Below are positions 1-64,000 of a stretch of 64,000 bases of DNA, in pieces. The DNA lies in assembly GCA_016192455.1 (NCBI GenBank), contig JACPUC010000029.1, positions 62,001 to 126,000 of the forward strand. Reading direction: 5' to 3'. The notes under the pieces are model-generated. The model was given only the letters and a program-made list of their open reading frames with translations, had not been told where the DNA came from and did not search any database. Origin of the DNA: Candidatus Tectimicrobiota bacterium. Lineage in GTDB: Bacteria > JACPUC01. Position 1 is the first letter of the stretch. Each line of letters starts with the position of its first letter. The translations under genes were made by a program, and so were the position numbers.

Positions 1-186
1 GTTGCGCGGTGTGCGGCCGCGGGCGGCGTGGCAGGCCGGATCGCTCTCGCCGATATACGCCTCGGCTTCGACGATGCGCCCGGCGGCGCGGCCCTCGGGA
101 CTTTCCGAGATCAGGACCTTGCCGAGCAGCTCCCGCGCCACGGTGAGCGTTGGACGGGCGTAGAAATCGCGTCCCAAGGCTGCCAT
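1..186 (-). CDS. 3-methyladenine DNA glycosylase (AAG/MPG family), 5' part
   Basis: Base-excision repair glycosylase that removes alkylated purines. The first 62 codons are inside the window and the gene runs off the left edge. The ATG at 186 opens a frame reading [20 protein letters not shown], followed by LLGKVLI, then [20 protein letters not shown] and RGRTPRN. This is the characteristic N-terminal block of the family: the F-x-R-P-T-L-x-V-A-x-x-L-L-G-K start and the E-A-Y-x-G-x-x-D-P-A-x-H-A segment, where E and Y line the lesion pocket. The frame has no stop up to base 1. No clear Shine-Dalgarno precedes the ATG, so the exact start is less certain than the identity. Confidence 0.85.
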
Positions 187-940
187 CGGCTCAGCCGAGT
201 TCCAAGGGGGGAAGCTCACTGGAGGGTTGCCCGGCAACGACCGAAATAGACCATGAGGGCTGCTCGTTATCGTCGACAGGAGATCGGCGCGCCACGGCGG
301 CAACACCACCGCCAGCCGGTCAAGCCGGAGCCGTGCCCCTGACGCGCACGCGCGACCAGGCGGCGCGCTCCCTCGACCTGATGCAGGATAGCATGCGGCG
401 GCGCGGCGGGCAAATTCCGGACGTCCCAGCCGCGGTCGCAAACCCTTGGGCCGGCCGGGAGCAAGGCGGCCTCCCTGGCGGCGCATCCGGCGTGGCAAGA
501 ATGGTCAATGCAGCAACCGCAGGTGGTAAGAATTGACCACTCCGGTGCGTCCCTTGCCCGACGCGCGCCCGCGGGTCAGCCGGGAGCATCAACCGAGAGG
601 CGGCCTGATGCGGCGTTTCGGCACGCTCCATGGAGACTTCCGTCGAGGTGGGGAAAGGGAAGCGGGGACGGGGTGATCTCACCTGAAAACGGGCATAAAT
701 CTTGCTGCTGAGCGCGGGTGTGCGGCCTTTCTGGCCCGGGCTTCCCGCGCTGAGTTCGTTCTCGGCGGCGGCCCGCAAGCTTCGCTTCTCGGGGGCGTCT
801 ATTGGGAGTGGAGGGCGAGGGAACACCTCGTCCGTGCCGCAACCAGGGTCATGCGGAGTTCCCACGTCGAGAAGGGTGACGTACCGGAGAAAGAGCTGCC
901 GATCCTCGCTGCGTGGTCGGCGGTGCGAGAGGGTGCGAGC
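187..940. other. gene-free stretch, nothing recognised
   Basis: About 750 bases between the divergent glycosylase and the small plus-strand gene at 941. The open frames here have no recognisable domain and look like chance frames of GC-rich DNA. I see no RNA gene, repeat or insertion-sequence remnant. Confidence 0.4.
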
Positions 941-1135
941 ATGCGGTTTCACAGCATCGCTGCGGCCCGGGAAGCCTATCTCTCGAAGAAGATTGATAAG
1001 TTCGAGTACGATGCGATCTTGCTGCGCAAGGCATTGGAGCAGATGTCCGCGGCGATGCAAGCGTCGCAGTCCACCGAACCAGCGGCAGCATCTTCTCCGC
1101 CGCCAGTGCCGGTTGCCGTCAAACGGGGTCGGTAG
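941..1135 (+). CDS. small hypothetical protein
   Basis: Sixty-four residues: a charged helical part (MRFHSIAAAREAYLSKKIDK, then FEYDAILLRKALEQM) and a Pro/Ala-rich tail ending in KRGR. The ATG at 941 is chosen because GAGAGG lies 8 nt upstream; the frame also opens at an ATG at 851, which has no good ribosome site. The composition looks protein-like (balanced Lys/Glu/Ile in a GC-rich genome), but I recognise no family. It may instead be a chance frame. Confidence 0.4.
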   Translation: MRFHSIAAAREAYLSKKIDKFEYDAILLRKALEQMSAAMQASQSTEPAAASSPPPVPVAVKRGR

Positions 1136-1268
1136 CCAGACCGCGGAACGCTGCCAGACTCCGCCGTCGGTGTGCAAGTATCGTCGGCCCCACCTTCACC
1201 CCTATGAGCCCGCCAAGCGAAGGGATGTCCCGAAGACGCAGCATCCAGGAGAGCTGAGGAGCCTGCTC

Positions 1269-1706
1269 ATGTCCCGCCAGGGTGAGTTGGAGAGCAGTCG
1301 CCGAGCGCGGCGAGCCGGCAGCGCATCGCCGACGAACCTGCTCGTTGCCGCTCTGCTGAGCGTGCTGCTCCTGGCCGGCGCGGACGGTCGCGCCGCCGCG
1401 GCGATGGAGCCCCTGGGAGCCGGGGCGCGCAGGGCCGGTTCCATGACGCTGGCGCAGCGTGAGTTCGTGGCCCAGCTCAGCGGCTTCGTCGAGGGGCGCC
1501 TGCGCTTTCCCACCATCATCCTCTGGAGCAAGCCGGGCGGCTTTCCCGCCGGGGCGCACAAGGTGGCGGAGGTGCGCAGCGGCTCCCTCGTCAGGGTGGT
1601 GACGGTGCAGCGCGTGAACGCCATGCAGTGGGCGCTCGTCTCCTCGTTCGGGGTCAACGAGCACCCCAACGGCTGGGTTCCGGAAGTGCTCCTGCGGGCG
1701 CAGTAA
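1269..1706 (+). CDS. exported SH3-like hypothetical protein
   Basis: 145 residues. A basic N-terminus (about 22 residues) is followed by a hydrophobic stretch NLLVAALLSVLLLAGADG and an Ala-rich cleavage-like region, indicating export. The C-terminal half has the pattern of a bacterial SH3-like beta barrel (AHKVAEVRSGSLVRVVTV, then QWALVSSFGVNEHPNGWVPE), with the typical final G-W-V motif. Such domains usually bind cell-wall or peptide ligands; that role is inferred. The ATG at 1269 is preceded by GAGGAG at good spacing. It stands alone and converges with the minus-strand gene ending at 1799. Confidence 0.6.
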   Translation: MSRQGELESSRRARRAGSASPTNLLVAALLSVLLLAGADGRAAAAMEPLGAGARRAGSMTLAQREFVAQLSGFVEGRLRFPTIILWSKPGGFPAGAHKVAEVRSGSLVRVVTVQRVNAMQWALVSSFGVNEHPNGWVPEVLLRAQ

Positions 1707-1798
1707 CTCCCTCCCAGCGCGACTGCCGCTGAGCGTGCCGCCGGGAGTACCGGCAGGGAGGGGAAGTCTTTGCCGGCCGCAGGGTCAAAGGGGTCGAC

Positions 1799-2152
1799 TC
1801 ACGAGCACCGGTGCGACGCCAGGAAGGCCCGCAACCAGCGGCTCCAGGCGGCCTCGATACGGGCATAGGCGGCATCCTGCGCCTGCTGCTCGGGAAGGGA
1901 GGGATCGACGGCGCTGACGATCTCGAAGCCCGCCAGCGACAGGTGGGGATCAGCCCAGTGGTAGTGGGACATGCAGACGGCGCCCTGCTCGCGCAGCGTC
2001 GCCAGGGCGGCGCGCACCTCGTCGTCCGAGAGCCCTTCGGCCACCCCCCTGGCGCGGAGCTGCGCCGCCAGCTCCAGCACCAGGAACGCCTCCTCGCCGT
2101 GCCGGCGCAGCAACTCACGCGCCGCGCTGGTTACGACCGCCCGCGATTCCAC
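1799..2152 (-). CDS. hypothetical protein, winged-helix-like
   Basis: 117 residues from a GTG at 2152, chosen because GAGGGG lies 4 nt before it; a longer frame opens with GTG at 2182. The sequence (ARELLRRHGEEAFLVLELAA, then LSDDEVRAALATLREQGAV) has the helix spacing of a small winged-helix or helical-bundle domain, followed by an amphipathic tail. No catalytic motif is visible. It follows the DUF1844 gene on the same strand after about 165 bases and may be the last gene of the heat-shock-side transcription unit. Function unknown. Confidence 0.55.
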   Translation of the reverse strand: MESRAVVTSAARELLRRHGEEAFLVLELAAQLRARGVAEGLSDDEVRAALATLREQGAVCMSHYHWADPHLSLAGFEIVSAVDPSLPEQQAQDAAYARIEAAWSRWLRAFLASHRCS

Positions 2153-2317
2153 GAGTCCCCTCGGAAGCGAAGAAAAGACCACCGGTCCGCCGCCCCCGCG
2201 GGCAGGCGGCCAAGCGTCGCGTGTGGCGGAAAGTCGGCGCCGGCCGTTGTGACCCGTCTAATCACGCCCAGGCGGGCAGGGGAGAACGGATTCCCCACGC
2301 AGCCAGGCTGCCGAAGG

Positions 2318-2761
2318 CTACCGCGGGCTTGGCGTGCCGCTCTTGAGCTTGCTGACGTAGCGCATGCGCAGGTCATAGAGGAGGTTGCTGAGGAGCTGCG
2401 CCTCGTCGTCGCTGAGGTTCCCCCGCGTCTTCTCCTCGAGCACGCCGAGGATGTCAATGGTTTGTTTGGCGTTGGGCAGGCTCTCGCCGAGCTGTTGGGT
2501 GACCGGGTCCTCCACCTCGCCGAGCTGCACGAGGGCCGTGCTCCCCAGGCTGAGGAGGAAGGTTGAGAAGCTGATCTCGGGCAGGGCGTGCTGTCGGCTG
2601 GCGCGGGCGAACTCTTTCTGCGTCCTGCGCCGTTGATCCTCCTTGGCGGCGTCGGCGGCGGCTTTCTCCTCCTCCCGCATGCGGGTGGAGCGGCGGTCGG
2701 AGATGGAAAACCCTCGAGACTGCTCCTCCTCGTGGCGCTCATCAGCCGGAGGGACGCCCAT
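2318..2761 (-). CDS. DUF1844 family protein
   Basis: 147 residues. The N-terminal 55 residues are charged and low in complexity. The rest is the DUF1844 domain: ISFSTFLLSLGSTALVQLGE, LPNAKQTIDILGVLEEKTRG and LLSNLLYDLRMRYV are its signature blocks. The family is a small conserved helical protein of unknown function, frequent in Acidobacteria, Desulfobacterota and similar lineages. GGGAGAG precedes the ATG at 2761. It lies downstream of the phosphatidyltransferase on the same strand. Confidence 0.85.
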   Translation of the reverse strand: MGVPPADERHEEEQSRGFSISDRRSTRMREEEKAAADAAKEDQRRRTQKEFARASRQHALPEISFSTFLLSLGSTALVQLGEVEDPVTQQLGESLPNAKQTIDILGVLEEKTRGNLSDDEAQLLSNLLYDLRMRYVSKLKSGTPSPR

Positions 2762-2847
2762 GGTTGTCTCTCCCTTCCTGGTTTCCGCTCACGTCGCGAG
2801 GCGTCGCGCTGCGCCCCCTTGGGTCAGGCGCGGCCGGCGCGCTCCGG

Positions 2848-3570
2848 TCACGGCTGCATGCGTCCGCGGCGCCGCAGCAGCAACACCTTCGCCTCGCCCG
2901 CCTCGCGGTCGCTGGCCGATTCCTCCGCGGCGCCCAGTTTCCGCGGCTCCTCCTTGGGCTGCAGCCGTTGCCAGGTGTAGCGGATGCGTTGCAGCACGGT
3001 GATGTGGGTAAGAACAAACAGGATGAGGAGCGCCCAGGGCATGAGCTGGAGGAAGGCGCCCACCGCCAGCACCAGCAGGCGCTCGGCGCGCTCCATGAGG
3101 CCGACGTTGCACTTCGGAATGTACCGTTCGGCCTTGGCCCGCACGTAGGGGACCAGCACCGTGCCGACCAGGACGCCGCCGACCAGCGCCACATGCAGGA
3201 CATCCCCCTGGCGGGCGTAGTAGATGCTGAGGCTGGTGAGCAGGATCGTATCAGTATAGCGATCCACCACCGAGTCGAGGAACTCGCCGAACTCGGTCAC
3301 CAGGTTGAATTTCCGCGCCACGGCCCCATCGAGCATGTCGAAGCTGCCGGCAAGGAGGACGATGACGGCGGCGGTGCGCCAGTACCCCAGGATGAAGGCG
3401 GCGCCGGCGATGCAGTTGATGCCGAGACCGATGAGGGTGAGAAGGTTGGGGTTGACGTGCCGGCGCAGGATGAAGTGCGCCACCGCGCCCAGGTAGGTGT
3501 CGAACCGCTTATCGATCTTCGCGCTGAGCACGTGTCGCTCCCTCTCTCGGTGGTTCCGCCGCCGCGCCAT
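2848..3570 (-). CDS. CDP-alcohol phosphatidyltransferase family protein
   Basis: 240-residue integral membrane enzyme that transfers a phosphatidyl group from a CDP-activated lipid to an alcohol acceptor. The diagnostic motif D-G-x2-A-R-x8-G-x3-D-x3-D is complete: D81 G82, A85 R86, G95, D99 and D103. Several hydrophobic segments (about residues 43-75, 125-140 and 165-190) fit the six-helix fold. The acceptor (glycerol phosphate, inositol phosphate, serine or other) cannot be read from the sequence. The tail after residue 200 is charged. No strong ribosome site is seen before the ATG. Confidence 0.85.
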   Translation of the reverse strand: MARRRNHRERERHVLSAKIDKRFDTYLGAVAHFILRRHVNPNLLTLIGLGINCIAGAAFILGYWRTAAVIVLLAGSFDMLDGAVARKFNLVTEFGEFLDSVVDRYTDTILLTSLSIYYARQGDVLHVALVGGVLVGTVLVPYVRAKAERYIPKCNVGLMERAERLLVLAVGAFLQLMPWALLILFVLTHITVLQRIRYTWQRLQPKEEPRKLGAAEESASDREAGEAKVLLLRRRGRMQP

Positions 3571-3673
3571 GCCGGCAGCGGCCCGCCTCCTCCTCGCCGC
3601 CGCGGCCGCCCCGGCGCTCGGTCCCGCAACGTCCCAGCCGTCGCCCGCCGCGATCCAGGCCGGCGCTGAGCCG

Positions 3674-3868
3674 CTACGACGAGGCGAAGGGGTTGCGCGC
3701 GTCGCCCTGGGCTTCCTTCAGCCGCCGCCGCGCCGCCTCGGCGCGCTCCCCGGTGAGGACGATCTCTCCAAGGATGGGGCAGTAAAACAGGATAGCCGTT
3801 TCACTGGCGCCGCCGGTCGAGCCGCGCAGCACGGTGCGCTCCTTTACAATCCGTGGGTGACATTCCAT
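3674..3868 (-). CDS. small Cys-containing hypothetical protein
   Basis: 64 residues (MECHPRIVKERTVLRGSTGG at the start). The ATG at 3868 is chosen because AAAGGGA sits 6-7 nt before it; the frame also opens 15 bases further upstream at an ATG, giving a Cys-x-x-Cys N-terminus (CMEC). Two Cys (residues 3 and 30) are visible. A short beta-like middle (ETAILFYCPILGEIVLTGER) is followed by an Arg/Lys helix. It lies between dnaJ and the CDP-alcohol enzyme on the same strand. No family recognised. Confidence 0.55.
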   Translation of the reverse strand: MECHPRIVKERTVLRGSTGGASETAILFYCPILGEIVLTGERAEAARRRLKEAQGDARNPFASS

Positions 3869-3991
3869 GCACGTCCCTTTCATTGCCTTGCGTGTCTCAT
3901 GCCCGCGGCTCGCTTGTCTCCCACCCCCCGGCCGCCTCGTCGGCGGGTGCGCGACGGGGCAGGCGACGGCGGCGACCAGGCTTGCCGCCGC

Positions 3992-5119
3992 CTACTTCTC
4001 CTTCCCCCGGTGACCGAAGATGAACTGCCGCAGGAAGCCCGGCTTGCCATCCTGCTGGAGATCCTCGCTCTCGCCTTCGATCTCGGCGAGCTCGCGCAGC
4101 AGCTCTTCCTGGCGCTTCGAGAGCTTCGTCGGCGTGCGCACGGTGATCTGCAGAATCTGATCGCCGGCGCCATAGCCGCGCAGACTGGGGATGCCTCTGC
4201 CGGGGAGGCGGAACACCGCGCCGCTCTGCGTGCCGCGTGGAATCTCGATGGCCTCGCTCCCCTCCAGGGTGGGGACCTCGAGTTTTCCTCCCAGGGCGGC
4301 CAGGGAGAAGCTGATGGGGATGGTGCAGATGAGGTGGGCGCCCTCGCGCTTGAAGAACTCGTGCTCGCGCACGTAGAGGTCGATGTAGAGGTCTCCCGGC
4401 GGTCCTCCGTCCATCCCCTCCTCGCCCTCGCCGGTCAGTCGCAGCCGCGCCCCGGTATCCACGCCGGCGGGAATCTTCAGGCTCAGTCGCTTCTTCGACC
4501 GCACCCGGCCGCCGCCGTGGCAGTCGTCGCACGGCTCGCGGATGATCGTCCCCTGGCCGCGGCAGGCCGGGCAGGTGGTGCGCAGTTCGAAGAAGCCTTG
4601 CGTCCGGCTCACCTGGCCGCGCCCGGCACAGGTTGGGCAGGTGATCGGCGAGGTGCCGGGCCTGGCGCCCGTGCCTTCGCAGGCGTGACAGCGGGTGTAC
4701 TTCTCGATCTCGATCTCACGCTCGGCCCCCCGCACGCCCTCCATGAAGTCGATCTCCAGGTCATACCGCAGGTCGGCCCCCTGGCGGGCGCTGGAGCGGC
4801 GGCCGCGACGGCCGAAGCCGAAGAGGTCGCCGAAGATATCGCCGAAGCTGGTGACGATGTCGTCGAAATCATGGAAGCCGGCGAAGCCGCTCCCCTTCAG
4901 CCCCTCATGGCCGAAGCGATCGTAGAGCTGGCGCTTCTCGGCGTCGCGCAGCACCTCGTACGCCTCGGCCGCTTCCTTGAACTTCTCCTCGGCGTCCTGG
5001 TTGCCGGGGTTGCGGTCGGGATGGTGCTTCAGCGCCAGCTTGCGGTACGCCTTCTTGATCTCCTCGGTATTGGCGCTGCGGCTTACCCCGAGGACTTCGT
5101 AGTAGTCTCGTTTCGTCAT
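3992..5119 (-). CDS. dnaJ: chaperone DnaJ (type I J protein)
   Basis: 375-residue co-chaperone that delivers substrates to DnaK and stimulates its ATPase. The J domain (residues 1-70) carries HPD at 33-35, and a Gly/Phe linker ([22 protein letters not shown]) follows. The zinc-binding region has four C-x-x-C-x-G-x-G-type repeats ([32 protein letters not shown]). The C-terminal substrate-binding beta domains end in a Lys-rich tail. Normal length for the family. It follows grpE by 108 bases on the same strand, at the end of the chaperone cluster. Confidence 0.97.
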
Positions 5120-5227
5120 GAAGCTACCATGCTGGATGGGGAGAGGCTCTCAAACCTCGTGATTTCGCGCGCCCGCGGCGACCAGGAGGGTGGGAGACGG
5201 GCCGCCGCGCGGCGCGGGCCCCACGGC

Positions 5228-5911
5228 TTAGGCGCTGCCCGGGTAGGCGCCCACCTGCACCTTGGCGGGGCGCAGGATGGCGCTGCCGTACCGATAGCCG
5301 ACCTCGAACTCCGCCACCACGATGCCGTCCTGGGCTGGATCGTCAACCCGCCGCAGATGCACCGCCTCGGCGACCTTCGGATCAAACGCCTGCCCCACCG
5401 TTTCAAGGCGCTCCACGCCCTCTCCGGCAAGCTGCCGCATCATCTGCTGGCGAATCTGCTGCACGCCCGCCAGGAGGGAGTCGAAGACGCGCTGCTCCTC
5501 GGCGGCGGCGAGAGCGCGGTCGAAGTTATCCAGGATGGCGAGGAATGCGTGCAGGAACTCTCCCTTGGCCCGGGCGAGTTGCTGCTCGGCGTCGCGTTGC
5601 AGCCGCTCCCGCAGGGCTGCCTGCTCCTGACGGACGGAGTCGCGAAACTCGTCGAGACGGCGTTCGTTCTCGTGCAGGCGCTGCTGCAACTGCTCGACGA
5701 AGGTCGGCAGGCGCGGCTGGAAGGCCGTCTCCGCAGGCGCCGCGTCGGCGCCGACGCTCGCCTCGCCATTGTCGTCCCGCACCCAGAAGCGGCGGTCCGT
5801 TATCCGCAGCGGCGTGTCGCCACCCTCCCGGCGCGAGGCGCCATGGGTGGGGCGCTCCTCGCTGGAGGTGTCGATCTTCGGCGGGGCGCCGGGGTTCCAA
5901 GCTGGTTCCAT
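5228..5911 (-). CDS. grpE: nucleotide exchange factor GrpE
   Basis: 227 residues. The ADP/ATP exchange factor for DnaK. A long coiled coil covers about residues 65-125 (FVEQLQQRLHENERRLDEFR and onward). It is followed by the conserved FLHAFLAILDNFDRAL segment and a C-terminal beta wing with V-G-Q-A-F-D-P-x-x-A-E-A-V and a final R-P-A-K-V-x-V. GGGGAGGAG precedes the ATG at 5911. It lies between htpX and dnaJ on one strand, so co-transcription with dnaK is plausible. Confidence 0.95.
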   Translation of the reverse strand: MEPAWNPGAPPKIDTSSEERPTHGASRREGGDTPLRITDRRFWVRDDNGEASVGADAAPAETAFQPRLPTFVEQLQQRLHENERRLDEFRDSVRQEQAALRERLQRDAEQQLARAKGEFLHAFLAILDNFDRALAAAEEQRVFDSLLAGVQQIRQQMMRQLAGEGVERLETVGQAFDPKVAEAVHLRRVDDPAQDGIVVAEFEVGYRYGSAILRPAKVQVGAYPGSA

Positions 5912-5950
5912 GCTCTCTCCTCCCCATGCTGACGCCTGGTCGGCGCAAGG

Positions 5951-6817
5951 TCAGGCGGTGCCAACGAGCGCAGAGCGATTGGCGCGCAACCGCGCAATGC
6001 GTTCCTCGATGGGCGGATGGGTGCTCAGCAGGGTGAGGAGGCCCGAGCCGCGCAACGGACTGACGATGAAGAGGTTCTCCGTTCCCGGGTTGGCTCCCAT
6101 GGGGAAGCGCCGCGAAGCGACGTGGAGCTTCTCCAGGGCGGCGGCAAGGCCTTCGGGGTTGCGGGTGAGCCGCGCCGCCCCGTCATCGGCGAGGTACTCG
6201 CGCGAGCGCGAGATGGCCATCTGCACGATCATGGCCGCGAACGGCGCCAGGATGGCCACGAAGAGCAGCGCCAGGGGGTTGCGCCCCTCCTCCTCGTCGT
6301 CACGGCCGACGCCCCCGAAGATGGCCGCCCACTGCGCCATGTTGGCGAGCATCATGATGACGCCGGCGAGCGTCGCGGCGACCGAGGCGATGAGGATATC
6401 TCGGTGCCGCACGTGCGTGAGCTCGTGGGCCAGCACCCCCTCGATCTCCGCGGGCGACAGCAGGCGCAGCAGCCCGTCGGTGACGGCGATGACGGCGTGC
6501 TCCGGGTCGCGCCCGGTGGCGAAGGCGTTGGCGCCCTCTTGCGGGATGAGGTAGAGGCGCGGCATGGGGAGGCCGGCGCGTTGCGCCAGGCGCCGCACCA
6601 TGTCATAAAGCTCCGGCGCCTCGCGCGGACCGATCTCCTGGGCATGGTACATGCGCAGGACGATCTTGTCGGAGTACCAGTAGCTGCCGACGTTCATGAG
6701 CACCGCGAAGAGGAAGGCGATCATCAGCCCTCCCCGACCGCCGATCGCGGAGCCCACCAGCATGATGAGCACCGTCAACACCGCCAGAAGCAGAAAGGTT
6801 TTTGTTGTGTTGAGCAT
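5951..6817 (-). CDS. htpX: HtpX-type M48 zinc membrane protease
   Basis: 288-residue integral membrane metalloprotease that degrades misfolded membrane proteins under heat and envelope stress. Two N-terminal transmembrane segments (about residues 7-25 and 31-46) precede the active site HELTH (131-135). The third zinc ligand is the Glu in [10 protein letters not shown]. Two further hydrophobic stretches follow the HELTH helix (about 145-165 and 180-200). The ending [10 protein letters not shown] is typical of the family. Placement between the cbpA-like gene and grpE fits a heat-shock role. Confidence 0.95.
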
Positions 6818-6929
6818 TCCTCTCTCCCACGTCTCTCCACCCAGCCGCGGAGAGCCCCGCAGGTTGCGAGAACCGAATCGCCCGAGCGCGGCGCAGCGGC
6901 CGGCGGGCGCCTGCCGTCAGGGGGCCGCC

Positions 6930-7865
6930 TCAGCTCTTGCGCGGCGTACAGGCATTCAGGCGATCGAACTCGCGCAGCAACTCCTGGGAGCGTTCGTCGA
7001 GGTTGCGGTTATAGACGAGCTGCACGGTGACGTACTGGTCGCCCTGCCCGCCGCCCTTCAGGTGCGGCACCCCGCGCCCCCGCAGGCGAAACTTCTGGCC
7101 GCTCTGCGTCCCCGCTGGGATGGTCATCTGCGTGACGCCGTCGATGGTGGGCACCTCGATCTTCGCCCCCAGGGCGGCCTCGGCGAGCGTGATCGGCACC
7201 GTGCAGGAGATATCGCTGTCGCGGCGCTCGAAGGCGGGGTGGGGGAGCACCCGCGCGACGATGTAGAGATCTCCCGGCGGGCCGCCGTTGCGTCCCTCCC
7301 CCCCCTTGCCGGCGACGCGCACCTTCGATCCGGTGCCCACGCCGGCAGGGATTTTCACGCTGATGGACTCGCGTCCCCCCTTGCCGTTCTGCACGGAGAT
7401 GTGCTTCGCCGTGCCATGCACCGCTTCCTCAAAGGTGAGCTCCAGGGTGGCCTCGACGTCCTCGCCGCGCAGCGCCTCGGTGGCGCGGCGGTGCGCCTTA
7501 GCTCCGCGGGCTCCGAACAACCCACTGAAGAGGTCCTCGAAGCCGCCGGACGGCGAACGGCCGCCGCCGAACTGGCTGAAGTCGAAATTGCCGAAGTTGA
7601 AGCCGCCGGCATTGCCGAAGGGCGTGCCAGGACCAAAGGCGCTGTGGCCGAGCTGATCATACTTGCGGCGCTTCTCGGCGTCGTGCAGCACCTCGTACGC
7701 TTCGGAAATCTCGGCAAAGCGCTCCGCGGAACCCGGCGCCGGATTGATGTCGGGGTGGTACTGGCGCGCCAGTTTCCGGTACGCCCGCTTGAGCTCCGTA
7801 TCCGAGGCGGTCCGCTTCACGCCGAGAACGTCGTAGTAGTCACGCTTTGCCACGGTTCGACTCAC
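6930..7865 (-). CDS. CbpA-like J protein without zinc fingers
   Basis: 311 residues, type II J protein. The J domain (about 6-72) has HPD at 37-39. A Gly/Phe-rich region ([20 protein letters not shown]) is followed directly by the DnaJ C-terminal substrate-binding domains ([60 protein letters not shown]). There is no C-x-x-C-x-G-x-G block, unlike the second J protein of the cluster at 3992. This matches curved-DNA-binding-protein-A homologues, which act as alternative DnaK partners. It lies 234 bases downstream of dnaK on the same strand. Confidence 0.9.
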
Positions 7866-8099
7866 ACACCCCGATGGTGCAGCGCGGCGGGCCGCCTTGG
7901 TCTTCCGGCTGCACCTTCCTCGCGGTCCAGCGCAGCCCCCGGCCGCATGGTCAGAGCTGCCTGCGTTGACCTCGCCGACACGCTAGGAGCTCCGTTTCAC
8001 CGCACGGGCTCCCGTGTCGGCTCGGCGGCTCCTTCCGCCACGCGGCGCGCGCCCGAGCCCCGCGACCTCGGGCAAGGAAACGCGCCGACAGCCCCGCAA

Positions 8100-9989
8100 T
8101 CATTTCTTGTTCGTATCCTCGAACTCCGCATCGACGACGTCGTCGGCGCCTTTGCCGCCGCCGTGGCGGTCCCCAGCGGCCGCCGAGGCCGTGGCTTGCT
8201 GGTACATCGCCTCGGCAAGCCGGTGCGACGCCTTGATCAAGGCATCCTGGGTGCGCTTGATCTCCTCGATGGTGCCTTTCTCGAGGGCCTCCTTGGCGGT
8301 TTTCAGCGCCGATTCAATGGACTCCGCATCGCTCGACGACAGTTTGTCGCGATGCTCGTTGAGCGTCTTCTCGGTCTGGTAGATGGTGCTGTCGGCACGG
8401 TTCCGGGTCTCGACCTCCTCGCGCCGCTTCTTGTCCTCGTCCGAGTGAACTTCCGCGTCTTTCACCATGTGCTTGATCTCGTCGTCCGACAGGCCGCTCG
8501 AGGCGGTGATGGTGATGTTCTGGGTCTTGCCGGTGCCGAGGTCCTTGGCGTTGGCGTGCAGGATGCCGTTGGCGTCGATGTCGAAGGTCACCTCGATCTG
8601 CGGCATGCCGCGCGGGGCCGACGGGATGCCGTCCAGGTGGAAGCGGCCCAGGGTGCGGTTATCGCGCGCCATCTCGCGCTCGCCCTGCAGGACGTGGATT
8701 TCCACGCTCGGCTGGTTGTCGGAGGCGGTGGAGAAGATTTCGGCCTTCTTCGTGGGGATGGTCGTGTTGCGCTCGATGAGGCGCGTCATCACGCCACCCA
8801 GCGTCTCGATACCGAGCGACAGCGGCGTTACGTCGAGAAGCAGCACGTCCTTCACGTCGCCGCCCAGGATGCCGCCCTGGATTGCGGCGCCGACGGCGAC
8901 GACCTCATCGGGGTTCACCCCCTTGTGCGGCTCGCGGCCGAAGAACGACTTCACCAGCTCCTGCACCTTCGGGATGCGGGTGGAGCCGCCGACCAGCACC
9001 ACCTCGTCGATCTCGCTGGTCTTCAGGCCGGAGTCCGCCATCGCCCGCCTGCAGGGCTCGAGGGTGCGCTCGAAGATCGAGCCGGCAAGCTGCTCGAACT
9101 TGGCGCGCGTGAGCCGCATGTGCAGGTGCTTCGGGCCGGAGGCGTCGGCGGTGATGAAAGGCAGGCTGATGTCCGTCTCGACCGTGGAGGAGAGTTCAAC
9201 CTTCGCCTTCTCCGCGGCCTCCTTCAAGCGCTGCAGTGCCATCTGGTCCTTCGAGAGGTCGATGCCCTGATCCTTCCGGTACTCATCAACCAGCCAGTCG
9301 ATGAGGCACTGGTCGATGTCGTCACCCCCAAGGTGGGTGTCGCCGTTGACGGCCTTCACCTCGACGACGTTGTCCCCCACCTCGAGGATCGAGATGTCGA
9401 ACGTGCCGCCGCCGAAGTCGAAGACGGCGATCTTCTCGTCCGCCTTTTTGTCGAGGCCGTAGGCAAGGGCTGCCGCCGTGGGTTCGTTGATGATGCGCTC
9501 CACCTGCAGCCCGGCGATGCGTCCCGCATCCTTTGTAGCCTGGCGCTGGCTGTCGTTGAAGTACGCCGGCACCGTGATGACCGCCTTCTCGACCTTCTCG
9601 CCGAGGTAGTCTTCGGCGGCCTGCTTGAGCTTTTGCAAGATCAAGGCCGAAATCTCGGGTGGCGAGTAGTCCTTGTTGTCAATGCGCACGCGGGCATCGT
9701 TGTTCGCCGCCTTCACCACCTTGTACGGCACCAGCTTGATCTCGCGCTCGACCTCGTCGAAGCGGCGGCCCATGAAGCGTTTGATGGAGTAGATGGTCTT
9801 CTCCGGGTTGGTGATCGCCTGACGCTTCGCCACCTGCCCCACCGCGCGCTCACTGTCTTTCATGAAGGCGACCACCGACGGCGTGGTGCGTCCGCCCTCT
9901 GAATTCGTAATGACCTTGGGCTCGCCCGTCTCCATCACGGCCACCACGGAGTTGGTGGTCCCAAGATCGATGCCGATGATCTTGCTCAT
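8100..9989 (-). CDS. dnaK: molecular chaperone DnaK (Hsp70)
   Basis: 629-residue ATP-driven chaperone. The nucleotide-binding domain shows the phosphate-1 loop [11 protein letters not shown] at the N-terminus, FDFGGGTFD (phosphate 2) and [12 protein letters not shown]. The interdomain linker [16 protein letters not shown] leads into the substrate-binding beta domain ([20 protein letters not shown]). A helical lid ends in an acidic tail ([13 protein letters not shown]) rather than a strict EEVD. Full family length. It is the first gene of the minus-strand chaperone cluster, with a promoter-like region 160-190 bases upstream of its start. Confidence 0.98.
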
Positions 9990-10152
9990 AGTTACCCGTC
10001 CTCCTTAGCTTCACGCGCTGGGCAGGAAGCTGCGCGCACCTCCCACCTGGGAGCCCCAGTCCTCATCCATGCAAGGGCAAAACTTCAGGCGTCCGAGCCG
10101 GCCGCCGCAAAAATGAGTCACCTCGCTGAGCATGGCCGGCGCGCTCATTTGC

Positions 10153-10181
10153 AATGTAAGATTTGAGTATCGCGATGTCAA
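10153..10181 (-). promoter_or_regulatory. sigma70-type promoter upstream of dnaK
   Basis: On the minus strand, TTGACA (10181-10176) is separated by exactly 17 bases from TACATT (10158-10153): a perfect -35 box and a 4-of-6 -10 box in an AT-richer pocket. It points into dnaK, with a leader of about 155 bases. No CIRCE element and no clear HAIR (HspR) site is seen, so repressor control through HrcA is not supported. Confidence 0.6.
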
Positions 10182-10206
10182 CCTTTGAGCAGAAATCGAG
10201 CCAAAC

Positions 10207-10223
10207 TACACAACACTTGTGTA
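10207..10223. promoter_or_regulatory. perfect 7-3-7 inverted repeat upstream of the dnaK promoter (possible operator)
   Basis: TACACAA-CAC-TTGTGTA is a perfect inverted repeat centred about 35 bases upstream of the dnaK -35 box. Its size and symmetry fit a dimeric regulator site. The regulator is unknown and could be an activator, given the upstream position. Confidence 0.4.
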
Positions 10224-10317
10224 ATCAATATGATAGGGGCATGACAGGGAGTCCAAGAGGATTGCGGTCGGAATCTCCTGGAGTATGATGTTAGAATATA
10301 ATCTGATACCAGGTGTA

Positions 10318-11373
10318 TCAACTTGCTCTGAACACCTGGCGCATGAGGTGAAGGGCGCGCTCAATGTCGCCGCGGCGAAGGTCAAGGTGGGTGACGGCGC
10401 GCAACAGGGTTGGGCCGAAGGGGACGAGACGCACGCCGGCCTCGGCCAGGCGAGCCACCGCCGTGTTTACCTCGAGGCCGGCGCCGGCGATGTCGAAGAC
10501 GACGATATTGGTCTCCACCGTGGCGGGGTCGAGGAGAACCCCCTCGATCGTTGCCAGCCCTTCGGCCAATCGGCGGGCATTGGCGTGGTCCTCGGCCAAG
10601 CGCTCGACATGGTGCTCGAGGGCGTAGAGGCCGGCCGCGGCCAGCATACCCGCCTGCCGCCAGCCGCCCCCGAGCATGCGCCGGAAGCGCACGGCGCGGG
10701 CGATGAGCTGGCGGGGGCCGGCAAGGACCGAGCCGACCGGGGCGCCGAGTCCCTTCGAGAGGCAGAAGCTGACGCTCTCGGCGCAGCGGGCAAAGTCGGC
10801 GGCGGGCGTGCCGGTGGCGACGCAGGCGTTGAACAGGCGGGCGCCGTCCAGGTGGACGCGCAGGCCGCGCCGGCGCGCCGCCTCGCTGACGGCGGTAAGG
10901 CGCTCCAGGGTGTAGACCGAGCCGCCGCCGCGGTTGTGAGTGTTCTCCAGGCAGAGGAGGGTGATCGGCGCCAGGTAGGCGGCGGGAGGGCGCGCGGCGG
11001 CGGCGATCTGCGCGGCGTCGAGCAGTCCCCGCCGGCCGTCGAGGGGGATGAGCTGCACCCCGGAGATGGCCGCCGCCCCGGCCACCTCGTAGTTGAACGG
11101 GTGCGAGCCGCGCTCGATGAGCACCTCGTCGCCCAGCTCCGTCTGGCAGCGGATGGCAAGCTGGTTCGCCATGGTGCCCGAGGGGACGAAAAGGGCCGCC
11201 TCCTTGCCGAGGAGCTCGGCGGCGACCGCCTGGAGCCGGTTGACCGTGGGGTCCTCGCCGAAGACGTCGTCCCCCACCTCGGCCGCGGCCATGGCCCGGC
11301 GCATGCCGGCGGTGGGCTTCGTCACCGTGTCGCTGCGCAGGTCGATGACGTGAGGAGCGATGCTCGCGTTCAT
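10318..11373 (-). CDS. ltaE: low-specificity L-threonine aldolase
   Basis: 351-residue PLP enzyme (fold type I) that cleaves threonine or allo-threonine to glycine and acetaldehyde. The N-terminus [19 protein letters not shown] and the block [15 protein letters not shown] are family signatures. HLDGAR (D176) contacts the pyridine nitrogen, and the PLP lysine is K207 in [11 protein letters not shown]. Normal length. It stands alone, with the dnaK control region downstream and a palindromic repeat upstream. Confidence 0.93.
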
Positions 11374-11470
11374 GGAAACGACTCAGGAGGCAGACATGGA
11401 GGAGGTGAGAAGCAAGTCGAAGGTCGTGTCGGGGACCCTTTCTCCCCTACACCTGCCCTCCCCGCGAGCT

Positions 11471-11498
11471 GTAGGGGCGGTTCGCGAACCGCCCCTAC
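11471..11498. repeat. 28-bp perfect palindrome, dispersed intergenic repeat
   Basis: The half-site GTAGGGGCGGTTCG is followed immediately by its exact reverse complement, giving a 28-bp perfect palindrome between the threonine aldolase start and the molybdopterin oxidoreductase end. A second copy (26 bases matching) lies at 44488-44513. It resembles the REP-like palindromes scattered through many GC-rich genomes. Confidence 0.8.
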
Positions 11499-11624
11499 GA
11501 TGAGTGGTGCGCCCGATTCCCGCGGCTGGAGGGGGAGGCTCCCTGGCGAAATCGTTCGGTGAAACGAACCTCCGCGTCGCCCGCTTACGGGATGCTCCAG
11601 GCGGAGGGATGTTCTCTTCTGTCC

Positions 11625-13715
11625 TTAGCTCGCCTCCGCCCCGGCCCGCTCCACCTCCACAAGGTTCGTGTAGTAAGTGGCGCCGCCGCCCAGGTCGGCG
11701 AGGCGTTCGCTGGTGAGGCGGTTGATGTTGGCGCCCTCGGGGCAGTGCGCGCTCCACCAGGTCTTGAAGGCCATGGCGACGCCGGGCTTGGTGCGCTCGC
11801 CGACCTGGGCGTAGAGGCGGCACTCGCCGCGGTCGTTGAAGACGCGCACCAGGTCGCCGTCGGCGATGCCGCGCGCCGCCGCATCGACGGGGTTGAGCTG
11901 GAGCACCGGCCGCTGCGCCTTGCGCAGCATGGTCGGCAGGTTGGCGAAGCTGGAGTTGCAGAAGTGCTTCGCCGAGCTGTTGACCAGCCGCAGCGGGTAG
12001 CGCGCGATGAGTTCCGGCGTGCGCTCGGCGCCTTCCGCCGGCGGCTCGTAGCCGGGAAGCGGATCGCGCCCCTGGCCCTCGAGGGCCGCCGAGTAGAGCT
12101 CGATCTTCCCCGACGGCGTGCGGGGAGCGCCGGCGGCGAACGGCGTCGGGCCGATCTCCAGCTTCACCCACCCCTCCTGCCGCAGGCGCTCCAGGCTGAC
12201 GCCGCGCAGCCGCGGCTGCGTCCCGGCCAGCGCCTGGCGGATGAGATCCTCATCGCTGTCGCGGAAGGCCGGTTCGTCGAATCCCATGGCGCGGGCCAGG
12301 AGGCGGAAGACCTCCATGTTGCTCTTGCACTCGCCGGGCGGCTCGACCACCTTCTCGCCAAGCATGAGGTAGGGGTGCCAGTACGACTTGTAGAGGTCCG
12401 CATGCTCCACCATCATCGTGGCCGGCAGCAAAATGTCGGCGTAGCGCGCCGTCTCGGTCATCATCTGCTCGTGCACCGCCAGGAAGAGGTCCTGGCGCCG
12501 CAGCCCGGCCAGCACGCGGTTCTGGTTCGGCGCCACCGCCAGGGGGTTGCTGTTGTAGACGAACATCGCCGCAATCGGCGGCTGGGCCTCGTGGAGGACG
12601 CGCGCCAGCTCCACCATGTTGATGGTGCGCGGGCGTCCTTGCATGAGGTCGGGGCGGTGCAGGGCGGCGAGGTTCAACGGCGCGGCGGCGGCGTTCGAGC
12701 CGCAGATGCCGCCGCCGAGGTCGCGCCAGGCGCCGACGAGCGCCGGGAGGACGGCGATGGCGCGGTGCGTCTGGCCGCCGTTGCTCTGGCGCTGCAAGCC
12801 GGTGCCGAGGCGGATGAGCGCCGGGCGCGTGGTGGCGTAGCGGCGCGCCACCTGCTCGAGCACGGCGACCCCGATGCCGGTGATCCGCGCCGTGCGCTCC
12901 GGGGGATACTCCTTCAGCCGCACCTCGAGGGCCTCGAACCCCACCGTGGCCTGGCGCAGAAACTCCACGTCGTGCAGGCCGTCGCGCACGATGAGGTGCA
13001 TGAGGCCGAGGGCAAGGGCGGCGTCCGTGCCCGGATTGGGCTGCAGGAAGAGGTGCGAGGCGTCGCTCATGCGGGTGCGGTGCACGTTGATGTCGATGGT
13101 GAAGGCGCCGTTCTCCCGCGCCTTCTGCCAGAACGGCAGGTAGTGGATATTCGTGCTCAGAGGGTTGGCTCCCCAGGTGATGAGGAGCCTGGCGTGCGGG
13201 ATGAGCTCCGGGTCGATGCTCAGCGCCTCGCCCATGGTGGCGTTGTAGGCGGCCCGACCGGCGGTGGTGCAGATGGTGCGGTCGAGGAGGGAGGCGCCGA
13301 GACGATGGAAGAAGCGCCGGTCCATCGACATGTTGGCGAGGACGCCCTCATTGCCGGCATAGCTGTAGGGGAGAATCGACTCCGGCCCGAACTCCGCCGC
13401 GGCGGCGCGGAAGCGCGCGGCGATGGTGGTGACGGCCTCGTCCCAGGAGATGCGGGCAAACCGCCCTTCGCCCTTGGCGCCGACGCGCTTCTGCGGCTCG
13501 AGGAGGCGGTCGCGGCTGGTCAGGCGCTCGGGGTAGTGGTTCACCTTGGCGCACAGGAACCCCTGCGTCACCGGATGCCGAGGATCGCCTTCCACCTTCA
13601 CGACCTGCCCGTCGCGGACCTGCACGAGCAGGGCGCAGGTGTCCGGACAGTCATGGGGACAGACGCTGCGTTGCACCACGGTGGGCGCGGCGGCGCTGCT
13701 GAGATACGGGGCCAT
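11625..13715 (-). CDS. molybdopterin oxidoreductase catalytic subunit (DMSO reductase family)
   Basis: 696 residues from the ATG at 13715, chosen because GAGGAG lies about 6 nt upstream (the frame extends 10 codons further). The N-terminal 4Fe-4S motif reads CPHDCPDTC, with the fourth Cys in GFLCAK. The Mo-bis-PGD domains follow: SWDEAVTTIA, the probable metal-ligand Cys in RTICTTAGRAAYNATMG, WGANPLSTNIH, and the C-terminal dinucleotide-binding domain with LNPVDAAARGIADGDLVRVF. No signal peptide, partner Fe-S subunit or membrane subunit is adjacent, so substrate and electron partner are open. Confidence 0.88.
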   Translation of the reverse strand: MAPYLSSAAAPTVVQRSVCPHDCPDTCALLVQVRDGQVVKVEGDPRHPVTQGFLCAKVNHYPERLTSRDRLLEPQKRVGAKGEGRFARISWDEAVTTIAARFRAAAAEFGPESILPYSYAGNEGVLANMSMDRRFFHRLGASLLDRTICTTAGRAAYNATMGEALSIDPELIPHARLLITWGANPLSTNIHYLPFWQKARENGAFTIDINVHRTRMSDASHLFLQPNPGTDAALALGLMHLIVRDGLHDVEFLRQATVGFEALEVRLKEYPPERTARITGIGVAVLEQVARRYATTRPALIRLGTGLQRQSNGGQTHRAIAVLPALVGAWRDLGGGICGSNAAAAPLNLAALHRPDLMQGRPRTINMVELARVLHEAQPPIAAMFVYNSNPLAVAPNQNRVLAGLRRQDLFLAVHEQMMTETARYADILLPATMMVEHADLYKSYWHPYLMLGEKVVEPPGECKSNMEVFRLLARAMGFDEPAFRDSDEDLIRQALAGTQPRLRGVSLERLRQEGWVKLEIGPTPFAAGAPRTPSGKIELYSAALEGQGRDPLPGYEPPAEGAERTPELIARYPLRLVNSSAKHFCNSSFANLPTMLRKAQRPVLQLNPVDAAARGIADGDLVRVFNDRGECRLYAQVGERTKPGVAMAFKTWWSAHCPEGANINRLTSERLADLGGGATYYTNLVEVERAGAEAS

Positions 13716-13936
13716 ACGGGCTCCTCTCACCCTGGAGCGCGCCACGGCTCCGCGGCGCGGCGGCGGGGCGCGCGAGGGGCGGACGGTGAAGCTGGGCCGC
13801 GGGGATGGGGCGCGAGGCGGCGGCGCGGGGGCAGCGGGGAACCGACAGCGGCAATCCTCCCCCCGGGTGGCCGCCGCTGCCTGGACCCTTCAGCATGACC
13901 ATCGGCGAGTCGCGGTCGAATGTCAAGCGTGAGCGC

Positions 13937-14926
13937 CTACGGTCCCTGCGGGCCCGGCCTCAGGAACGGCGGCAGCTTCTGTTCCAGCGGTTTGGGCCGC
14001 GTCCCTTGTGGAGCCTGTGTCGGCAGGTTGAGCATGCGCCGCACGATGGCGCGCGCCCGCTGGAACGCCGGCGTGTCGCGCGCCAGGCCGGGATCGGGCG
14101 GCATCCCCTGAATGAGGGCCTCGACGTTGGCGCGGCGCTCGACCGGCGTCGGATGGGAGGAGAAGAAGACCTCGACCTCGCTGCTCGGCATGCCCCGATC
14201 CAGTCGTTTCTCCTCCAGCTTGTCGAAGAAGCTCACCATGCCGCGCGGGTTCCAGCCGGCGCGGTGAAGCATCTGCGCGCCGAGCTGATCCGCCTCGCGC
14301 TCCGCATCACGGCTGAACTTCATGTAGGCCCCCGTGGCGACGAGCTCGGCGGCGACCAGGGCGATGTCCACTCGCTGCGTGGCGCCGCCGACGAGGGCGC
14401 CGAAGAGCGTGGTGCCGAGCCCGATGGCCTGCGACTTGGCAAGCTGCTCGCTGTGGTGGCGGGCGCTCACGTGGCCGATTTCATGCGCCAGCACGCCGGC
14501 CAGCTCCATCTCGGACTCCGCCGCCGCGATGAGCCCGAGGTGCACGTAGACGAACCCGCCCGGCAGGGCGAAGGCATTGACGCTCGGCTCCTTCACCACC
14601 TTGAAGGCGTGCGGCAGGTTCGCCCGCTGCGAGTGGCGCACGAGGCGCTGACCGAGGTCGTTGACGTAGGTGGCGACATCCGGTTGGTAGACGACGCCCA
14701 ACTTCCGCTCCACCTCGCGAGAAATCTCGCGTCCCAGGCGCACCTCGTCCTCCGTGCTCATCCCGAACACCTTGTCGAGGAGGGACTGCGCCGCAGCGCT
14801 GCCGGGCGCCAGGAGCGCCGGGCCAGGCGACAGGCCGAGCGTCAGGAGGAGAGCGATGGCCAAGGCGCCGCGCCACCCCCGGAGGAGGTGGCGGCTGGCG
14901 TGGGACCGCGGGGTGTGGGTCTTCAT
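13937..14926 (-). CDS. exported M48 family metalloprotease (BepA/LoiP-like)
   Basis: 329 residues from the ATG at 14926, giving a clear signal peptide (basic start, ALAIALLLTLGLSPGPALL core, Ala-rich cleavage region near 48). The zinc site is HEIGH (148-152) with the third ligand E211 in RDAEREADQLG. Blocks STEDEVRLGREISREVERKL, NAFALPGGFVYVHLGLI and SSHPTPVERRANVEALI are typical of periplasmic Oma1/BepA-type M48 proteases, which act in outer-membrane quality control. No TPR domain follows, unlike BepA. No strong ribosome site is visible. Confidence 0.88.
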   Translation of the reverse strand: MKTHTPRSHASRHLLRGWRGALAIALLLTLGLSPGPALLAPGSAAAQSLLDKVFGMSTEDEVRLGREISREVERKLGVVYQPDVATYVNDLGQRLVRHSQRANLPHAFKVVKEPSVNAFALPGGFVYVHLGLIAAAESEMELAGVLAHEIGHVSARHHSEQLAKSQAIGLGTTLFGALVGGATQRVDIALVAAELVATGAYMKFSRDAEREADQLGAQMLHRAGWNPRGMVSFFDKLEEKRLDRGMPSSEVEVFFSSHPTPVERRANVEALIQGMPPDPGLARDTPAFQRARAIVRRMLNLPTQAPQGTRPKPLEQKLPPFLRPGPQGP

Positions 14927-15119
14927 GGGAAGGAGTATCCGCGGGTCGGGAAGCACCGCCGCGCCGCGGCGACGGCGGCTGCCGCCCGCCCGATGGCGTG
15001 AAACCGCGCAGCGCGAGGCTTGCGCTCTTCTTGAGGAAAATGCCCAAGCGTGCAGGACTCCATAAGTTTGAAACTCCGCCGCGGGCTGCGTTCCTTCCCC
15101 CGTCCGTAATTTTGTCGCC

Positions 15120-15167
15120 GCGCCGCGGCCGGCGCCTTCGCCGCCGGCGCCGACTCGGCCGCGGCGC
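15120..15167 (-). terminator. strong GC stem-loop downstream of hydantoinase A
   Basis: GCGCCGCGGCC plus GGCGCC pair with GGCGCC plus GGCCGCGGCGC across a 9-base loop and a 5-base bulge. It lies about 45 bases after the stop of the minus-strand gene at 15210. No U tract follows, so termination is inferred from stem strength only. Confidence 0.4.
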
Positions 15168-15209
15168 TTTCAGACTGCAGGCGAATCAACGCCGCTCACC
15201 GCCGCCCCG

Positions 15210-17297
15210 TCACCCTCGGCTGACGAGGAGGTTCAGGTAGGCGTCGCTTTCGGCATGACAGTTGGGGCCGAGCACGACGGTTGACTCCCGCTCCTCGATG
15301 ATGGCCGGTCCGTCGAAGGCAGCCCCCTCGAAGAGGCGATAGCGGTCGTAGACGGGGCAGGCGCGCAGCTCGCCGTGGTCGGGGAAGTAGGCGAGGCGTT
15401 CCGGCCGGCGGGCATCCTCCAGGCGCTGCCCGGCGCGGCGCGGCACGCTGCGGAGCCGCAGGCGCGGTTTGGCGGCGCTGGCCAGCAGGCGCCAGTTCAG
15501 CCCCTCCACCGGGTAGTCGGCATTGGTGCGGTGCAGGAGCTGCTCGTAGGCGAGGTCGAAGGCGCGGCGCAGGGCGGTGGCGGAGTCCGGCGTGAGCGGC
15601 CCGTCCGGCAGCGGCACGTAGATTTCGTGCGCCTGCCCCACGTAGCGCATCTCGCCGTAGCGCCGGATGCTGATCTCCTCGTCAGGCACCCCCGCCTGGC
15701 GCAGGAGGGCCCGCCCTTCGGCCTCCATCTCGGCGAAGAGGGAGGTGAGGCGGGCGTAGTCGAGCTGGTCAAGGCGGCCCATGAGGGTGCGCACAAAGTC
15801 AAAGGAGAAGGGAGCCGTCAGGAAGCCGAGGGCCGAGGTGGCCCCCGCCCCCAGGGGGTAAAGGATGCGCCGCATGCCGAGCTTCTCGGCGATCCAGAAG
15901 GCGTGCAGGGGACCCGCGCCGCCAAAGGCGATGAGGGTGAGGCGCGAGGGGTCGCGTCCCTTCTCGATGCAGTAGACGCGGGCGGCGTTCGCCATGTTCT
16001 CGTCCACAACTTGGTGGATGCCCCAGGCGGCCCGCACCACGTCCACCCCGAGGGGGGCGGCGATCTTCTCCGCCATGAGACGCCGGCTGCCCTCCACCTC
16101 GAGGGCCATGTCGCCGCCGAGGAAGTAGGCGGGGTTGAGGTGGCCGAGGAGGAGATCGGCGTCGGTGACGGTCGGTTCGCTGCCGCCGCCACCGTAACAG
16201 ATGGGTCCCGGCGCGGCGCCGGCGCTGTCGGGGCCGACCTTCAACAGCCCCAGGCGGTCGATGCGCGCGATGCTGCCGCCGCCGGCGCCGATCTCGATGA
16301 GGTCGATGGCCGGCAGCTTGATGGGGTAGCCGCTCCCCTGTTTGAAGCGCTGCACGCGCGCCGCTTCGAAGTTCGTCGTCGTCAGGGGGCGCCCGGCTTC
16401 CGCGATGCCGGCCTTCGCGGTCGTCCCCCCCATATCGAAGGAGAGGAGGTGCGGTTCCCCAAGGAGCTCCCCGTAGTAGGCGGCGGCCAGCACCCCCGCC
16501 GCCGGCCCCGACTCGAGGACGCGCACGGGGAAACGCTCCGCCGTGTCGCGCGAGGCGATGCCGCCGTTCGAGAGCATGACGTAGAGGCTGCCGTGGCAGG
16601 CGGCCTGCCGCAGGCTTGCCGCCATGCTCCGCAGGTAGGTGCGCAGCAGTGGCTGCGTGTAGGCGTTGACGGCCGTCGTCGTGGCCCGCTCGAACTCGCG
16701 GATTTGCGGGATGACGTCGACGGAGAGCGACACGGCGAGGCGCGGGGCCTTCTCCTGGAGGATGGCGCCGATGAGGCGCTCGTGCGCGGGGTTGCGGAAG
16801 GAGTGCAGGAGGCAGACGGCGACCGCCTCCACGCCTTCCGAAAGCAGCTCCTCCAGGGCGCGCAGCACGTCTCCCCGCTCCAGCGGCACCAGGACGTTGC
16901 CGCGGGCGTCGAGGCGCTCGTTCACCTCCTTCGTCCAGCGCCGCGGCACCAGGGGGGTGGGCAGCTCGATCTGCATGTCGTACTCGACGTAGCGCTTTTC
17001 CTTGCCGACGATGAGGGTGTCGCGGAACCCCTTCGTGATGATGAGCCCCGTGCGCGCGCCCTTGCGCTCGATGAGGGCGTTCGTCACCAGGGTGGTGCCA
17101 TGGACGATGTGGCGCACGCCGGCGAGGTGGCCCCGCGCCTGCCGCACGGTGGTGGTGATCCCTTCGACGGCCCCGCGCGACGGGTCGTCCGCGGTCGTCA
17201 GCACCTTGCCCAGGGTGATGCCGCCGGTCTCGTCATTGAGGGCCACGGTATCGGTGAAGGTGCCGCCGATGTCGCTGCCGATGCGATAGGTTGCCAT
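15210..17297 (-). CDS. hyuA: hydantoinase A / N-methylhydantoinase A family ATPase subunit
   Basis: 695-residue member of the ASKHA superfamily that couples ATP hydrolysis to ring opening of hydantoins, oxoproline or related cyclic amides (family also includes acetone/acetophenone carboxylase subunits). IGSDIGGTFTDTVALND at the N-terminus is the phosphate-binding motif; HGTTLVTNALIERKGARTGL, LSFDMGGTTAKAGI and IGAGGGSIARID follow in family order. Full HyuA length. A HyuB partner, usually next door, is not in this window. The upstream neighbour is an ornithine-cyclodeaminase-like gene on the same strand, 83 bases away. Confidence 0.9.
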   Translation of the reverse strand: MATYRIGSDIGGTFTDTVALNDETGGITLGKVLTTADDPSRGAVEGITTTVRQARGHLAGVRHIVHGTTLVTNALIERKGARTGLIITKGFRDTLIVGKEKRYVEYDMQIELPTPLVPRRWTKEVNERLDARGNVLVPLERGDVLRALEELLSEGVEAVAVCLLHSFRNPAHERLIGAILQEKAPRLAVSLSVDVIPQIREFERATTTAVNAYTQPLLRTYLRSMAASLRQAACHGSLYVMLSNGGIASRDTAERFPVRVLESGPAAGVLAAAYYGELLGEPHLLSFDMGGTTAKAGIAEAGRPLTTTNFEAARVQRFKQGSGYPIKLPAIDLIEIGAGGGSIARIDRLGLLKVGPDSAGAAPGPICYGGGGSEPTVTDADLLLGHLNPAYFLGGDMALEVEGSRRLMAEKIAAPLGVDVVRAAWGIHQVVDENMANAARVYCIEKGRDPSRLTLIAFGGAGPLHAFWIAEKLGMRRILYPLGAGATSALGFLTAPFSFDFVRTLMGRLDQLDYARLTSLFAEMEAEGRALLRQAGVPDEEISIRRYGEMRYVGQAHEIYVPLPDGPLTPDSATALRRAFDLAYEQLLHRTNADYPVEGLNWRLLASAAKPRLRLRSVPRRAGQRLEDARRPERLAYFPDHGELRACPVYDRYRLFEGAAFDGPAIIEERESTVVLGPNCHAESDAYLNLLVSRG

Positions 17298-17380
17298 GGG
17301 GATCGCTTTCTAGCCTGACATCCGTCGGCAAAATTGCCCTGGAGGGCGAGACCTCGACCTGTTGGTTCAGCGGAGCCAGC

Positions 17381-18367
17381 TCAGAAGAGGCTGACCGACC
17401 GGCCGATGCCGCGTTCGCGGGCGGTCTGGCAGAGGCGCTGGGCGATTGCCATGTCGGTGGTGCCGACGCCTCCATTGATGCTGACGATGATCTCCCCCGC
17501 CGCTTCACGTCCCGGCTTGCGGCCGCAGACCACGTCGCCGAGCTCGGCGTAGAGCGACAGGCCGGCGATGTCCACGCCGCGCTTCGGGGCCTGGGCGGCG
17601 AAGGTGGGCCAGTGCTGCACGAGGAGTTTGTCCGCCTGCCTCAGGCAGGCCGGCTCGCACTCCGAGCCGCCCACGAGCGGCGCCAGGAGCGCCCCGGGTT
17701 TCAGCCAGGCGCGCCGGATGAGCGGCGCCTCGAAGGTGGTGGCGGAGGAGACGATGACATCGGCGTCGATGACCGCTTCCCGCACGCTCGGCACGGGGAT
17801 GATGTCATAGTCGACGAGCTTCCTCATCTCCTCCACATAAGCCCGGCGGGATGCCTCGCGCCGCGACACCGCTTTCACTGTTGTAATGCCCGGCAGCACT
17901 TCCCGCAAGGCCAGAACGGCGACGCGCCCGAGCGCCCCCGCGCCCACGATGCCGATGCTCACGGCGTCGGGCCGCGCCAGGTATTTCGCCGCCACCGCGG
18001 TGAGCGCCGCGGTGCGCTGGTAAGTTACCCACATGCCCTCCAGGATGCACTGCGGCATGCCGGTGCGCGGATCGTTGAGGATGATGACCCCGGACGAATC
18101 CGGCAGGCCCTGCGCCGCATTGCCGGTGATGTGGCTCACCCACTTGACGCCGGCGGCTTCCAGGCCGCCCACGTAGGCCGGCATGCCGTGCAGGTAGAGC
18201 TTTGGGGGTTCCGAGCCGAGGTGCAGCGGCGGACTCGGCGCGATGGCGGTGTTGCCAAGCCCCTCCTGGCGCAGCGTCTCCTCGCAGAGGCGCACGCAGT
18301 CCGCCATCGAGACTCCCAGCCCGAGGATGTCCTCGATCGAAAGGACGAGCATGCTGACCTTGCCCAT
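17381..18367 (-). CDS. ornithine cyclodeaminase / mu-crystallin family protein
   Basis: 328 residues from the ATG at 18367, which follows GGAGGAG at good spacing (the frame is open 17 codons further). NAD(P)-dependent family including ornithine cyclodeaminase, alanine dehydrogenase (archaeal) and ketimine reductase. The Rossmann motif is SIGIVGAGALGRVAVLAL; DADVIVSSATTFEAPL and the C-terminal G-D-V-V-x-G block are family hallmarks. Substrate cannot be told. It is probably co-transcribed with hyuA, suggesting cyclic amide or imino acid catabolism (inference). Confidence 0.87.
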   Translation of the reverse strand: MGKVSMLVLSIEDILGLGVSMADCVRLCEETLRQEGLGNTAIAPSPPLHLGSEPPKLYLHGMPAYVGGLEAAGVKWVSHITGNAAQGLPDSSGVIILNDPRTGMPQCILEGMWVTYQRTAALTAVAAKYLARPDAVSIGIVGAGALGRVAVLALREVLPGITTVKAVSRREASRRAYVEEMRKLVDYDIIPVPSVREAVIDADVIVSSATTFEAPLIRRAWLKPGALLAPLVGGSECEPACLRQADKLLVQHWPTFAAQAPKRGVDIAGLSLYAELGDVVCGRKPGREAAGEIIVSINGGVGTTDMAIAQRLCQTARERGIGRSVSLF

Positions 18368-18465
18368 GGGCTGCTCCTCCGTTGGTGTGGCGCTTGCGTG
18401 CGCCAGGCTGGGTGGCATTCAAAGGTGCGCAGGCGCCTCCCTTGTCGCTGCCGCCTGGGGTGATG

Positions 18466-19821
18466 CTACGAGCTGCCCGCCGCGGCGGCCCGAGGCGCGG
18501 GGTCGGGGTAGAGCTCGGCGTAAATGTTCCGGCAGCGGGTCTCCTTGGTGAAGAGGGCCATGACGGTCGAGAAGAGCATGGCGCCCAGCGGCAGGAAGAA
18601 GGCCGCCTGGTAGGCCTCCAGGGGGTAGATGCGCACCCCCTCGACGAGCGTTCCCTGCCAGCCGCGGTCCAGCACCATCCCCATGATCACCTGCAAGACG
18701 GCGCCGCCGATGAAGCCGGCGGTGTTGCCGACGCCGATGGCGATGCCGGCGAACTGCCGCGGGTTCACCTCGGTGGTCATGGTGTGGGTGATGATCGAGG
18801 CGCTGGTGGTCAGCCCGAAGAGGAAGCTGAGGAGGCCCATCCAGGCCAGCGGCGGCTTGCCGCCATTGACGAAACAGAAGATGGCCCAGATCGCCGTCAG
18901 CGCAGCCGCCGAGAGGAAGTAGGGCGGCTTGCGCCGCCGCAGCCAGCGGTCGGCAATGAGGCCCTGCAGCGGTCCGCCGATGATGAGGCCCACGTTGACG
19001 AGGATGAGGTAGCCGCTCGCATGGGTGCGGCTGATGCCGTACACTTGCACGAGGTAGGGGATGCCCCAGAGGCCGAGGAAGGTGAAGAGGCTGCCGAAGT
19101 AGCCGAAGAAGGCGAAGAACGCCGGCCAGGTGTAGCGGTTGCGCAGCACGATGCGCAGGCCCTGCCACACCGAGAGACGGCGGCCGGCGGCCAGCGGCGC
19201 CTCGGTCCGCACTCCCGGCAGGCCGAGCTGCTCGGGCCGGTCGCGGACGAGCAGCCAGGTGACGATGCCGAGCCCGATGGAGAGGATGCCGAGCAACGCC
19301 AAGCTGGCGCGCCAGCCGATGGCGCTGAGCAGCACGCTCAAAGGGGTGGCGGCGAGGATGCCGCCGAAGCTCGCCACGGTCATGGTCAAGCCGGTCACGG
19401 TGACGAACTCGTGCGGGCGGAACCACTCGGCGAAGACACGCATCGAGCTCGTGAACACCACCGCCAGCCCGAAGCCGGTGAGGAAGCGGCCGGCGAAGGC
19501 CACCCAGAGCGACGGGGCGAGGGCGAAGAGGAAGCTTCCCGCGGCGCTGGTGAACAAGCCGAGCGTGGCCACCGGGCGCGGTCCCAGGGAGTCGCCCAGC
19601 ACGCCGGTTGGCACCTGCATGGCGGCGTAGATATAGTAGTACGTGGCGGCGAGCGCGCCGAGGACGGTGCCGGAGGTCTGGAAGGCGGCCATGAGGTCGC
19701 TGGCCATGACGGCGGGGGCGACGCGCTGGAAGTTCACCATGGCGTTGTCCACCCCCAGCACCGCCCAGATCAGCCAGCGGCGGCGCAGGGTTCGCTGCAG
19801 CGCGAGGGGGGTCGAGGTCAT
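18466..19821 (-). CDS. MFS transporter
   Basis: 451 residues with about 12 hydrophobic segments; major facilitator superfamily. Conserved loop 2-3 motif G-x-L-x-D-x-x-G-P-R-P (VLGDSLGPRPVATLG) and the later GLIADRWLRRRKPP. Start set at the ATG at 19821 (MTSTPLALQRTLRRRWLIWA), which begins a normal cytoplasmic N-terminus; the frame continues upstream without homology-like sequence. Substrate unknown; an organic anion is common for nearest-looking families. It lies upstream of the cyclodeaminase-like gene (98-base gap). Confidence 0.87.
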   Translation of the reverse strand: MTSTPLALQRTLRRRWLIWAVLGVDNAMVNFQRVAPAVMASDLMAAFQTSGTVLGALAATYYYIYAAMQVPTGVLGDSLGPRPVATLGLFTSAAGSFLFALAPSLWVAFAGRFLTGFGLAVVFTSSMRVFAEWFRPHEFVTVTGLTMTVASFGGILAATPLSVLLSAIGWRASLALLGILSIGLGIVTWLLVRDRPEQLGLPGVRTEAPLAAGRRLSVWQGLRIVLRNRYTWPAFFAFFGYFGSLFTFLGLWGIPYLVQVYGISRTHASGYLILVNVGLIIGGPLQGLIADRWLRRRKPPYFLSAAALTAIWAIFCFVNGGKPPLAWMGLLSFLFGLTTSASIITHTMTTEVNPRQFAGIAIGVGNTAGFIGGAVLQVIMGMVLDRGWQGTLVEGVRIYPLEAYQAAFFLPLGAMLFSTVMALFTKETRCRNIYAELYPDPAPRAAAAGSS

Positions 19822-20209
19822 CGTCGAGCCACCGGAGCGGGTTCCTGGCAACGAGCCACCCACCCATCCCTGCACCATGATGAGAGGTGGGACGGCGTGC
19901 AGCTCATTCTCTCTGGCGAGGGCGCGCCGCCGCCTGCTCGCGGCAGGGAACCAACGGCGCCTCCGCCTTTTCTCAGCCTTCGTTCGCTGGCTGGCGCCGG
20001 GCGCGCACCTTGGGGGATCATGGCGGCGGCCGCTCCCTCCCTCCCCGCGCCTGCCGCGTCGGCGGAGCGAGTATGGCATACCAGCGAGGGAAAAAGCCAC
20101 GCAGGGGGGATGCCCGGCCCTGCTCACCCGAGCGGCCTCGCGGCCGGCGCGGGCGACGGAGCCGATCCCTGCGATGCAGCAAGGTTGCGGGTTCATCTCA
20201 GGAGTTCCC
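19822..20209. other. divergent intergenic region, nothing firm
   Basis: 388 bases between the divergently read MFS transporter and M16 peptidase. It must hold both promoters, but I see no convincing -35/-10 pair. The open frames through it are extensions of the flanking genes. Confidence 0.4.
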
Positions 20210-21655
20210 ATGGATCGCGCTGACAGGCTAGCGGTGCACCCGCGTCGCGGAGGCGTCCGCCTTCTGACGCTCCTTCTTCTTGCCGTGCTGGCTGGGCTGA
20301 GCGGCGGCATGCCGGCGGCGGCGAGCAGCCACGAAGGCAAGCTCCGCCTCGAGGTGCGGAGGTTCCAGCTCGACAACGGCCTGGAGGGACTGGTGCTGGA
20401 GGATCACAGCGCGCCCCTCGTGGCCGTGCAGCTCTGGTACCGGGCGGGCTCACGCAACGAGCGACCGGGGATGACCGGCATCTCCCACTTCCTCGAGCAC
20501 ATGATGTTCAAGGGCACCACGACCACCGCCGCCAACGAGTTCTCGCGCCTCGTGCAGCGCTTGGGCGGCACGGAGAACGCCTTCACGAGCAATGACATGA
20601 CGGTCTACTTCAGCACCGTGCCGGCGGACAAGCTCGAGGTGGTGCTGCGCCACGAGGCCGACCGGATGCTGAATCTCACCCTGCCGGCGAAGGAGATCGT
20701 CCCCGAACGCAAGGTGGTGATGGAGGAGCGCCGGCTGGGGGAGAATACCCCGCAGCGGCGGCTCTTTGAGGAGCTGGAAGCCGTCGCCTTCAAGGTGCAT
20801 CCCTACCGCTGGCCGGTGGTGGGCTGGATGGAGGACCTCGAGAACATCAGCCGCGACGAGCTGCTGCGCTACTACCGCACCTACTATCGGCCGGACAATG
20901 CACGCCTCGTGGTCGTCGGGGATACGACGCTGGAGACGGTGCGCGGCCTGGCCCAGCGCCATTTTGGGAGCATCTCCGGGAAAGGGTCCGACCGTCCCGC
21001 CAGCCCCGCCGCCGCGAGGGGACGGGAGCCCGAGCAGCTTGGCGAGCGCCGCCTCGAGGTCAACCTCCAGGCCAGCCTCCCCGTCGTGGCGATGGCTTAC
21101 CAAGCGCCGCCGGCGAACCATCCCGACAGCGTCGCGCTCGACCTCCTGGCCGCGGTCCTGGGGAGTGGCGAGTCATCGCGCCTGCACCGCGGCCTCGTCT
21201 ATGAGCAGCAGGTGGCGACGAGCGCCGACGCCGATGCCGATCTGAAGCTCGACGCCGGGCTGTTCACGATCTCCGCCAGTGTTCAGGCCGGGCACAGCGC
21301 CGCCGAGGTCGAACGTCGCATCGAGGCGGAGATCACCCGGCTGCAGGAGGAGCTCGTGAGCGAGCGGGAGATCCAGAAGGCGAAGAACAACGTCATGAGC
21401 AGCTTCATCTTCCGGCAGCAGGGCGTCATGAGCCAGGCGATGACGATCGGCTTCTTCACCTTCTACCGCCCCCTGGAGCAGCTCAACACCTACCTTGACA
21501 TGGTGCAGGCAGTGCAGCCCGAGGCCCTGCGCGAGGTGGCCCGGCGCATCTTGCAGAAGCGCTTCCGGACGGTGGCCGTCCTCGTGCCGAAGGCTGACGA
21601 GGCAAACCAGGGCACGCAGGCCGCGCCCAAGCCGGCGGCGCCTTCCCATCCCTAA
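20210..21655 (+). CDS. exported M16 family zinc peptidase
   Basis: 481 residues from the ATG at 20210, preceded by AGGAG (7 nt). Signal peptide: basic start then LLTLLLLAVLAGLSGG. The inverted zinc motif H-x-x-E-H is HFLEH (93-97), with the distal Glu in the FEELEAVAFK region. The middle GDTTLETVRGLAQRHFG and the inactive second domain with AVLGSGESSRLHRGLVYEQQ follow. One catalytic plus one inactive domain is normal for periplasmic YmxG/PqqL-type proteins. Only one M16 gene is here, whereas these often come as pairs. Confidence 0.93.
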   Translation: MDRADRLAVHPRRGGVRLLTLLLLAVLAGLSGGMPAAASSHEGKLRLEVRRFQLDNGLEGLVLEDHSAPLVAVQLWYRAGSRNERPGMTGISHFLEHMMFKGTTTTAANEFSRLVQRLGGTENAFTSNDMTVYFSTVPADKLEVVLRHEADRMLNLTLPAKEIVPERKVVMEERRLGENTPQRRLFEELEAVAFKVHPYRWPVVGWMEDLENISRDELLRYYRTYYRPDNARLVVVGDTTLETVRGLAQRHFGSISGKGSDRPASPAAARGREPEQLGERRLEVNLQASLPVVAMAYQAPPANHPDSVALDLLAAVLGSGESSRLHRGLVYEQQVATSADADADLKLDAGLFTISASVQAGHSAAEVERRIEAEITRLQEELVSEREIQKAKNNVMSSFIFRQQGVMSQAMTIGFFTFYRPLEQLNTYLDMVQAVQPEALREVARRILQKRFRTVAVLVPKADEANQGTQAAPKPAAPSHP

Positions 21656-21968
21656 GCACAGCCATCCCCTCGTCCGCCTATGCCGCGGCATCGCGCCGCG
21701 GGCGACCCCAGCCCATGCACCGTGCGAGGGCCCGGCGAGGGCCGCGTCTCGTCCCCCGTGGCCGCCGGCGCGCCCGCTGCCGGCGCCTTGACATTTCGCT
21801 GCGGATGGGTGAAAACAGGGGCGCTCGTTACGGCTGTCGAGGCGGCTCGGGGGCTGCGTGAGACTGGAGAAGGACGCAACCCGCCACGCTGTGGCGCGAG
21901 AGCTGGAGCTCCTTCGTGGGCTCTCCAACGTATCGGCGTCTCCATGCCACTCAGGAGGAGGAATTGCT
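21656..21968. other. leader of the binding-protein gene, weak promoter candidate
   Basis: 313 bases without a gene. A TTGACA at 21788-21793 is followed after 17 bases by GAAAAC, a poor -10. It could drive the binding protein at 21969, but evidence is weak. Confidence 0.25.
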
Positions 21969-23138
21969 ATGAAGGCACAGCGCGCGTTCTGTGGGCTCAC
22001 GGTCCTGCTCATCGTCTGCGGTCTCGCAGTCTTTGCCGGCGGCGCCGCGCGGGCGGCGGAGGATGTGGTGATCGGCGTTCCCCTGCCGGCCTCCGGCCTC
22101 ATGTCCTACTTCGGCAAGCAGCAGCTCGTCGCCACCGAGATGGCGGTGGAGGACATCAACAAGGCGGGGGGCATTAAGGGACGCAAGGTGCGCATGATCT
22201 TCTACGACACCGCCAGCAAGCCCGAGGAGGCCATCAACACCGTCCGCAAGCTCATCGATTCTGACAAGGTGCTGGCCATCGCGGGACCGCTGCTGAGCAG
22301 CGAGACGCGGGTGGCCTTCCCGGTGGCGAACCGCGCCGGCGTGCCGATCGTGGCGTCGGCCTCCTCGGCGCCGGGGATCGGCGCCGCCAACCGCCCCTGG
22401 GCCTTCCGCAACACCGTCCTGGAGGCCGACACCGCCCGCCCCGCCCTCGAGTACTGGGTGAAGGGGAATAAGATCAAGCGAGCCGCGATCATCGTCGACA
22501 ACAAGGACTTCGTGAGCAAATCGTACGGCGCGCAAGTTATTCCCGATCTCTTTAAGGAGTTCGGGGTCCAAATCGCCGATACCGTGAGCTTCCAATCGGG
22601 CGACGTCGACTTCTCCGCCCAGGTGACGAAGGTCAAGCAGGCGACGCCGGATGGCATCGTGATGGCCGCCCTGCACAACGAAGCCGCGGCAATCGCGCGG
22701 GAGCTACGCCGGCAGGGAGTGACGCAGCCGCTTTATGGCGGCGGGCCGCTCGCTGGCGAGTACTTCATCGAGCGCGGCGGCGCCGCCGTGGAGGGGACGA
22801 TCATCGGCAGCGGTTTCTGGGTCGATAACCCCGAGCCCAAGATCGCCGCCTGGGTGAAGCGCTACAAGGAGCGCGATCCCCTGCGCGGCGCCCCGCACCA
22901 GGTCGCCGTGTACCAATACGAGACCATGATGATCTACAAGCACTGCATCGAATCGCCCGGCGTCACGCTCGATCCCAAGGATATCAAGAAGGACCGGGAA
23001 AAGATTCGCGAGTGCTGGGCTGGGCTGAAAAATTTCCCCGTTCTGAGCGGCGCGATGAGCATCAATAAGGATGGCGACGGCGAGCGCAAGTCGCTCATCC
23101 TGCAGGTGAAGAACGGCAAGTTCGCGTTGCTGAACTGA
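21969..23138 (+). CDS. ABC transporter substrate-binding protein, branched-chain amino acid (LivJ) type
   Basis: 389 residues from the ATG at 21969, after GGAGGAGG at good spacing. Signal peptide: FCGLTVLLIVCGLAVFAGGA with cleavage near ARAA-ED. The mature part is a type I periplasmic binding fold (Peripla_BP_6): VVIGVPLPASGLMSYFGKQQ, ATEMAVEDINKAGGIKGRKV, IAGPLLSSETRVAFPVANRA. Ligand likely an amino acid, amide or aromatic acid. No permease or ATPase genes are adjacent. Confidence 0.93.
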   Translation: MKAQRAFCGLTVLLIVCGLAVFAGGAARAAEDVVIGVPLPASGLMSYFGKQQLVATEMAVEDINKAGGIKGRKVRMIFYDTASKPEEAINTVRKLIDSDKVLAIAGPLLSSETRVAFPVANRAGVPIVASASSAPGIGAANRPWAFRNTVLEADTARPALEYWVKGNKIKRAAIIVDNKDFVSKSYGAQVIPDLFKEFGVQIADTVSFQSGDVDFSAQVTKVKQATPDGIVMAALHNEAAAIARELRRQGVTQPLYGGGPLAGEYFIERGGAAVEGTIIGSGFWVDNPEPKIAAWVKRYKERDPLRGAPHQVAVYQYETMMIYKHCIESPGVTLDPKDIKKDREKIRECWAGLKNFPVLSGAMSINKDGDGERKSLILQVKNGKFALLN

Positions 23139-23158
23139 GGAGACCCCGTCCGCGCGCG

Positions 23159-23220
23159 CTCGCCACGGCGCGCCTGCTGCGGCGTCAGGAAGCGACGCAG
23201 CGCGCCGCCACGCTGGCGAG
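23159..23220 (+). terminator. long stem-loop after the binding-protein gene
   Basis: CTCGCCA-CGGCGCGC pairs with GCGCGCCG (6-base bulge) TGGCGAG, with further pairing (GCGTC/GACGC) inside. It begins 20 bases after the stop codon. There is no U tract; the position suggests a terminator or mRNA 3'-end structure. Confidence 0.45.
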
Positions 23221-23454
23221 GCCGGCGGGGCAGACGAGGAGGAACGCCGATCACGCCCGCCGCCTCCGTGGCGGCTCCAGCTCCCGAGCTGAACCGCATC
23301 GGCAGGATGTTGCGGCTCGAGGGGGGGACTGTGCCCACCTCGAGCAGAAGCGCCCATCTCCACCCGGCGCATTCGGGCAGGCGGCCGCGAGGAGAGGGAG
23401 GAGGCGCGATCGTCCGCTCCAGCCGAGCCTCTGGATACTGGGAGGAACGAAACG

Positions 23455-24444
23455 ATGCGAGGAGTCCTCATCCGCGAGTTCGGGCCGATCGAGTCGCACA
23501 AGCTGGAAGACGTGCCCGCGCCGGTTCCAGGTGACGACGAGGTGCTCATCAACGTGCACGCCATCGGCGTCAATTTCCCCGATACCCTGATGCTGCAGGG
23601 GCTCTACCAGAAGAAGCCGGCGCGCCCCTTCGTGCCCGGGCGCGACATCGCCGGCGTGGTCGCCGCCGTCGGCAAGAAGGTGACGCGCTGCAAGGTCGGC
23701 GAGCGGGTGGTGGCCCTCGTCTGGTGGGGCGGCTATGCCGAGCAGACCGTGGCGCCACAGTCCAGGGTCTTCCACATGCCCCAGGGATTGGACTACGTGA
23801 CCGCCGCCGGCATGTTCACCGTCTTCAACACCGCCTACGTCTCCCTCGTCGTCCGCGGCCTGTACCAGCCCGGCGAGACCGTCCTGGTGAACGGCGCCGG
23901 CGGCGGCGTCGGCTCCTCCTGCGTGCAGGTCGCCAAGGCCAAGGGAGCCACCGTGATCGCCGGCGACATCACCGAGGCGAAGCGGCAGCTCGCCAAGGAG
24001 AACGGCGCCGATTCCACCATCGACCTCTCCGTCGGCGACCTGAACGAGAACCTCCGCCAGCAGGTCTTCGCGCTGACCAACGGGCGCGGCGTGGATATCG
24101 TCCTCGATCCCGTCGGCGGCGACGTCTTCGACGCCTCGCTCCGCGTCCTCGCCTTCGCCGGGCGCATCGTCACCATCGGCTACACCTCGGGTCGCCTGCC
24201 GGTGGTGAAGGCCAACTACCTCAACGTCAAAAACCTCTCCGCCGTCGGCGTGGCCCTCGACCTGCACTTCGATCACGCCCCCCAGACCATGGAGAAAGTT
24301 GTCGCCGACCTCTTCGATATGTACGTGAAGGGGAAAATCCGCCCGAAAATCACCGCCACCTACCCCCTCGCCGAATTTCAGAAGCCGCTCACGCTTCTGC
24401 ACCAGGGCAAGGCGATGGGCAAGATGGTGCTGACGGTGCGCTAA
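23455..24444 (+). CDS. NADPH:quinone oxidoreductase-like MDR protein
   Basis: 329 residues. Medium-chain dehydrogenase/reductase, zinc-independent quinone reductase type. N-terminal GroES-like domain (IREFGPIESHKLEDVPAPVP, VHAIGVNFPDTLMLQGLY, PFVPGRDIAGVV) and the Rossmann part with VLVNGAGGGVGSSCVQVAKA and VDIVLDPVGGDVFD. The zinc-ligand Cys/His set of true alcohol dehydrogenases is absent. GGGAGGAAC lies before the ATG at 23455. Likely reduces quinones or unsaturated carbonyl compounds with NADPH; substrate not defined. Confidence 0.9.
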   Translation: MRGVLIREFGPIESHKLEDVPAPVPGDDEVLINVHAIGVNFPDTLMLQGLYQKKPARPFVPGRDIAGVVAAVGKKVTRCKVGERVVALVWWGGYAEQTVAPQSRVFHMPQGLDYVTAAGMFTVFNTAYVSLVVRGLYQPGETVLVNGAGGGVGSSCVQVAKAKGATVIAGDITEAKRQLAKENGADSTIDLSVGDLNENLRQQVFALTNGRGVDIVLDPVGGDVFDASLRVLAFAGRIVTIGYTSGRLPVVKANYLNVKNLSAVGVALDLHFDHAPQTMEKVVADLFDMYVKGKIRPKITATYPLAEFQKPLTLLHQGKAMGKMVLTVR

Positions 24445-24829
24445 CGCCTGCGCCAGCGCCAGGCATGCTGATTGAGGACGGGGGAGCACGCTGGGCTTCC
24501 CCGTTGCGCCTCGTCGTCTGGCGCAAGGCTTGCGGTGCTGCGTGTCGCGCGCCCGCTGCGCTGATCCCCGCGCCGAGGGTCCGGCGTCGATGTCGGTGAC
24601 CGCGGCGCGGCTTGGCGGCGAGTTTCTCGCGTGGATGGATGCCTCTCGGAGCCTACCCGCTCCTGCGATCAGCCTTGGGTCTGCCTCGCTTCCCGACGCT
24701 GCGATGGCGTCGCCTGCCGTGTGCATCAAGCTCAGTCCCAGGGCGCGAATGTCTCCTCGCAGGGCGTGAGGCATCTCCTGGGGAGCCGGAGCATACACCG
24801 CAGAAAAAAGCATCCCTCCTGGCGATCGG
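24445..24829. other. gene-free stretch before tRNA-Leu
   Basis: 385 bases between the MDR gene and the tRNA. No coding or repeat signal recognised; the tRNA promoter should be here, but I see no clear boxes. Confidence 0.35.
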
Positions 24830-24914
24830 GCGAAGGTGGCGGAACTGGTAGACGCGCTGGACTTAGGATCCAGTGGGGTAACCCATGGGGGTTCAACTCC
24901 CCCCCTTCGCACCA
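24830..24914 (+). tRNA. tRNA-Leu (anticodon TAG)
   Basis: 85 bases including an encoded CCA. Acceptor stem GCGAAGG/CCTTCGC with discriminator A, D arm with AACTGGTAGA, anticodon stem CTGGA/TCCAG with loop CTTAGGA (anticodon TAG), a long class II variable arm (TGGGGTAACCCA) and T arm GGGGG-TTCAACT-CCCCC. All stems pair. Confidence 0.97.
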
Positions 24915-25814
24915 CCTGGGTTTCAAGGGGAGTCCGTATCGGGAGGCTCAGCCCTGCCCCGTACCGCGAGGTGTCCGGACATTCAATAAGTTCTGTGGCG
25001 GCTGCCATGCGGGAAGAAGACCTGCGTGGACAGCGCGGAGACAGTAAGCCCCCTGAGAGGCTTTCCATGGCCCGTCGCTGGCCGTTCCCTTCCTGTACGT
25101 TGGCCGCGGAACGTTCCAGGGGCGCCGTCGTGGGGGCGACGCACCGGCGGAGGGGGTGGCGCGGGAAGCGCCTGCCGGCGCGTCCGGTCAGGATGGGCGG
25201 AGTGACCCTGGCCTTGTCGATACCTGGGGATGAGACCTTGCAGCGGAATTGGATTCGTGCCATGCTCAGGCACCTCCTTCCGGAAGCCGCGGGGTTAGCT
25301 CCTTTGTGCTCCCGTCACGCATTGTTCTGCAATGGGTTAGTCAAAATGGTGAGGCTTTCGGGGGCAGGAATCGCGGCATCAACGTCTGGTCAAGAAGCGA
25401 TCTGCGTTGCTCCCTCCTGACGAGGTTCGAGGATGTTGTCGGATGAGTGCGGATTGGGAAAAGGTATCCATGGAAGTCGGATGTAGTTCATCTTTTTAGG
25501 TAGGAGGGAAACAGCGGATTAAGGGCGAGGGTTTCGATCATTGAGGAAGCCCTGATTTTCAGCCGCTGGCAGTGGTCCTATTCACGACAAGACGCCGGGT
25601 TCTCAACCGGCAAGACCATAGTTAACTCCGCAGATGACGCAGATTTCACAGATGAATCTGCGGAATCGGCGCAATCTGCGGATTCATCCCTTGGAGAGAA
25701 CCGCGGCGCGTGGGAGGTCGAAGTAGCGGAAAAGCGGCTGACACTGCAACAGAAGGAAACGGCTGCCGCTGGGTTCCGCTTCAGCGCCGGAAGATGGCGA
25801 GGGGGGGAGTGAAG
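24915..25814. other. gene-free stretch after tRNA-Leu, GC falling
   Basis: About 900 bases. The first 400 are GC-rich like the rest; from about 25300 the sequence becomes clearly richer in A and T. It holds one palindromic repeat at 25627-25682. No integrase fragment, attachment-site duplication or RNA gene was recognised. Confidence 0.4.
25627..25682. repeat. CCGCAGAT...ATCTGCGG palindromic repeat
   Basis: Outer arms TCCGCAGAT and ATCTGCGGA (56 bases in all) with internal CAGATT and AATCTG motifs. It matches the style of a dispersed repeat seen in many bacterial genomes, in which copies of CGCAGATT and AATCTGCG alternate. Only one copy was found in this window. Confidence 0.6.
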
Positions 25815-26795
25815 GTGAGGAAGTTTGTTGTCTCTGTGCTCTTGGTAACGCCCATCACGTTCGTCCTGCTCGCCTCTTTCACCTCCTTGACAGCCTGCGC
25901 GCAACAGAAAGTGCCTCTCACCTACGGGTTTTCCAGTGATGTTGGGCGGCAGACGATCCACTATGCCTTGAGTAGGGGTTTGGTGCGTTCAGATGCCGTC
26001 GAGGTGAAACTTTTCCCGCAGTCGATTGACGCCTTGGTGGTGGCCCTGGGCACCAAGCGCTATGAGGTTTTGGAGACCTCGTCCTTCGGATTTTTGGCGG
26101 CTCGATCCCGGGGTGTGAACCTTGTTATTATCGGCAAGGGGTATCGGACGATAGACGGGCAGTATATCCTCGTCAGTAAGGACTCGCCCTTGCAGGGGCC
26201 GCAAGAACTGCGGGGGAAACGTGTCGCCATCACCGCGCTCGGTTCGACTTCCGTGGGGCTGCTCCGCCTGGTGTTGAAGCACAAGTATCAGTTGAATGTC
26301 GATAATGTCCGCTGGCAGGAAATCCCGATGTCGAACATCAGTACGGTGATAAACCGTGGTCAAGCCGAGGCCGGCTATACCTTCCAGACGGCGTCCTACC
26401 GAAGTTTGAAAACGGGCTTGTTTAAGGTCTTGATCAACGTTTCAAAAGAGTTTGAGGAGCTGTTCAAGATCGAATACATTCCATCGGTTTTTGTGACGTA
26501 CCGCGACGTCGTTGAAAAATCACCGGCTGCGATCCGCGAGTTTCAGCGCCTCCTCGCTGCCTCGATTGAGTATGGCCGCGCGCACGCGAACGAGGTCATC
26601 CCGCAGATCGTGAAAGAGCGCGGCTTGGACCCGGAGATGCTGCAGAAATGGATCGACTGGAATGTTGGTGGAGGGCGCTTGAGCGACGCGGATATCGCCG
26701 CGTACCAACGCCAGTGGAAGCTGGCGCAGGACTCCGGCATCCTCCCCGCCCAGGAAGTTACCGCTGACATGTTCTGGAAGGGATTCTGGGAGTAG
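25815..26795 (+). CDS. NMT1/TauA-like substrate-binding lipoprotein
   Basis: 326 residues from a GTG at 25815, which has GGGGGAG 5 nt before it; an in-frame ATG at 25794 is the alternative. The N-terminus (VRKFVVSVLLVTPITFVLLA) ends in the lipobox LTAC, so it is probably a lipoprotein. The mature part is an NMT1-like binding fold: YGFSSDVGRQTIHYALSRGL, SIDALVVALGTKRYEVLETS, ELRGKRVAITALGSTS. Ligand unknown; no permease or ATPase nearby. Codon use is less GC-biased than in the flanks (for example CTTGTTATTATC), suggesting different ancestry. Confidence 0.88.
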   Translation: MRKFVVSVLLVTPITFVLLASFTSLTACAQQKVPLTYGFSSDVGRQTIHYALSRGLVRSDAVEVKLFPQSIDALVVALGTKRYEVLETSSFGFLAARSRGVNLVIIGKGYRTIDGQYILVSKDSPLQGPQELRGKRVAITALGSTSVGLLRLVLKHKYQLNVDNVRWQEIPMSNISTVINRGQAEAGYTFQTASYRSLKTGLFKVLINVSKEFEELFKIEYIPSVFVTYRDVVEKSPAAIREFQRLLAASIEYGRAHANEVIPQIVKERGLDPEMLQKWIDWNVGGGRLSDADIAAYQRQWKLAQDSGILPAQEVTADMFWKGFWE

Positions 26796-26914
26796 GTGGA
26801 GTGGTTGAATTGGGAGCGACGTGTGCAGCCCGCCGCGTGGTGTGGTTCATCGCGTCGTGGTGTCGTATCACTGCAGATCGCCCCTGTGCGAATGCACGGG
26901 GAGGGGGGAAGACG

Positions 26915-27877
26915 ATGGTCAGGAGAGATCGTTGCATGAGATGGGTTGCCGCCTTCGCGATAGGCCTCCTTGCCTTGGGCGCCGTCGTCAAAGTCTCCGT
27001 CGCTCAGGCCCCGCCGGTCCCGCCCCTGGTGAAGCCGGGGTTCACGACGAAGATTGCCGAGAACGTCTACGTCATCCCGGATCACGATGTGCGTCTCGTA
27101 CCCAACATCGGCATCCTGGTTGGTCAGAACGGCATTCTCGTGGTCGATACCGGCATGGGACCGAAGAATGCTGAAACGGTTCTCGGTGAAGTGCGTAAGA
27201 TCAGCAACAAGCCGATCCTCTACCTCGCCATCACGCACATGCACCCTGAACACGGCATGGGAGCGCAAAGCTTCCCAAGCGAGACCAAGGTAATTTACGC
27301 CGAAGCCCAAAAAAAAGAGCTCGCGGACAAAGCTGAGCGCTTCATCAAGTTCTTCAGTGGGTTCAGTCCACAAATTGCGGAGCTGTTGAAGCCGGTGCGC
27401 ATCGTGCAGCCCACGGAAACTTTCCAGAGCGAGGCTCGCCTCAACCTCGGTGGTTTCCCGGTGCAGCTCCTGCATTTCGGGGCCTCGCATACACGGGGCG
27501 ACACGCTGATTTACCTCCCTGAACAGGGCATCATTTTTGCCGGCGATGTGGTCGTGAACGGCTGGTTCCCCATCATGCCTGACAACGATTCAAGCGGCAA
27601 GAACTGGATCGCCACCCTCGAAAAGCTCAAGGGGATGAAGCTGAAAACGGTGGTGCCCGGACATGGTCCCGTGGGTCAACCAACGATGATTGATCCGCTG
27701 CAGACCTACCTGACGACGCTGCGCAGCGAAGTCACCACTCTGCAAAAGCAAGGGAAATCGCAGGAGGAGGTGGTGAGCGCTTTGACGCCGGTGTTCAAGG
27801 AGCGGTACGGCACCTGGAAGGATAATCAGTGGCTGAAGAACGCCATTGGGCGGTTCTACGCGGAAGCCACGATGTGA
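26915..27877 (+). CDS. exported metallo-beta-lactamase-fold hydrolase
   Basis: 320 residues from the ATG at 26915 (GGGGGGAAG upstream). Signal peptide: WVAAFAIGLLALGAVVKVSV. The zinc site is ITHMHPEHGMG, H-x-H-x-E-H with Glu in place of the usual Asp. Later ligands: His in GASHTRGDT, bridging Asp in FAGDVVV, and His in VPGHGP. This layout fits the exported SoxH/quinoprotein-relay-like MBL group rather than true beta-lactamases. It lies 120 bases after the binding lipoprotein, in the same lower-GC patch. Confidence 0.88.
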   Translation: MVRRDRCMRWVAAFAIGLLALGAVVKVSVAQAPPVPPLVKPGFTTKIAENVYVIPDHDVRLVPNIGILVGQNGILVVDTGMGPKNAETVLGEVRKISNKPILYLAITHMHPEHGMGAQSFPSETKVIYAEAQKKELADKAERFIKFFSGFSPQIAELLKPVRIVQPTETFQSEARLNLGGFPVQLLHFGASHTRGDTLIYLPEQGIIFAGDVVVNGWFPIMPDNDSSGKNWIATLEKLKGMKLKTVVPGHGPVGQPTMIDPLQTYLTTLRSEVTTLQKQGKSQEEVVSALTPVFKERYGTWKDNQWLKNAIGRFYAEATM

Positions 27878-27892
27878 TTGGCACGGCGGTCT

Positions 27893-27926
27893 CGTTCGCG
27901 GCATCGGCGGGCCGGTGCCGCGAACG
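27893..27926. terminator. bidirectional terminator hairpin between convergent genes
   Basis: CGTTCGCGGCA and TGCCGCGAACG form a perfect 11-bp stem around a 12-base loop. It sits exactly between the stops of two converging genes (27877 and 27928), as expected for a shared terminator. No U tract is seen. Confidence 0.55.
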
Positions 27927-27927
27927 G

Positions 27928-28839
27928 TCACGCGGTCGCCGACTCCACCGTGGGTATGGCGAAGGCAGTGCTTGCGAGTTCGGCGAGGGGGATGGGCCGG
28001 CGGCCTAAACTCGTGGAGAAGAGCTCCATCTCTCTGCTCAAACTGGCGAGGTCGAGCTTCGCGACCCATCTGTGAGCCAGGCGGTCGTAGCATTCCTCGG
28101 CGAGGTCGCGCTGCAGGTGCCATCCTTCCATGAGGTAGGCCACGCTGGCTGGCCTGTCTGTCCGCATGGCTTGCACGCAGGCCGTGTACCCATGGATGAG
28201 CCGTTGCACGACCTCGGGGTGATCCCTGATGAACCGCTCCGTTGTCACCAGCGCATGGCTTGCCCGGCCGAAGAATGCCTGACTCAAATCCGCGACGACT
28301 CGAAAGCCGGCGCGCAGCAGGGCGAAACATTCGGGCGGACTCGACACCAGGCCTCTACATTGCCCAGTCGTGAAGGAGGTAAGGCGTTCCTCCGGGGTAT
28401 AGGCGCGCTGGTGGGCGGGGAAGGCGACGTCCAGTCCCGGCCTCAGTCCGTGCTGGCGCAAGAGGAACGCCGCATGCCACTCCGGCATGGCGCCCCTGGC
28501 AGGCGTCATGAGCGCGGCGCCGCGCAAATCCTCGAGCCGCCCCACCTCTGCCGGCGCCACGATGAGATGGAGTGGATTTTCAACTACCTGCACGATGATC
28601 TTCAAGCCGCGTTCGCCAGCGAAGGCTTTCTCGAAGACCCCCTCGGTTGAACCTCCGAAGTCCGCCTCGCCCGAGAGGACTGCTTCCACATTCTGGATGT
28701 CCGCGCGCACCATGACCTCGGCTGCCACACCCTGGGCGGCGAAGAAGCCTTGTTCCACCGCCATCCAGAGGGGCGCGATGTTGAGAGAATGAGCCATCAG
28801 CGCCAGGCGCACGGAATGCGATTCTCCTGCGCGCGCCAC
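27928..28839 (-). CDS. NMT1/THI5-like substrate-binding domain protein
   Basis: 303 residues from a GTG at 28839, 6 nt after AGGAGG; the frame also opens at an ATG 8 codons upstream without a site. The sequence begins almost directly with the binding domain (VRLALMAHSLNIAPLWMAVE, FFAAQGVAAEVMVRADIQN, VLSGEADFGGSTEGVFEKAF) and has no signal peptide. Similar leaderless NMT1-like proteins are known, but export would then need another route. The ligand is unknown and no ABC partners are adjacent. Confidence 0.83.
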   Translation of the reverse strand: MARAGESHSVRLALMAHSLNIAPLWMAVEQGFFAAQGVAAEVMVRADIQNVEAVLSGEADFGGSTEGVFEKAFAGERGLKIIVQVVENPLHLIVAPAEVGRLEDLRGAALMTPARGAMPEWHAAFLLRQHGLRPGLDVAFPAHQRAYTPEERLTSFTTGQCRGLVSSPPECFALLRAGFRVVADLSQAFFGRASHALVTTERFIRDHPEVVQRLIHGYTACVQAMRTDRPASVAYLMEGWHLQRDLAEECYDRLAHRWVAKLDLASLSREMELFSTSLGRRPIPLAELASTAFAIPTVESATA

Positions 28840-29362
28840 CTCGCACCTCCTGTGAAGCCGCATCTGATCGAAACCCGCACTGACGTCGGTTCGCAGCTCA
28901 ACAAGGGTGGCAGCCGGGGCTTCCAGCTCGCGCGGGGAGAGCCGCGCATGGCGTGACGCCGCCGCGAGCGCCTTCCCTCGGAAGACCCTCGGAGCATCTC
29001 CTCATGCAGCCGCGGAACCTCCCACGGTTCTTCACCCTTTCTACCGTGGCCTCCCCGTCGCTCACCCCTTCGCGCCACCCATTCGAGGCTGAATCAGCGC
29101 GGAGTCGGGAGATGCCTCGTGAGACCGGCGCACTCCGAGATGCAAGGCAAGCTCGGGCCGGAGGCGCGCCACTGTCGGGTCCAGCCCCTGGAGCCGCCTC
29201 CCGACAGCTCCCCTGGCAGGTAAACGAGAAGCCGCCGACACGTTGTCGGCGGCTTCTGGCAGCACAGTCACCCCATGCCCCCCGCGGGCTGACGGCAGGC
29301 TCTGCCGCGGTATGTGCGTCTGCGGCCAGGCGCCTTGCTTTGGGGGTCGGTAGTGTGGCTCC
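28840..29362. other. gene-free stretch with one perfect hairpin
   Basis: About 520 bases between the binding protein and the Tat-protein group. No coding signal. It contains the hairpin listed at 29227-29257. Confidence 0.4.
29227..29257 (-). terminator. perfect 14-bp stem-loop downstream of the Tat-protein group
   Basis: AGAAGCCGCCGACA-CGT-TGTCGGCGGCTTCT, fully paired with a 3-base loop, about 105 bases after the stop at 29363 of the last minus-strand Tat protein. No U run follows on either strand. Likely the end of that transcription unit. Confidence 0.5.
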
Positions 29363-29752
29363 CTAGCAGCAGAAATGGACGCACTGGTTCTTGCCGCGAT
29401 TGTGCTTCTTGATGGCGGCGTCGATCGTCTTGTTCACCAGGTTCCGGTCCAGACCGACCGCGAAGTTCTTCCCGGCAGGGGACGCGGCGGTATCCTTGAA
29501 CATCGCCACCAGAACGTCTTCAACCACCGCATCCTTACCGCCATTGGCGCGGTAGGCCTTTTGGGGGTCAAGCTTCTTGGCCGGCTCATCCACCTTCTGC
29601 AGCAGGAGCTGGCCGATCGCTTTCTCCAACGCCTTGACCTCCTGCTCCTTCTGGGCAAAGGCGTTGCGAACCAATCCAAGCGAGCCCAGGGTGGCAACCC
29701 CACCGACTGCCGCCGTCTTCTTGAAAAACTCCCGACGGGTATTGCTTTCCAT
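29363..29752 (-). CDS. small Tat-signal protein with C-terminal Cys cluster (member 1)
   Basis: 129 residues from the ATG at 29752, with GAAGGAG upstream. Twin-arginine signal TRREFFKKTAAVGGVATLGS followed by LGLVRNAFAQ, so it is exported folded. The mature part (about 95 residues) is helical and Lys/Glu-rich, and ends in HNRGKNQCVHFCC. The three Cys of the protein are all in the last six residues. It has the same length, signal layout and G-K-N near the end as its two neighbours at 29891 and 30586, but is otherwise diverged. No known family; a C-terminal cofactor, metal or modification site is possible (inference). Confidence 0.75.
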   Translation of the reverse strand: MESNTRREFFKKTAAVGGVATLGSLGLVRNAFAQKEQEVKALEKAIGQLLLQKVDEPAKKLDPQKAYRANGGKDAVVEDVLVAMFKDTAASPAGKNFAVGLDRNLVNKTIDAAIKKHNRGKNQCVHFCC

Positions 29753-29890
29753 GAATGCGCACTCCTTCTCGGCCTCTCGGCCTATAACCCACCATTTTTC
29801 CCACTCGCTCCCCGCGCCGCACGTCCATGTCATCTGTCGTGCGATCGAGGAGCTGCGGGACGCCAACGGGAACCGCTGCTTCCCGCTGCT

Positions 29891-30280
29891 CTAGTTATTG
29901 CACGAGCCCGAGATGCCGAAGTTCTTGCCGGGGAAGCGCTTCGCAAGCACCCTGTCCTTGGCTTTCTTGATGAGATCGGGAAGCGCAGTCACGTCGGGCA
30001 TCTTGCCGCCAAGCTCCTTATCGAGGTCCGCGAGGACCTCTTCCGTGGCCCCTGCCTTGGTGCCGCCAAGCCCCTGGTAGATGGTGACGAGGCTCACCTT
30101 CTTCTTGCCGCGCAGACCTTCCAAAACGCCGCGTCCAACCGCCTGGCGCAGAATCTCCTCGATGCTCTCGGCGGCCAGGGCCTTCGAGACCACCGCGGCA
30201 CTTCCCAAACCGAGCGCTCCTCCGACCACGGCCGCCGACTTCATGAATTTCCGCCGAGTGCTCTTCAGGTCATCACCCAT
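29891..30280 (-). CDS. small Tat-signal protein with C-terminal CNN (member 2)
   Basis: 129 residues from the ATG at 30280. Twin-arginine signal STRRKFMKSAAVVGGALGLG then SAAVVSKALA. The mature domain (SIEEILRQAVGRGVLEGLRG, VSLVTIYQGLGGTKAGATEE, DLDKELGGKMPDVTALPDLI) is nearly identical to member 3 at 30586. It has a single Cys, third from the end, in FPGKNFGISGSCNN. The frame runs upstream of 30280, but the Tat motif fixes the start. Function unknown. It is probably a tandem duplicate of member 3. Confidence 0.75.
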   Translation of the reverse strand: MGDDLKSTRRKFMKSAAVVGGALGLGSAAVVSKALAAESIEEILRQAVGRGVLEGLRGKKKVSLVTIYQGLGGTKAGATEEVLADLDKELGGKMPDVTALPDLIKKAKDRVLAKRFPGKNFGISGSCNN

Positions 30281-30585
30281 TGTCGACACTCCTACCAAGC
30301 CAGGCATGCCTGGCAACCCTTCGCAGGCTCGACCCGCTCTCCCTAGGTCAGCCTCTTGAACTTCTGCATGAATTTCTCTTTCTAGCACAGTGGCAAAAGG
30401 TTCGTCAAGCAGAATATCGCCCCTTGCTCGTCTTCTTCGTCCTGGCTCTTTTCTACTCCCGCGTCGACTCCCCCCTCCAGGCCGCAACGCTCCGGCCGCG
30501 CTGAGGGGGAGCCCCTTTCCCCCCGCCGCCTTGGGCGGAGCAGGAAATGAAGCACGCAAGCGAGAACCCGTGCTCGACGCTACCC
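30281..30585. other. spacer between duplicated Tat-protein genes
   Basis: 305 bases. No gene recognised; the stretch is less similar between copies than the genes themselves. Confidence 0.35.
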
Positions 30586-30975
30586 TTAGTTGTTACATGC
30601 ATTCGAGATGGACCAGTTCTTGCCGGGGAAACGCTTGGCAAGCACCTTGTCCTTGGCCTTCTTGATGATGTCGGGAAGCGCATTCACGTCAGGCATCTTG
30701 CCGCCAAGCTCCTTGTCGAGATCCACGAGGACCTCTTCCGTGGCCCCTCCCTTGCCACCGCCAAGCCCCTGGTAGATGGTGACGAGGCTCACCTTCTTCT
30801 TGCCGCGCAAACCTTCCAGCACGCCGCGTCCAATCGTCTGGCGCAGAATTTCCTCGAGGTTCTCGGCGGCCAGCGCCTTCGAGACCACCGCGGCACTCCC
30901 CAGACCGAGCGCTCCTCCGACCACGGCCGCCGACTTCATGAATTTCCGCCGAGTGCTTCTCAGGCCCTCGCTCAT
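30586..30975 (-). CDS. small Tat-signal protein with C-terminal CNN (member 3)
   Basis: 129 residues, ATG at 30975. Signal STRRKFMKSAAVVGGALGLG. The mature domain differs from member 2 at about 15 positions (for example NLEEILRQTIGRG, GGGKGGATEEVLVDLDKELG). It ends FPGKNWSISNACNN, again with a single Cys, third from the end. Conservation of length, G-K-N and terminal C-N-N while nearby residues vary implies constraint on the C-terminus. Role unknown. Confidence 0.75.
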   Translation of the reverse strand: MSEGLRSTRRKFMKSAAVVGGALGLGSAAVVSKALAAENLEEILRQTIGRGVLEGLRGKKKVSLVTIYQGLGGGKGGATEEVLVDLDKELGGKMPDVNALPDIIKKAKDKVLAKRFPGKNWSISNACNN

Positions 30976-31107
30976 CGCCGCAACCCCTCCCTAATCAATG
31001 GCATGCCCTTTAATGGCCTACCCCTTCTTCCGCACGCGCCATACGGCGCAGGATCAACCGGTCGCGCTTACGCCTACAGCCGTTCCTATCACCCGGCAAG
31101 GTAATAG

Positions 31108-31557
31108 TCAAGTGGAATTATTGCTCTCCCCGCGCTTTCCTTCGCTTGCTCGGTCCTTCCGCCGGCCTCGTCTCGCTGCTCCCGCGGGAGGGGCTGGCGC
31201 CGTTCTGGGGGAGCGCTTGACGACAGCGGTTTCCTTCGTCGGGGAAAGGTGCACCAATAGCACCACCACTGCGGTCCAGGCGAGGAGGCGAAAGTTGCTG
31301 CCCTGCGGGACCTGGACGAAGATGCCGGCCCGTCCCTGCAGTGCCTCCACACCGACCGTGATCAGCCCCATCCCGCGCACCAGGTGCAGGAGAACCGGCG
31401 CCTTGAGCTTCCTGCTCACCAGTTCGTGGCCGGCCGCCATGCCGTGCAACACCATCTTCACCTCACCATCCTCGTACAGTGAAGCGGTGGCGATGCCCCG
31501 CTTCGAGACCTCGACCTGCTTAGCGAGGTCATCAACCACACGGTAGGTCAGTCCCAT
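31108..31557 (-). CDS. cupin-like small protein with hydrophobic segment
   Basis: 149 residues from the ATG at 31557 (GGGAAGG upstream); the frame is open 15 codons further. Residues 5-100 have the cupin rhythm: ASLYEDGEVKMVLHGMAAGH, PVLLHLVRGMGLITVGVEAL, AGIFVQVPQGSNFRLLAWTA then VVVLLVHL. Some expected metal-ligand His positions are replaced, so metal binding is doubtful. A basic, Pro/Arg-rich tail follows. It lies upstream of the Tat-protein trio on the same strand. Confidence 0.6.
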   Translation of the reverse strand: MGLTYRVVDDLAKQVEVSKRGIATASLYEDGEVKMVLHGMAAGHELVSRKLKAPVLLHLVRGMGLITVGVEALQGRAGIFVQVPQGSNFRLLAWTAVVVLLVHLSPTKETAVVKRSPRTAPAPPAGAARRGRRKDRASEGKRGESNNST

Positions 31558-32118
31558 GGCGCCCTTCCCATGCTCCCTTGGGGGGGTGTTGCGCGGCGTC
31601 AACCGTGCCGGCGCCCCATCAGGCGCCGGCGCCCCGCCCTTGCCGTCAACGCGCCTGCGGCGGCTGCCTCTCCCAGCGCACCGCAGGACTTCCTGCGTGA
31701 CGCTCTTCTAACACAAGCGAGGTTCGCAGCAAAGCGCTGGCAGCCGGGCCGCCTTGCTCTGTCAAGAACGACGGCGCCCTTAGGTGCTTCGCGGGCGGAG
31801 GGAAGGGATACGGGGCGTGCCGAGATGAAAGGTCTGGCGCTGTCGTCGGGGCGCCCGGCGCTCCCTCGCCCTGCGCCGATGGCTTCGGGGGGAGGTTGCG
31901 CCGCGCGTGGCCGTGAAAGAAGCCTTGACCGTCACGGGGAGAGCCGCAATAATAGGCACTTCCAGGCACGCCTCGGTTGCCGGCGGGGGGCGCGTGGCTC
32001 GGTGGAGCGCCGAGCGCCGAGGTTTGTCACGGCAGCGCGCCGGCGGCGAGGCACGCGGCGCCGCGGGCAGCGGCGGTCTCACTGCGCGCGGCGCGCGCCA
32101 GAGTGGGGATGACGCGTC
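31558..32118. other. divergent gene-free stretch
   Basis: About 560 bases between the cupin-like gene and the anti-sigma operon, read in opposite directions. Promoters of both units should be here. I recognise no boxes; it includes a short GGCGCCGGCGCC-type inverted repeat near 31610-31635. Confidence 0.35.
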
Positions 32119-32553
32119 ATGAGGCAGGAAATCACCCTCACCGTGCCTTCCTCGACGGAGTTTCTCCACGTTGTGGGGGCGGTGATGTCGGAGATGGCGG
32201 CCCTGGCTGGGTTCGACGACCGGCAGCGGCGTCGCATCGAGTTGGCGGTCGATGAAGCGTGCTCCAATGTCCTTCTCTGCGCCTACCAGCAGGAGAGCGA
32301 GCAAAGCTACCGAATCGGCTGTGTGAAGGAGGCAAGCGAGCTGCGCATCACGATTACAGACTGGGGGCAGGACTACGCCTTTCCCGCCGCCGGGGAGCTC
32401 AGCCTGCCGGCGAAGCTCCCGGACCCCTCGAGCGCGAACATTGGTCTCTACCTCATCTACCAGATCATGGATGAGGTGACCTTCGTCAGCCAGACGCAGC
32501 AGCACGTGTTGAGCATGAGAAAACTCCTCCACCCGAGCGACGCGAGGCCGTAA
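32119..32553 (+). CDS. RsbW-like anti-sigma factor / serine kinase (first copy)
   Basis: 144 residues, GHKL ATPase fold (HATPase_c_2). N box ELAVDEACSNVLLCAY, G1-type box ITDWGQDYAF and G2-type SSANIGLYLIYQIMDEV are in family order. Such proteins bind a sigma factor or other target, and phosphorylate a STAS antagonist to release or capture it. The stop overlaps the start of the STAS gene (shared base at 32553), indicating translational coupling. The G2 box is degenerate (A-N-I-G-L). Confidence 0.88.
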   Translation: MRQEITLTVPSSTEFLHVVGAVMSEMAALAGFDDRQRRRIELAVDEACSNVLLCAYQQESEQSYRIGCVKEASELRITITDWGQDYAFPAAGELSLPAKLPDPSSANIGLYLIYQIMDEVTFVSQTQQHVLSMRKLLHPSDARP

Positions 32554-32891
32554 TGTCAATGGAGATCACCAACCGATTCGAGAACGACGTGCTCGTTCTC
32601 GGCCTTGACGGTCGTTTCGACGCGCATGCCGCACCGCAGGTCGAGGAGACCTTTACGACGCTCTTCAGCCAGGGCGCCACGAAGGTGGTCGTCGATTTCA
32701 GCGCTGTGGGCTATCTCAGCAGCGCCGGCTTGCGCGTCCTGTTGGTGATGATCCGCAAGCTGAAGAGTGCGCAGGGCGCAATTGTCCTGGCGGGGTTGCA
32801 GCCGCACGTGAAAGAGGTCTTCGATATCTCTGGGTTCACCGACTTGTTCACGATCGAGGGCAGCGTGCAGGAGGCGCTCGCGGCGATCTGA
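32553..32891 (+). CDS. STAS-domain anti-sigma factor antagonist
   Basis: 112 residues, whole-length STAS domain (SpoIIAA/RsbV type). The block VVVDFSAVGYLSSAGLRVLL holds the phospho-acceptor Ser in the D-x-S-x3-Y-L-S-S-A-G-L motif. It is translationally coupled to the kinase gene before it. A second kinase gene follows 68 bases later, so this antagonist may have two partners. Confidence 0.93.
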   Translation: MSMEITNRFENDVLVLGLDGRFDAHAAPQVEETFTTLFSQGATKVVVDFSAVGYLSSAGLRVLLVMIRKLKSAQGAIVLAGLQPHVKEVFDISGFTDLFTIEGSVQEALAAI

Positions 32892-32959
32892 TCTCACGTG
32901 GATGCGGCGGAGGTGGCTCTGGCGGCCTCCTGAGAGATCATGCTCACGGAGACGTTGCG

Positions 32960-33385
32960 GTGACGAAGGAAGCCACGCTGCAGTTGCCGGCCGACACTGC
33001 GTACCTCAAGATGATTGGCGAGTTCGTCTCGCGCATGGCAAAGATCAGCGGCTTCGACGACCTCGACTGCAAGCGCATCGAGGTGGCCGTCGATGAGGCC
33101 TGCACCAACGTCATTGAGCACACCCAGCGCGGCGCCTCGCATGACGCCTTCTCAATCTGCTGCCGGGCCGTGGCGAGCGGCATCGAGATCACCATCAGCG
33201 ATCGCGGCGCGCCCTTTGATTTCGACTCCGTTGCCGTGCCCGATGTCTCCGCCGGGGCGGAGGATCGCCCCATTGGCGGGCTCGGCATCTTTCTGATGAA
33301 AAAATTCATGGATTTCGTGAAGTACACGCCCGGCGCCGACGGCATGCGGCACCTGACGATGAGCAAGAACAGGCCCGCGGGCTGA
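32960..33385 (+). CDS. RsbW-like anti-sigma factor / serine kinase (second copy)
   Basis: 141 residues starting with GTG at 32960. GHKL fold: N box EVAVDEACTNVIEHTQRGAS, G1 ISDRGAPFDFD and a canonical G2 PIGGLGIFLMKKFMDFVKY. It is related to the copy at 32119 (shared LTLPxxTxxL start and D-D-xx-RIE-AVDEAC), with better-conserved ATP motifs. Position next to STAS supports partner switching. No sigma factor or PP2C phosphatase is in the window. Confidence 0.9.
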   Translation: MTKEATLQLPADTAYLKMIGEFVSRMAKISGFDDLDCKRIEVAVDEACTNVIEHTQRGASHDAFSICCRAVASGIEITISDRGAPFDFDSVAVPDVSAGAEDRPIGGLGIFLMKKFMDFVKYTPGADGMRHLTMSKNRPAG

Positions 33386-33551
33386 CGCTGCCGCGGCGCC
33401 AGCCCGCCGCGGAAGCTCGGGTCACCTCTCCTGCTGGACGATCTTGCGCTCGGCGTCACGGCGCCTCGCGCGTTGGCCACCCTACCTCCCGCCTGGGCGC
33501 TCCGCCTGCCAGGGAGCGACCCAGGATGTGTTCCACGGCCAGGACAGATTC

Positions 33552-34946
33552 ATGCCCCTGATGAGTTCTCGCTTCGCTCTCCTGGTGGCGCTTGCACTGC
33601 TGATGCTGGCGGGGTGCGCGCAACTCCCGACGACGAAAATCTCCCAGATTCCCGATAAACCAATCTTCGGCCGTTCGCAGGGCGCTTCGAAGGGAATCCA
33701 GTTTCCGCCCGTGGGCGAGAAACGGCTTGAGATCACCATCAAGGATGGCAAGCTCACCGGTAATCTCGTGAATGCGCCCGCGGGCGAGGTCCTCAGCCTT
33801 ATCCAGCAGCAGCTTCCGGTGCAGTTTGTGCACCGCAGCAAGCTCTACGCCCGCATCACCGCCCGCCTCAAGGAGGTGCCCTTCGAAGAGGCCTTCGAGC
33901 TGCTGATGAAAGCCGGCGGCTACAAGGCTGAGAAAAGTGGCGAGGTCTACCTCATCACGCAAGCCCCTCCTGAAGAAGGCTCGTCGCCGGCGAAGACCCT
34001 GGCCGTCCAGGAGGTGTACCTGCAGTATGTGGACGCGACCAGCGTCCTCGAGCACCTGCGCGCCGCCTACCAGAACATCACCGACCCCCAGTACGGGTTT
34101 GGACTCCTTCCCGGCAACAGTGGCATCTATGTGATCGGCCCGCCGGCCCAACTGCAGGAAGTTCTCGATATCATCGCCCGCATGGATCGCGAGCTGCCGC
34201 AGGTGCTCATCGAGGCGATGGTCATTGAAATGAAACGCACCGATTTCCAGGAGGTGAGTCAAACCCTGTCGGAGTTTCCGGCGCACCTGCTGTCGGAAAT
34301 CCCCGAAGAGCTGACCGGCCGCTTCGATCCGGGAAGCTTGGAAGCGCCGGCGCTGCGGTTTCGTTTCCGAGTCACGGACCGGAGTCGCGATCGGTTCTTC
34401 CTGGAGATCTTCGCCCTGGTCCAGAAAGAACGGGCACGCATTGTCAGCCGTCCGTACATCGCTTCGCGCAGCGGCGAAGCGGCTGAGATTCGAGCCGAGC
34501 AAATCCAGAACATCCGCTCGGAATCACTGCAGTCGGGTGAAAGGCTCTCGTCGCTTGAGGAGCTGCGCGCCGGCACCACCATGCTCATCACCCCGACGGT
34601 GAACCCGGATCGCACCATCAGCATGCGGATGGAGCTGGGGCAGAGCGAGTTCATCGCCGGCGCCGAGGCGGAGTCGACCCGTACGTCCAACTCCGCGAAG
34701 TTCAGAGTGAACGTCCATGACGGCGAGACCATCGTGACGGGGGGGTTGATCAAACGGCGCAGGATAAGGAACCAGGCCTACATTCCTTTCCTCGGGCGCA
34801 TCCCGGTCTTGAAGTACATCTTCGGGAGCTTCGTCAGCAATGTTGAAGAGTCTGAGATTGTCTTCATCTTGACGCCGCATATTCTCCCCATTGACTATGA
34901 AGAGTTCCGCGACAGGAAGCTTCCCTTCCAGGGCGAACCACCCTAA
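33552..34946 (+). CDS. secretin lipoprotein (type II/III secretion or pilus-like)
   Basis: 464 residues. Lipoprotein signal with lipobox LAGC (Cys22 from the ATG at 33552). STN-like N-terminal domain (LTGNLVNAPAGEVLSLIQQQ, ARITARLKEVPFEEAFELLM). An N1-type domain (VQEVYLQYVDATSVLEHLRA, GIYVIGPPAQLQEVLDIIAR), then the secretin core: VLIEAMVIEM, PYIASRSGEAAEI, TSNSAKFRVNVHDGETIVTG and FLGRIPVLKYIFGS. It would form the outer-membrane ring of a secretion or pilus machine. No other machine component is nearby. Confidence 0.92.
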   Translation: MPLMSSRFALLVALALLMLAGCAQLPTTKISQIPDKPIFGRSQGASKGIQFPPVGEKRLEITIKDGKLTGNLVNAPAGEVLSLIQQQLPVQFVHRSKLYARITARLKEVPFEEAFELLMKAGGYKAEKSGEVYLITQAPPEEGSSPAKTLAVQEVYLQYVDATSVLEHLRAAYQNITDPQYGFGLLPGNSGIYVIGPPAQLQEVLDIIARMDRELPQVLIEAMVIEMKRTDFQEVSQTLSEFPAHLLSEIPEELTGRFDPGSLEAPALRFRFRVTDRSRDRFFLEIFALVQKERARIVSRPYIASRSGEAAEIRAEQIQNIRSESLQSGERLSSLEELRAGTTMLITPTVNPDRTISMRMELGQSEFIAGAEAESTRTSNSAKFRVNVHDGETIVTGGLIKRRRIRNQAYIPFLGRIPVLKYIFGSFVSNVEESEIVFILTPHILPIDYEEFRDRKLPFQGEPP

Positions 34947-34954
34947 GTGTCAGG

Positions 34955-35040
34955 TCTCACAAGTTCGCTCACACAGGTGCGGCGTCGCACCCTGCATTGG
35001 CAGGGGGCTTGGGGGGGGGCCATGCTCTCCCACACCCCTC
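34955..35040 (+). repeat. dispersed intergenic repeat, copy A
   Basis: Begins TCTCACAAGTTCGCTCACAC, then TGCATTGGCAGGGGGCTTG and CATGCTCTCCCACACCC. The same ordered blocks occur at 44398-44480 (copy B) and, shorter and inverted, at 38251-38332 (copy C). Confidence 0.7.
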
Positions 35041-35085
35041 CCTCACCCGTTCCCTCTCCCATTGGGAGAGGGGCCAGGGGTGAGG
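35041..35085. repeat. imperfect inverted repeat after the secretin gene
   Basis: CCTCACCC...CCCTCTCCC, then ATT, then GGGAGAGGG...GGGGTGAGG. This is the composition of a palindromic repeat common between genes of many bacteria. It may also end secretin transcription. The rest of the 434-base gap holds nothing recognised. Confidence 0.65.
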
Positions 35086-35380
35086 GGTGCGCGAAGGGAC
35101 AAGGGCCCGTCGCAGAATTGCGTGATGGAACTTAGGGGACACGACGGGAAGGTCGTCTTCTCGAAAACACCGTGGAAGTTTCGGGCCAAGCAGGGCTCGG
35201 GAGGCGCCCGCGCGTGGGCGATCCGACGGTGGCGCGCCGGCGGGTGAGAGGCCGCGGCAGCGCTCCGAGGTCAACAAAGGGCAAGAAGCTCATTGACGCG
35301 AACCAGCGGGGGAATTATCGTTAAGCATATTTCGCGCCGCCGGCGGCGTGTCAGCCGCATGGCGGGGATGAGATGAAGCA

Positions 35381-36055
35381 GTGGGGGCGGCAGAGGGGGC
35401 GCGTCGTTCGCCTCCTGGCGCGATGCCCCCGGGGCGAGGTTGCACGGTGGCGAGCTTGATCCAAAGAGCAGGGGCTCCGGGACCGGCCGACGCACTCCTC
35501 AAGCCGGCGTCTTCAAACGGCGACGAGGGGCGGTGCGAGCCGGCGCCGGCGATCCGGCGGGCAACCATCGCGGACATCCCGCAAGTGCACGCCCTCATCG
35601 CACTCAATGCCAAGACCGGCGCCGTCCTGCCGCGCACCTTGGAAAACCTCTACACCACCGTGCGCGAGTTCCAGGTCTGCGTTGACGCTGACACCGTCAT
35701 TGGCATGTGCGCGCTCCATGTCAGCAACAGCACGCTCGCCGAGATCCGCTCCCTCTGCGTCGATGACCGCTACGAGGGGCGGGGAATCGGCTCCGCACTC
35801 ACCCAGGCGAGCATCAACGAGGCGCGTCGCCTGGGTCTCGGCACCGTCTTCGCCCTGACCTACCGCGTGAAGTTCTTTCAACGACTCGGCTTCACCGTCG
35901 TGGAGAAGAGCACCCTGCCCCAGAAGATCTGGACGGACTGCGTGCACTGTCACAAGTTCCCAACCTGCGACGAGACGGCACTGATCCTGCGACTTCAGGA
36001 GACCCCGGATCAGGAAGGGGCCGCCTCGCCACCTCTGCTGCGGGTGCTGCGCTGA
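35381..36055 (+). CDS. GNAT acetyltransferase, N-acetylglutamate synthase-like
   Basis: Up to 224 residues. The GNAT domain starts near residue 57 (AIRRATIADIPQVHALIALN) and has the acetyl-CoA motif CVDDRYEGRGIGSALTQASI. The ending KFFQRLGFTVVEKSTLPQKI then WTDCVHCHKFPTCDETALI is typical of short stand-alone N-acetylglutamate synthases (first step of arginine synthesis). The start is uncertain: an ATG at 35381, an ATG at 35423 and a GTG at 35447 are in frame, and the first 50 residues look non-conserved. No other arg gene is adjacent. Confidence 0.85.
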   Translation: MGAAEGARRSPPGAMPPGRGCTVASLIQRAGAPGPADALLKPASSNGDEGRCEPAPAIRRATIADIPQVHALIALNAKTGAVLPRTLENLYTTVREFQVCVDADTVIGMCALHVSNSTLAEIRSLCVDDRYEGRGIGSALTQASINEARRLGLGTVFALTYRVKFFQRLGFTVVEKSTLPQKIWTDCVHCHKFPTCDETALILRLQETPDQEGAASPPLLRVLR

Positions 36056-36288
36056 ACCTTTCGGGCGCGGACCATCGGCGCGCCGCCTTCTGCCCCACCG
36101 CGTGACGTGCTACACTTTTCATCATTGGAGCGTGCTTCCGGGCTACCCTGGGGGTTGGCGCGCGCGCCGCGAGGCGCACCGGCCTCGCGCCGCTCGCTCG
36201 CGCCCAGCCGGGAGAAGCGTTGGCGACCTTGCCGCTCCGGACCCGTAGCAGGGCAGCCGCCGCACGGGGTATGAGAAAGGATGCGCGC

Positions 36289-38127
36289 ATGCGACCGCGT
36301 CTCGCCAGTCCCGCCCGCTGGACCGACTTCTCTTACACCCAGGCGCGCATCGACCTGACCACGCAGGAGGTGCGGATCGAGGAAAAGCCCTGCGCCGACC
36401 TCGAAGACTTCCTGGGCGGCATCGGGCGCTCCCTGAAAATCCTCGGCGGCGTGCGGGTGCGTGATCCCTTCGATCCCGCCAGCCCGCTCATCATGAACCT
36501 CGGCGTCCTGACGGGAACGAACGCCATGACGGGGCTGCGCGTCTTCTTCAGCGCTTACAGCCCGTTGAAAGTCTCCAACCGGGGGCTGCCTGCCGTGACG
36601 TGGTCCACGGCGAGCGGCAAGTTCGGCGCCAAGCTGCACTGGCTCGGCCTCGATGAGGCGATCTTCGTCGGGCGGGCGGAGCGGCCGCTCACCCTGGTCT
36701 TCTCGGCGGCCCGCGACGGCGGCGTGACGGTGCGTTTCGAGGACGCCGCCGGCCTGCGCGGCATGACGACGCACGACAAGATCATGATGCTCTTGGACCG
36801 CTACCCGCGGGCGCACTTCGCGGCGCTCGGCCCCGCCGGGGAGAACTGGAGCGGCAGCCGCTTCGCCGCCATCGCCGTGAGCACCGAGAACCAGCTCCGC
36901 TCGCGCGATGACAAACCGCGCTTCGCCGGCCGGGGCGGCATGGGCAACCTCCTCGGCTCGAAGAACGTGCTGGCCATGGTCGCCGACGTTGAGGACCGAC
37001 AGGAGGGGCGTCCCAGCGCCAGGCTGGCGGCGATCAACAAGGAAATCGCGCGGGGCAACGGCTCGCGCAAGTATCGCGACGCGGACAAGGGCGGCGGCAT
37101 CGGCGGCACGATGACGAACTACGAGCCGCTCTTCGAGGTGGGGGCGCTGCCGGAGAACAACTTCTGGGCCAGCGGCACGGCGGCGCCGAAGGGTCTCTTC
37201 CGCGGCGTCATCGAGCAGCAGTTCGTGATCAAGGACGAGTCGTGCTACAAGTGCGGCATCCTCTGCCACAAGAATGTCTACGAGAAGGCGACGCCTGGGG
37301 AATCAAGCGGCCGCTTCCGCGCCAAGTTCGACTACGAGCCGCTCAACCTGTTGGCGACCAACCTCGGCATCCACGATGCCGAGTCAGCCTGCCGGCTCGT
37401 GGCCCGCTGCGACCTCCTGGGGTTCGATGCGATCAGCCTCGGCGTCACCCTCGGCTACGTCATGGAGTACAACCGCCGCCACCCCGAGGCGCCGATCGCC
37501 GGCGGCGTGGGCTTCGGCGATGCCGAGGGGGCGTTGAAGATCATCGAGAAGACCGCCCGCGGCGACATGCCGCAGATCGGCCAGGGGGTGAAACGCCTCT
37601 CCGAGGAGCTGGGCGAGACGGCCTATGCCATGCAGGTGAAAGGGCTGGAGCTGCCGGCCTACCTGCCGGAGACCAACCCGGGCTATCCCTTCGCCCTCTC
37701 CGGCGGCCACATGACCATGCGCACCTTCCTGCTGGCCGTCCTCGTCGGCGATTTCAGCATCGAGTACTGGCAGGAAGCCATCCTCGGCCCCGGCCTGCAG
37801 TACCTGCGCGATGACCTCGTCGGCCTGTGCAAGTTCTGCGGCTTGACGGACCCGCCGGTGGCCGAGGCGCTGACCGAGGTGACCGGCGTGCCGATCAGCG
37901 TCGAGGAGATGCGGGCCGCGGTCTACCGCACCTACCTGCGCGGCTTCGCCCTCGAGCGCCGCCAGGGCTACACCTGGGAGGAGTACACCATCCCGGCGCG
38001 CTCCTTCACGCCGAACGAGCACCTGAAGCTGCCCCACTTCGTCACGCCGGAGTTTCTCGAGGAGCTGAAGCGCCGCGTCATCGGCAAGCTGGATGCCTCG
38101 ATGGCGGAGCTGGGAATCAGCGCCTGA
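36289..38127 (+). CDS. aldehyde:ferredoxin oxidoreductase family protein (tungsten/molybdenum)
   Basis: 612 residues from the ATG at 36289 (AAAGGA upstream; ATGs at 36220 and 36271 are in frame). The N-terminal pterin domain contains FLGGIGRSLKILGGVRVRDP and FSAYSPLKVSNRG. The 4Fe-4S Cys are C319, C322, C326 (CYKCGILC) with a later Cys pair C514/C517 (LCKFC) supplying the fourth ligand. The family oxidises aldehydes to acids with ferredoxin, using a W- or Mo-bis-pterin. No MoaD or ferredoxin gene is adjacent; physiological substrate unknown. Confidence 0.9.
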   Translation: MRPRLASPARWTDFSYTQARIDLTTQEVRIEEKPCADLEDFLGGIGRSLKILGGVRVRDPFDPASPLIMNLGVLTGTNAMTGLRVFFSAYSPLKVSNRGLPAVTWSTASGKFGAKLHWLGLDEAIFVGRAERPLTLVFSAARDGGVTVRFEDAAGLRGMTTHDKIMMLLDRYPRAHFAALGPAGENWSGSRFAAIAVSTENQLRSRDDKPRFAGRGGMGNLLGSKNVLAMVADVEDRQEGRPSARLAAINKEIARGNGSRKYRDADKGGGIGGTMTNYEPLFEVGALPENNFWASGTAAPKGLFRGVIEQQFVIKDESCYKCGILCHKNVYEKATPGESSGRFRAKFDYEPLNLLATNLGIHDAESACRLVARCDLLGFDAISLGVTLGYVMEYNRRHPEAPIAGGVGFGDAEGALKIIEKTARGDMPQIGQGVKRLSEELGETAYAMQVKGLELPAYLPETNPGYPFALSGGHMTMRTFLLAVLVGDFSIEYWQEAILGPGLQYLRDDLVGLCKFCGLTDPPVAEALTEVTGVPISVEEMRAAVYRTYLRGFALERRQGYTWEEYTIPARSFTPNEHLKLPHFVTPEFLEELKRRVIGKLDASMAELGISA

Positions 38128-38250
38128 TGGCGCCGCGCCTCGGTTCGTTCCCTGCAGGGGCGGCATCATTGCCGATCTCAGGTGCTTGTCGTGCGAGGGG
38201 CATTGCCCTTCGCGCTCCCTTCCGCGCCAGTGCGCCATGCGCACTCGCGT

Positions 38251-38332
38251 AAGCTGGGGGTGTGGGGGAGCAGGGGTCCCCCACGAAAAAACCACCCTCA
38301 CAAGCACTTGCCAGGAAGCAAGTTCGCAAGCG
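38251..38332 (-). repeat. dispersed intergenic repeat, copy C (inverted), with hairpin
   Basis: Read on the minus strand: TGGCAAGTGCTTGTGAGG, then CTGCTCCCCCACACCCCC, matching the middle and end blocks of copy B. It contains a perfect hairpin at 38262-38284 (GTGGGGGA/TCCCCCAC, 7-base loop), between the convergent AOR and small exported-protein genes, where it could act as a terminator. Confidence 0.6.
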
Positions 38333-38349
38333 CCTTCCGAGACCCACCG

Positions 38350-38676
38350 CTACCGCGCCCCGGCGCCCCGCATGATCGCCGACAAGGCGCCGATCACGAT
38401 GTCCTGGGCGCGGACCTCGTTGGCGTTGTCGCTCGGCTGGCTCTTCAGCCACCAGATGGCCTTCTGCAGGGCGACCCGGGCGCAAAGCTCGCTGCGACAC
38501 TCGATGAGCTGGCGCTCCACCTTCTCCATCATCGTGCCGTGCTTCTGGATGTACTGCACCGCCAGGTTCGCTTCCAGGTCGGGACCGCGCCCGCCTTGCG
38601 CCGCCGCCGGCGGGGCGCCGAGGGCGAGGGCAAGGAGGGCAAGCAACAGCGCCACCAGGGTCATGCGGGGCATCAT
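38350..38676 (-). CDS. small exported hypothetical protein
   Basis: 108 residues. Signal peptide MMPRMTLVALLLALLALALG with AAAQ cleavage near 27. The mature part (about 80 residues) is helical with two Cys (IECRSELCARVALQKAIWWL). It starts 18 bases after the stop of the probable selenoprotein at 38695 and is most likely in the same operon. Not a family I recognise; a periplasmic helper is possible but unproven. Confidence 0.65.
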   Translation of the reverse strand: MMPRMTLVALLLALLALALGAPPAAAQGGRGPDLEANLAVQYIQKHGTMMEKVERQLIECRSELCARVALQKAIWWLKSQPSDNANEVRAQDIVIGALSAIMRGAGAR

Positions 38677-38694
38677 GGGTCCTTTCAGCTCGGC

Positions 38695-39327
38695 TCAGCG
38701 CTTCAGGGCCGTGAAGGGATCGCCCATCGGCCGAGCGTCCACCTTGATGGTCGGCCCGTCGCCGAAACCGAGGAACTTCGACCATTCGACGTAGTGCTCC
38801 TCCAGCTCGATGCCGAGGGCGTCGGCCATGCGCGCCACGTAGTTGAACTGCGCGCACACCGCGGCGATCTCCAGCACCTGCAGGTCGCTGAAGCCGTTTT
38901 CGCGCAGGCTCTGCACGTCGGCCTCGGTCATCGACGAGGGAGAGAGGGTCATCTTCTCGACGTAGGCGATCATCGCCAGGTCGGCGGGGTCGGTGAGGAC
39001 GGACGAGGGGTCGGCGAGGAACTTCTTCACGACGTCGCCGTCCTTGCTCTCGAGGCTGCCACGGAGAAACTCCCCGTGCGTCGTCGTTCAGTAGCGGCAG
39101 TTGAGCAGCGCCGAGGTGTAGGACGAGATCATCTCCTCGCGGCGGCGTCCCAGCGAGGAGTTCCCGAAGGTGGTGGCGAAGACGAGGTTTGCCATGGCGT
39201 TGAACAGCGGCGGCTTCAGCGACATGCTGCGCATGATGCTTGGCACGTAGCCGCGCGCCGCCACGAACCTGTCGTACACCTCCTTCAGGTCCGGGGCCTG
39301 CTCAGGCGTCTGGGTCTTGATGTACAT
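38695..39327 (-). CDS. AhpD/carboxymuconolactone-decarboxylase-fold selenoprotein (in-frame TGA = Sec80)
   Basis: 210 residues if TGA at 39090-39088 is read as selenocysteine. The ATG at 39327 follows GGAGGAG. Upstream of the TGA: FVAARGYVPSIMRSMSLKPP and RRREEMISSYTSALLNCRY. Downstream, in the same frame: TTTHGEFLRGSLES, then DPADLAMIAYVEKMTL and EIAAVCAQFNYVARMADALG. All are peroxidase-related AhpD-family blocks. The TGA replaces the second Cys of the redox motif C-x-x-C-x-x-x-H, giving C77-R-Y-U80-T-T-T-H84. A stem-loop starts 9 nt after the TGA. The protein probably reduces peroxides or disulfides. The alternative is a nonsense mutation, but the exact position argues against it. Confidence 0.85.
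39060..39078 (-). promoter_or_regulatory. candidate bacterial SECIS element
   Basis: In the mRNA, 9 nt after the UGA, CACGGGGAGUUUCUCCGUG folds as CAC/GUG, a GG bulge, GGAG/CUCC and a UUU loop (or CACGG/CCGUG with a 9-nt loop beginning with G). The distance and size fit the hairpin that SelB recognises downstream of bacterial Sec codons. The first 9 spacer bases are an ACG triplet repeat. Confidence 0.6.
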
Positions 39328-39636
39328 GGGTGCTCCTCCTTCTCCGTGCGGAGGGTGAGCCGAGGGTGCTGCTCGGGAAAGGGACAACGAGCAAGACAGC
39401 GGCTGAAGGTCCTCAGTCTACCCCAGCAGTGGGGGAGCGGCAAGCGTGGCGGCCGGCGGGGGCGAAGCGCGGCGCTTGCTTGACAGCCGGCGCGCGGCCC
39501 ACCTAGATTTGCAGCAGAGCGGCGCCTCGGTGCGGCGAGCGGCCGGCTTCCTGGCTCGGTCGCGCGGTGCGGCGAGGGGGGAGCAGGTTGCAAGAAGGGC
39601 GTGGGGCGAGTTCAGCCCGCGCCAGAGGGGAAACCG

Positions 39637-40959
39637 ATGGCGGCCATTGAGGGGATGGCGCGGCGGGCCAAGGCGGCGTCACTGATTCTGGCTTCGGCGC
39701 CGACGGGGGCGAAGAACGCGGCCCTGGAGCAGATGGCCAAGGCGATCGAGGGGCGCCGCGGCGACATCCTGGCCGCCAATGCCAGGGATGCGCGGGCGAC
39801 GGCGGCGCTCGTGGCGGCCGGGAAAATGTCGCAGCCCCTCCTCGACCGCCTGACGTTGAGCGAGGCGAAGGTCCTCGGCATGGCCGAGCAGGTGCGCAGC
39901 GTGGCCGCCCTGCCCGACCCCGTGGGCCGCGCGCAGTACGCCATGGAGCTTGATGCCGGCCTCGAGCTCTTCCGCGTCACCTGTCCCATCGGCGTCATCG
40001 GCGCCATCTTCGAGTCGCGACCCGATGCCCTGCCGCAGATCGCCTCCCTCTGCCTGAAAGCCGGCAACGCGGTGATCCTGAAAGGGGGCACGGAAGCCCA
40101 GCATTCGAACCGTCTGCTTGCCGAGCTGCTGGCCGCGGCGGCGGGCGGCGTGCCCGGCATCCCGACGGAGTCCATCCAGCTCGTCGAGTCGCGCGCCGAC
40201 GTGCAGGCGATGCTGGCCCTCGATGACTGCATCGACCTCATGGTGCCGCGCGGCGGCAAGGAGTTCGTCCGTTACATCCAGGAGAACACGCGCATCCCGG
40301 TGCTGGGGCACGCCGACGGCATCTGCCACGCCTACGTCGATGCCGAGGCCGACCTCGCCATGGCCCTCGACATCGTTTTTGACAGTAAAACGCAGTACCC
40401 CGCGGCCTGCAATGCGATCGAGACCCTCCTCGTGCATGCCGCGATCGCGCCGCGCTTCCTGCCGGCGGCGGCGCGGCGCCTGGGCGGCGCCGGAGTCGAG
40501 CTGCGCGGCTGCGAGCGCACCGTCGCCCTCGTGCCCTCGTGCACGCCGGCAACCGAGGCGGACTGGCGCAGCGAGTACCTCGACCTCATCCTGGCGGTGC
40601 GCGTCGTCGCCTCCGCCGCCGAGGCCATCGACCACATCAACACCTACGGCTCCCGCCACACCGACACGATCGTCACCAGCAACGAGGAGACGGCGCACCA
40701 GTTCCTGAAAAACGTCGATTCCTCCAGCGTCATGTGGAACGCCTCGACGCGCTTCGCCGACGGCTTCCGTTACGGCCTCGGCGCCGAGATCGGCATCAGC
40801 ACGAACAAGACGCACGCCCGCGGCCCTGTCGGCCTCGAGGGTCTGGTCATCACGAAGTACCTGCTCCTTGGCAGCGGCCAGTGCGTGGCCACGTACTCCG
40901 GCGCCACCGCCCGCCCCTTCACCCACCGGCCCCTGGCGGGCGAGCCGCGGGGTTTGTGA
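39637..40959 (+). CDS. proA: gamma-glutamyl phosphate reductase
   Basis: 440 residues from the ATG at 39637 (AGGGGAAA upstream). NADPH-dependent reduction of gamma-glutamyl phosphate to glutamate semialdehyde, the second step of proline synthesis. Family motifs: CPIGVIGAIFESRPDALPQI, NAVILKGGTEAQHSN, LMVPRGGKEFVRYIQENTRI and the catalytic Cys258 in QYPAACNAIETLLVH. The C-terminal ARGPVGLEGLVITKYLL is complete. ProB is not in the window, so the pathway genes are split. Confidence 0.96.
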   Translation: MAAIEGMARRAKAASLILASAPTGAKNAALEQMAKAIEGRRGDILAANARDARATAALVAAGKMSQPLLDRLTLSEAKVLGMAEQVRSVAALPDPVGRAQYAMELDAGLELFRVTCPIGVIGAIFESRPDALPQIASLCLKAGNAVILKGGTEAQHSNRLLAELLAAAAGGVPGIPTESIQLVESRADVQAMLALDDCIDLMVPRGGKEFVRYIQENTRIPVLGHADGICHAYVDAEADLAMALDIVFDSKTQYPAACNAIETLLVHAAIAPRFLPAAARRLGGAGVELRGCERTVALVPSCTPATEADWRSEYLDLILAVRVVASAAEAIDHINTYGSRHTDTIVTSNEETAHQFLKNVDSSSVMWNASTRFADGFRYGLGAEIGISTNKTHARGPVGLEGLVITKYLLLGSGQCVATYSGATARPFTHRPLAGEPRGL

Positions 40960-40993
40960 GACAGCGGCGGCGCGGGGGCGCCCGGCGGATCGA

Positions 40994-43417
40994 TCATCCC
41001 CAGCCGGCTGAAGCCGTGGCCGGTCGTTCCTCTAGCGCGACCGCCTGCATCCTCCGGCTCTCCGCCAGAATCCCCCTCAGCTCCGCGGTATGGCCTTGGG
41101 CGTGATCCGACGTGGCCCACTTCTCCGTCACCTCGAGCGCCCCCTGCCAGTCGCCCGCTTCAAGGCAGCACTTCGCGCTCATGAGCGCCGCCAGCAGGCG
41201 CTGTTCGCTCGGCAGGGTGGTGATGTGCGCCAAGCTGCGCAGGTGGACCGCGGCAGCCGCGAAGTTCTCTGCCTCGCGCTCGAGCTGCGCCAGCGCCCGC
41301 AGGATGTCGGCCTGGACCGGCAGCAGGCGGTGCGCCGCCTCGAGGCTCTCCCGCCCCTCGCGCCGCCGTTCCAGGTGCACGAGCGCCACCCCCCGCAGGA
41401 AGAGCGCCTCGGCGGCCAGCGTGCTGCCCGGCGCCGCCTGCTCCGCCGCCGTCAAGGCCTCGATGGCGCTCTCGAGGCCGCCGGTCCGCAGCCTGCAGCA
41501 CCCAAGACCCATATGCGCCTCGGCATAGCCGGGATCGTGCCGCAGCGCCGTCTCGTACGCCTCCCTTGCCGCCGCGGGCGCGCCGGCGCGCTCCGCCTCG
41601 CCAGCCGCCCGGAGCGCCTCCGCCGCCAGGAGGCTGCGCGTGCTCAGGTGGTAGACAGCCAGGCCGTCGAGCGCGCGCTCGAGACGATACGGCAGGCCAT
41701 AGTGCTTGCTCAGGGCGTCGTGACCGGCGTCCTCCTGTGGCGCGATGAGGACGACCGGCGCGTCGGCGGCCGCGCCGGCGGTCGAGGGCGACGCTTGAGG
41801 AGCCGCCTCGCGGCCGACGGCAACCTGGCGCGGCGGCGCCGCCAGCGCGCGGCCGGTCTCCAGAACGACGAACCCCGAGATGCCGCGTACCACGACGGGG
41901 TCGCCGGGCTGGCTGCGCTGGCGCAGGTAGGAGGCCAGGGCCTCACGCTGGCGCAGCTCCAGCGCGCGAGGATCGTCGGCTCCCCAGAGCGCGTGCGCAA
42001 GCCGGGCCGCATCCCGGCAGCCCCACAGCCGCACGTCCGCGAGAATCAGCGCCAGCCCCGCTCCCACCAGGAGGACCAGGCCAAGGCCGTCGAAGATGGT
42101 GAGCTGGGAGAGTGAGGGGCTGGCCGGCTGGAACTCCAGTGCGGCGGCGAGGCTGGGGCTGCGTTGCCAGGCGGCGATGAGCTCGGCACCCCGCCTGCCC
42201 CAGGCCTGGATCGCCGGTCCCGCCAGCAGCGCTGCGAGCGGCAGGAGCAGGAGGAGCTGGGAAGGACGCCGATCGCGAGCCGCGACGAGGAGGGCGCAGC
42301 CGGCGCCGGCCGCCAGCAGCATCGCCGTGGCGGGGGCCGCGAGGTCAAGCGGCGGAGCGCCGGCAGACGAAGCGACTCCCGCAAGCCGCGCCAGGCGCAC
42401 GACGATGAGCGCCAGTCCCGTCAGCGCCGCCGCGGCCAGGGGAAGGGTGGTCCAGACGAGCGGTTCCCACCAGCTCATCTGCGGGTTCGCCAGCTCCGGC
42501 GGCCGGGGCGGCGGCCCGTTGCGCCGGGCCGGACGCAGCTCCGCCAACCGCTCGCGCAGCAGGCCGGCGATGGGTCGCGGGCTCGATCGCGGGGCCGCGT
42601 TGTTCAGCGCCGCGGCGAGGAGGACCAGGATCACCCCGGCCACGTAGGCCAGCAGATGGGCCGGAAACGACCCCCAATCCGGCGGCGCTCCCAGCATGGC
42701 GATGCCGAGCAGGGCGATGAGCGCCAGGCTGCGTCGCATCCAGATGAGGAGCAAGCCGGCGAGAAGGCCCGCGGCTCCCGCATGCGCCAGCGCCACCGCC
42801 TGCGCCTGGACGAGCGACAGGCCGAGCGTCATGTGGCCCGCAAGCGGCTCCAGGCTCGCCACGCTGAGCTCGATGAGCAGGGCGATGCCGAACATCAGGA
42901 AGAGCTCGACAGGGCAGGTCCAGGCCTCCAGCCGGCGGCTCACGAGGTAGAGCGCCATCAGGAGCGCCGCACCGGCAGCCGGCAGGGCGCCAAAAAGATG
43001 GAAGGCCGTCAAAGAGGTGACGAGGGTTGCCGCCAGGGCGACGGCTGCGGCGGCGAAGAACGCCGCCCCCGCGCCGACGCCGAGGCAGCGCTGCGCGAGC
43101 CGCCAAACCGCAACGGCGAAGCTCCCCTCCTCAGGGCTGACGAGTCCGCCGAGGATCGACCCCGCGGCCGCCTCGGCGCGGCATGCCGCCTGCCCGCTTT
43201 CGCCGAAGAGGCCGAAGCGCGGGAACCGCCAGGCGATCAGCAGCGCCGCCAGGCAAAGGCCGATCAGCGGGATCATGGCATGCCTCGCCGTGACCTCGGG
43301 GGGAGGAGGAGGGTGGCGCCGGCTCCGGGCGCGCATCGCCTCGGCGCGTTCTCGGTCCATCGCGGCGCGGACCGGCGTGCAAGAGCGTGCAGCTCCCTCA
43401 GGAGCAGAGGAGCCCAC
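40994..43417 (-). CDS. multi-pass membrane protein with C-terminal TPR domain
   Basis: Up to 807 residues. About 11 hydrophobic segments fill residues 45-480, separated by an Arg/Pro-rich loop near 290-320. A soluble domain (about 490-600) contains GDPVVVRGISGFVVLETGRA. Tetratricopeptide repeats follow (ARAAYETALRHDPGYAEAHM-like, then AIEALTAAEQAAPGSTLAAE, ESLEAAHRLLPVQADILRAL). The exact start is uncertain; an internal ATG at 43276 (MIPLIGLCLAALLIAWRFPR) is also possible. The layout resembles glycosyltransferase-like or DUF2723-style TPR membrane proteins, but no catalytic motif was identified. It converges with proA, 34 bases apart. Confidence 0.75.
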   Translation of the reverse strand: MGSSAPEGAARSCTPVRAAMDRERAEAMRARSRRHPPPPPEVTARHAMIPLIGLCLAALLIAWRFPRFGLFGESGQAACRAEAAAGSILGGLVSPEEGSFAVAVWRLAQRCLGVGAGAAFFAAAAVALAATLVTSLTAFHLFGALPAAGAALLMALYLVSRRLEAWTCPVELFLMFGIALLIELSVASLEPLAGHMTLGLSLVQAQAVALAHAGAAGLLAGLLLIWMRRSLALIALLGIAMLGAPPDWGSFPAHLLAYVAGVILVLLAAALNNAAPRSSPRPIAGLLRERLAELRPARRNGPPPRPPELANPQMSWWEPLVWTTLPLAAAALTGLALIVVRLARLAGVASSAGAPPLDLAAPATAMLLAAGAGCALLVAARDRRPSQLLLLLPLAALLAGPAIQAWGRRGAELIAAWQRSPSLAAALEFQPASPSLSQLTIFDGLGLVLLVGAGLALILADVRLWGCRDAARLAHALWGADDPRALELRQREALASYLRQRSQPGDPVVVRGISGFVVLETGRALAAPPRQVAVGREAAPQASPSTAGAAADAPVVLIAPQEDAGHDALSKHYGLPYRLERALDGLAVYHLSTRSLLAAEALRAAGEAERAGAPAAAREAYETALRHDPGYAEAHMGLGCCRLRTGGLESAIEALTAAEQAAPGSTLAAEALFLRGVALVHLERRREGRESLEAAHRLLPVQADILRALAQLEREAENFAAAAVHLRSLAHITTLPSEQRLLAALMSAKCCLEAGDWQGALEVTEKWATSDHAQGHTAELRGILAESRRMQAVALEERPATASAGWG

Positions 43418-43466
43418 ACTGCGGCGATGTGCAAGGTTCCTGCCACAATGGAGCTTGCTGCTCGCC

Positions 43467-43494
43467 TTGCATCCTCTCCATCGTGGGGTAGAAT
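43467..43494 (+). promoter_or_regulatory. promoter candidate for the DUF2617 gene group
   Basis: TTGCAT and TAGAAT (5 of 6 to TATAAT) with a 16-base spacer, in the divergent region between the TPR membrane protein and the plus-strand group starting at 43625. The -35 match is weak. Confidence 0.35.
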
Positions 43495-43624
43495 GATGAG
43501 GAGGGGAACGTCGTGCGGCGCGGCAACACCTGAGCGGCTCGATTCACGGCGGGGAGAGCGGCGCGGCGGCTCAGGGGCGGACCGCGGAGACGCCCGGCAG
43601 GACAGCCCTTCAGGCGGACGGCGT

Positions 43625-44308
43625 ATGGCGCACAGCAGCGGAACCCTTCGCTACGTTCTGCTCCGCGGCTTGGCCCCGGCGCTCGCCGGCCGCGTCGTGG
43701 CGCGGCGCGAGGCGGCGGTGGACAAGTGGCTCACCGTGCGGCTCCACATCCTGGAGGCGAGTCACCTCGTCACCTACCGGCTCCCCGGCGGCGCCTTCAG
43801 TGAGATTCTCGCCTGCCTGCCCCAGGGACCCGGGGAGGCGCTTGCGGATGGGGGAGGCGGCGCGCTCTTGCCCGGAGCGCAGGCGAGCCTGCTTCACACG
43901 ATCGACGCCTTCACCCCCTTGGAGGACCAATCTCACGGCTCCGCCGAGCGGGGGCGGGCAGCGGTGGCGGGAACCGCGGCAGGCACGGAACGCGTCTACC
44001 GACTCGACGGGGCGCGGTACCAGGTGCGCATCTGGCGCGCGCCGTTGCCTGACCCGGCGTACCACGATCTATTGCGCCGCGTCCGACGGCGCGGCGAGGG
44101 GATCGCCCTGCTGCATGAGTTCGGCGCGCTGCCGTCCGCGGCGCGGAACGCTGCGGGCGGCGCGCCTCCGCCCCTCACTGCGCTCCTCTTTGACGCGCCG
44201 ACGGCGACGCTGCACAGCGCCCACAGCTATCCCGAGGAGGGCTGCGTGGTCCTCTCGGCGAGCCGCATGTCGTGGGAGGGATGGGCGCCTGAAGCGCGCC
44301 GCGCCTGA
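43625..44308 (+). CDS. DUF2617-like protein
   Basis: 227 residues from the ATG at 43625. LTVRLHILEASHLVTYRLPG, AFSEILACLPQ, a middle YQVRIWRAPLPDPAYHDLLR and the end FDAPTATLHSAHSYPEEGCV match the arrangement of the DUF2617 family: the A-S-H strand, then the F-S-E-x-x-A-C-L motif, then a final H-x-Y-P. The family is of unknown function, best known from Actinobacteria. Identification is from pattern memory. It is the first gene of a plus-strand run with a J protein, YbjN-like protein and PspA. Confidence 0.65.
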   Translation: MAHSSGTLRYVLLRGLAPALAGRVVARREAAVDKWLTVRLHILEASHLVTYRLPGGAFSEILACLPQGPGEALADGGGGALLPGAQASLLHTIDAFTPLEDQSHGSAERGRAAVAGTAAGTERVYRLDGARYQVRIWRAPLPDPAYHDLLRRVRRRGEGIALLHEFGALPSAARNAAGGAPPPLTALLFDAPTATLHSAHSYPEEGCVVLSASRMSWEGWAPEARRA

Positions 44309-44397
44309 CGTCGGGGCCGGCGGTTGAGCCGAGGCGCGCCGGGGCGATGCGCCGCGCCCTTGTCATGCGGAGCGCGGGCCCCCACACTAGAGTTGCG

Positions 44398-44480
44398 TCT
44401 CAGAAGTTCGCTCACATCGTTGCGGCGCTGTTCGCTGCATTGGCAAGGGGCTTGTGAGGAACCCATGCTCCCCCACACGC
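44398..44480 (+). repeat. dispersed intergenic repeat, copy B
   Basis: TCTCAGAAGTTCGCTCACAT, TGCATTGGCAAGGGGCTTG, TGAGGAACCCATGCTCCCCC, ACACGCCC. It aligns with copy A at 34955 and copy C at 38251. The palindrome at 44488 follows directly. Confidence 0.7.
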
Positions 44481-44487
44481 CCATCCC

Positions 44488-44513
44488 GTAGGGGCGGTTC
44501 GCGAACCGCCCCT
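44488..44513. repeat. palindromic repeat, second copy
   Basis: Identical over 26 bases to the 28-bp palindrome at 11471-11498 (half-site GTAGGGGCGGTTCG); the last two bases differ. Located directly after repeat copy B. Confidence 0.8.
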
Positions 44514-44629
44514 CCAAGCCGGGGCGCGCGAGGAGACACGGTTCCTTCCCAGACTACGATCAGCCCCCGCGGGCGCGGTTGGGGAGAAGGTCCCCTCTCA
44601 GGATTAGGTGATCGAACGGGGATGAGCGG

Positions 44630-45073
44630 ATGGACATCCTGGCGCGGCTCTACTCGATCGCACGCTCCGCGCTGGGCGCGCAGCTCGAGCGGTGGGAGGC
44701 CAGTCAGCAGCGGCGCGGCGTGGACGACCGCGCGGGCCGGGGGGCTGGGCAGCGCCGGGCGCGGGCCGCGGCAGGGGAGGGCGAACGGGCAAAAGCCGGG
44801 CGCGGCGCCTCGCGGGGGGCGGAGCAGGCGGGCGACCCTAGCCGCCGCGGTGCCTACGATCGCCACTTGGCGCAGTGTTACGCGAACCTGGAGCTGCCGT
44901 ACGGCGCCGATCTCGAGACGGCGCGGCGGCGCTGGAAGGCGATGCTGAAGAAGTACCACCCCGACCTGCACGCCGCCGACCCGGAGCGCCAGCGCATCGC
45001 CACACAGATCACGCAGGAGATCACCGCGGCGTACCGCGCCATCGAACAGGCGCACGCAAGGCGAAACCGCTAG
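44630..45073 (+). CDS. J-domain protein, C-terminal J domain
   Basis: 147 residues. N-terminal helix (MDILARLYSIARSALGAQLE), a charged low-complexity linker (30-75), then a J domain at the C-terminus (YDRHLAQCYANLELPYGADL, RRRWKAMLKKYHPDLHAADP) with HPD at 110-112 and a final helix AAYRAIEQAHARRN. It should recruit DnaK to a specific target. The first helix may target a membrane or partner. It lies in the run leading to pspA, 129 bases before the YbjN-like gene. Confidence 0.85.
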   Translation: MDILARLYSIARSALGAQLERWEASQQRRGVDDRAGRGAGQRRARAAAGEGERAKAGRGASRGAEQAGDPSRRGAYDRHLAQCYANLELPYGADLETARRRWKAMLKKYHPDLHAADPERQRIATQITQEITAAYRAIEQAHARRNR

Positions 45074-45202
45074 CGCAACAGCGGCGCGGCGGGGTGGGGC
45101 AACCCGGCGCGCGGCGGCGCAACGAAGACCGTTCGCGGCAGTGGCGGACGGCGTCCACCGCTCCGCCACAACCCGCGCCAAGGGGAAGAAGGGGGAAACA
45201 GG

Positions 45203-45610
45203 ATGTCGGAGCGATTCGAGCTCGTGAAGAGCTACCTGGCGGAGATCGGCATCCCGATCACCAGCGAGGTCCCCGCGGAAGAACTGGTGATCGTGCAGGA
45301 TGAGGAGCGCGGTATCGCCGATATGATCATCGACTGCGAGGAGAGCATCCTCACCATCGAGCAACCAATCCTACGGGTGCCGGCGAACCCCGGGGACCTC
45401 TTCAAGCGCCTGCTGCAGATGAACCGCACCCTCGTGCACGGCGCCTTCGTGCTCGATGAGGACGGGCGCGCCGTCCTCTTTCGCGACACCCTGGAGCTTG
45501 CAACCCTTGATCGCAACGAACTGGAAGGCTCGATTCAGGCGCTCAGCCTGGCGCTGGCCGAGTATGCCGAGGAGCTGCTGACGTTTGCGCGCCAGGGCGC
45601 CTCGGCGTAA
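45203..45610 (+). CDS. YbjN / type III chaperone-like domain protein
   Basis: 135 residues. FELVKSYLAEIGIPITSEVP, IADMIIDCEESILTIEQPIL, FKRLLQMNRTLVHGAFVLDE and LEGSIQALSLALAEYAEELL give the alpha-beta pattern of the YbjN/CesT-like fold, small proteins that bind partner polypeptides. Genes of this type commonly precede pspA in GC-rich bacteria, as here. A role as a regulator or chaperone of PspA or the adjacent J protein is inference. Confidence 0.8.
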   Translation: MSERFELVKSYLAEIGIPITSEVPAEELVIVQDEERGIADMIIDCEESILTIEQPILRVPANPGDLFKRLLQMNRTLVHGAFVLDEDGRAVLFRDTLELATLDRNELEGSIQALSLALAEYAEELLTFARQGASA

Positions 45611-45728
45611 GCGTTGGCCCGGCGACAAGCACCGCTGCGCCGGCGTGCCCCTCGATCGCGGGCAGGGGCGCGGCGATCAGGAGCGTCGAGAGGGAGCGTC
45701 CTGCACAGGGCGCAGGGAGAGGAAGCAT

Positions 45729-46433
45729 ATGGCAGGCATCTTCCAACGTCTCTTCAAGCTTGGGCAGAGCGAGACGCACGCCCTCGTCGATAAGTTCGAA
45801 GACCCCATCAAGATGACCGAGCAGGGCATCCGCGATTTGAAGAAGGACCTGCAGGGCTCGATGCAGAGCCTGGCGCAGGTGAAGGCCCTGGCGCTGCGCA
45901 TGCAGAAGGACGCCGACAACAACAAACGCTTGGCGGCGGAGTACGAGCGCAAAGCCATGCTGCTGCTGAGTAAAATCCAGAGCGGCGAACTCGACCAGGC
46001 GGAGGCCGAACGCCTGGCCACGGAGGCCTTGAACCGCAAGGAGGAGGCCACCCGGAAAGCCCTGGAGAGCCAGAAGGACTACGAGTCCCAGGAGAAGATG
46101 TCCTCGGAGCTGCAGGTGAAGGTGGAGAAGCTCCGCCGCACGGTGCAGAGCTACGAGAACGACCTCACCACCCTGAAAGCGCGGGCCCGCACCGCCGCCG
46201 CCACAACGAAGATCAACCGCCAGCTCTCCACGGTGGACGCCTCGAGCACCCTGGCGATGCTTGAGAAGATGCGCGCCCGGGTGGAGGAGGATGAGTCGTT
46301 GGCCACCGCCTACGGCGGCCTGGTCGATACCGAGAAGTCGGTGGACGAGGAGATCAACCGCGCCCTGGCCGGCAGCACCGGCGCCCCCACCGACAAGCTG
46401 GCGGAGCTGAAGGCGAAGATGGGCATCAAGTAG
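45729..46433 (+). CDS. pspA: phage shock protein A / IM30 (ESCRT-III-like)
   Basis: 234 residues, ATG at 45729 with GGAAG just upstream. MAGIFQRLFKLGQSETHALV is the amphipathic membrane-binding N-terminus, then VDKFEDPIKMTEQGIRDLKK and a long coiled coil of about 150 residues. The C-terminal helix DKLAELKAKMGIK is canonical. PspA polymers coat and stabilise stressed membranes. No PspF-type activator or PspBC are present, so regulation is not visible. Confidence 0.95.
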   Translation: MAGIFQRLFKLGQSETHALVDKFEDPIKMTEQGIRDLKKDLQGSMQSLAQVKALALRMQKDADNNKRLAAEYERKAMLLLSKIQSGELDQAEAERLATEALNRKEEATRKALESQKDYESQEKMSSELQVKVEKLRRTVQSYENDLTTLKARARTAAATTKINRQLSTVDASSTLAMLEKMRARVEEDESLATAYGGLVDTEKSVDEEINRALAGSTGAPTDKLAELKAKMGIK

Positions 46434-46575
46434 GCGAGCACCCTTCGTCCCGTGGCCGCCGCGCCAGGCAGGAGCGCGACCGCCCGCGGCCAGCCCACGT
46501 GCTTAGCCGCATGTCACTGATCACCACGGCGTTGGCGGGCGGGGGGAGTCGCTCCCCTCGCGGCGACTGCACGGC

Positions 46576-47463
46576 ATGCGCCTGGACGCGCCGCGGATGA
46601 GCCGGCCGGCGCCCCCACCCCATCCCGCGGCGGTGGGATGCGGCGGCGGGATGAGTCTCCCGCATCCCCTCCCCTCCTGGTTGCGGCGCGGCGTGGAAGA
46701 CATCGGGCACCAGTATCTCTTCTACCCCGAGCGCGAGCACCTCGGCAGCCCGGCGGACCTCGGCCTCGCCTACGAGGACGTCTGCTTCGCGGCGCGCGAC
46801 GGGGTGCGCCTGCACGGCTGGTTCATCCCGGCGCGCGCCGACGCCGAGCTGGCCCACGTCACCCTGCTCTGGCTGCACGGCAACGCCGGCAACATCAGCC
46901 ACCGCCTGGAGAACCTGGAACTGCTGCACCAGCGCCTGGGGCTGGCGCAGTTCATCATCGACTACCGCGGCTACGGCGCCAGCGACGGCGTGATGAGCGA
47001 GGCCGGCAGCTACCTCGACGGCCACGGCGCCGTGGACTGGCTCCTCGGCCGCGACGGCGTCAGCCTCGAGCGGCTCGTCTGCTTCGGACGCTCATTGGGG
47101 GGCGCGGTGGCGGCGGCGCTGGCGCTTGAGCACCGCTTCGCCGGCCTCATCCTGGAGAGCACGTTCACGAACATCCGCGACGTGGTGCGGCGCCTCCTCC
47201 CCTTCCTGCCGCTGGACGCCCTCAGCTTGCAGTATGACACGTTGGCGAAGCTGCCGCGCCTGCACCTCCCCCTCCTCATCCTGCACGGCGACCGCGACGA
47301 ACTCCTGCCCCACGCCATGGGGCGCCGCCTCTTCGCCGCCGCCAACGAGCCGAAGCGCTTCTCCACTCTCAGCGGCGCAGGTCACAACGACACCTACCTC
47401 AGCGGCGACGCTTACTACGAAACGCTGCGCTCCTTCATCGCGGCATGTACGCGGGCGGGCTGA
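46576..47463 (+). CDS. alpha/beta hydrolase (BEM46/ABHD13-like)
   Basis: Up to 295 residues; an in-frame ATG at 46651 is an alternative start, since the first 25 residues are Pro/Gly-rich. The core is complete: oxyanion motif HGNAGNISHR, DYRGYGASDG, nucleophile Ser in FGRSLGG, catalytic Asp in HGDRDELLP and His in GAGHNDTY. Typical of serine hydrolases acting on fatty-acyl esters or thioesters. No signal peptide. It follows pspA on the same strand after about 140 bases. Confidence 0.88.
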   Translation: MRLDAPRMSRPAPPPHPAAVGCGGGMSLPHPLPSWLRRGVEDIGHQYLFYPEREHLGSPADLGLAYEDVCFAARDGVRLHGWFIPARADAELAHVTLLWLHGNAGNISHRLENLELLHQRLGLAQFIIDYRGYGASDGVMSEAGSYLDGHGAVDWLLGRDGVSLERLVCFGRSLGGAVAAALALEHRFAGLILESTFTNIRDVVRRLLPFLPLDALSLQYDTLAKLPRLHLPLLILHGDRDELLPHAMGRRLFAAANEPKRFSTLSGAGHNDTYLSGDAYYETLRSFIAACTRAG

Positions 47464-47528
47464 GGACGGGAGCGCCAGCCCTGCTCCCCGCCGCGGCCCC
47501 ATCCCCTTTCGCCTCCGGAGTCTCTCCG

Positions 47529-48560
47529 CTACTTCTTGGTCACGCCGGCCCGCGCCTGGGCCTTGCGCAGCAGCGAAAGATCGACGTACCTGTTCACCTC
47601 GAACGACTCCTTGATGAACTGCATCTCCGCCAGCAGGTCGATGCTGCGCTGCAGCGCCGGCAGGTCCAGCTCGCCGTCGGGGGCGCGGTAGAAATCGAAC
47701 TGCGGCTTGAAGGCCCAGGCCTCCATGGCCTTGCGGGGCGCCTTCGTGTACCGCGCCGCCAGGTCGAGAGCCTTGTCGCGGTTGGCGGGGTCCCTGAACC
47801 AGCGCAGCCCGATGAGGTAATCCTCCAGGAAGTCGGTGAGCGCCTCGGGGCGTTCCTTGATGGTCTTGTCGAGCACGGTGGACATGAGGAATTCGGTCTG
47901 CCCGACGTAGTCCTTGCCGGTGAAGAGCTGGCGCAGCTTCCCCTTGCTGTCCTCGCGGAAGAAGAGCGAAATGGGGATGATGCCCGCGTCGATCTTCCCC
48001 TGCCGCAGCATCGGCCCCATGTTGGGGAAGGCCACCTCGACGATGTTCACGTCGCGTCCCGGCGCCAGGTTGTTCTTCTTCAACGCCACCTTCAGCATCA
48101 GGTCGATGCCGGCGCCCAAGACGTTGATGGCCACCGTCTTGCCTTTCAGGTCGCGCACCGTCTTGATGGGCGAGTCCTGCGGCACGTACCAGGTTTGCGA
48201 GGTATGTCCTTCCACGCCGTCCCGCGCCGTATCGGCAATGATCCTGATCGGCAGGCGCGCATTCAGGACCGTGTTGGCGAAGCTCGAAAAGGCCAGGTTG
48301 GCGACCTCGAGCTGTCCGGCCGCCATGGCGGCGATCTGCGGCGAGGTTCCCTGGAACTGCAGCGAGGTGACGGTGTACGAGGCGCCGTGGTGTTTCAACA
48401 CCCCCTTCAGCTCGTAGATCAACGGCGTCAACTGACCCACGGCGTTGATGTAGGCGACCCGCAGGTTCACCGGCTCCGCCGCCGCGGCCGGGGGCGCGGT
48501 CACGAGCAGCGCGACGCCCACGAGGAACCACGCTACGAAAGCAAACCGTATGGTGCGCAT
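47529..48560 (-). CDS. NMT1-type ABC substrate-binding protein
   Basis: 343 residues from the ATG at 48560, with GGAGGGGGAG upstream. Signal peptide (RFAFVAWFLVGVALLVTAPP, then AAAAEP). Binding-domain blocks: GQLTPLIYELKGVLKHHGAS, SPQIAAMAAGQLEVANLAFS, DLKGKTVAINVLGAGIDLML, GKIDAGIIPISLFF. Likely binds a sulfonate, nitrile or aromatic compound, as is common for the family. No permease or ATPase adjacent. It is followed on the same strand side by RidA. Confidence 0.88.
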   Translation of the reverse strand: MRTIRFAFVAWFLVGVALLVTAPPAAAAEPVNLRVAYINAVGQLTPLIYELKGVLKHHGASYTVTSLQFQGTSPQIAAMAAGQLEVANLAFSSFANTVLNARLPIRIIADTARDGVEGHTSQTWYVPQDSPIKTVRDLKGKTVAINVLGAGIDLMLKVALKKNNLAPGRDVNIVEVAFPNMGPMLRQGKIDAGIIPISLFFREDSKGKLRQLFTGKDYVGQTEFLMSTVLDKTIKERPEALTDFLEDYLIGLRWFRDPANRDKALDLAARYTKAPRKAMEAWAFKPQFDFYRAPDGELDLPALQRSIDLLAEMQFIKESFEVNRYVDLSLLRKAQARAGVTKK

Positions 48561-48670
48561 CCCTCCCCCTCCTCTTGCGGCACCCGTGCCGCCACGGCCG
48601 TAGGCCGGAACCCGAGCCGAGGTCTCCCCGCGCCGCGGCACCGTCGAAACGCCGCGCGCCTCCCGCCGGC

Positions 48671-49060
48671 TCAGTCAGGGTAGATCGCTTCCGCTTCGAT
48701 TTCGAGATCGGCCGTGCCGATGAAGCCGCTCACCTGGATGGCGGTTCCCACGAAGGTGGGCCGCGGCAGGTACTGCGCGCGCACCGCGTTGACCGTGGGA
48801 AGATCGTTGATGTTCTTGATGAAGGTCGTCAGCCTGGCGACATGGTCGAACGACAGGCCGCAGTGCGCCAGCACCCGCTTCATCCATTCGAAGACCTGCC
48901 GGGCCTGCACCTCGACGTTGCCCACCGCCTCGGGCAAGGCCTCCCAGGTATCCAGGTTCCACTGCCCGGTCATTCCCGACAGGTAGAGGTGGTCGCCCAC
49001 GCGCACGGCCCGGGCGAAGGTGCGGCCTTTTTCATCGCGCAGCAGGACCTCTTTCTTCAT
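48671..49060 (-). CDS. RidA (YjgF/UK114) family protein
   Basis: 129 residues from the ATG at 49060, after GGAGGAG. Family layout: VRVGDHLYLSGMTGQW, EVQARQVFEWMKRVLAHCGL, VARLTTFIKNINDLPTVNAV and RPTFVGTAIQVSGF then LEIEAEAIYPD. It lacks the Arg of canonical R-x-T-x-V-Q at the usual place (V-G-T-A-I-Q), so it may belong to a divergent subgroup; classical RidA removes reactive imines. It lies upstream of the binding-protein gene at 48560. Confidence 0.88.
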   Translation of the reverse strand: MKKEVLLRDEKGRTFARAVRVGDHLYLSGMTGQWNLDTWEALPEAVGNVEVQARQVFEWMKRVLAHCGLSFDHVARLTTFIKNINDLPTVNAVRAQYLPRPTFVGTAIQVSGFIGTADLEIEAEAIYPD

Positions 49061-49364
49061 GGCAGGCTCCTCCGGGGTGGGAACGCGGGAAGCTTCCGCG
49101 GAGCGGGCGCGGCGCCGTCGCGCGCGTGCTGGGGAAGCATGCCACAGCGGCATGGCGCACGCGAACTTCCAGGTCGTCATCCGCCCTGCGCGCGCGTTGG
49201 CCGCTCAGGCCCTCGGCAGGGGGAGCAGACGCCCTTGGGGTGGGAGGCAGGAACCCCGCCCGGCGGCGGGCGCGTACTCCGCCACGCTGCGCTCCCTCAT
49301 CGCCGCCTGCAGGCGAGCGGGGGAAGGCGGGGCGATTGCCTCCTCCCCGCGCTCCAGCCTCGCC
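49061..49364. other. intergenic stretch, possible gene-end remnant
   Basis: 304 bases. On the plus strand near 49270-49320 it encodes AYSATLRSLIAACRRAG, close to the last residues of the hydrolase at 47463 (AYYETLRSFIAACTRAG). Otherwise nothing recognised. Confidence 0.3.
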
Positions 49365-51782
49365 TCAGGCCCGTGCCGCCTGCATCCAGCCCCAGAGGCG
49401 GGCGGGGTGGATCGGCACCTCGAGCACGTCCACCTTCATGCGCGCCAGGGCGTCCTCGACGGCGTTGGCGATCACCGGCGGGGCGCTGATGGTGCTCCCC
49501 TCGCCGCAGCCCTTGCTGCCCAGCACGGTGATGGGGGAGGGACAGACCTGGTGCTCGATCACGATCGGCGGCAGGTCCATGCTGCCGGGGCAGAGGTAGT
49601 CGGCGAAGGTGGCCGCCACCATCTGGCCGTCCTCGTCGTAGGCCATCTCCTCGTAGAGCGCCCCGCCGATGCCGTTGACGATGGAGCCGCGCATCTGCCC
49701 CTCGATGATCAGGGGGTTCAGGATGGTGCCGGCGTCGTGCACCGAGTAGAACTTCCGCAGCTCCACCTGCCCCGTCTGGGGGTCCACCTCGACGACGGCC
49801 AGCTCGGCGATGAAGCCATAAGTGCTGCAGGAGTTCACGCGGTCGTGCTCGTCGGCCTTCGTGGCGACGTTGATGTTGTACATGTGCGTCGCCTGGATGC
49901 CCATCTCCATGCCCTCGGGGAGGACCTGCGGGCTCCAGTGCGCCACGCCGGCCACGTGCGCGAAGTCGATCGCCGGCCCGCCGCTGCCGCCGACGCGGAA
50001 GACGCCGTCCCGCAGCTCCACGTCCGCAACGTTCGCCTCCAGGAGGTGAGCGGCGATGCTCGTCATCTTCTCGCGCACCTTGCGGGCGGCGAGGGCGAAG
50101 GCGCAGGCGCCGGTGGAGGCGAAGCGGCTGGCGAAGGTGCCGGTGGTGACGCTCCAGGGATGCGTGAAGGTGTCGAGGTTCGAGGTGACGGTGATCTCCT
50201 CGGGGGGGATGGTCAGCTCGCTGGCGACGATCTGCGCCACGATGGTCTCATGGCCCTGCCCCTGCGGTCCGGTGTTGAGGATGGCCGTGATCCTGCCGAG
50301 CGGATCAACCTTCACGGAGCCGGTGGCGCCGGTGCCGGTCTTGGCCAAATAGGTCGACTTGGCGCGCTCCTCGGGGGTGCGCACCAGGCTGCCCCAGGCG
50401 AGGTTCGTGGTGGTGGGGTCGGTGACCGTGGCCAGGCCGATGCCGAGGTAGCGGCCCTGGCGGCGCGCCTCGTCTTGCTCGGCGCGCAGGTCGTCGTACT
50501 TGGCGATGTCGAGCAGGCGCTGCAGTCCCGCCGGGTAGTCGCCGCTGTCGTAGTAGCCGCCCGACGGCGTGGTGTAAGGAAACTGGGAGGGCTGCAGGAA
50601 GTTGCGGCGGCGCAGTTCGGCGGGATCGATGCCGAGCTGGCGGGCGATGTGATCCATCAGGCGCTCGAGGCTGAAGTACCATTGCTGGGCTCCCCAGCCG
50701 CGATTGGGCCCGGTGGGCATCTTGTTCGTGGTCACGGCGCGGCAGCGGAGGGCGACGTGCTCGATGCGGTAGGAGCCGGTCCAGCAGGCGGCGGTGCGGA
50801 ACATGCACCCCGGCTCGGGGGCGCGCAGGAAGGCGCCGACGTTGTCGAGGAAGTTGATGCGCAGGGCGAGCACGGCGCCGTCGTTCATCACCGCGGCATC
50901 GAGGTAGGTGAGGCGGTCGGTATGGCAGGAGCTGGCCATGAGGTGCTCGCGGCGGTCCTCGATCCAGTTCACGGGGACGCCGGTCTTGCGCGCCGCCAGG
51001 GCGGTGAGCGTCATGTAGGCGTAGATCGGCGCGTTGATGCCGAAGCCGCCGCCGATATCGGCCGGCGTGATGACGCGCAGCTTGTTCTCCGGCACGCCGA
51101 GGGCGCGGCACATGACGCCATGGAGCAGGAAGGGGCCGGGAAAGTTGGCGCGCACCGTGTAGACGGTGGTGAAGGGGTCATACTCCGCCGTCACCGCGTA
51201 GGTCTCCATGGGGATGGAGCTGTAGCGCGGGAAGCGGAAGCGGGCCGAGACGACGTGGTCGGCGCGGGCGAAGGCGGCCTCGGGATCGCCGAAGGTCATG
51301 CTGCGTTCAAGGACGACGTTGTTCGGCACCCGCTCGTGGAGCTGCGGCGCGCCGGGCGCGACGGCGGCCTCGGGGTCGGTGACGTGCGGCAGCGGCTCGT
51401 ACTCCACCTCGACCAACTCGGCGGCGTCCTCCGCAACGTAGCGGTCGCGCGCCACCACCATGGCGACGGGCTGGCCGACGAAGCGAACCTTGTCCACGGC
51501 GCAGGAGTAGTACTTCTGGGGCGTCTGCACGCCGATCGGAAAGGGTTTGGACATGGCGGCCACATCGGCGCCGGTGAGCACCCCGACGACGCCGGGATGG
51601 GCCTCGGCCTTGGCGGTGTCGAGGCGCGCGATCCTGGCGTGCGGGTGCGGCGAACGCACGATGGCGGCGTGCTGCTGGCGCGGCACGACGATGTCATGCA
51701 TGAACTGCGCGCGCCCGGACAGCAGCCGGCTGTCCTCGAAGCGTTTTACCGGTTTGCCGATCCACCCTGCCGCAACTTGCAT
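49365..51782 (-). CDS. xanthine dehydrogenase family molybdopterin-binding subunit (first copy)
   Basis: 805 residues. Large catalytic subunit of the xanthine oxidase/CO dehydrogenase group (CoxL, HcrA and relatives), hydroxylating heterocycles, aldehydes or CoA-activated aromatics. Blocks: KPVKRFEDSRLLSGRAQFMH, DKVRFVGQPVAMVVARDRY, VDKVRF, TPADIGGGFGINAP (the usual G-G-A-F-G-G-K is altered), PTGPNRGWGAQQ and GSKGCGEGS (catalytic Glu). The CoxL signature A-Y-R-C-S-F-R is not seen. GGAG precedes the ATG. No small or FAD subunit adjoins it. Confidence 0.9.
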   Translation of the reverse strand: MQVAAGWIGKPVKRFEDSRLLSGRAQFMHDIVVPRQQHAAIVRSPHPHARIARLDTAKAEAHPGVVGVLTGADVAAMSKPFPIGVQTPQKYYSCAVDKVRFVGQPVAMVVARDRYVAEDAAELVEVEYEPLPHVTDPEAAVAPGAPQLHERVPNNVVLERSMTFGDPEAAFARADHVVSARFRFPRYSSIPMETYAVTAEYDPFTTVYTVRANFPGPFLLHGVMCRALGVPENKLRVITPADIGGGFGINAPIYAYMTLTALAARKTGVPVNWIEDRREHLMASSCHTDRLTYLDAAVMNDGAVLALRINFLDNVGAFLRAPEPGCMFRTAACWTGSYRIEHVALRCRAVTTNKMPTGPNRGWGAQQWYFSLERLMDHIARQLGIDPAELRRRNFLQPSQFPYTTPSGGYYDSGDYPAGLQRLLDIAKYDDLRAEQDEARRQGRYLGIGLATVTDPTTTNLAWGSLVRTPEERAKSTYLAKTGTGATGSVKVDPLGRITAILNTGPQGQGHETIVAQIVASELTIPPEEITVTSNLDTFTHPWSVTTGTFASRFASTGACAFALAARKVREKMTSIAAHLLEANVADVELRDGVFRVGGSGGPAIDFAHVAGVAHWSPQVLPEGMEMGIQATHMYNINVATKADEHDRVNSCSTYGFIAELAVVEVDPQTGQVELRKFYSVHDAGTILNPLIIEGQMRGSIVNGIGGALYEEMAYDEDGQMVAATFADYLCPGSMDLPPIVIEHQVCPSPITVLGSKGCGEGSTISAPPVIANAVEDALARMKVDVLEVPIHPARLWGWMQAARA

Positions 51783-52092
51783 CGTCCGTCTCCTTCCCTT
51801 CTCTGAGGCGCCCAGAACACGAGCGCCTCCTTGGCGCCGAGGTCTTCAATCACGCACCGACATTGGCGGAATCACGCGCGGCGAGGCGCCCGCGGGCGCT
51901 CCGAAGCACACCCCAGGGGTGCGGCGCGCGCCGGGGGACGAGCGAGCCAGGCAGAGCCCTTCGCGCACCTTGGATGGCGCCGCCACGTTCCGCCGCGGCC
52001 CAAGGCGCCGCAACGCACCCCACGCCCCTTGGCGCCGGGCCGCCGGCGCCGGCTCGGGCACCTCGAGGCCCCGGCGGCCGACCCTCCCTGGG
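51783..52092. other. gene-free stretch
   Basis: 310 bases upstream of the molybdoenzyme gene. No promoter boxes or coding signal recognised. Confidence 0.35.
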
Positions 52093-53097
52093 CTAGCGGA
52101 TGTAGCGCATGTCGACCGCTACATCCATCGAGATCTTCTTCTTCACGAGCCCCTGCTCGAAGTAGAACTCCTGCGCCAGAACCAGCGACTCCTTGTCCAC
52201 CCGTCCGTCAGGCGCGAAGTAGGGCGGGATGGCCTTGGCGATGATCGGCGGCGGCACCTTCGTCCACTTCTGCAGCATGGGGTCGATCTCCGGCGAGGTC
52301 CAGCCGTGCTTCTGGAGGAAGTTGATGCCCTTCACGTAGGCGTCCACCCAGCGCTGCGCCGCGTCGTTGCGCTCCTTCATGAACTTGCCGGAGAACATGA
52401 TGACGGCGATCTGGAAGACGGGGCGGTCCAGCCAGTACTCGGCGGTGGCGAGGAGCACCGCATCGCCGTCGATGACCGAACGCGTGCCCCATGGCTCGAC
52501 AGTCGAGAGGACGTCGAGCGCCTTGTTCTTCAGGGCCTGGTACTGCTTCGGCGGCTCCAGGTAGCGCTGGGTGAGCTCGGTGAAGTTCAGTCCCGCCTTC
52601 TTGGCCATGCGGTAGAGGTTGTACTCGCTGGCCGAGCCTTTCGCGACTTGGCCGATGATCAATCCCTTGATGTCCGCGACGCTGCGCACTTTTCCCGAGT
52701 CGTAGAGGTCCTTGCGCACCACCAGGGGTAAAAAGGCGAACCCCTTCTTGGCCTGGCCCTTGTCGGCGACGATGCGGAAGTTCTGTCCCGAGGCGATGGC
52801 GTTGTACAGCCCGGCGCTTGGGGAGCCCGAGGCCACCTCCAACTCGCCGGTGGCGAGCGGCGCCATCTGCTTGCCGGCGTCGGCGAAGCGGCTGAGCTTC
52901 AGCGTCAGGTTCTGCTCGGCGAAGAAGCCCTTCTCCTGGGCGACGAACAAGGGCGCGAAAGAGAGTAACGGCATGTAGCCGGTATGCACCTCGTCGGCCG
53001 CCCCAGCGGGGATCGCGGCGAGAGGCGCGCCGCAGAGCGTCGCGGCGAGGAGCCCCACGAGCGCCAGCTTGGTCTTGTGATACAACGAAGTTCTCAT
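52093..53097 (-). CDS. NMT1/TauA-type ABC substrate-binding protein
   Basis: 334 residues from the ATG at 53097 (GGGGGA upstream). Signal peptide: LALVGLLAATLCGAPLAAIP then AGAADE. The mature part: VHTGYMPLLSFAPLFVAQEK, LKLSRFADAGKQMAPLATGE, EVASGSPSAGLYNAIASGQN and LDVLSTVEPWGT. This matches TauA/SsuA-like proteins binding sulfonates, nitrate or pyrimidine precursors; ligand undetermined. It lies between a molybdoenzyme and the UroD-like gene, again with no permease or ATPase. Confidence 0.9.
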   Translation of the reverse strand: MRTSLYHKTKLALVGLLAATLCGAPLAAIPAGAADEVHTGYMPLLSFAPLFVAQEKGFFAEQNLTLKLSRFADAGKQMAPLATGELEVASGSPSAGLYNAIASGQNFRIVADKGQAKKGFAFLPLVVRKDLYDSGKVRSVADIKGLIIGQVAKGSASEYNLYRMAKKAGLNFTELTQRYLEPPKQYQALKNKALDVLSTVEPWGTRSVIDGDAVLLATAEYWLDRPVFQIAVIMFSGKFMKERNDAAQRWVDAYVKGINFLQKHGWTSPEIDPMLQKWTKVPPPIIAKAIPPYFAPDGRVDKESLVLAQEFYFEQGLVKKKISMDVAVDMRYIR

Positions 53098-53400
53098 ACG
53101 GTATTCCCCCTTCAACACCCAGCAGGAAGGAGCCACCGCTGGCCCGGCGCATCTCCGCCCAAGGCGTTGACCTTCGATGCCGCGACGGCAGCGAGCCAAA
53201 GCCACCAGCCCCCCGCTTGGCCCTTGCGCAGGGAGCCAGCGGATATTCCCGATGGCTTCCCTGTGGCTGCCGCCGGGGTCCAACCGAGCCCTTGGCAAGG
53301 AGAGTTTATCTCTACCAGGGCATGCTACCCCTTGCCCTCTCAAGGTTCAACTCACCCGCGGCTCGCGCCGGACCAAGCCGAACGCTGCTCAGTAGCGTGC
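53098..53400. other. gene-free stretch
   Basis: 303 bases between the binding protein and the UroD-like gene. CCTTGGCAAGG-like and CCTTGCCCTCTCAAGG segments form weak inverted pairs; no firm feature. Confidence 0.35.
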
Positions 53401-54651
53401 TCAACCATAGCAGCCATACTGCCGCGTCGCCCGCGCCATCGCCAGGGCGTTCTCGGGCTTCGCCTCATCGGGGATGCCGATGGCGCCGTCGATGATGAGG
53501 CCGCCGCCCTTGCCGGCAACATCGATGAGCTGCTTGCAGTAGGCCGTCACCTCATCCGGCGAGCCGGTGCACAGCAGCGAGGCCGGCACGTTGCCGCGCA
53601 TGCAGACGGTGTCCCCCAGCACCTCCTTGGCGATGGCGAAGTCGGTCTGCTCGAAGCGGTACATCGCCTTGCCCTTGGGGATGTCGCGGATGGTCTCCAG
53701 GCGCGACTCGCAGTGCCCCTCCCAGAAGACGCAGGGCGTCAGCCCCTCGTCGATGAGCGCCAGGATGAGCTGCCGCAGCGACCCCCAGTAGAAGGTCTTG
53801 AAGTGTTCCAGCGACATGAAGCCGTCGATGCCCTTGTGGAGGGGGATGAAGACCACCGGCACGCTGGTGGCCTGCAGCGAGCGTAGGGTGCTCTGAATGG
53901 TGATGCGGGTCACCTTGTCGAGCAGCGCCAGGAGCTTCTCCGGGCGGCGGTAGATATCCACCATGATGCCGCGCGTGCCGCGGAAGAAGTCGCCGATGTA
54001 GTCGAAGGGAGCGATGGCGAAGGCGCCGTACTGGGCGGGGAACCCGAGGGCCTGCATCTCCTGGCCGAAGGCGACGGCCTTGCCCACCAACCGCTGGGAC
54101 TCGACGCCGGCCCGGCGCAAGACCTCGAACGCCTCGCCCACCTCCGGCTCGCCGAAGGGGGTGAGGCCGGCGACGAAGCGCGTGTAGTAGATCATCGGGA
54201 AGTTCGGCAAGCGGCTGAACGGGGCCAGTGTCCCGCAGACGCGCGGCAGGTAGGTGTGGAGCATGTAGTCCGTGGGGTCGAAGAGGAAGTCGTCGTACTC
54301 CTCCGCCTTCATGTACTCCCCCTCGACGAACTGGTAGGTCTTGTCCGGGGCCACCCCATGCCCCGGCCAGCGGATGAGCTTGTAGTCGAGGATTTCCAGC
54401 AGCGGGCCGATGGCGAGGGTGAGGTAGGGGGAGTTGAACATGTCCGGCTCGAGATCGAGGAGGGCCTTCCTATACGCCGCCCCTATCTTGTCGTAGTCGT
54501 ACATCGCCTCCTCGCAGCTCAGGCCGGCGTAGTTCACGGGGAAGAAGGTGAAGGTGGGCAGGAAGGGCACCCGATCGGGTTCCTTCAAGGCGATCACATC
54601 CCAGACCCGCTTCGCCCGCTCCTGATACAGCTCTTCCGGTGACTTGCCCAT
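53401..54651 (-). CDS. uroporphyrinogen decarboxylase-family (methylcobamide:CoM methyltransferase-like) protein
   Basis: 416 residues. UroD-like TIM barrel: ALKEPDRVPFLPTFTFFPVN, DYIGDFFRGTRGIMVDIYRR, FIPLHKGIDGFMSLEHFKTF and the late VCMRGNVPASLLCTGSPDEV. His and Cys in FWEGHCES and the Cys in LLCTGSP are candidate zinc ligands, as in MtaA/MtbA-type methyltransferases that move methyl groups to or from corrinoid proteins. A corrinoid protein is encoded 4 kb away on the same strand (58628), which supports a methyl-transfer role over haem synthesis. Confidence 0.85.
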   Translation of the reverse strand: MGKSPEELYQERAKRVWDVIALKEPDRVPFLPTFTFFPVNYAGLSCEEAMYDYDKIGAAYRKALLDLEPDMFNSPYLTLAIGPLLEILDYKLIRWPGHGVAPDKTYQFVEGEYMKAEEYDDFLFDPTDYMLHTYLPRVCGTLAPFSRLPNFPMIYYTRFVAGLTPFGEPEVGEAFEVLRRAGVESQRLVGKAVAFGQEMQALGFPAQYGAFAIAPFDYIGDFFRGTRGIMVDIYRRPEKLLALLDKVTRITIQSTLRSLQATSVPVVFIPLHKGIDGFMSLEHFKTFYWGSLRQLILALIDEGLTPCVFWEGHCESRLETIRDIPKGKAMYRFEQTDFAIAKEVLGDTVCMRGNVPASLLCTGSPDEVTAYCKQLIDVAGKGGGLIIDGAIGIPDEAKPENALAMARATRQYGCYG

Positions 54652-54772
54652 GACGACGGAGCCTCCTCCCGTGCCCTCTTCCCTTATCCCGTGCTTGATT
54701 CACAACCCGCGCCTTCGCTTCCAGAGAGTGCGGACGATCCGCCCCGGGGCGCAGCGCGGGAGCATCGAGCCT

Positions 54773-56176
54773 TTAACCCTTATCGATATACTTGACGCGT
54801 TCGAGGCCGCTCTTGCGCTCATCGGTCCAGCGGCGCGCCTTGAATTCGAACCGCTCCACAGTTCCGAATGGGACCTCGTCCAGCAGCATCGAAACCTGCG
54901 TTTTCGCCTTAAGTGTGTGCGAAATCTCATCGAGGATTGCCGCACGCTGCTGCGCGGAAGCTCGGCCCGCCTTGAACTCCACGTTCACGCGAACCTGTTC
55001 GCGGCCCGCCTCATCCAGGTAAATCCGTCCATTGTATTCGTCCACTTCCGGATGGAGGAACATCACCTCGTCCACCGCCTGGGGCCAGACGTTCGTCATC
55101 TTCATCTTGATCATGTCGTCATATCGGGCAACGGTTCCAGCTTCCCAGATCATCGTCGTTCGCCCGCAGGGGCAGCTCTCGGGCGGCAGCAGCCGCACCT
55201 TGTCGGACATGCGAAAGCGAACCAACGGCACCGCCTGGCGTTCCAGGGTGGTGATGATCGGTTCACCTTCGTCTCCGTAAGCCACGGGCTCCATCGTCTG
55301 CGGATTCACGATCTCAACGAGGACGTTATGATCCATGACGTGCAACGAGCCGCGATTGCCATCGGCCAGCGCACCACGCTCGCAGGTGTAGCCGATGATC
55401 GTGCCCGCCTGCGTGCACCCATACACCTCGTGGATAGGGAGACCACCCCAGAGCTGCTGCATGCGCTCGATCCAGGTGAGTGGGTAGGACTCATTGGCGA
55501 TGGTGATGACTTTCAAACGCGGAAAATCACCCGGCACCGCCATGCCCAGCTCCCCACACAGGAGGCTGAGGCGGGTCAGGTAGGCAGGCGAGGCCAGCAA
55601 GTGGTGAGCCTGGAAGCGTTGCGCCAGCCGCAACTTCGTGCTGGCATCGAACATCCCGAGCAGCATTGAGTTGGCTCCGTGATCCATGTAGCCCCAGGCT
55701 GCGCTGAGACCCGCGGCGCCAGTGCCGATGGGATAGAGATGGATGCAGACGTCGCCAGGCTCAATGCCCGCCGCGGTGTAATGATAGCGCCACATCTCGG
55801 CGGCGTAGCGGAGATCGTCGGCCGTCATGGCGTAGACCTCCTGGCCCATTCCCGTTGACCCACTGGTGAGATGAATCTGGCGGAGTTCCCTCTCGTTCAC
55901 GCACAGGCGCTGTCCGTAAGGAGGCGCGGCGAGTTGGTCGTCAAGCAGGATTTGTTTATCCATGAGGGGGAGGCGCCGTAGGTCATCGAGCGAGCGAATG
56001 CTTTCTGGGCTTACCCCGGCCTCATCGAAGCGGCGTCGATAGAAGCTGCTCGTGGCATAGACGCGGCGGAGGAGGCCTTGAAGCTTCCGAAGTTGCAGCC
56101 GGCGGCGCGCCTCGGGCCGCTGCGTTTCTACCTCGCGGTGATAGAGACGTGTACCTGCCATCGCTTCCATGCCCAT
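54773..56176 (-). CDS. phenylacetate-CoA ligase-like (PaaK) AMP-forming enzyme
   Basis: 467 residues from the ATG at 56176 (AGGGGA upstream; the frame is open 22 codons further). Adenylate-forming fold: LRQIHLTSGSTGMGQEVYAM (P-loop-like T-S-G-S-T-G), VYGCTQAGTIIGYTCERGAL, RMSDKVRLLPPESCPCGRTT (Cys pair typical of PaaK) and GTVARYDDMIKMKMTNVWPQ. It would activate a carboxylic acid, probably aromatic, to its CoA thioester. Located between the UroD-like and molybdoenzyme genes. Confidence 0.9.
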   Translation of the reverse strand: MGMEAMAGTRLYHREVETQRPEARRRLQLRKLQGLLRRVYATSSFYRRRFDEAGVSPESIRSLDDLRRLPLMDKQILLDDQLAAPPYGQRLCVNERELRQIHLTSGSTGMGQEVYAMTADDLRYAAEMWRYHYTAAGIEPGDVCIHLYPIGTGAAGLSAAWGYMDHGANSMLLGMFDASTKLRLAQRFQAHHLLASPAYLTRLSLLCGELGMAVPGDFPRLKVITIANESYPLTWIERMQQLWGGLPIHEVYGCTQAGTIIGYTCERGALADGNRGSLHVMDHNVLVEIVNPQTMEPVAYGDEGEPIITTLERQAVPLVRFRMSDKVRLLPPESCPCGRTTMIWEAGTVARYDDMIKMKMTNVWPQAVDEVMFLHPEVDEYNGRIYLDEAGREQVRVNVEFKAGRASAQQRAAILDEISHTLKAKTQVSMLLDEVPFGTVERFEFKARRWTDERKSGLERVKYIDKG

Positions 56177-56255
56177 GCGTGTTCCCCTGAGCCGCCGGGA
56201 CCGTTGCCGCCCCGAATCAGCCCGAAGGCGCCCCCGCGCCACCTCTTGAGAAGAG

Positions 56256-58556
56256 TTACCTTTCGCCCCTGAACGTTGCAGCTCGTTTCTGGGCCAGGGC
56301 CCTCAGCACACGCTCTGGGGTAAGGGGAAGCGTTTTGAGGCGTACGCCGAGTGCATCGTAGACTGCATTGGCTATGGCTGGGGCAATCGCTAGGATTCCC
56401 AGCTCGCCCATTCCTTTGGCGCCGAACGGACCGTTCGGGTCCGGGCTTTCGATGATCACCGCCTCGATGTCGAAAGCCTCCGTGGCGCCCGGCAGTTTGT
56501 AGTCAAGAAGGTTCGAGTTCAGAACGGCACCCTGACGGGTAATCATTTCCTCGTAAAGAGCGAACCCGACCCCTTGCGCTACGCCTCCTTCTACCTGTGC
56601 GACAATGTTGCGGGGATTGATGGCGCGACCGACATCGTGCACTGAGCACACCTTGAGCACGTGAATCAGGCCGCTTTCCGGATCGATCTCGATCTCGACA
56701 GCCTGCCCGAGGTAGACCGGCGTCTTGTACGCCCTCGGTCGCCCGCTCGAGCGGTATTTGGGATCGAGTACGGTCGAAAAAAGGCCGCGCCCGGTGATCG
56801 GTGCCCCGTGTATGTAGTAGCTTTCCCGGGCAAGGGCAGGGATGGAGATTGTTTTGGCGGGGAAAGCGCGGGCAAACACCACACCGTCTCGGGCGACGAG
56901 GTCAGCAGGACTAACCTCGAGGCGCTCGGCGGCGAGTTGGAAGAGTTGCTCCCGAGCCTCTGCAGCGGCGAGCTTCGCGGCATTTCCCGCCAGGTGCGTG
57001 ATACGGCTTGCATTGGCGCCGCAGTAATCGAAGGGCGTAACTTCGGTATCGGCGGCTTCAACGCTCACCCCCTCGTAGAACAGGCCGAGTTCCTCAGCCA
57101 CGATCTGACAGAGGGCCGACATCGATCCCGTACCGACTTCCGGCGTGCCGATCAACAGCGTGGCGCTGCCATCTTCGTTGACGTTGACCACCGCGTTGCA
57201 GTAATCGGGATACCCATAGCCGCCCCCGGTGTACGCGACGCAGGCCAGGCCGCGGCCGCGCGCACGTCCATTCGACGCCAGCGTTGATTCGTACCGCTGA
57301 TTCCGCTCTCCAACCGCCTTCAACACCTCGCCAATGATGGGCGCGCTCACCCGCTCCCCGGTGGGGTTGGTATCCCCGTCTTGCAGGGAATTGCGCAGGC
57401 GGAATTCCAGGGGGTCAAGGCCGATCTCCGCCGCCACGATATCGAGCATCGACTCACGGGCGAAGCTGGACTGCACGGCCCCGAAGCCACGAAACGCGCC
57501 CGCCACCACGTTGTTCGTATAGACGATGCTGCCTTCGATGAGGACGTGCGGAATGCGGTACGGACCTCCAGCCGTCTCGGTGGCGATGATGAGCACCAAG
57601 CCACCAATCTCACTGTACGCTCCGGTGTCGAGGAGGATGGTTGCCTGGAAGGCGGTGAGCCGGCCGTCGCGGGTGACGCCGATCTTGCAGCGAACCGAGG
57701 AGGGATGGCGCACGGTCGAACAGGTGAACTCCTCGGAACGATCAAACACCAGTTGGACCGGTCGCCCGGTGCGCATACTAAGCAGCGCGGCAGCCGGCTC
57801 GCACAGCAGCTCACGTTTGCCACCGAACGCGCCGCCGACGTGCGGGGCGATGATGCGCACCTTGTTCACCGGCAAGCCGAGAACCGCGGCCAGGGTGGGA
57901 CGGTTGAAGAACGGATGCTGGGTGCTGGCCCACACGCTCACCTTCCCGTCGGGGCTTGCGCAGGCCACCGCCCCTTGGGTCTCGAGAGGACATTGTTCCA
58001 CCATCGGGGTCTGGAACGTGTCCTCGATCACAAGGTCGGCAGCAGCGAATCCTTCGGCAACGTCTCCCTTGATGTACCGTTCACTGCGGCACACATTGCT
58101 CTCCCCGTGCAACGTGGGGGCCGCGGGCGCCAGAGCCTCGTGCACGTCGAACACCGCGGGCAATGGTTCGTACTCGACGCGAACGAGTTCAAGGGCCTCG
58201 TCGGCGGCATCCTCATCTTCCGCGGCTACCACCGCAACGGGCTCACCCACGAACCGCACGCGGTCGCGCGCGATGACGTAGCGATCTTTCTTCACCGGCC
58301 CGATGCGCACATCGGGGATATCCTGCCCGGTCAAGATGGCGCGCACTCCCGGCACCCGAGACGCACGCCGCACGTCGATGGCGACAACTCGCGCATGCGG
58401 GACTGGGCTGAGGAGCTGCGCCCCGCGCAGCATCCGAGGCAGGTGGATATCACCGGCGAACCGAGCCCGGCCGGTGGCCTTCTCAACTCCGTCCACGCGG
58501 GGGAGCGACCGTCCAATCACTGCGTAGTGTGTGGCATCCGGTTGGCTGCTATTCAT
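56256..58556 (-). CDS. xanthine dehydrogenase family molybdopterin-binding subunit (second copy)
   Basis: 766 residues from the ATG at 58556 (an ATG 14 codons upstream is also in frame). Blocks: VIGRSLPRVDGVEKATGRAR, RVRFVGEPVAVVAAEDEDAA, IAPHVGGAFGGKRELLCEPA (intact G-G-A-F-G-G-K Mo-cofactor motif), VVAGAFRGFGAVQSSFARES and catalytic Glu in GAKGMGELGI. This fits 4-hydroxybenzoyl-CoA reductase, nicotinate or xanthine dehydrogenase large subunits. Fe-S and FAD subunits are absent nearby. The CoA-ligase gene follows 80 bases later on the same strand. Confidence 0.92.
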   Translation of the reverse strand: MNSSQPDATHYAVIGRSLPRVDGVEKATGRARFAGDIHLPRMLRGAQLLSPVPHARVVAIDVRRASRVPGVRAILTGQDIPDVRIGPVKKDRYVIARDRVRFVGEPVAVVAAEDEDAADEALELVRVEYEPLPAVFDVHEALAPAAPTLHGESNVCRSERYIKGDVAEGFAAADLVIEDTFQTPMVEQCPLETQGAVACASPDGKVSVWASTQHPFFNRPTLAAVLGLPVNKVRIIAPHVGGAFGGKRELLCEPAAALLSMRTGRPVQLVFDRSEEFTCSTVRHPSSVRCKIGVTRDGRLTAFQATILLDTGAYSEIGGLVLIIATETAGGPYRIPHVLIEGSIVYTNNVVAGAFRGFGAVQSSFARESMLDIVAAEIGLDPLEFRLRNSLQDGDTNPTGERVSAPIIGEVLKAVGERNQRYESTLASNGRARGRGLACVAYTGGGYGYPDYCNAVVNVNEDGSATLLIGTPEVGTGSMSALCQIVAEELGLFYEGVSVEAADTEVTPFDYCGANASRITHLAGNAAKLAAAEAREQLFQLAAERLEVSPADLVARDGVVFARAFPAKTISIPALARESYYIHGAPITGRGLFSTVLDPKYRSSGRPRAYKTPVYLGQAVEIEIDPESGLIHVLKVCSVHDVGRAINPRNIVAQVEGGVAQGVGFALYEEMITRQGAVLNSNLLDYKLPGATEAFDIEAVIIESPDPNGPFGAKGMGELGILAIAPAIANAVYDALGVRLKTLPLTPERVLRALAQKRAATFRGER

Positions 58557-58627
58557 GGATGCACTCTTGATCGAGCTGGAGTGGACTACGATCCCCATTC
58601 ATCCAACACCACACGGGGCGTGCCTCT

Positions 58628-59272
58628 CTACGCCAGAGTTTTGTGGCCTTCGGTCCAACCTTTCGAGAGCTCGACGGCCACCATGGCATCAGCCCCATAC
58701 GCGTCGGCCCCGGAGTACTGCCTGATCCGTTCGTCAATCGGGGCGCCGCCGATCATGATCTTCAGGCTGTCGCGCAGGCCGGCCTCGGTGATGGCCTGGA
58801 TGGTCCTCTTCATCGGCTCGAAGGCCACCGTCAAGAGCGCGCTGAGGCCGAGGATCTCGGGCTGCACGGCCTTGATGGCGTCGATGAACTTCTGCGGCGG
58901 CACGTCCACGCCGAGGTCGTGGACCTCGAAGCCGTGCACGTCGAGCAGCATGGTGACGATGTTCTTGCCGATGTCGTGGATGTCTCCCTGCACCGTCCCA
59001 ATCACCACCCTCCCCCGGCGCCGCACCTCCAGCCCTTTGGTCATGCGGGGCTTGGCCATCTGGGAAATCTCTTGCAACATCTCGCCCGCCAGCATCAGCT
59101 CGGGCAGGTAGTAGGTGCACTCCTCGAAGCGCTGGCCGACGATGGTCATGGCTTCTCGGCACGACTCCAGCACCTTCAGCGGGTCCACGCCCCCCTCGAG
59201 CAGCTCGCGCGCCAGGGACAAGGCCCGTTCCTCTTTCATGCCCGCGATGGAATCAATGAGCTCCGAAAGCAT
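58628..59272 (-). CDS. B12-binding corrinoid protein (MtaC/MtbC-like)
   Basis: 214 residues. N-terminal helical cap (LIDSIAGMKEERALSLAREL, VGQRFEECTYYLPELMLAGE) and Rossmann B12-binding domain with VIGTVQGDIHDIGKNIVTML, the D-x-H-x-x-G motif whose His ligates cobalt, then LGVDVPPQKFIDAI and IMIGGAPIDERIRQYSGADA. It carries a methyl group between a substrate-specific methyltransferase and an acceptor enzyme such as the UroD-like protein at 53401. It lies 70 bases upstream of the second molybdoenzyme gene. No MtaB/MttB-type substrate enzyme is in view. Confidence 0.93.
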   Translation of the reverse strand: MLSELIDSIAGMKEERALSLARELLEGGVDPLKVLESCREAMTIVGQRFEECTYYLPELMLAGEMLQEISQMAKPRMTKGLEVRRRGRVVIGTVQGDIHDIGKNIVTMLLDVHGFEVHDLGVDVPPQKFIDAIKAVQPEILGLSALLTVAFEPMKRTIQAITEAGLRDSLKIMIGGAPIDERIRQYSGADAYGADAMVAVELSKGWTEGHKTLA

Positions 59273-59341
59273 GTCTCCTCTCCCCGGCGATCGCGTCGCG
59301 CCAACGATGCTCCCTGGCGGCGGCCCGCCCCCGATTCTGTG

Positions 59342-59369
59342 ATTATCACGATGTTTGAGCTTACGTCAA
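59342..59369 (-). promoter_or_regulatory. promoter upstream of the corrinoid-protein gene
   Basis: On the minus strand TTGACG (59369-59364) and GATAAT (59347-59342), each 5 of 6 to consensus, with a 16-base spacer, 70 bases before the start codon at 59272. The -10 overlaps the palindrome GTGATTATCAC. Confidence 0.5.
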
Positions 59370-59707
59370 GACGAGGGCGCGAACAGAGGTGCCCGCCGGC
59401 GCAAGGCCAGACCTCCAAAGATGCGCCCGGTGGCGCCGGCGCGGTGCCTCGGAGGAACGCCGGAGGGCACGCGCGAGGGCGCCCGCGAGGCGCGGTGCGA
59501 ACGGCGATCGAGCGTGGGTGGCCACCCCGCGGCTGAGGTGGCCGGGCCGGTGCGCGCGCGGCGAGGGAACGTCACCCCCCCCGCCCGCGGCGGCGCGCCT
59601 CCTGCCTGGAGCCGGCCACGAGGTGTGCATCGACAGGCAGCGCAGGCTCGGGCGGCATGGCGCCCGAGGCCGCGGCAGCGCCTGGGATGAGCAGGGGCGC
59701 GGCGGCG
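59370..59707. other. gene-free stretch
   Basis: About 340 bases between the promoter and the end of the hydroxyacyl-CoA dehydrogenase gene. Very GC-rich; open frames here show no conserved sequence. Confidence 0.4.
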
Positions 59708-60565
59708 CTACGCTTCGGAGTAGGTGTAGAACCCCTTGCCTGATTTCCTCCCCAGAAACCCAGCTCGCACCATCCGGCGCAGCAAGGTGGGGGGGGCAAA
59801 GCGAGGAGATCGAAACTCCTTGTAGAGAGCCTCCGCGGCATGCAATGCGGAGTCGAGACCAACGAAATCGAGCAGGGTGAAGGGCCCCATCGGATAGCCG
59901 CAGCCGAGCCTCATTGCCTTGTCGATGTCCGCAATAGTGCCGATCCCCTCTTCCAAGGCCCGCACCGCATCCATGAGATAGGGGCTGAGCAAACGGTTGA
60001 CCACGAACCCAGGCTTGTCCACGGTTGCCACGGCTTCCTTGCCGAGGGTGGCGGCAAAGTCAGCGGCGCATTGAAAGGTAGCCTCGCTGGTGACGAGGCT
60101 GCGAATCACCTCGACGAGATGCATGAGGGGGACCGGGTAGAAGAAATGCAACCCCAGGACTTTTTCGGGCCGCTTCGTAACCATGGCCAGTTCAAGGATG
60201 CACAGCACCGAGGTGTTCGAGGCCAGGACCGCCTCCGGCTTGGCGACCGCATCAAGCTCCCTGAAGGCTGCTTGTTTGAGGGTGAGGTTTTCCGGAATGG
60301 CTTCGATGATGAGGTCGCACGCCGCGAAATCGTTGAGCTGCGTGGTGCCATGAATGCGAGCCAGCGTCTCCCCTTTGCGCGCCTCGTCCAGCTTGCCCCT
60401 GCGCACCCCCGTGGCCAGGAACCCTTCAATCCGCATGAGTCCCTTGCGCAGCAGCTCCTCGCTCGATTCCCGCACCACGACCCGGTAGCCGGCCGCCGCG
60501 CTGACCTGGGCGATGCCGGAGCCCATGAGACCACATCCGAGGACGCCGACGCGTTCAATCACCAT
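59708..60565 (-). CDS. 3-hydroxyacyl-CoA (3-hydroxybutyryl-CoA) dehydrogenase
   Basis: 285 residues. NAD-binding motif VGVLGCGLMGSGIAQVSAAA, CDLIIEAIPENLTLKQAAFR, ASNTSVLCILELAMVTKRPE with the catalytic His in GLHFFYPVPLMHLVEVI, and the C-terminal dimer domain with KPGFVVNRLLSPYLMDAVRA then LGCGYPMGPFTLLDFVGLDS. Oxidises 3-hydroxyacyl-CoA to 3-ketoacyl-CoA in beta-oxidation-type steps. GAGG precedes the ATG. Its neighbour 77 bases upstream is the HgdB/BcrB-like gene. Confidence 0.95.
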   Translation of the reverse strand: MVIERVGVLGCGLMGSGIAQVSAAAGYRVVVRESSEELLRKGLMRIEGFLATGVRRGKLDEARKGETLARIHGTTQLNDFAACDLIIEAIPENLTLKQAAFRELDAVAKPEAVLASNTSVLCILELAMVTKRPEKVLGLHFFYPVPLMHLVEVIRSLVTSEATFQCAADFAATLGKEAVATVDKPGFVVNRLLSPYLMDAVRALEEGIGTIADIDKAMRLGCGYPMGPFTLLDFVGLDSALHAAEALYKEFRSPRFAPPTLLRRMVRAGFLGRKSGKGFYTYSEA

Positions 60566-60642
60566 GCGCTGCCTCGAAGGTCAGCGAGCCGCGCCGGAAA
60601 AGGCCATGCCGCCGTTGCCGCGCCCCGCGCCGACGCCTCGGC

Positions 60643-61914
60643 TTAGAGGCTCCGCCCGGCGGTGTGCGCCAGCTTGCGGTGCTCCAGCGCCTCGAAGAAG
60701 GCGTCGATGCGGTTGCGGAGCTGGGCGCGCTGGAAGTAGCGCGGGTCGGCAAGGTCGGACTCGATGAGCAGGGATGGGACCTTGCGCTCGTGGATGAAGT
60801 AGTCGCGCGTGTCCGCCATGCCCATCGAGTAGGAGCGGCAGCTCTTGGCGGCGTGCACGATCAGGCACTCGGCGTTGTAGTCTTCGACGTAGCGGTTGAG
60901 GAGGGCGACGCGTTGCGGCATGCTGAAGTTCGGGAAGCAATGCAGCGCATACTCGGCGATGGACTCGAGCGGCCGCGCGGGGTCGTGGCGGAAGCCGAAG
61001 TCGAAGAGGCCGCCGACCTTCGAGTAGGTGGAGGCCACGAAGACCACGCCCCACTTCTTGAACAACTCCCAGAACTCGCGGAAATGCGGCCACGGCGGCG
61101 GCCCCTCGATGACGGCGCGGAAGCGCTCGTCGCCGATGGGGCTGATGCCGTGCTCCAGGCGCTCCCGCACCTCGAGCCAGGCGTGCTGGTAGAACTCCAG
61201 GCATTGCGACGTGCCGCGCAGCAGGAAGATCGGCCCCTGGAAGTAGACGATGTCGAAGAACATATCTACCGGCGCCGGCACGTTCTTCGAGGACTGCAGG
61301 ATGTCGCACCAAATGTCTTCGGCGGCGCGCGCCTCGGCCAGCACCTGGCGCAGCTTCTCCTCGTCGTAGGCGACGCCGCTGATGCCGCTGCAAACGGTGA
61401 TGAGGTCCTTGAGCTGCGACACAAAGTAGTCGAGCTGGTAGGGATAAATCCCCTCGTGGCTCAGGTAGGGACCGTCGAGCATGAAGAGGGGGACATGGTA
61501 GTAGCTGGCCAGGGCCTCGAACCACTTCACGAAGGTGGTGCAGCCGACGTAGTTGCACACCAGCAGATCGGGCTTGGGCAGCTTGCCCATGGGCGAGACG
61601 TTGTCGTTCAGGAAGAGGCCCACGTCATTCTTCACGTAGGCGCAGACATCGGAGGAGTAGCCGCTGTCCTCGGCTTTCAAGATGAGGGGCCCGGCACTCT
61701 TCTTCATGGCGCACTGCAGGGCGTTGATTTCCGGAAAGACGACCTCGAAGCCCATCACCCGCAGGAGCTCGCTGACATTCCCGGGCACCAGGCTGTAGGC
61801 GATGGGCGTGCGGGTCTCTTCCGCATGCACCAGCCGGTCGTACCAGTCACCGAGGAGCTGACGCTGGGCCTCCTTCGTGGAACCCTGATACTTCAACGTT
61901 GCCTGCTCTGCCAT
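60643..61914 (-). CDS. 2-hydroxyacyl-CoA dehydratase / benzoyl-CoA reductase-like subunit
   Basis: 423 residues from the ATG at 61914 (the frame is open 27 codons further). HgdB/BcrB/BcrC superfamily: IAYSLVPGNVSELLRVMGFE, PDLLVCNYVGCTTFVKWFEA and VHAAKSCRSYSMGMADTRDY, whose Cys supply cluster ligands, plus LLIESDLADPRYFQRAQLRN. Members bind a 4Fe-4S cluster and reduce or dehydrate CoA esters after ATP-driven electron activation. Only one such subunit and no activase (HgdC/BcrAD type) are visible, so a partner may lie elsewhere. Confidence 0.88.
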   Translation of the reverse strand: MAEQATLKYQGSTKEAQRQLLGDWYDRLVHAEETRTPIAYSLVPGNVSELLRVMGFEVVFPEINALQCAMKKSAGPLILKAEDSGYSSDVCAYVKNDVGLFLNDNVSPMGKLPKPDLLVCNYVGCTTFVKWFEALASYYHVPLFMLDGPYLSHEGIYPYQLDYFVSQLKDLITVCSGISGVAYDEEKLRQVLAEARAAEDIWCDILQSSKNVPAPVDMFFDIVYFQGPIFLLRGTSQCLEFYQHAWLEVRERLEHGISPIGDERFRAVIEGPPPWPHFREFWELFKKWGVVFVASTYSKVGGLFDFGFRHDPARPLESIAEYALHCFPNFSMPQRVALLNRYVEDYNAECLIVHAAKSCRSYSMGMADTRDYFIHERKVPSLLIESDLADPRYFQRAQLRNRIDAFFEALEHRKLAHTAGRSL

Positions 61915-62094
61915 GAAAGCCCCCCAACCTGAAACAACGAGGGTTGCCGGTAACCGGTTGAAAGAACAACAAGGAGGCGGCCGCAGCCCTGTCAACGGTC
62001 ACGACCGCGTGCTGGTCTCCTCACCTGTCGGGGCCACGCCAGGGAGACCCCCGCGGGCCTGCCCGGTCCGCGCGCCGGCGCCGCGCCGCCGCGC

Positions 62095-62745
62095 TCAGGC
62101 TGCGGCGGGGCTGGCCAGGGCCTCGAGCGCCGCGGCATGCCCGCGGCGGAAGGCCGCAAGGTTGCGCTCCGCCGAGCCCTTCGGCGCCCGCTGCGCCACG
62201 ATGGTCTCGATCTCCTCCGCCGCCACCTCGAGCCCGCCGCAGGCGGCCAGCGCTCCCAGCATGACGACGTTCATCGACATGTGGTGCCCCACCTCCTCGG
62301 CGCGCGCCGTGGCATCGAAGGCCACCACCCCGGCGCCGAGCTGCCGCAGGTAGTCGATGATCCAGGGTGTCTCGGGGTAGCCCAGGGGGCGCGGCTCGGG
62401 CGAGAAGATGTCGCGGCCCAGCGTCTCGAAGGTGGGCATGACGCGCCGCGTGTTCATGATCACCCTGCCGCCGCGCTTGGCGTAGAGCGCCCCCAGGCGC
62501 AGCGTCTCCAGCGGCTCGAAGCCGACGAGGAGGTCCGCGCCGCCGTAAGGGATGAAGTTCGTGAACTCCTCCTGGTCGGCGGAGTAGCGGATTTCGGTGA
62601 TCACCAGGGTGGCGCGATGGGCGGTCCCCAGGCAGTCCTTGGTGGAGATGGCGTATCCCTTGGAGGCCAACAGATCGGCCAAGATGCGGCTGAAGAGCAG
62701 GATGCCGGAGCCGGAGAGGCCGGTGACGAGCACGTTGGTGATCAT
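62095..62745 (-). CDS. iorB: indolepyruvate:ferredoxin oxidoreductase beta subunit
   Basis: 216 residues from the ATG at 62745, 14 bases after the iorA stop. VLVTGLSGSGILLFSRILAD, YAISTKDCLGTAHRATLVIT, ADLLVGFEPLETLRLGALYA and MSMNVVMLGALAACGGLEVA are typical of the pyruvate/2-ketoisovalerate oxidoreductase gamma-type domain. With IorA it oxidises aryl-pyruvates (from aromatic amino acids) to aryl-acetyl-CoA, or works in reverse, using ferredoxin. It fits with the CoA-ester genes downstream. Confidence 0.92.
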   Translation of the reverse strand: MITNVLVTGLSGSGILLFSRILADLLASKGYAISTKDCLGTAHRATLVITEIRYSADQEEFTNFIPYGGADLLVGFEPLETLRLGALYAKRGGRVIMNTRRVMPTFETLGRDIFSPEPRPLGYPETPWIIDYLRQLGAGVVAFDATARAEEVGHHMSMNVVMLGALAACGGLEVAAEEIETIVAQRAPKGSAERNLAAFRRGHAAALEALASPAAA

Positions 62746-62759
62746 GCTGGGTCTCCCTC

Positions 62760-64000
62760 TCAGGCGTCCGCGGGGTGGATGGCGTGCGGCCCGCACACTT
62801 GCTCGCAGAGGCCGCAGCCGTTGCAGAAGGTCGGGTCGATGGAAAGGAGGTGATCGTCGCGCATGATGGCCAGGCAGCCGAGGGTGTCGAAGCACTCGCG
62901 GCACTTGCCGTTGCGCATGTAGGTGCAGAGCTGCGGGTCGATCTCGTAGGTGCTGAAGTTGACCTTGCCGCGTCCCCCCAGGGCGCGCTCGGCGAGGATC
63001 GAGCAGGCCCGCCGGGTGATGACCATGGAGACGCCCTCGGCCGCCAGGGCGCGTTCGAGGGCCTTGCGCGTCGCCTTCAGGTCGAAGGGATCGACGACCT
63101 CGATGGGCTCGATGCCGATGGCCGCCGCGATCTTCTCGATGCTCAGGATGCCGGTCGTGTCTCGCTTGGCGGTGAGGCCGAAGGCGCCCGGATGCGGCTG
63201 CTGCCCGGTGGCGCCGATGCACTGGTTGTCGTAGAGGACGACGGTGAAGGAGGAGCCGTTGTAGACGGCATTGATCAGCTCGGGCAGGGCGGCGTGGAAG
63301 AAGGTGCCGTCGCCCATCTGCACCACCTGCTTGTCGCCCAGCTTCACGCGGTACATGCCGTGCGCCAGGCCGGGGCCGGCGCCCATGCAGATGATCGTGT
63401 GCATGGCGTCCCAGGGCGGGTAGATGGCGCGCTCGTAGCAGCCGATGTCGCCGTGCGACACGAAGTCCTCCTTGCAGACCCGGCGCAGGGCGCGCGTCAA
63501 GGCGTACATCGTCCCCATCTCCGGGCAGCCGGGGCAGAGCGCCCCTTGGGGACGCTTGGTGATCTGCTCGGCAACGAACGTCATCGCCTGCCGGCTGCGC
63601 TCCGGGGCAAGGAGCGGCGCGAAGGTCCGGCCGGTGAGCTGGGCCAACGGCTCGGCGACGTGCTCGGCGCTCAGCTCGTCGGTGGCCGGCAGGTGGCCGG
63701 TCTTCTTGCCGAGGATGCGGGCGTGCCGGTCGAGGTCCGCCGACAGGTCGCGCACGAAGGTCTCGATCACCGGCTCGATCTCTTCCACCACCAGCACCGT
63801 TTCGAGGCTCTTCAGCATGGCCTCGACCTTGCCGCGCGGCAGGGGGTTGGCGGCGCAGAGCTTCAGGGTGGCGACCTCGTCCGCCACGCCGAGCTGGGCG
63901 ATGGCCTCGGCGGCCGCCTGGTAGGCCATGCCGGAGCCGATGATCCCCAGCCGCTCGTGTCAGTTGAGCTTCAGGCGGTGGTGCGGCATGGCGTCGATGG
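62760..64000 (-). CDS. iorA: indolepyruvate:ferredoxin oxidoreductase alpha subunit, C-terminal part, with in-frame TGA
   Basis: The gene enters from the right edge. From 63929 down, 389 residues include the transketolase C-like domain (MAYQAAAEAIAQLGVADEVA), the TPP domain (CPGCPEMGTMYALTRAL, GDGTFFHAALPELINAVYNG, DNQCIGATGQQPHPGAFG) and a C-terminal 2x4Fe-4S ferredoxin part (CTYMRNGKCRECFDTLGC, CNGCGLCEQVC). The same frame continues upstream as HERLGIIGSG, preceded by TGA (63962-63960) and then HHRLKLN. So the coding frame spans a stop codon: a sequencing error, a nonsense mutation or readthrough. Confidence 0.85.

Follow-up and report, generated by a model that had tools for sequence, protein, structure and literature searches.

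On its minus strand, the window (the whole 64,000-nucleotide stretch of Candidatus Tectimicrobiota bacterium DNA analyzed here) carries an AhpD-like, peroxidase-related gene that is almost certainly intact, its product being a TIGR01926 family selenoprotein with one AhpD-fold domain. Its UGA codon 80 is predicted to be decoded as selenocysteine (Sec) by the organism's own SelA, SelB, SelD, and tRNA-Sec. A single frame runs from the ATG at 39327 to the TGA at 38697-38695 and is interrupted by one internal TGA (39090-39088); when TGA is translated as U, this codon becomes residue 80 in C77-R-Y-U80-T-T-T-H84. The features of the gene and of related genes are collected in Table 1.

Table 1. Features of the AhpD-like gene in the window and TGA-containing relatives in the same genome (G000; C numbers denote its contigs)
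Feature	Position	Strand	Remarks
ahpD-like (TIGR01926, peroxidase-related) selenoprotein gene	38695..39327	-	210 amino acids with UGA read as Sec
In-frame TGA, predicted Sec80	39088..39090	-	aligned with the second, peroxidatic Cys of CxxC
Cys77 codon	39097..39099	-	predicted resolving Cys of CxxU (motif and 38-row alignment)
His84 codon	39076..39078	-	invariant in 38-row alignment; by spacing, the catalytic His of AhpD
Glu65 codon	39133..39135	-	invariant in 38-row alignment; 15 residues N-terminal of Sec80
Shine-Dalgarno-like AAGGAGGAG	39333..39341	-	5 nt upstream of the ATG
Predicted bacterial SECIS hairpin CACGGGGA-GUU-UCUCCGUG	39060..39078	-	3-nt apical loop starting with G (39070)
AhpD paralogue CTFU	C23:164713		first half of a two-domain protein; second half has CPSL
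AhpD paralogue SSHU (L023)	C2:30435-30941		Sec kept, first (resolving) Cys lost
AhpD/CMD paralogue CAYU	C3:17998
AhpD/CMD paralogue CPFU	C6:8713
Eight peroxiredoxin/thioredoxin/deiodinase-like TGA genes	C31:75970, C5:40802, C30:65892, C27:116562, C23:22490, C9:76107, C20:47929, C1:78518		PF00578-fold motifs with TGA: FUGDC, TPGU, WUKSC, WUPYC (twice), WUPKU, WUQSC, deiodinase-like ITUPPY

Reading frame, family, and active site

A preliminary description of this DNA had joined two short frames into one continuous frame with a single TGA, assigned both flanks to the same family, and placed the TGA on the second Cys of a C-x-x-C-x-x-x-H motif; all three points held. Calling open reading frames (ORFs) with table 11 split the frame into a 99-amino-acid ORF (TTG start) and a 111-amino-acid ORF (GTG start), and neither half alone matched a Pfam family. 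Only the fused product matched PF02627 (CMD; E value of 2.5e-08), and it scored 101 bits against TIGR01926 over residues 11 to 174, above the curated cut-off of 81.8 bits, with a C-terminal extension (residues ~181 to 210) lying outside the model. The coding signal was strong on each side of the internal TGA (0.41 and 0.40), the strongest on both flanks among the 373 stops of the window that were compared, each having 40 open in-frame codons on either side. The second-ranked stop, at 38695, is the gene's own terminator, with the next gene in frame behind it. We rejected this TGA (38697-38695) as a second Sec codon, since the AhpD domain is already over at this point and a ribosome-binding-like AAAGGA is followed by an ATG at 38676 with a signal-peptide-like start. 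Scanning the window by coding signal for more Sec codons revealed none beyond 39090-39088 save a weak site at 28648 on the plus strand, which ranked third and was rejected because of its weak signal and its position antisense to another ORF.

The AlphaFold model of the protein displayed an all-helical AhpD fold (pLDDT of 90.9), and matches in the PDB were 6k40 (the best), 2prr, 3c1l, and 2oyo. The CxYC motif of the solved Cys homologues 6k40, 3c1l, and 2oyo aligned with C77-R-Y-U80. Both the score above the cut-off and the AhpD-type fold with C-x-x-C/U-x-x-x-H place the protein in TIGR01926. Across 38 aligned rows, only L59, E65, C/U80, H84, and R166 were invariant. The active-site residues of Mycobacterium tuberculosis AhpD are Glu118, Cys130, Cys133, and His137. 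The spacing of E65, C77, U80, and H84 equals that of these residues, and on this spacing we take Sec80 to correspond to the peroxidatic Cys133 and Cys77 to the resolving Cys130.

Conservation of the UGA and a covarying hairpin

The motif column held TGA in 35, Cys in 16, and neither in 6 of 57 AhpD homologue rows, which are related to one another and thus not independent; none of the 57 had a TGA outside this column. A survey of 386 genomes with the family alignment gave, among the matches listed, internal stops that were all TGA, save one TAG. The nearest relatives (SAR324, Nitrospinota, Chloroflexi, and proteobacterial metagenome-assembled genomes) all had TGA at the motif column. Scans of genome contigs and viral contigs with the single protein found no relative, whereas the alignment query did find relatives; no sequence found shared more than ~42% identity with the window protein. 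A maximum-likelihood tree placed the window protein inside a strongly supported 23-row clade, with its exact position there only loosely fixed. This clade comprised 17 Sec rows and 6 rows with neither TGA nor CxxC; in the limited sample of the tree, it included no CxxC row, and all 11 CxxC rows sat in two groups outside it. It is conceivable, if rather doubtful, that this clade became fixed on Sec, was duplicated in a selenoprotein-rich lineage, and forms a distinct Sec-dependent group with a chemistry unlike that of CxxC AhpD. The clade takes in the SSHU form and two-domain forms in which a Sec domain is joined to a degenerate domain lacking the second Cys.

Bacterial SECIS elements are modeled as hairpins with a small apical loop and a G in its first two positions, 16 to 37 nt from the UGA (PMC13188914). 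The window hairpin, whose 8-pair stem is capped by a GUU loop at a distance of 17 nt from the UGA, agrees with this model in loop size, G, and distance. It would direct Sec insertion at codon 80 from its position directly 3' of the UGA. At the same columns, 76.6% of the stem cells were paired in 31 distinct UGA genes, in comparison to 41.4% in 16 Cys genes. Among 30 Sec homologues, pair 17-27 in the middle of the stem was G-C in 16 to 17 UGA genes and C-G in 11; this swap changes Gly to Ala (GGN to GCN) and goes together with a synonymous switch of the Leu codon from CTC to CTG. The association of the Gly/Ala and Leu codons was significant in UGA genes (Fisher P value of 1e-5) and absent in Cys genes, and the covariation score was reached by none of 500 shuffles and was lower in every slid register; the relatedness of the genes inflates these statistics. 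The tree shows the Ala/CTG form on at least two branches. Folding energy separated UGA from Cys genes weakly when single sequences were considered (mean z score of -0.86 versus -0.12; P value of 0.02). The case for a SECIS element rests on comparison, because the folding energy of the window copy itself was not exceptional against synonymous shuffles (z score of -0.77, not significant). The covariation signal could help to spot SECIS elements in the AhpD-like family.

Selenocysteine use in the host genome

The preliminary description had further stated that AhpD-like CxxU selenoproteins are known from environmental sequences and that this organism uses selenocysteine, and both statements found support, the first in the literature and the second in a genome search; its further proposal that this copy is active stands as a prediction. 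The Sargasso Sea selenoproteome of 2005 included AhpD-like CxxU selenoproteins (PMC1088965), GOS data yielded AhpD-like 1 and 2 selenoproteins by the hundred (PMC2398784), and a table in a 2026 review gives TIGR01926 CxxU, with MCB9421940.1 (PMC13188914). Therefore, the enzyme type is already known and not new. The window protein shares the family model, the CxxU motif, and the SECIS-like hairpin directly downstream of the UGA with known TIGR01926 CxxU selenoproteins but differs in its low identity to any sequence found, its C-terminal extension, and its host lineage. It also shares a CxxU AhpD-type domain with NF041238 (AhpD_rel_CFYUT; hypothetical protein 1 of the Sargasso Sea), the C-terminal half of whose model it matches. 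However, NF041238 describes a two-part protein of ~357 amino acids, of which the window protein covers half, and the score of 73 bits against a cut-off of 175 bits places the window protein outside that family.

What is unusual is the host setting, a selenoprotein-rich genome that is the sole one of its phylum among the genomes compared. This genome (4.46 Mb in 31 contigs, 88% complete) encodes SelA (596 bits) and, adjoining it on contig C23, a full-length SelB with GTPase, beta-barrel, and C-terminal winged-helix domains, both without an in-frame TGA. It also encodes a tRNA-Sec with the anticodon TCA and SelD (389 bits), which has its own in-frame TGA in the motif A-G-U-A-A-K. The AhpD-like gene thus combines a UGA aligned with the catalytic Cys of its homologues with a host that possesses SelA, SelB, SelD, and tRNA-Sec, and Sec would be expected to be inserted in vivo. 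A former CxxC gene whose Cys codon mutated to TGA, with loss of the full-length protein, could also give the observed frame, as TGA is one base from TGC and TGT and terminates translation under table 11. Such a pseudogene is nonetheless very unlikely: the sequence is strongly coding both before and after the TGA, 35 homologue rows drawn from many lineages carry TGA in that column, the Sec machinery is complete, and the hairpin covaries.

At least five AhpD/CMD genes of the genome, the window gene included, have a TGA at the redox motif. An in-frame TGA was also found in 8 of 13 PF00578 matches, always at the catalytic position, and the WUPKU gene carries two. Together with selD, at least 14 genes contain an in-frame TGA at redox positions (5 AhpD/CMD and 8 PF00578 genes plus selD; few families were searched), and the genome looks selenoprotein rich; a search for SelW-like proteins (PF10262) gave no match. 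A sequencing or assembly error in one base of an ordinary Cys codon is likewise very unlikely, if anything more so: four other AhpD/CMD genes would need the same error at the motif column, eight PF00578 genes would need it at their catalytic position, and selD and homologues from other assemblies would need it as well. A genetic code in which UGA specifies a standard amino acid such as Trp or Gly (codes 4/25), so that residue 80 is not Sec, would accommodate the several in-frame TGAs of the genome but is barely credible, since 17 molybdopterin-oxidoreductase matches, i.e., large ordinary genes, contained no TGA, selA and selB lack it, every inspected in-frame TGA falls on a redox-active Cys column, and the AhpD-like gene itself terminates with TGA. 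With UGA read as Sec, standard gene calling splits the AhpD-like gene and would hide an intact redox enzyme, as it would for at least a dozen other genes of this genome. The case documents large-scale selenocysteine use in a lineage without another genome among those compared. Misbinning is a residual possibility at 88% completeness and 31 contigs, though the Sec genes are spread over several long contigs.

Two-domain AhpD proteins were observed in several lineages (L022:820-2049, corresponding to C23 ~164.0 to 165.3 kb, and L033, L034, L035, and L039). In these, a Sec domain precedes another AhpD domain, which lacks both the second Cys and a TGA.

Predicted chemistry and neighboring genes

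The best match of the window protein in both sequence and fold is the AhpD-like protein DR_1765 of Deinococcus radiodurans (PDB 6k40), with 31% identity and TM scores of 0.77/0.86; DR_1765 has CxxC and no Sec, in contrast to the CxxU of the window protein. Deleting DR_1765 makes cells sensitive to H2O2, and complementation by CxxC mutants is much weaker (PMC8945050). The AhpD fold and this match make selenol-based reduction of a peroxide or disulfide the most likely role. The enzyme is most likely a thiol/selenol peroxidase or disulfide reductase in which Sec80 would stand in for the peroxidatic Cys of the C-x-x-C-x-x-x-H site. The Sec80 selenolate, helped by His84 and Glu65, would attack the peroxide (or disulfide) substrate, a selenenylsulfide would then form between Sec80 and Cys77, and a lipoyl- or thioredoxin-type electron donor would regenerate Sec80.

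The genes around the AhpD-like gene (the 108-amino-acid protein, proA, and the aldehyde ferredoxin oxidoreductase [AFOR] gene) displayed no clear functional link to it. A 108-amino-acid protein with a signal-peptide-like start is encoded in frame just 3' of its stop (38350-38676, minus strand) and had no Pfam match. An AFOR family gene lies downstream on the opposite strand (36220-38127, plus strand), and proA lies upstream and is divergent. Elsewhere in the window, a molybdopterin oxidoreductase domain without an in-frame TGA is encoded on the minus strand at 12291-13508 (C22:74291-75508).
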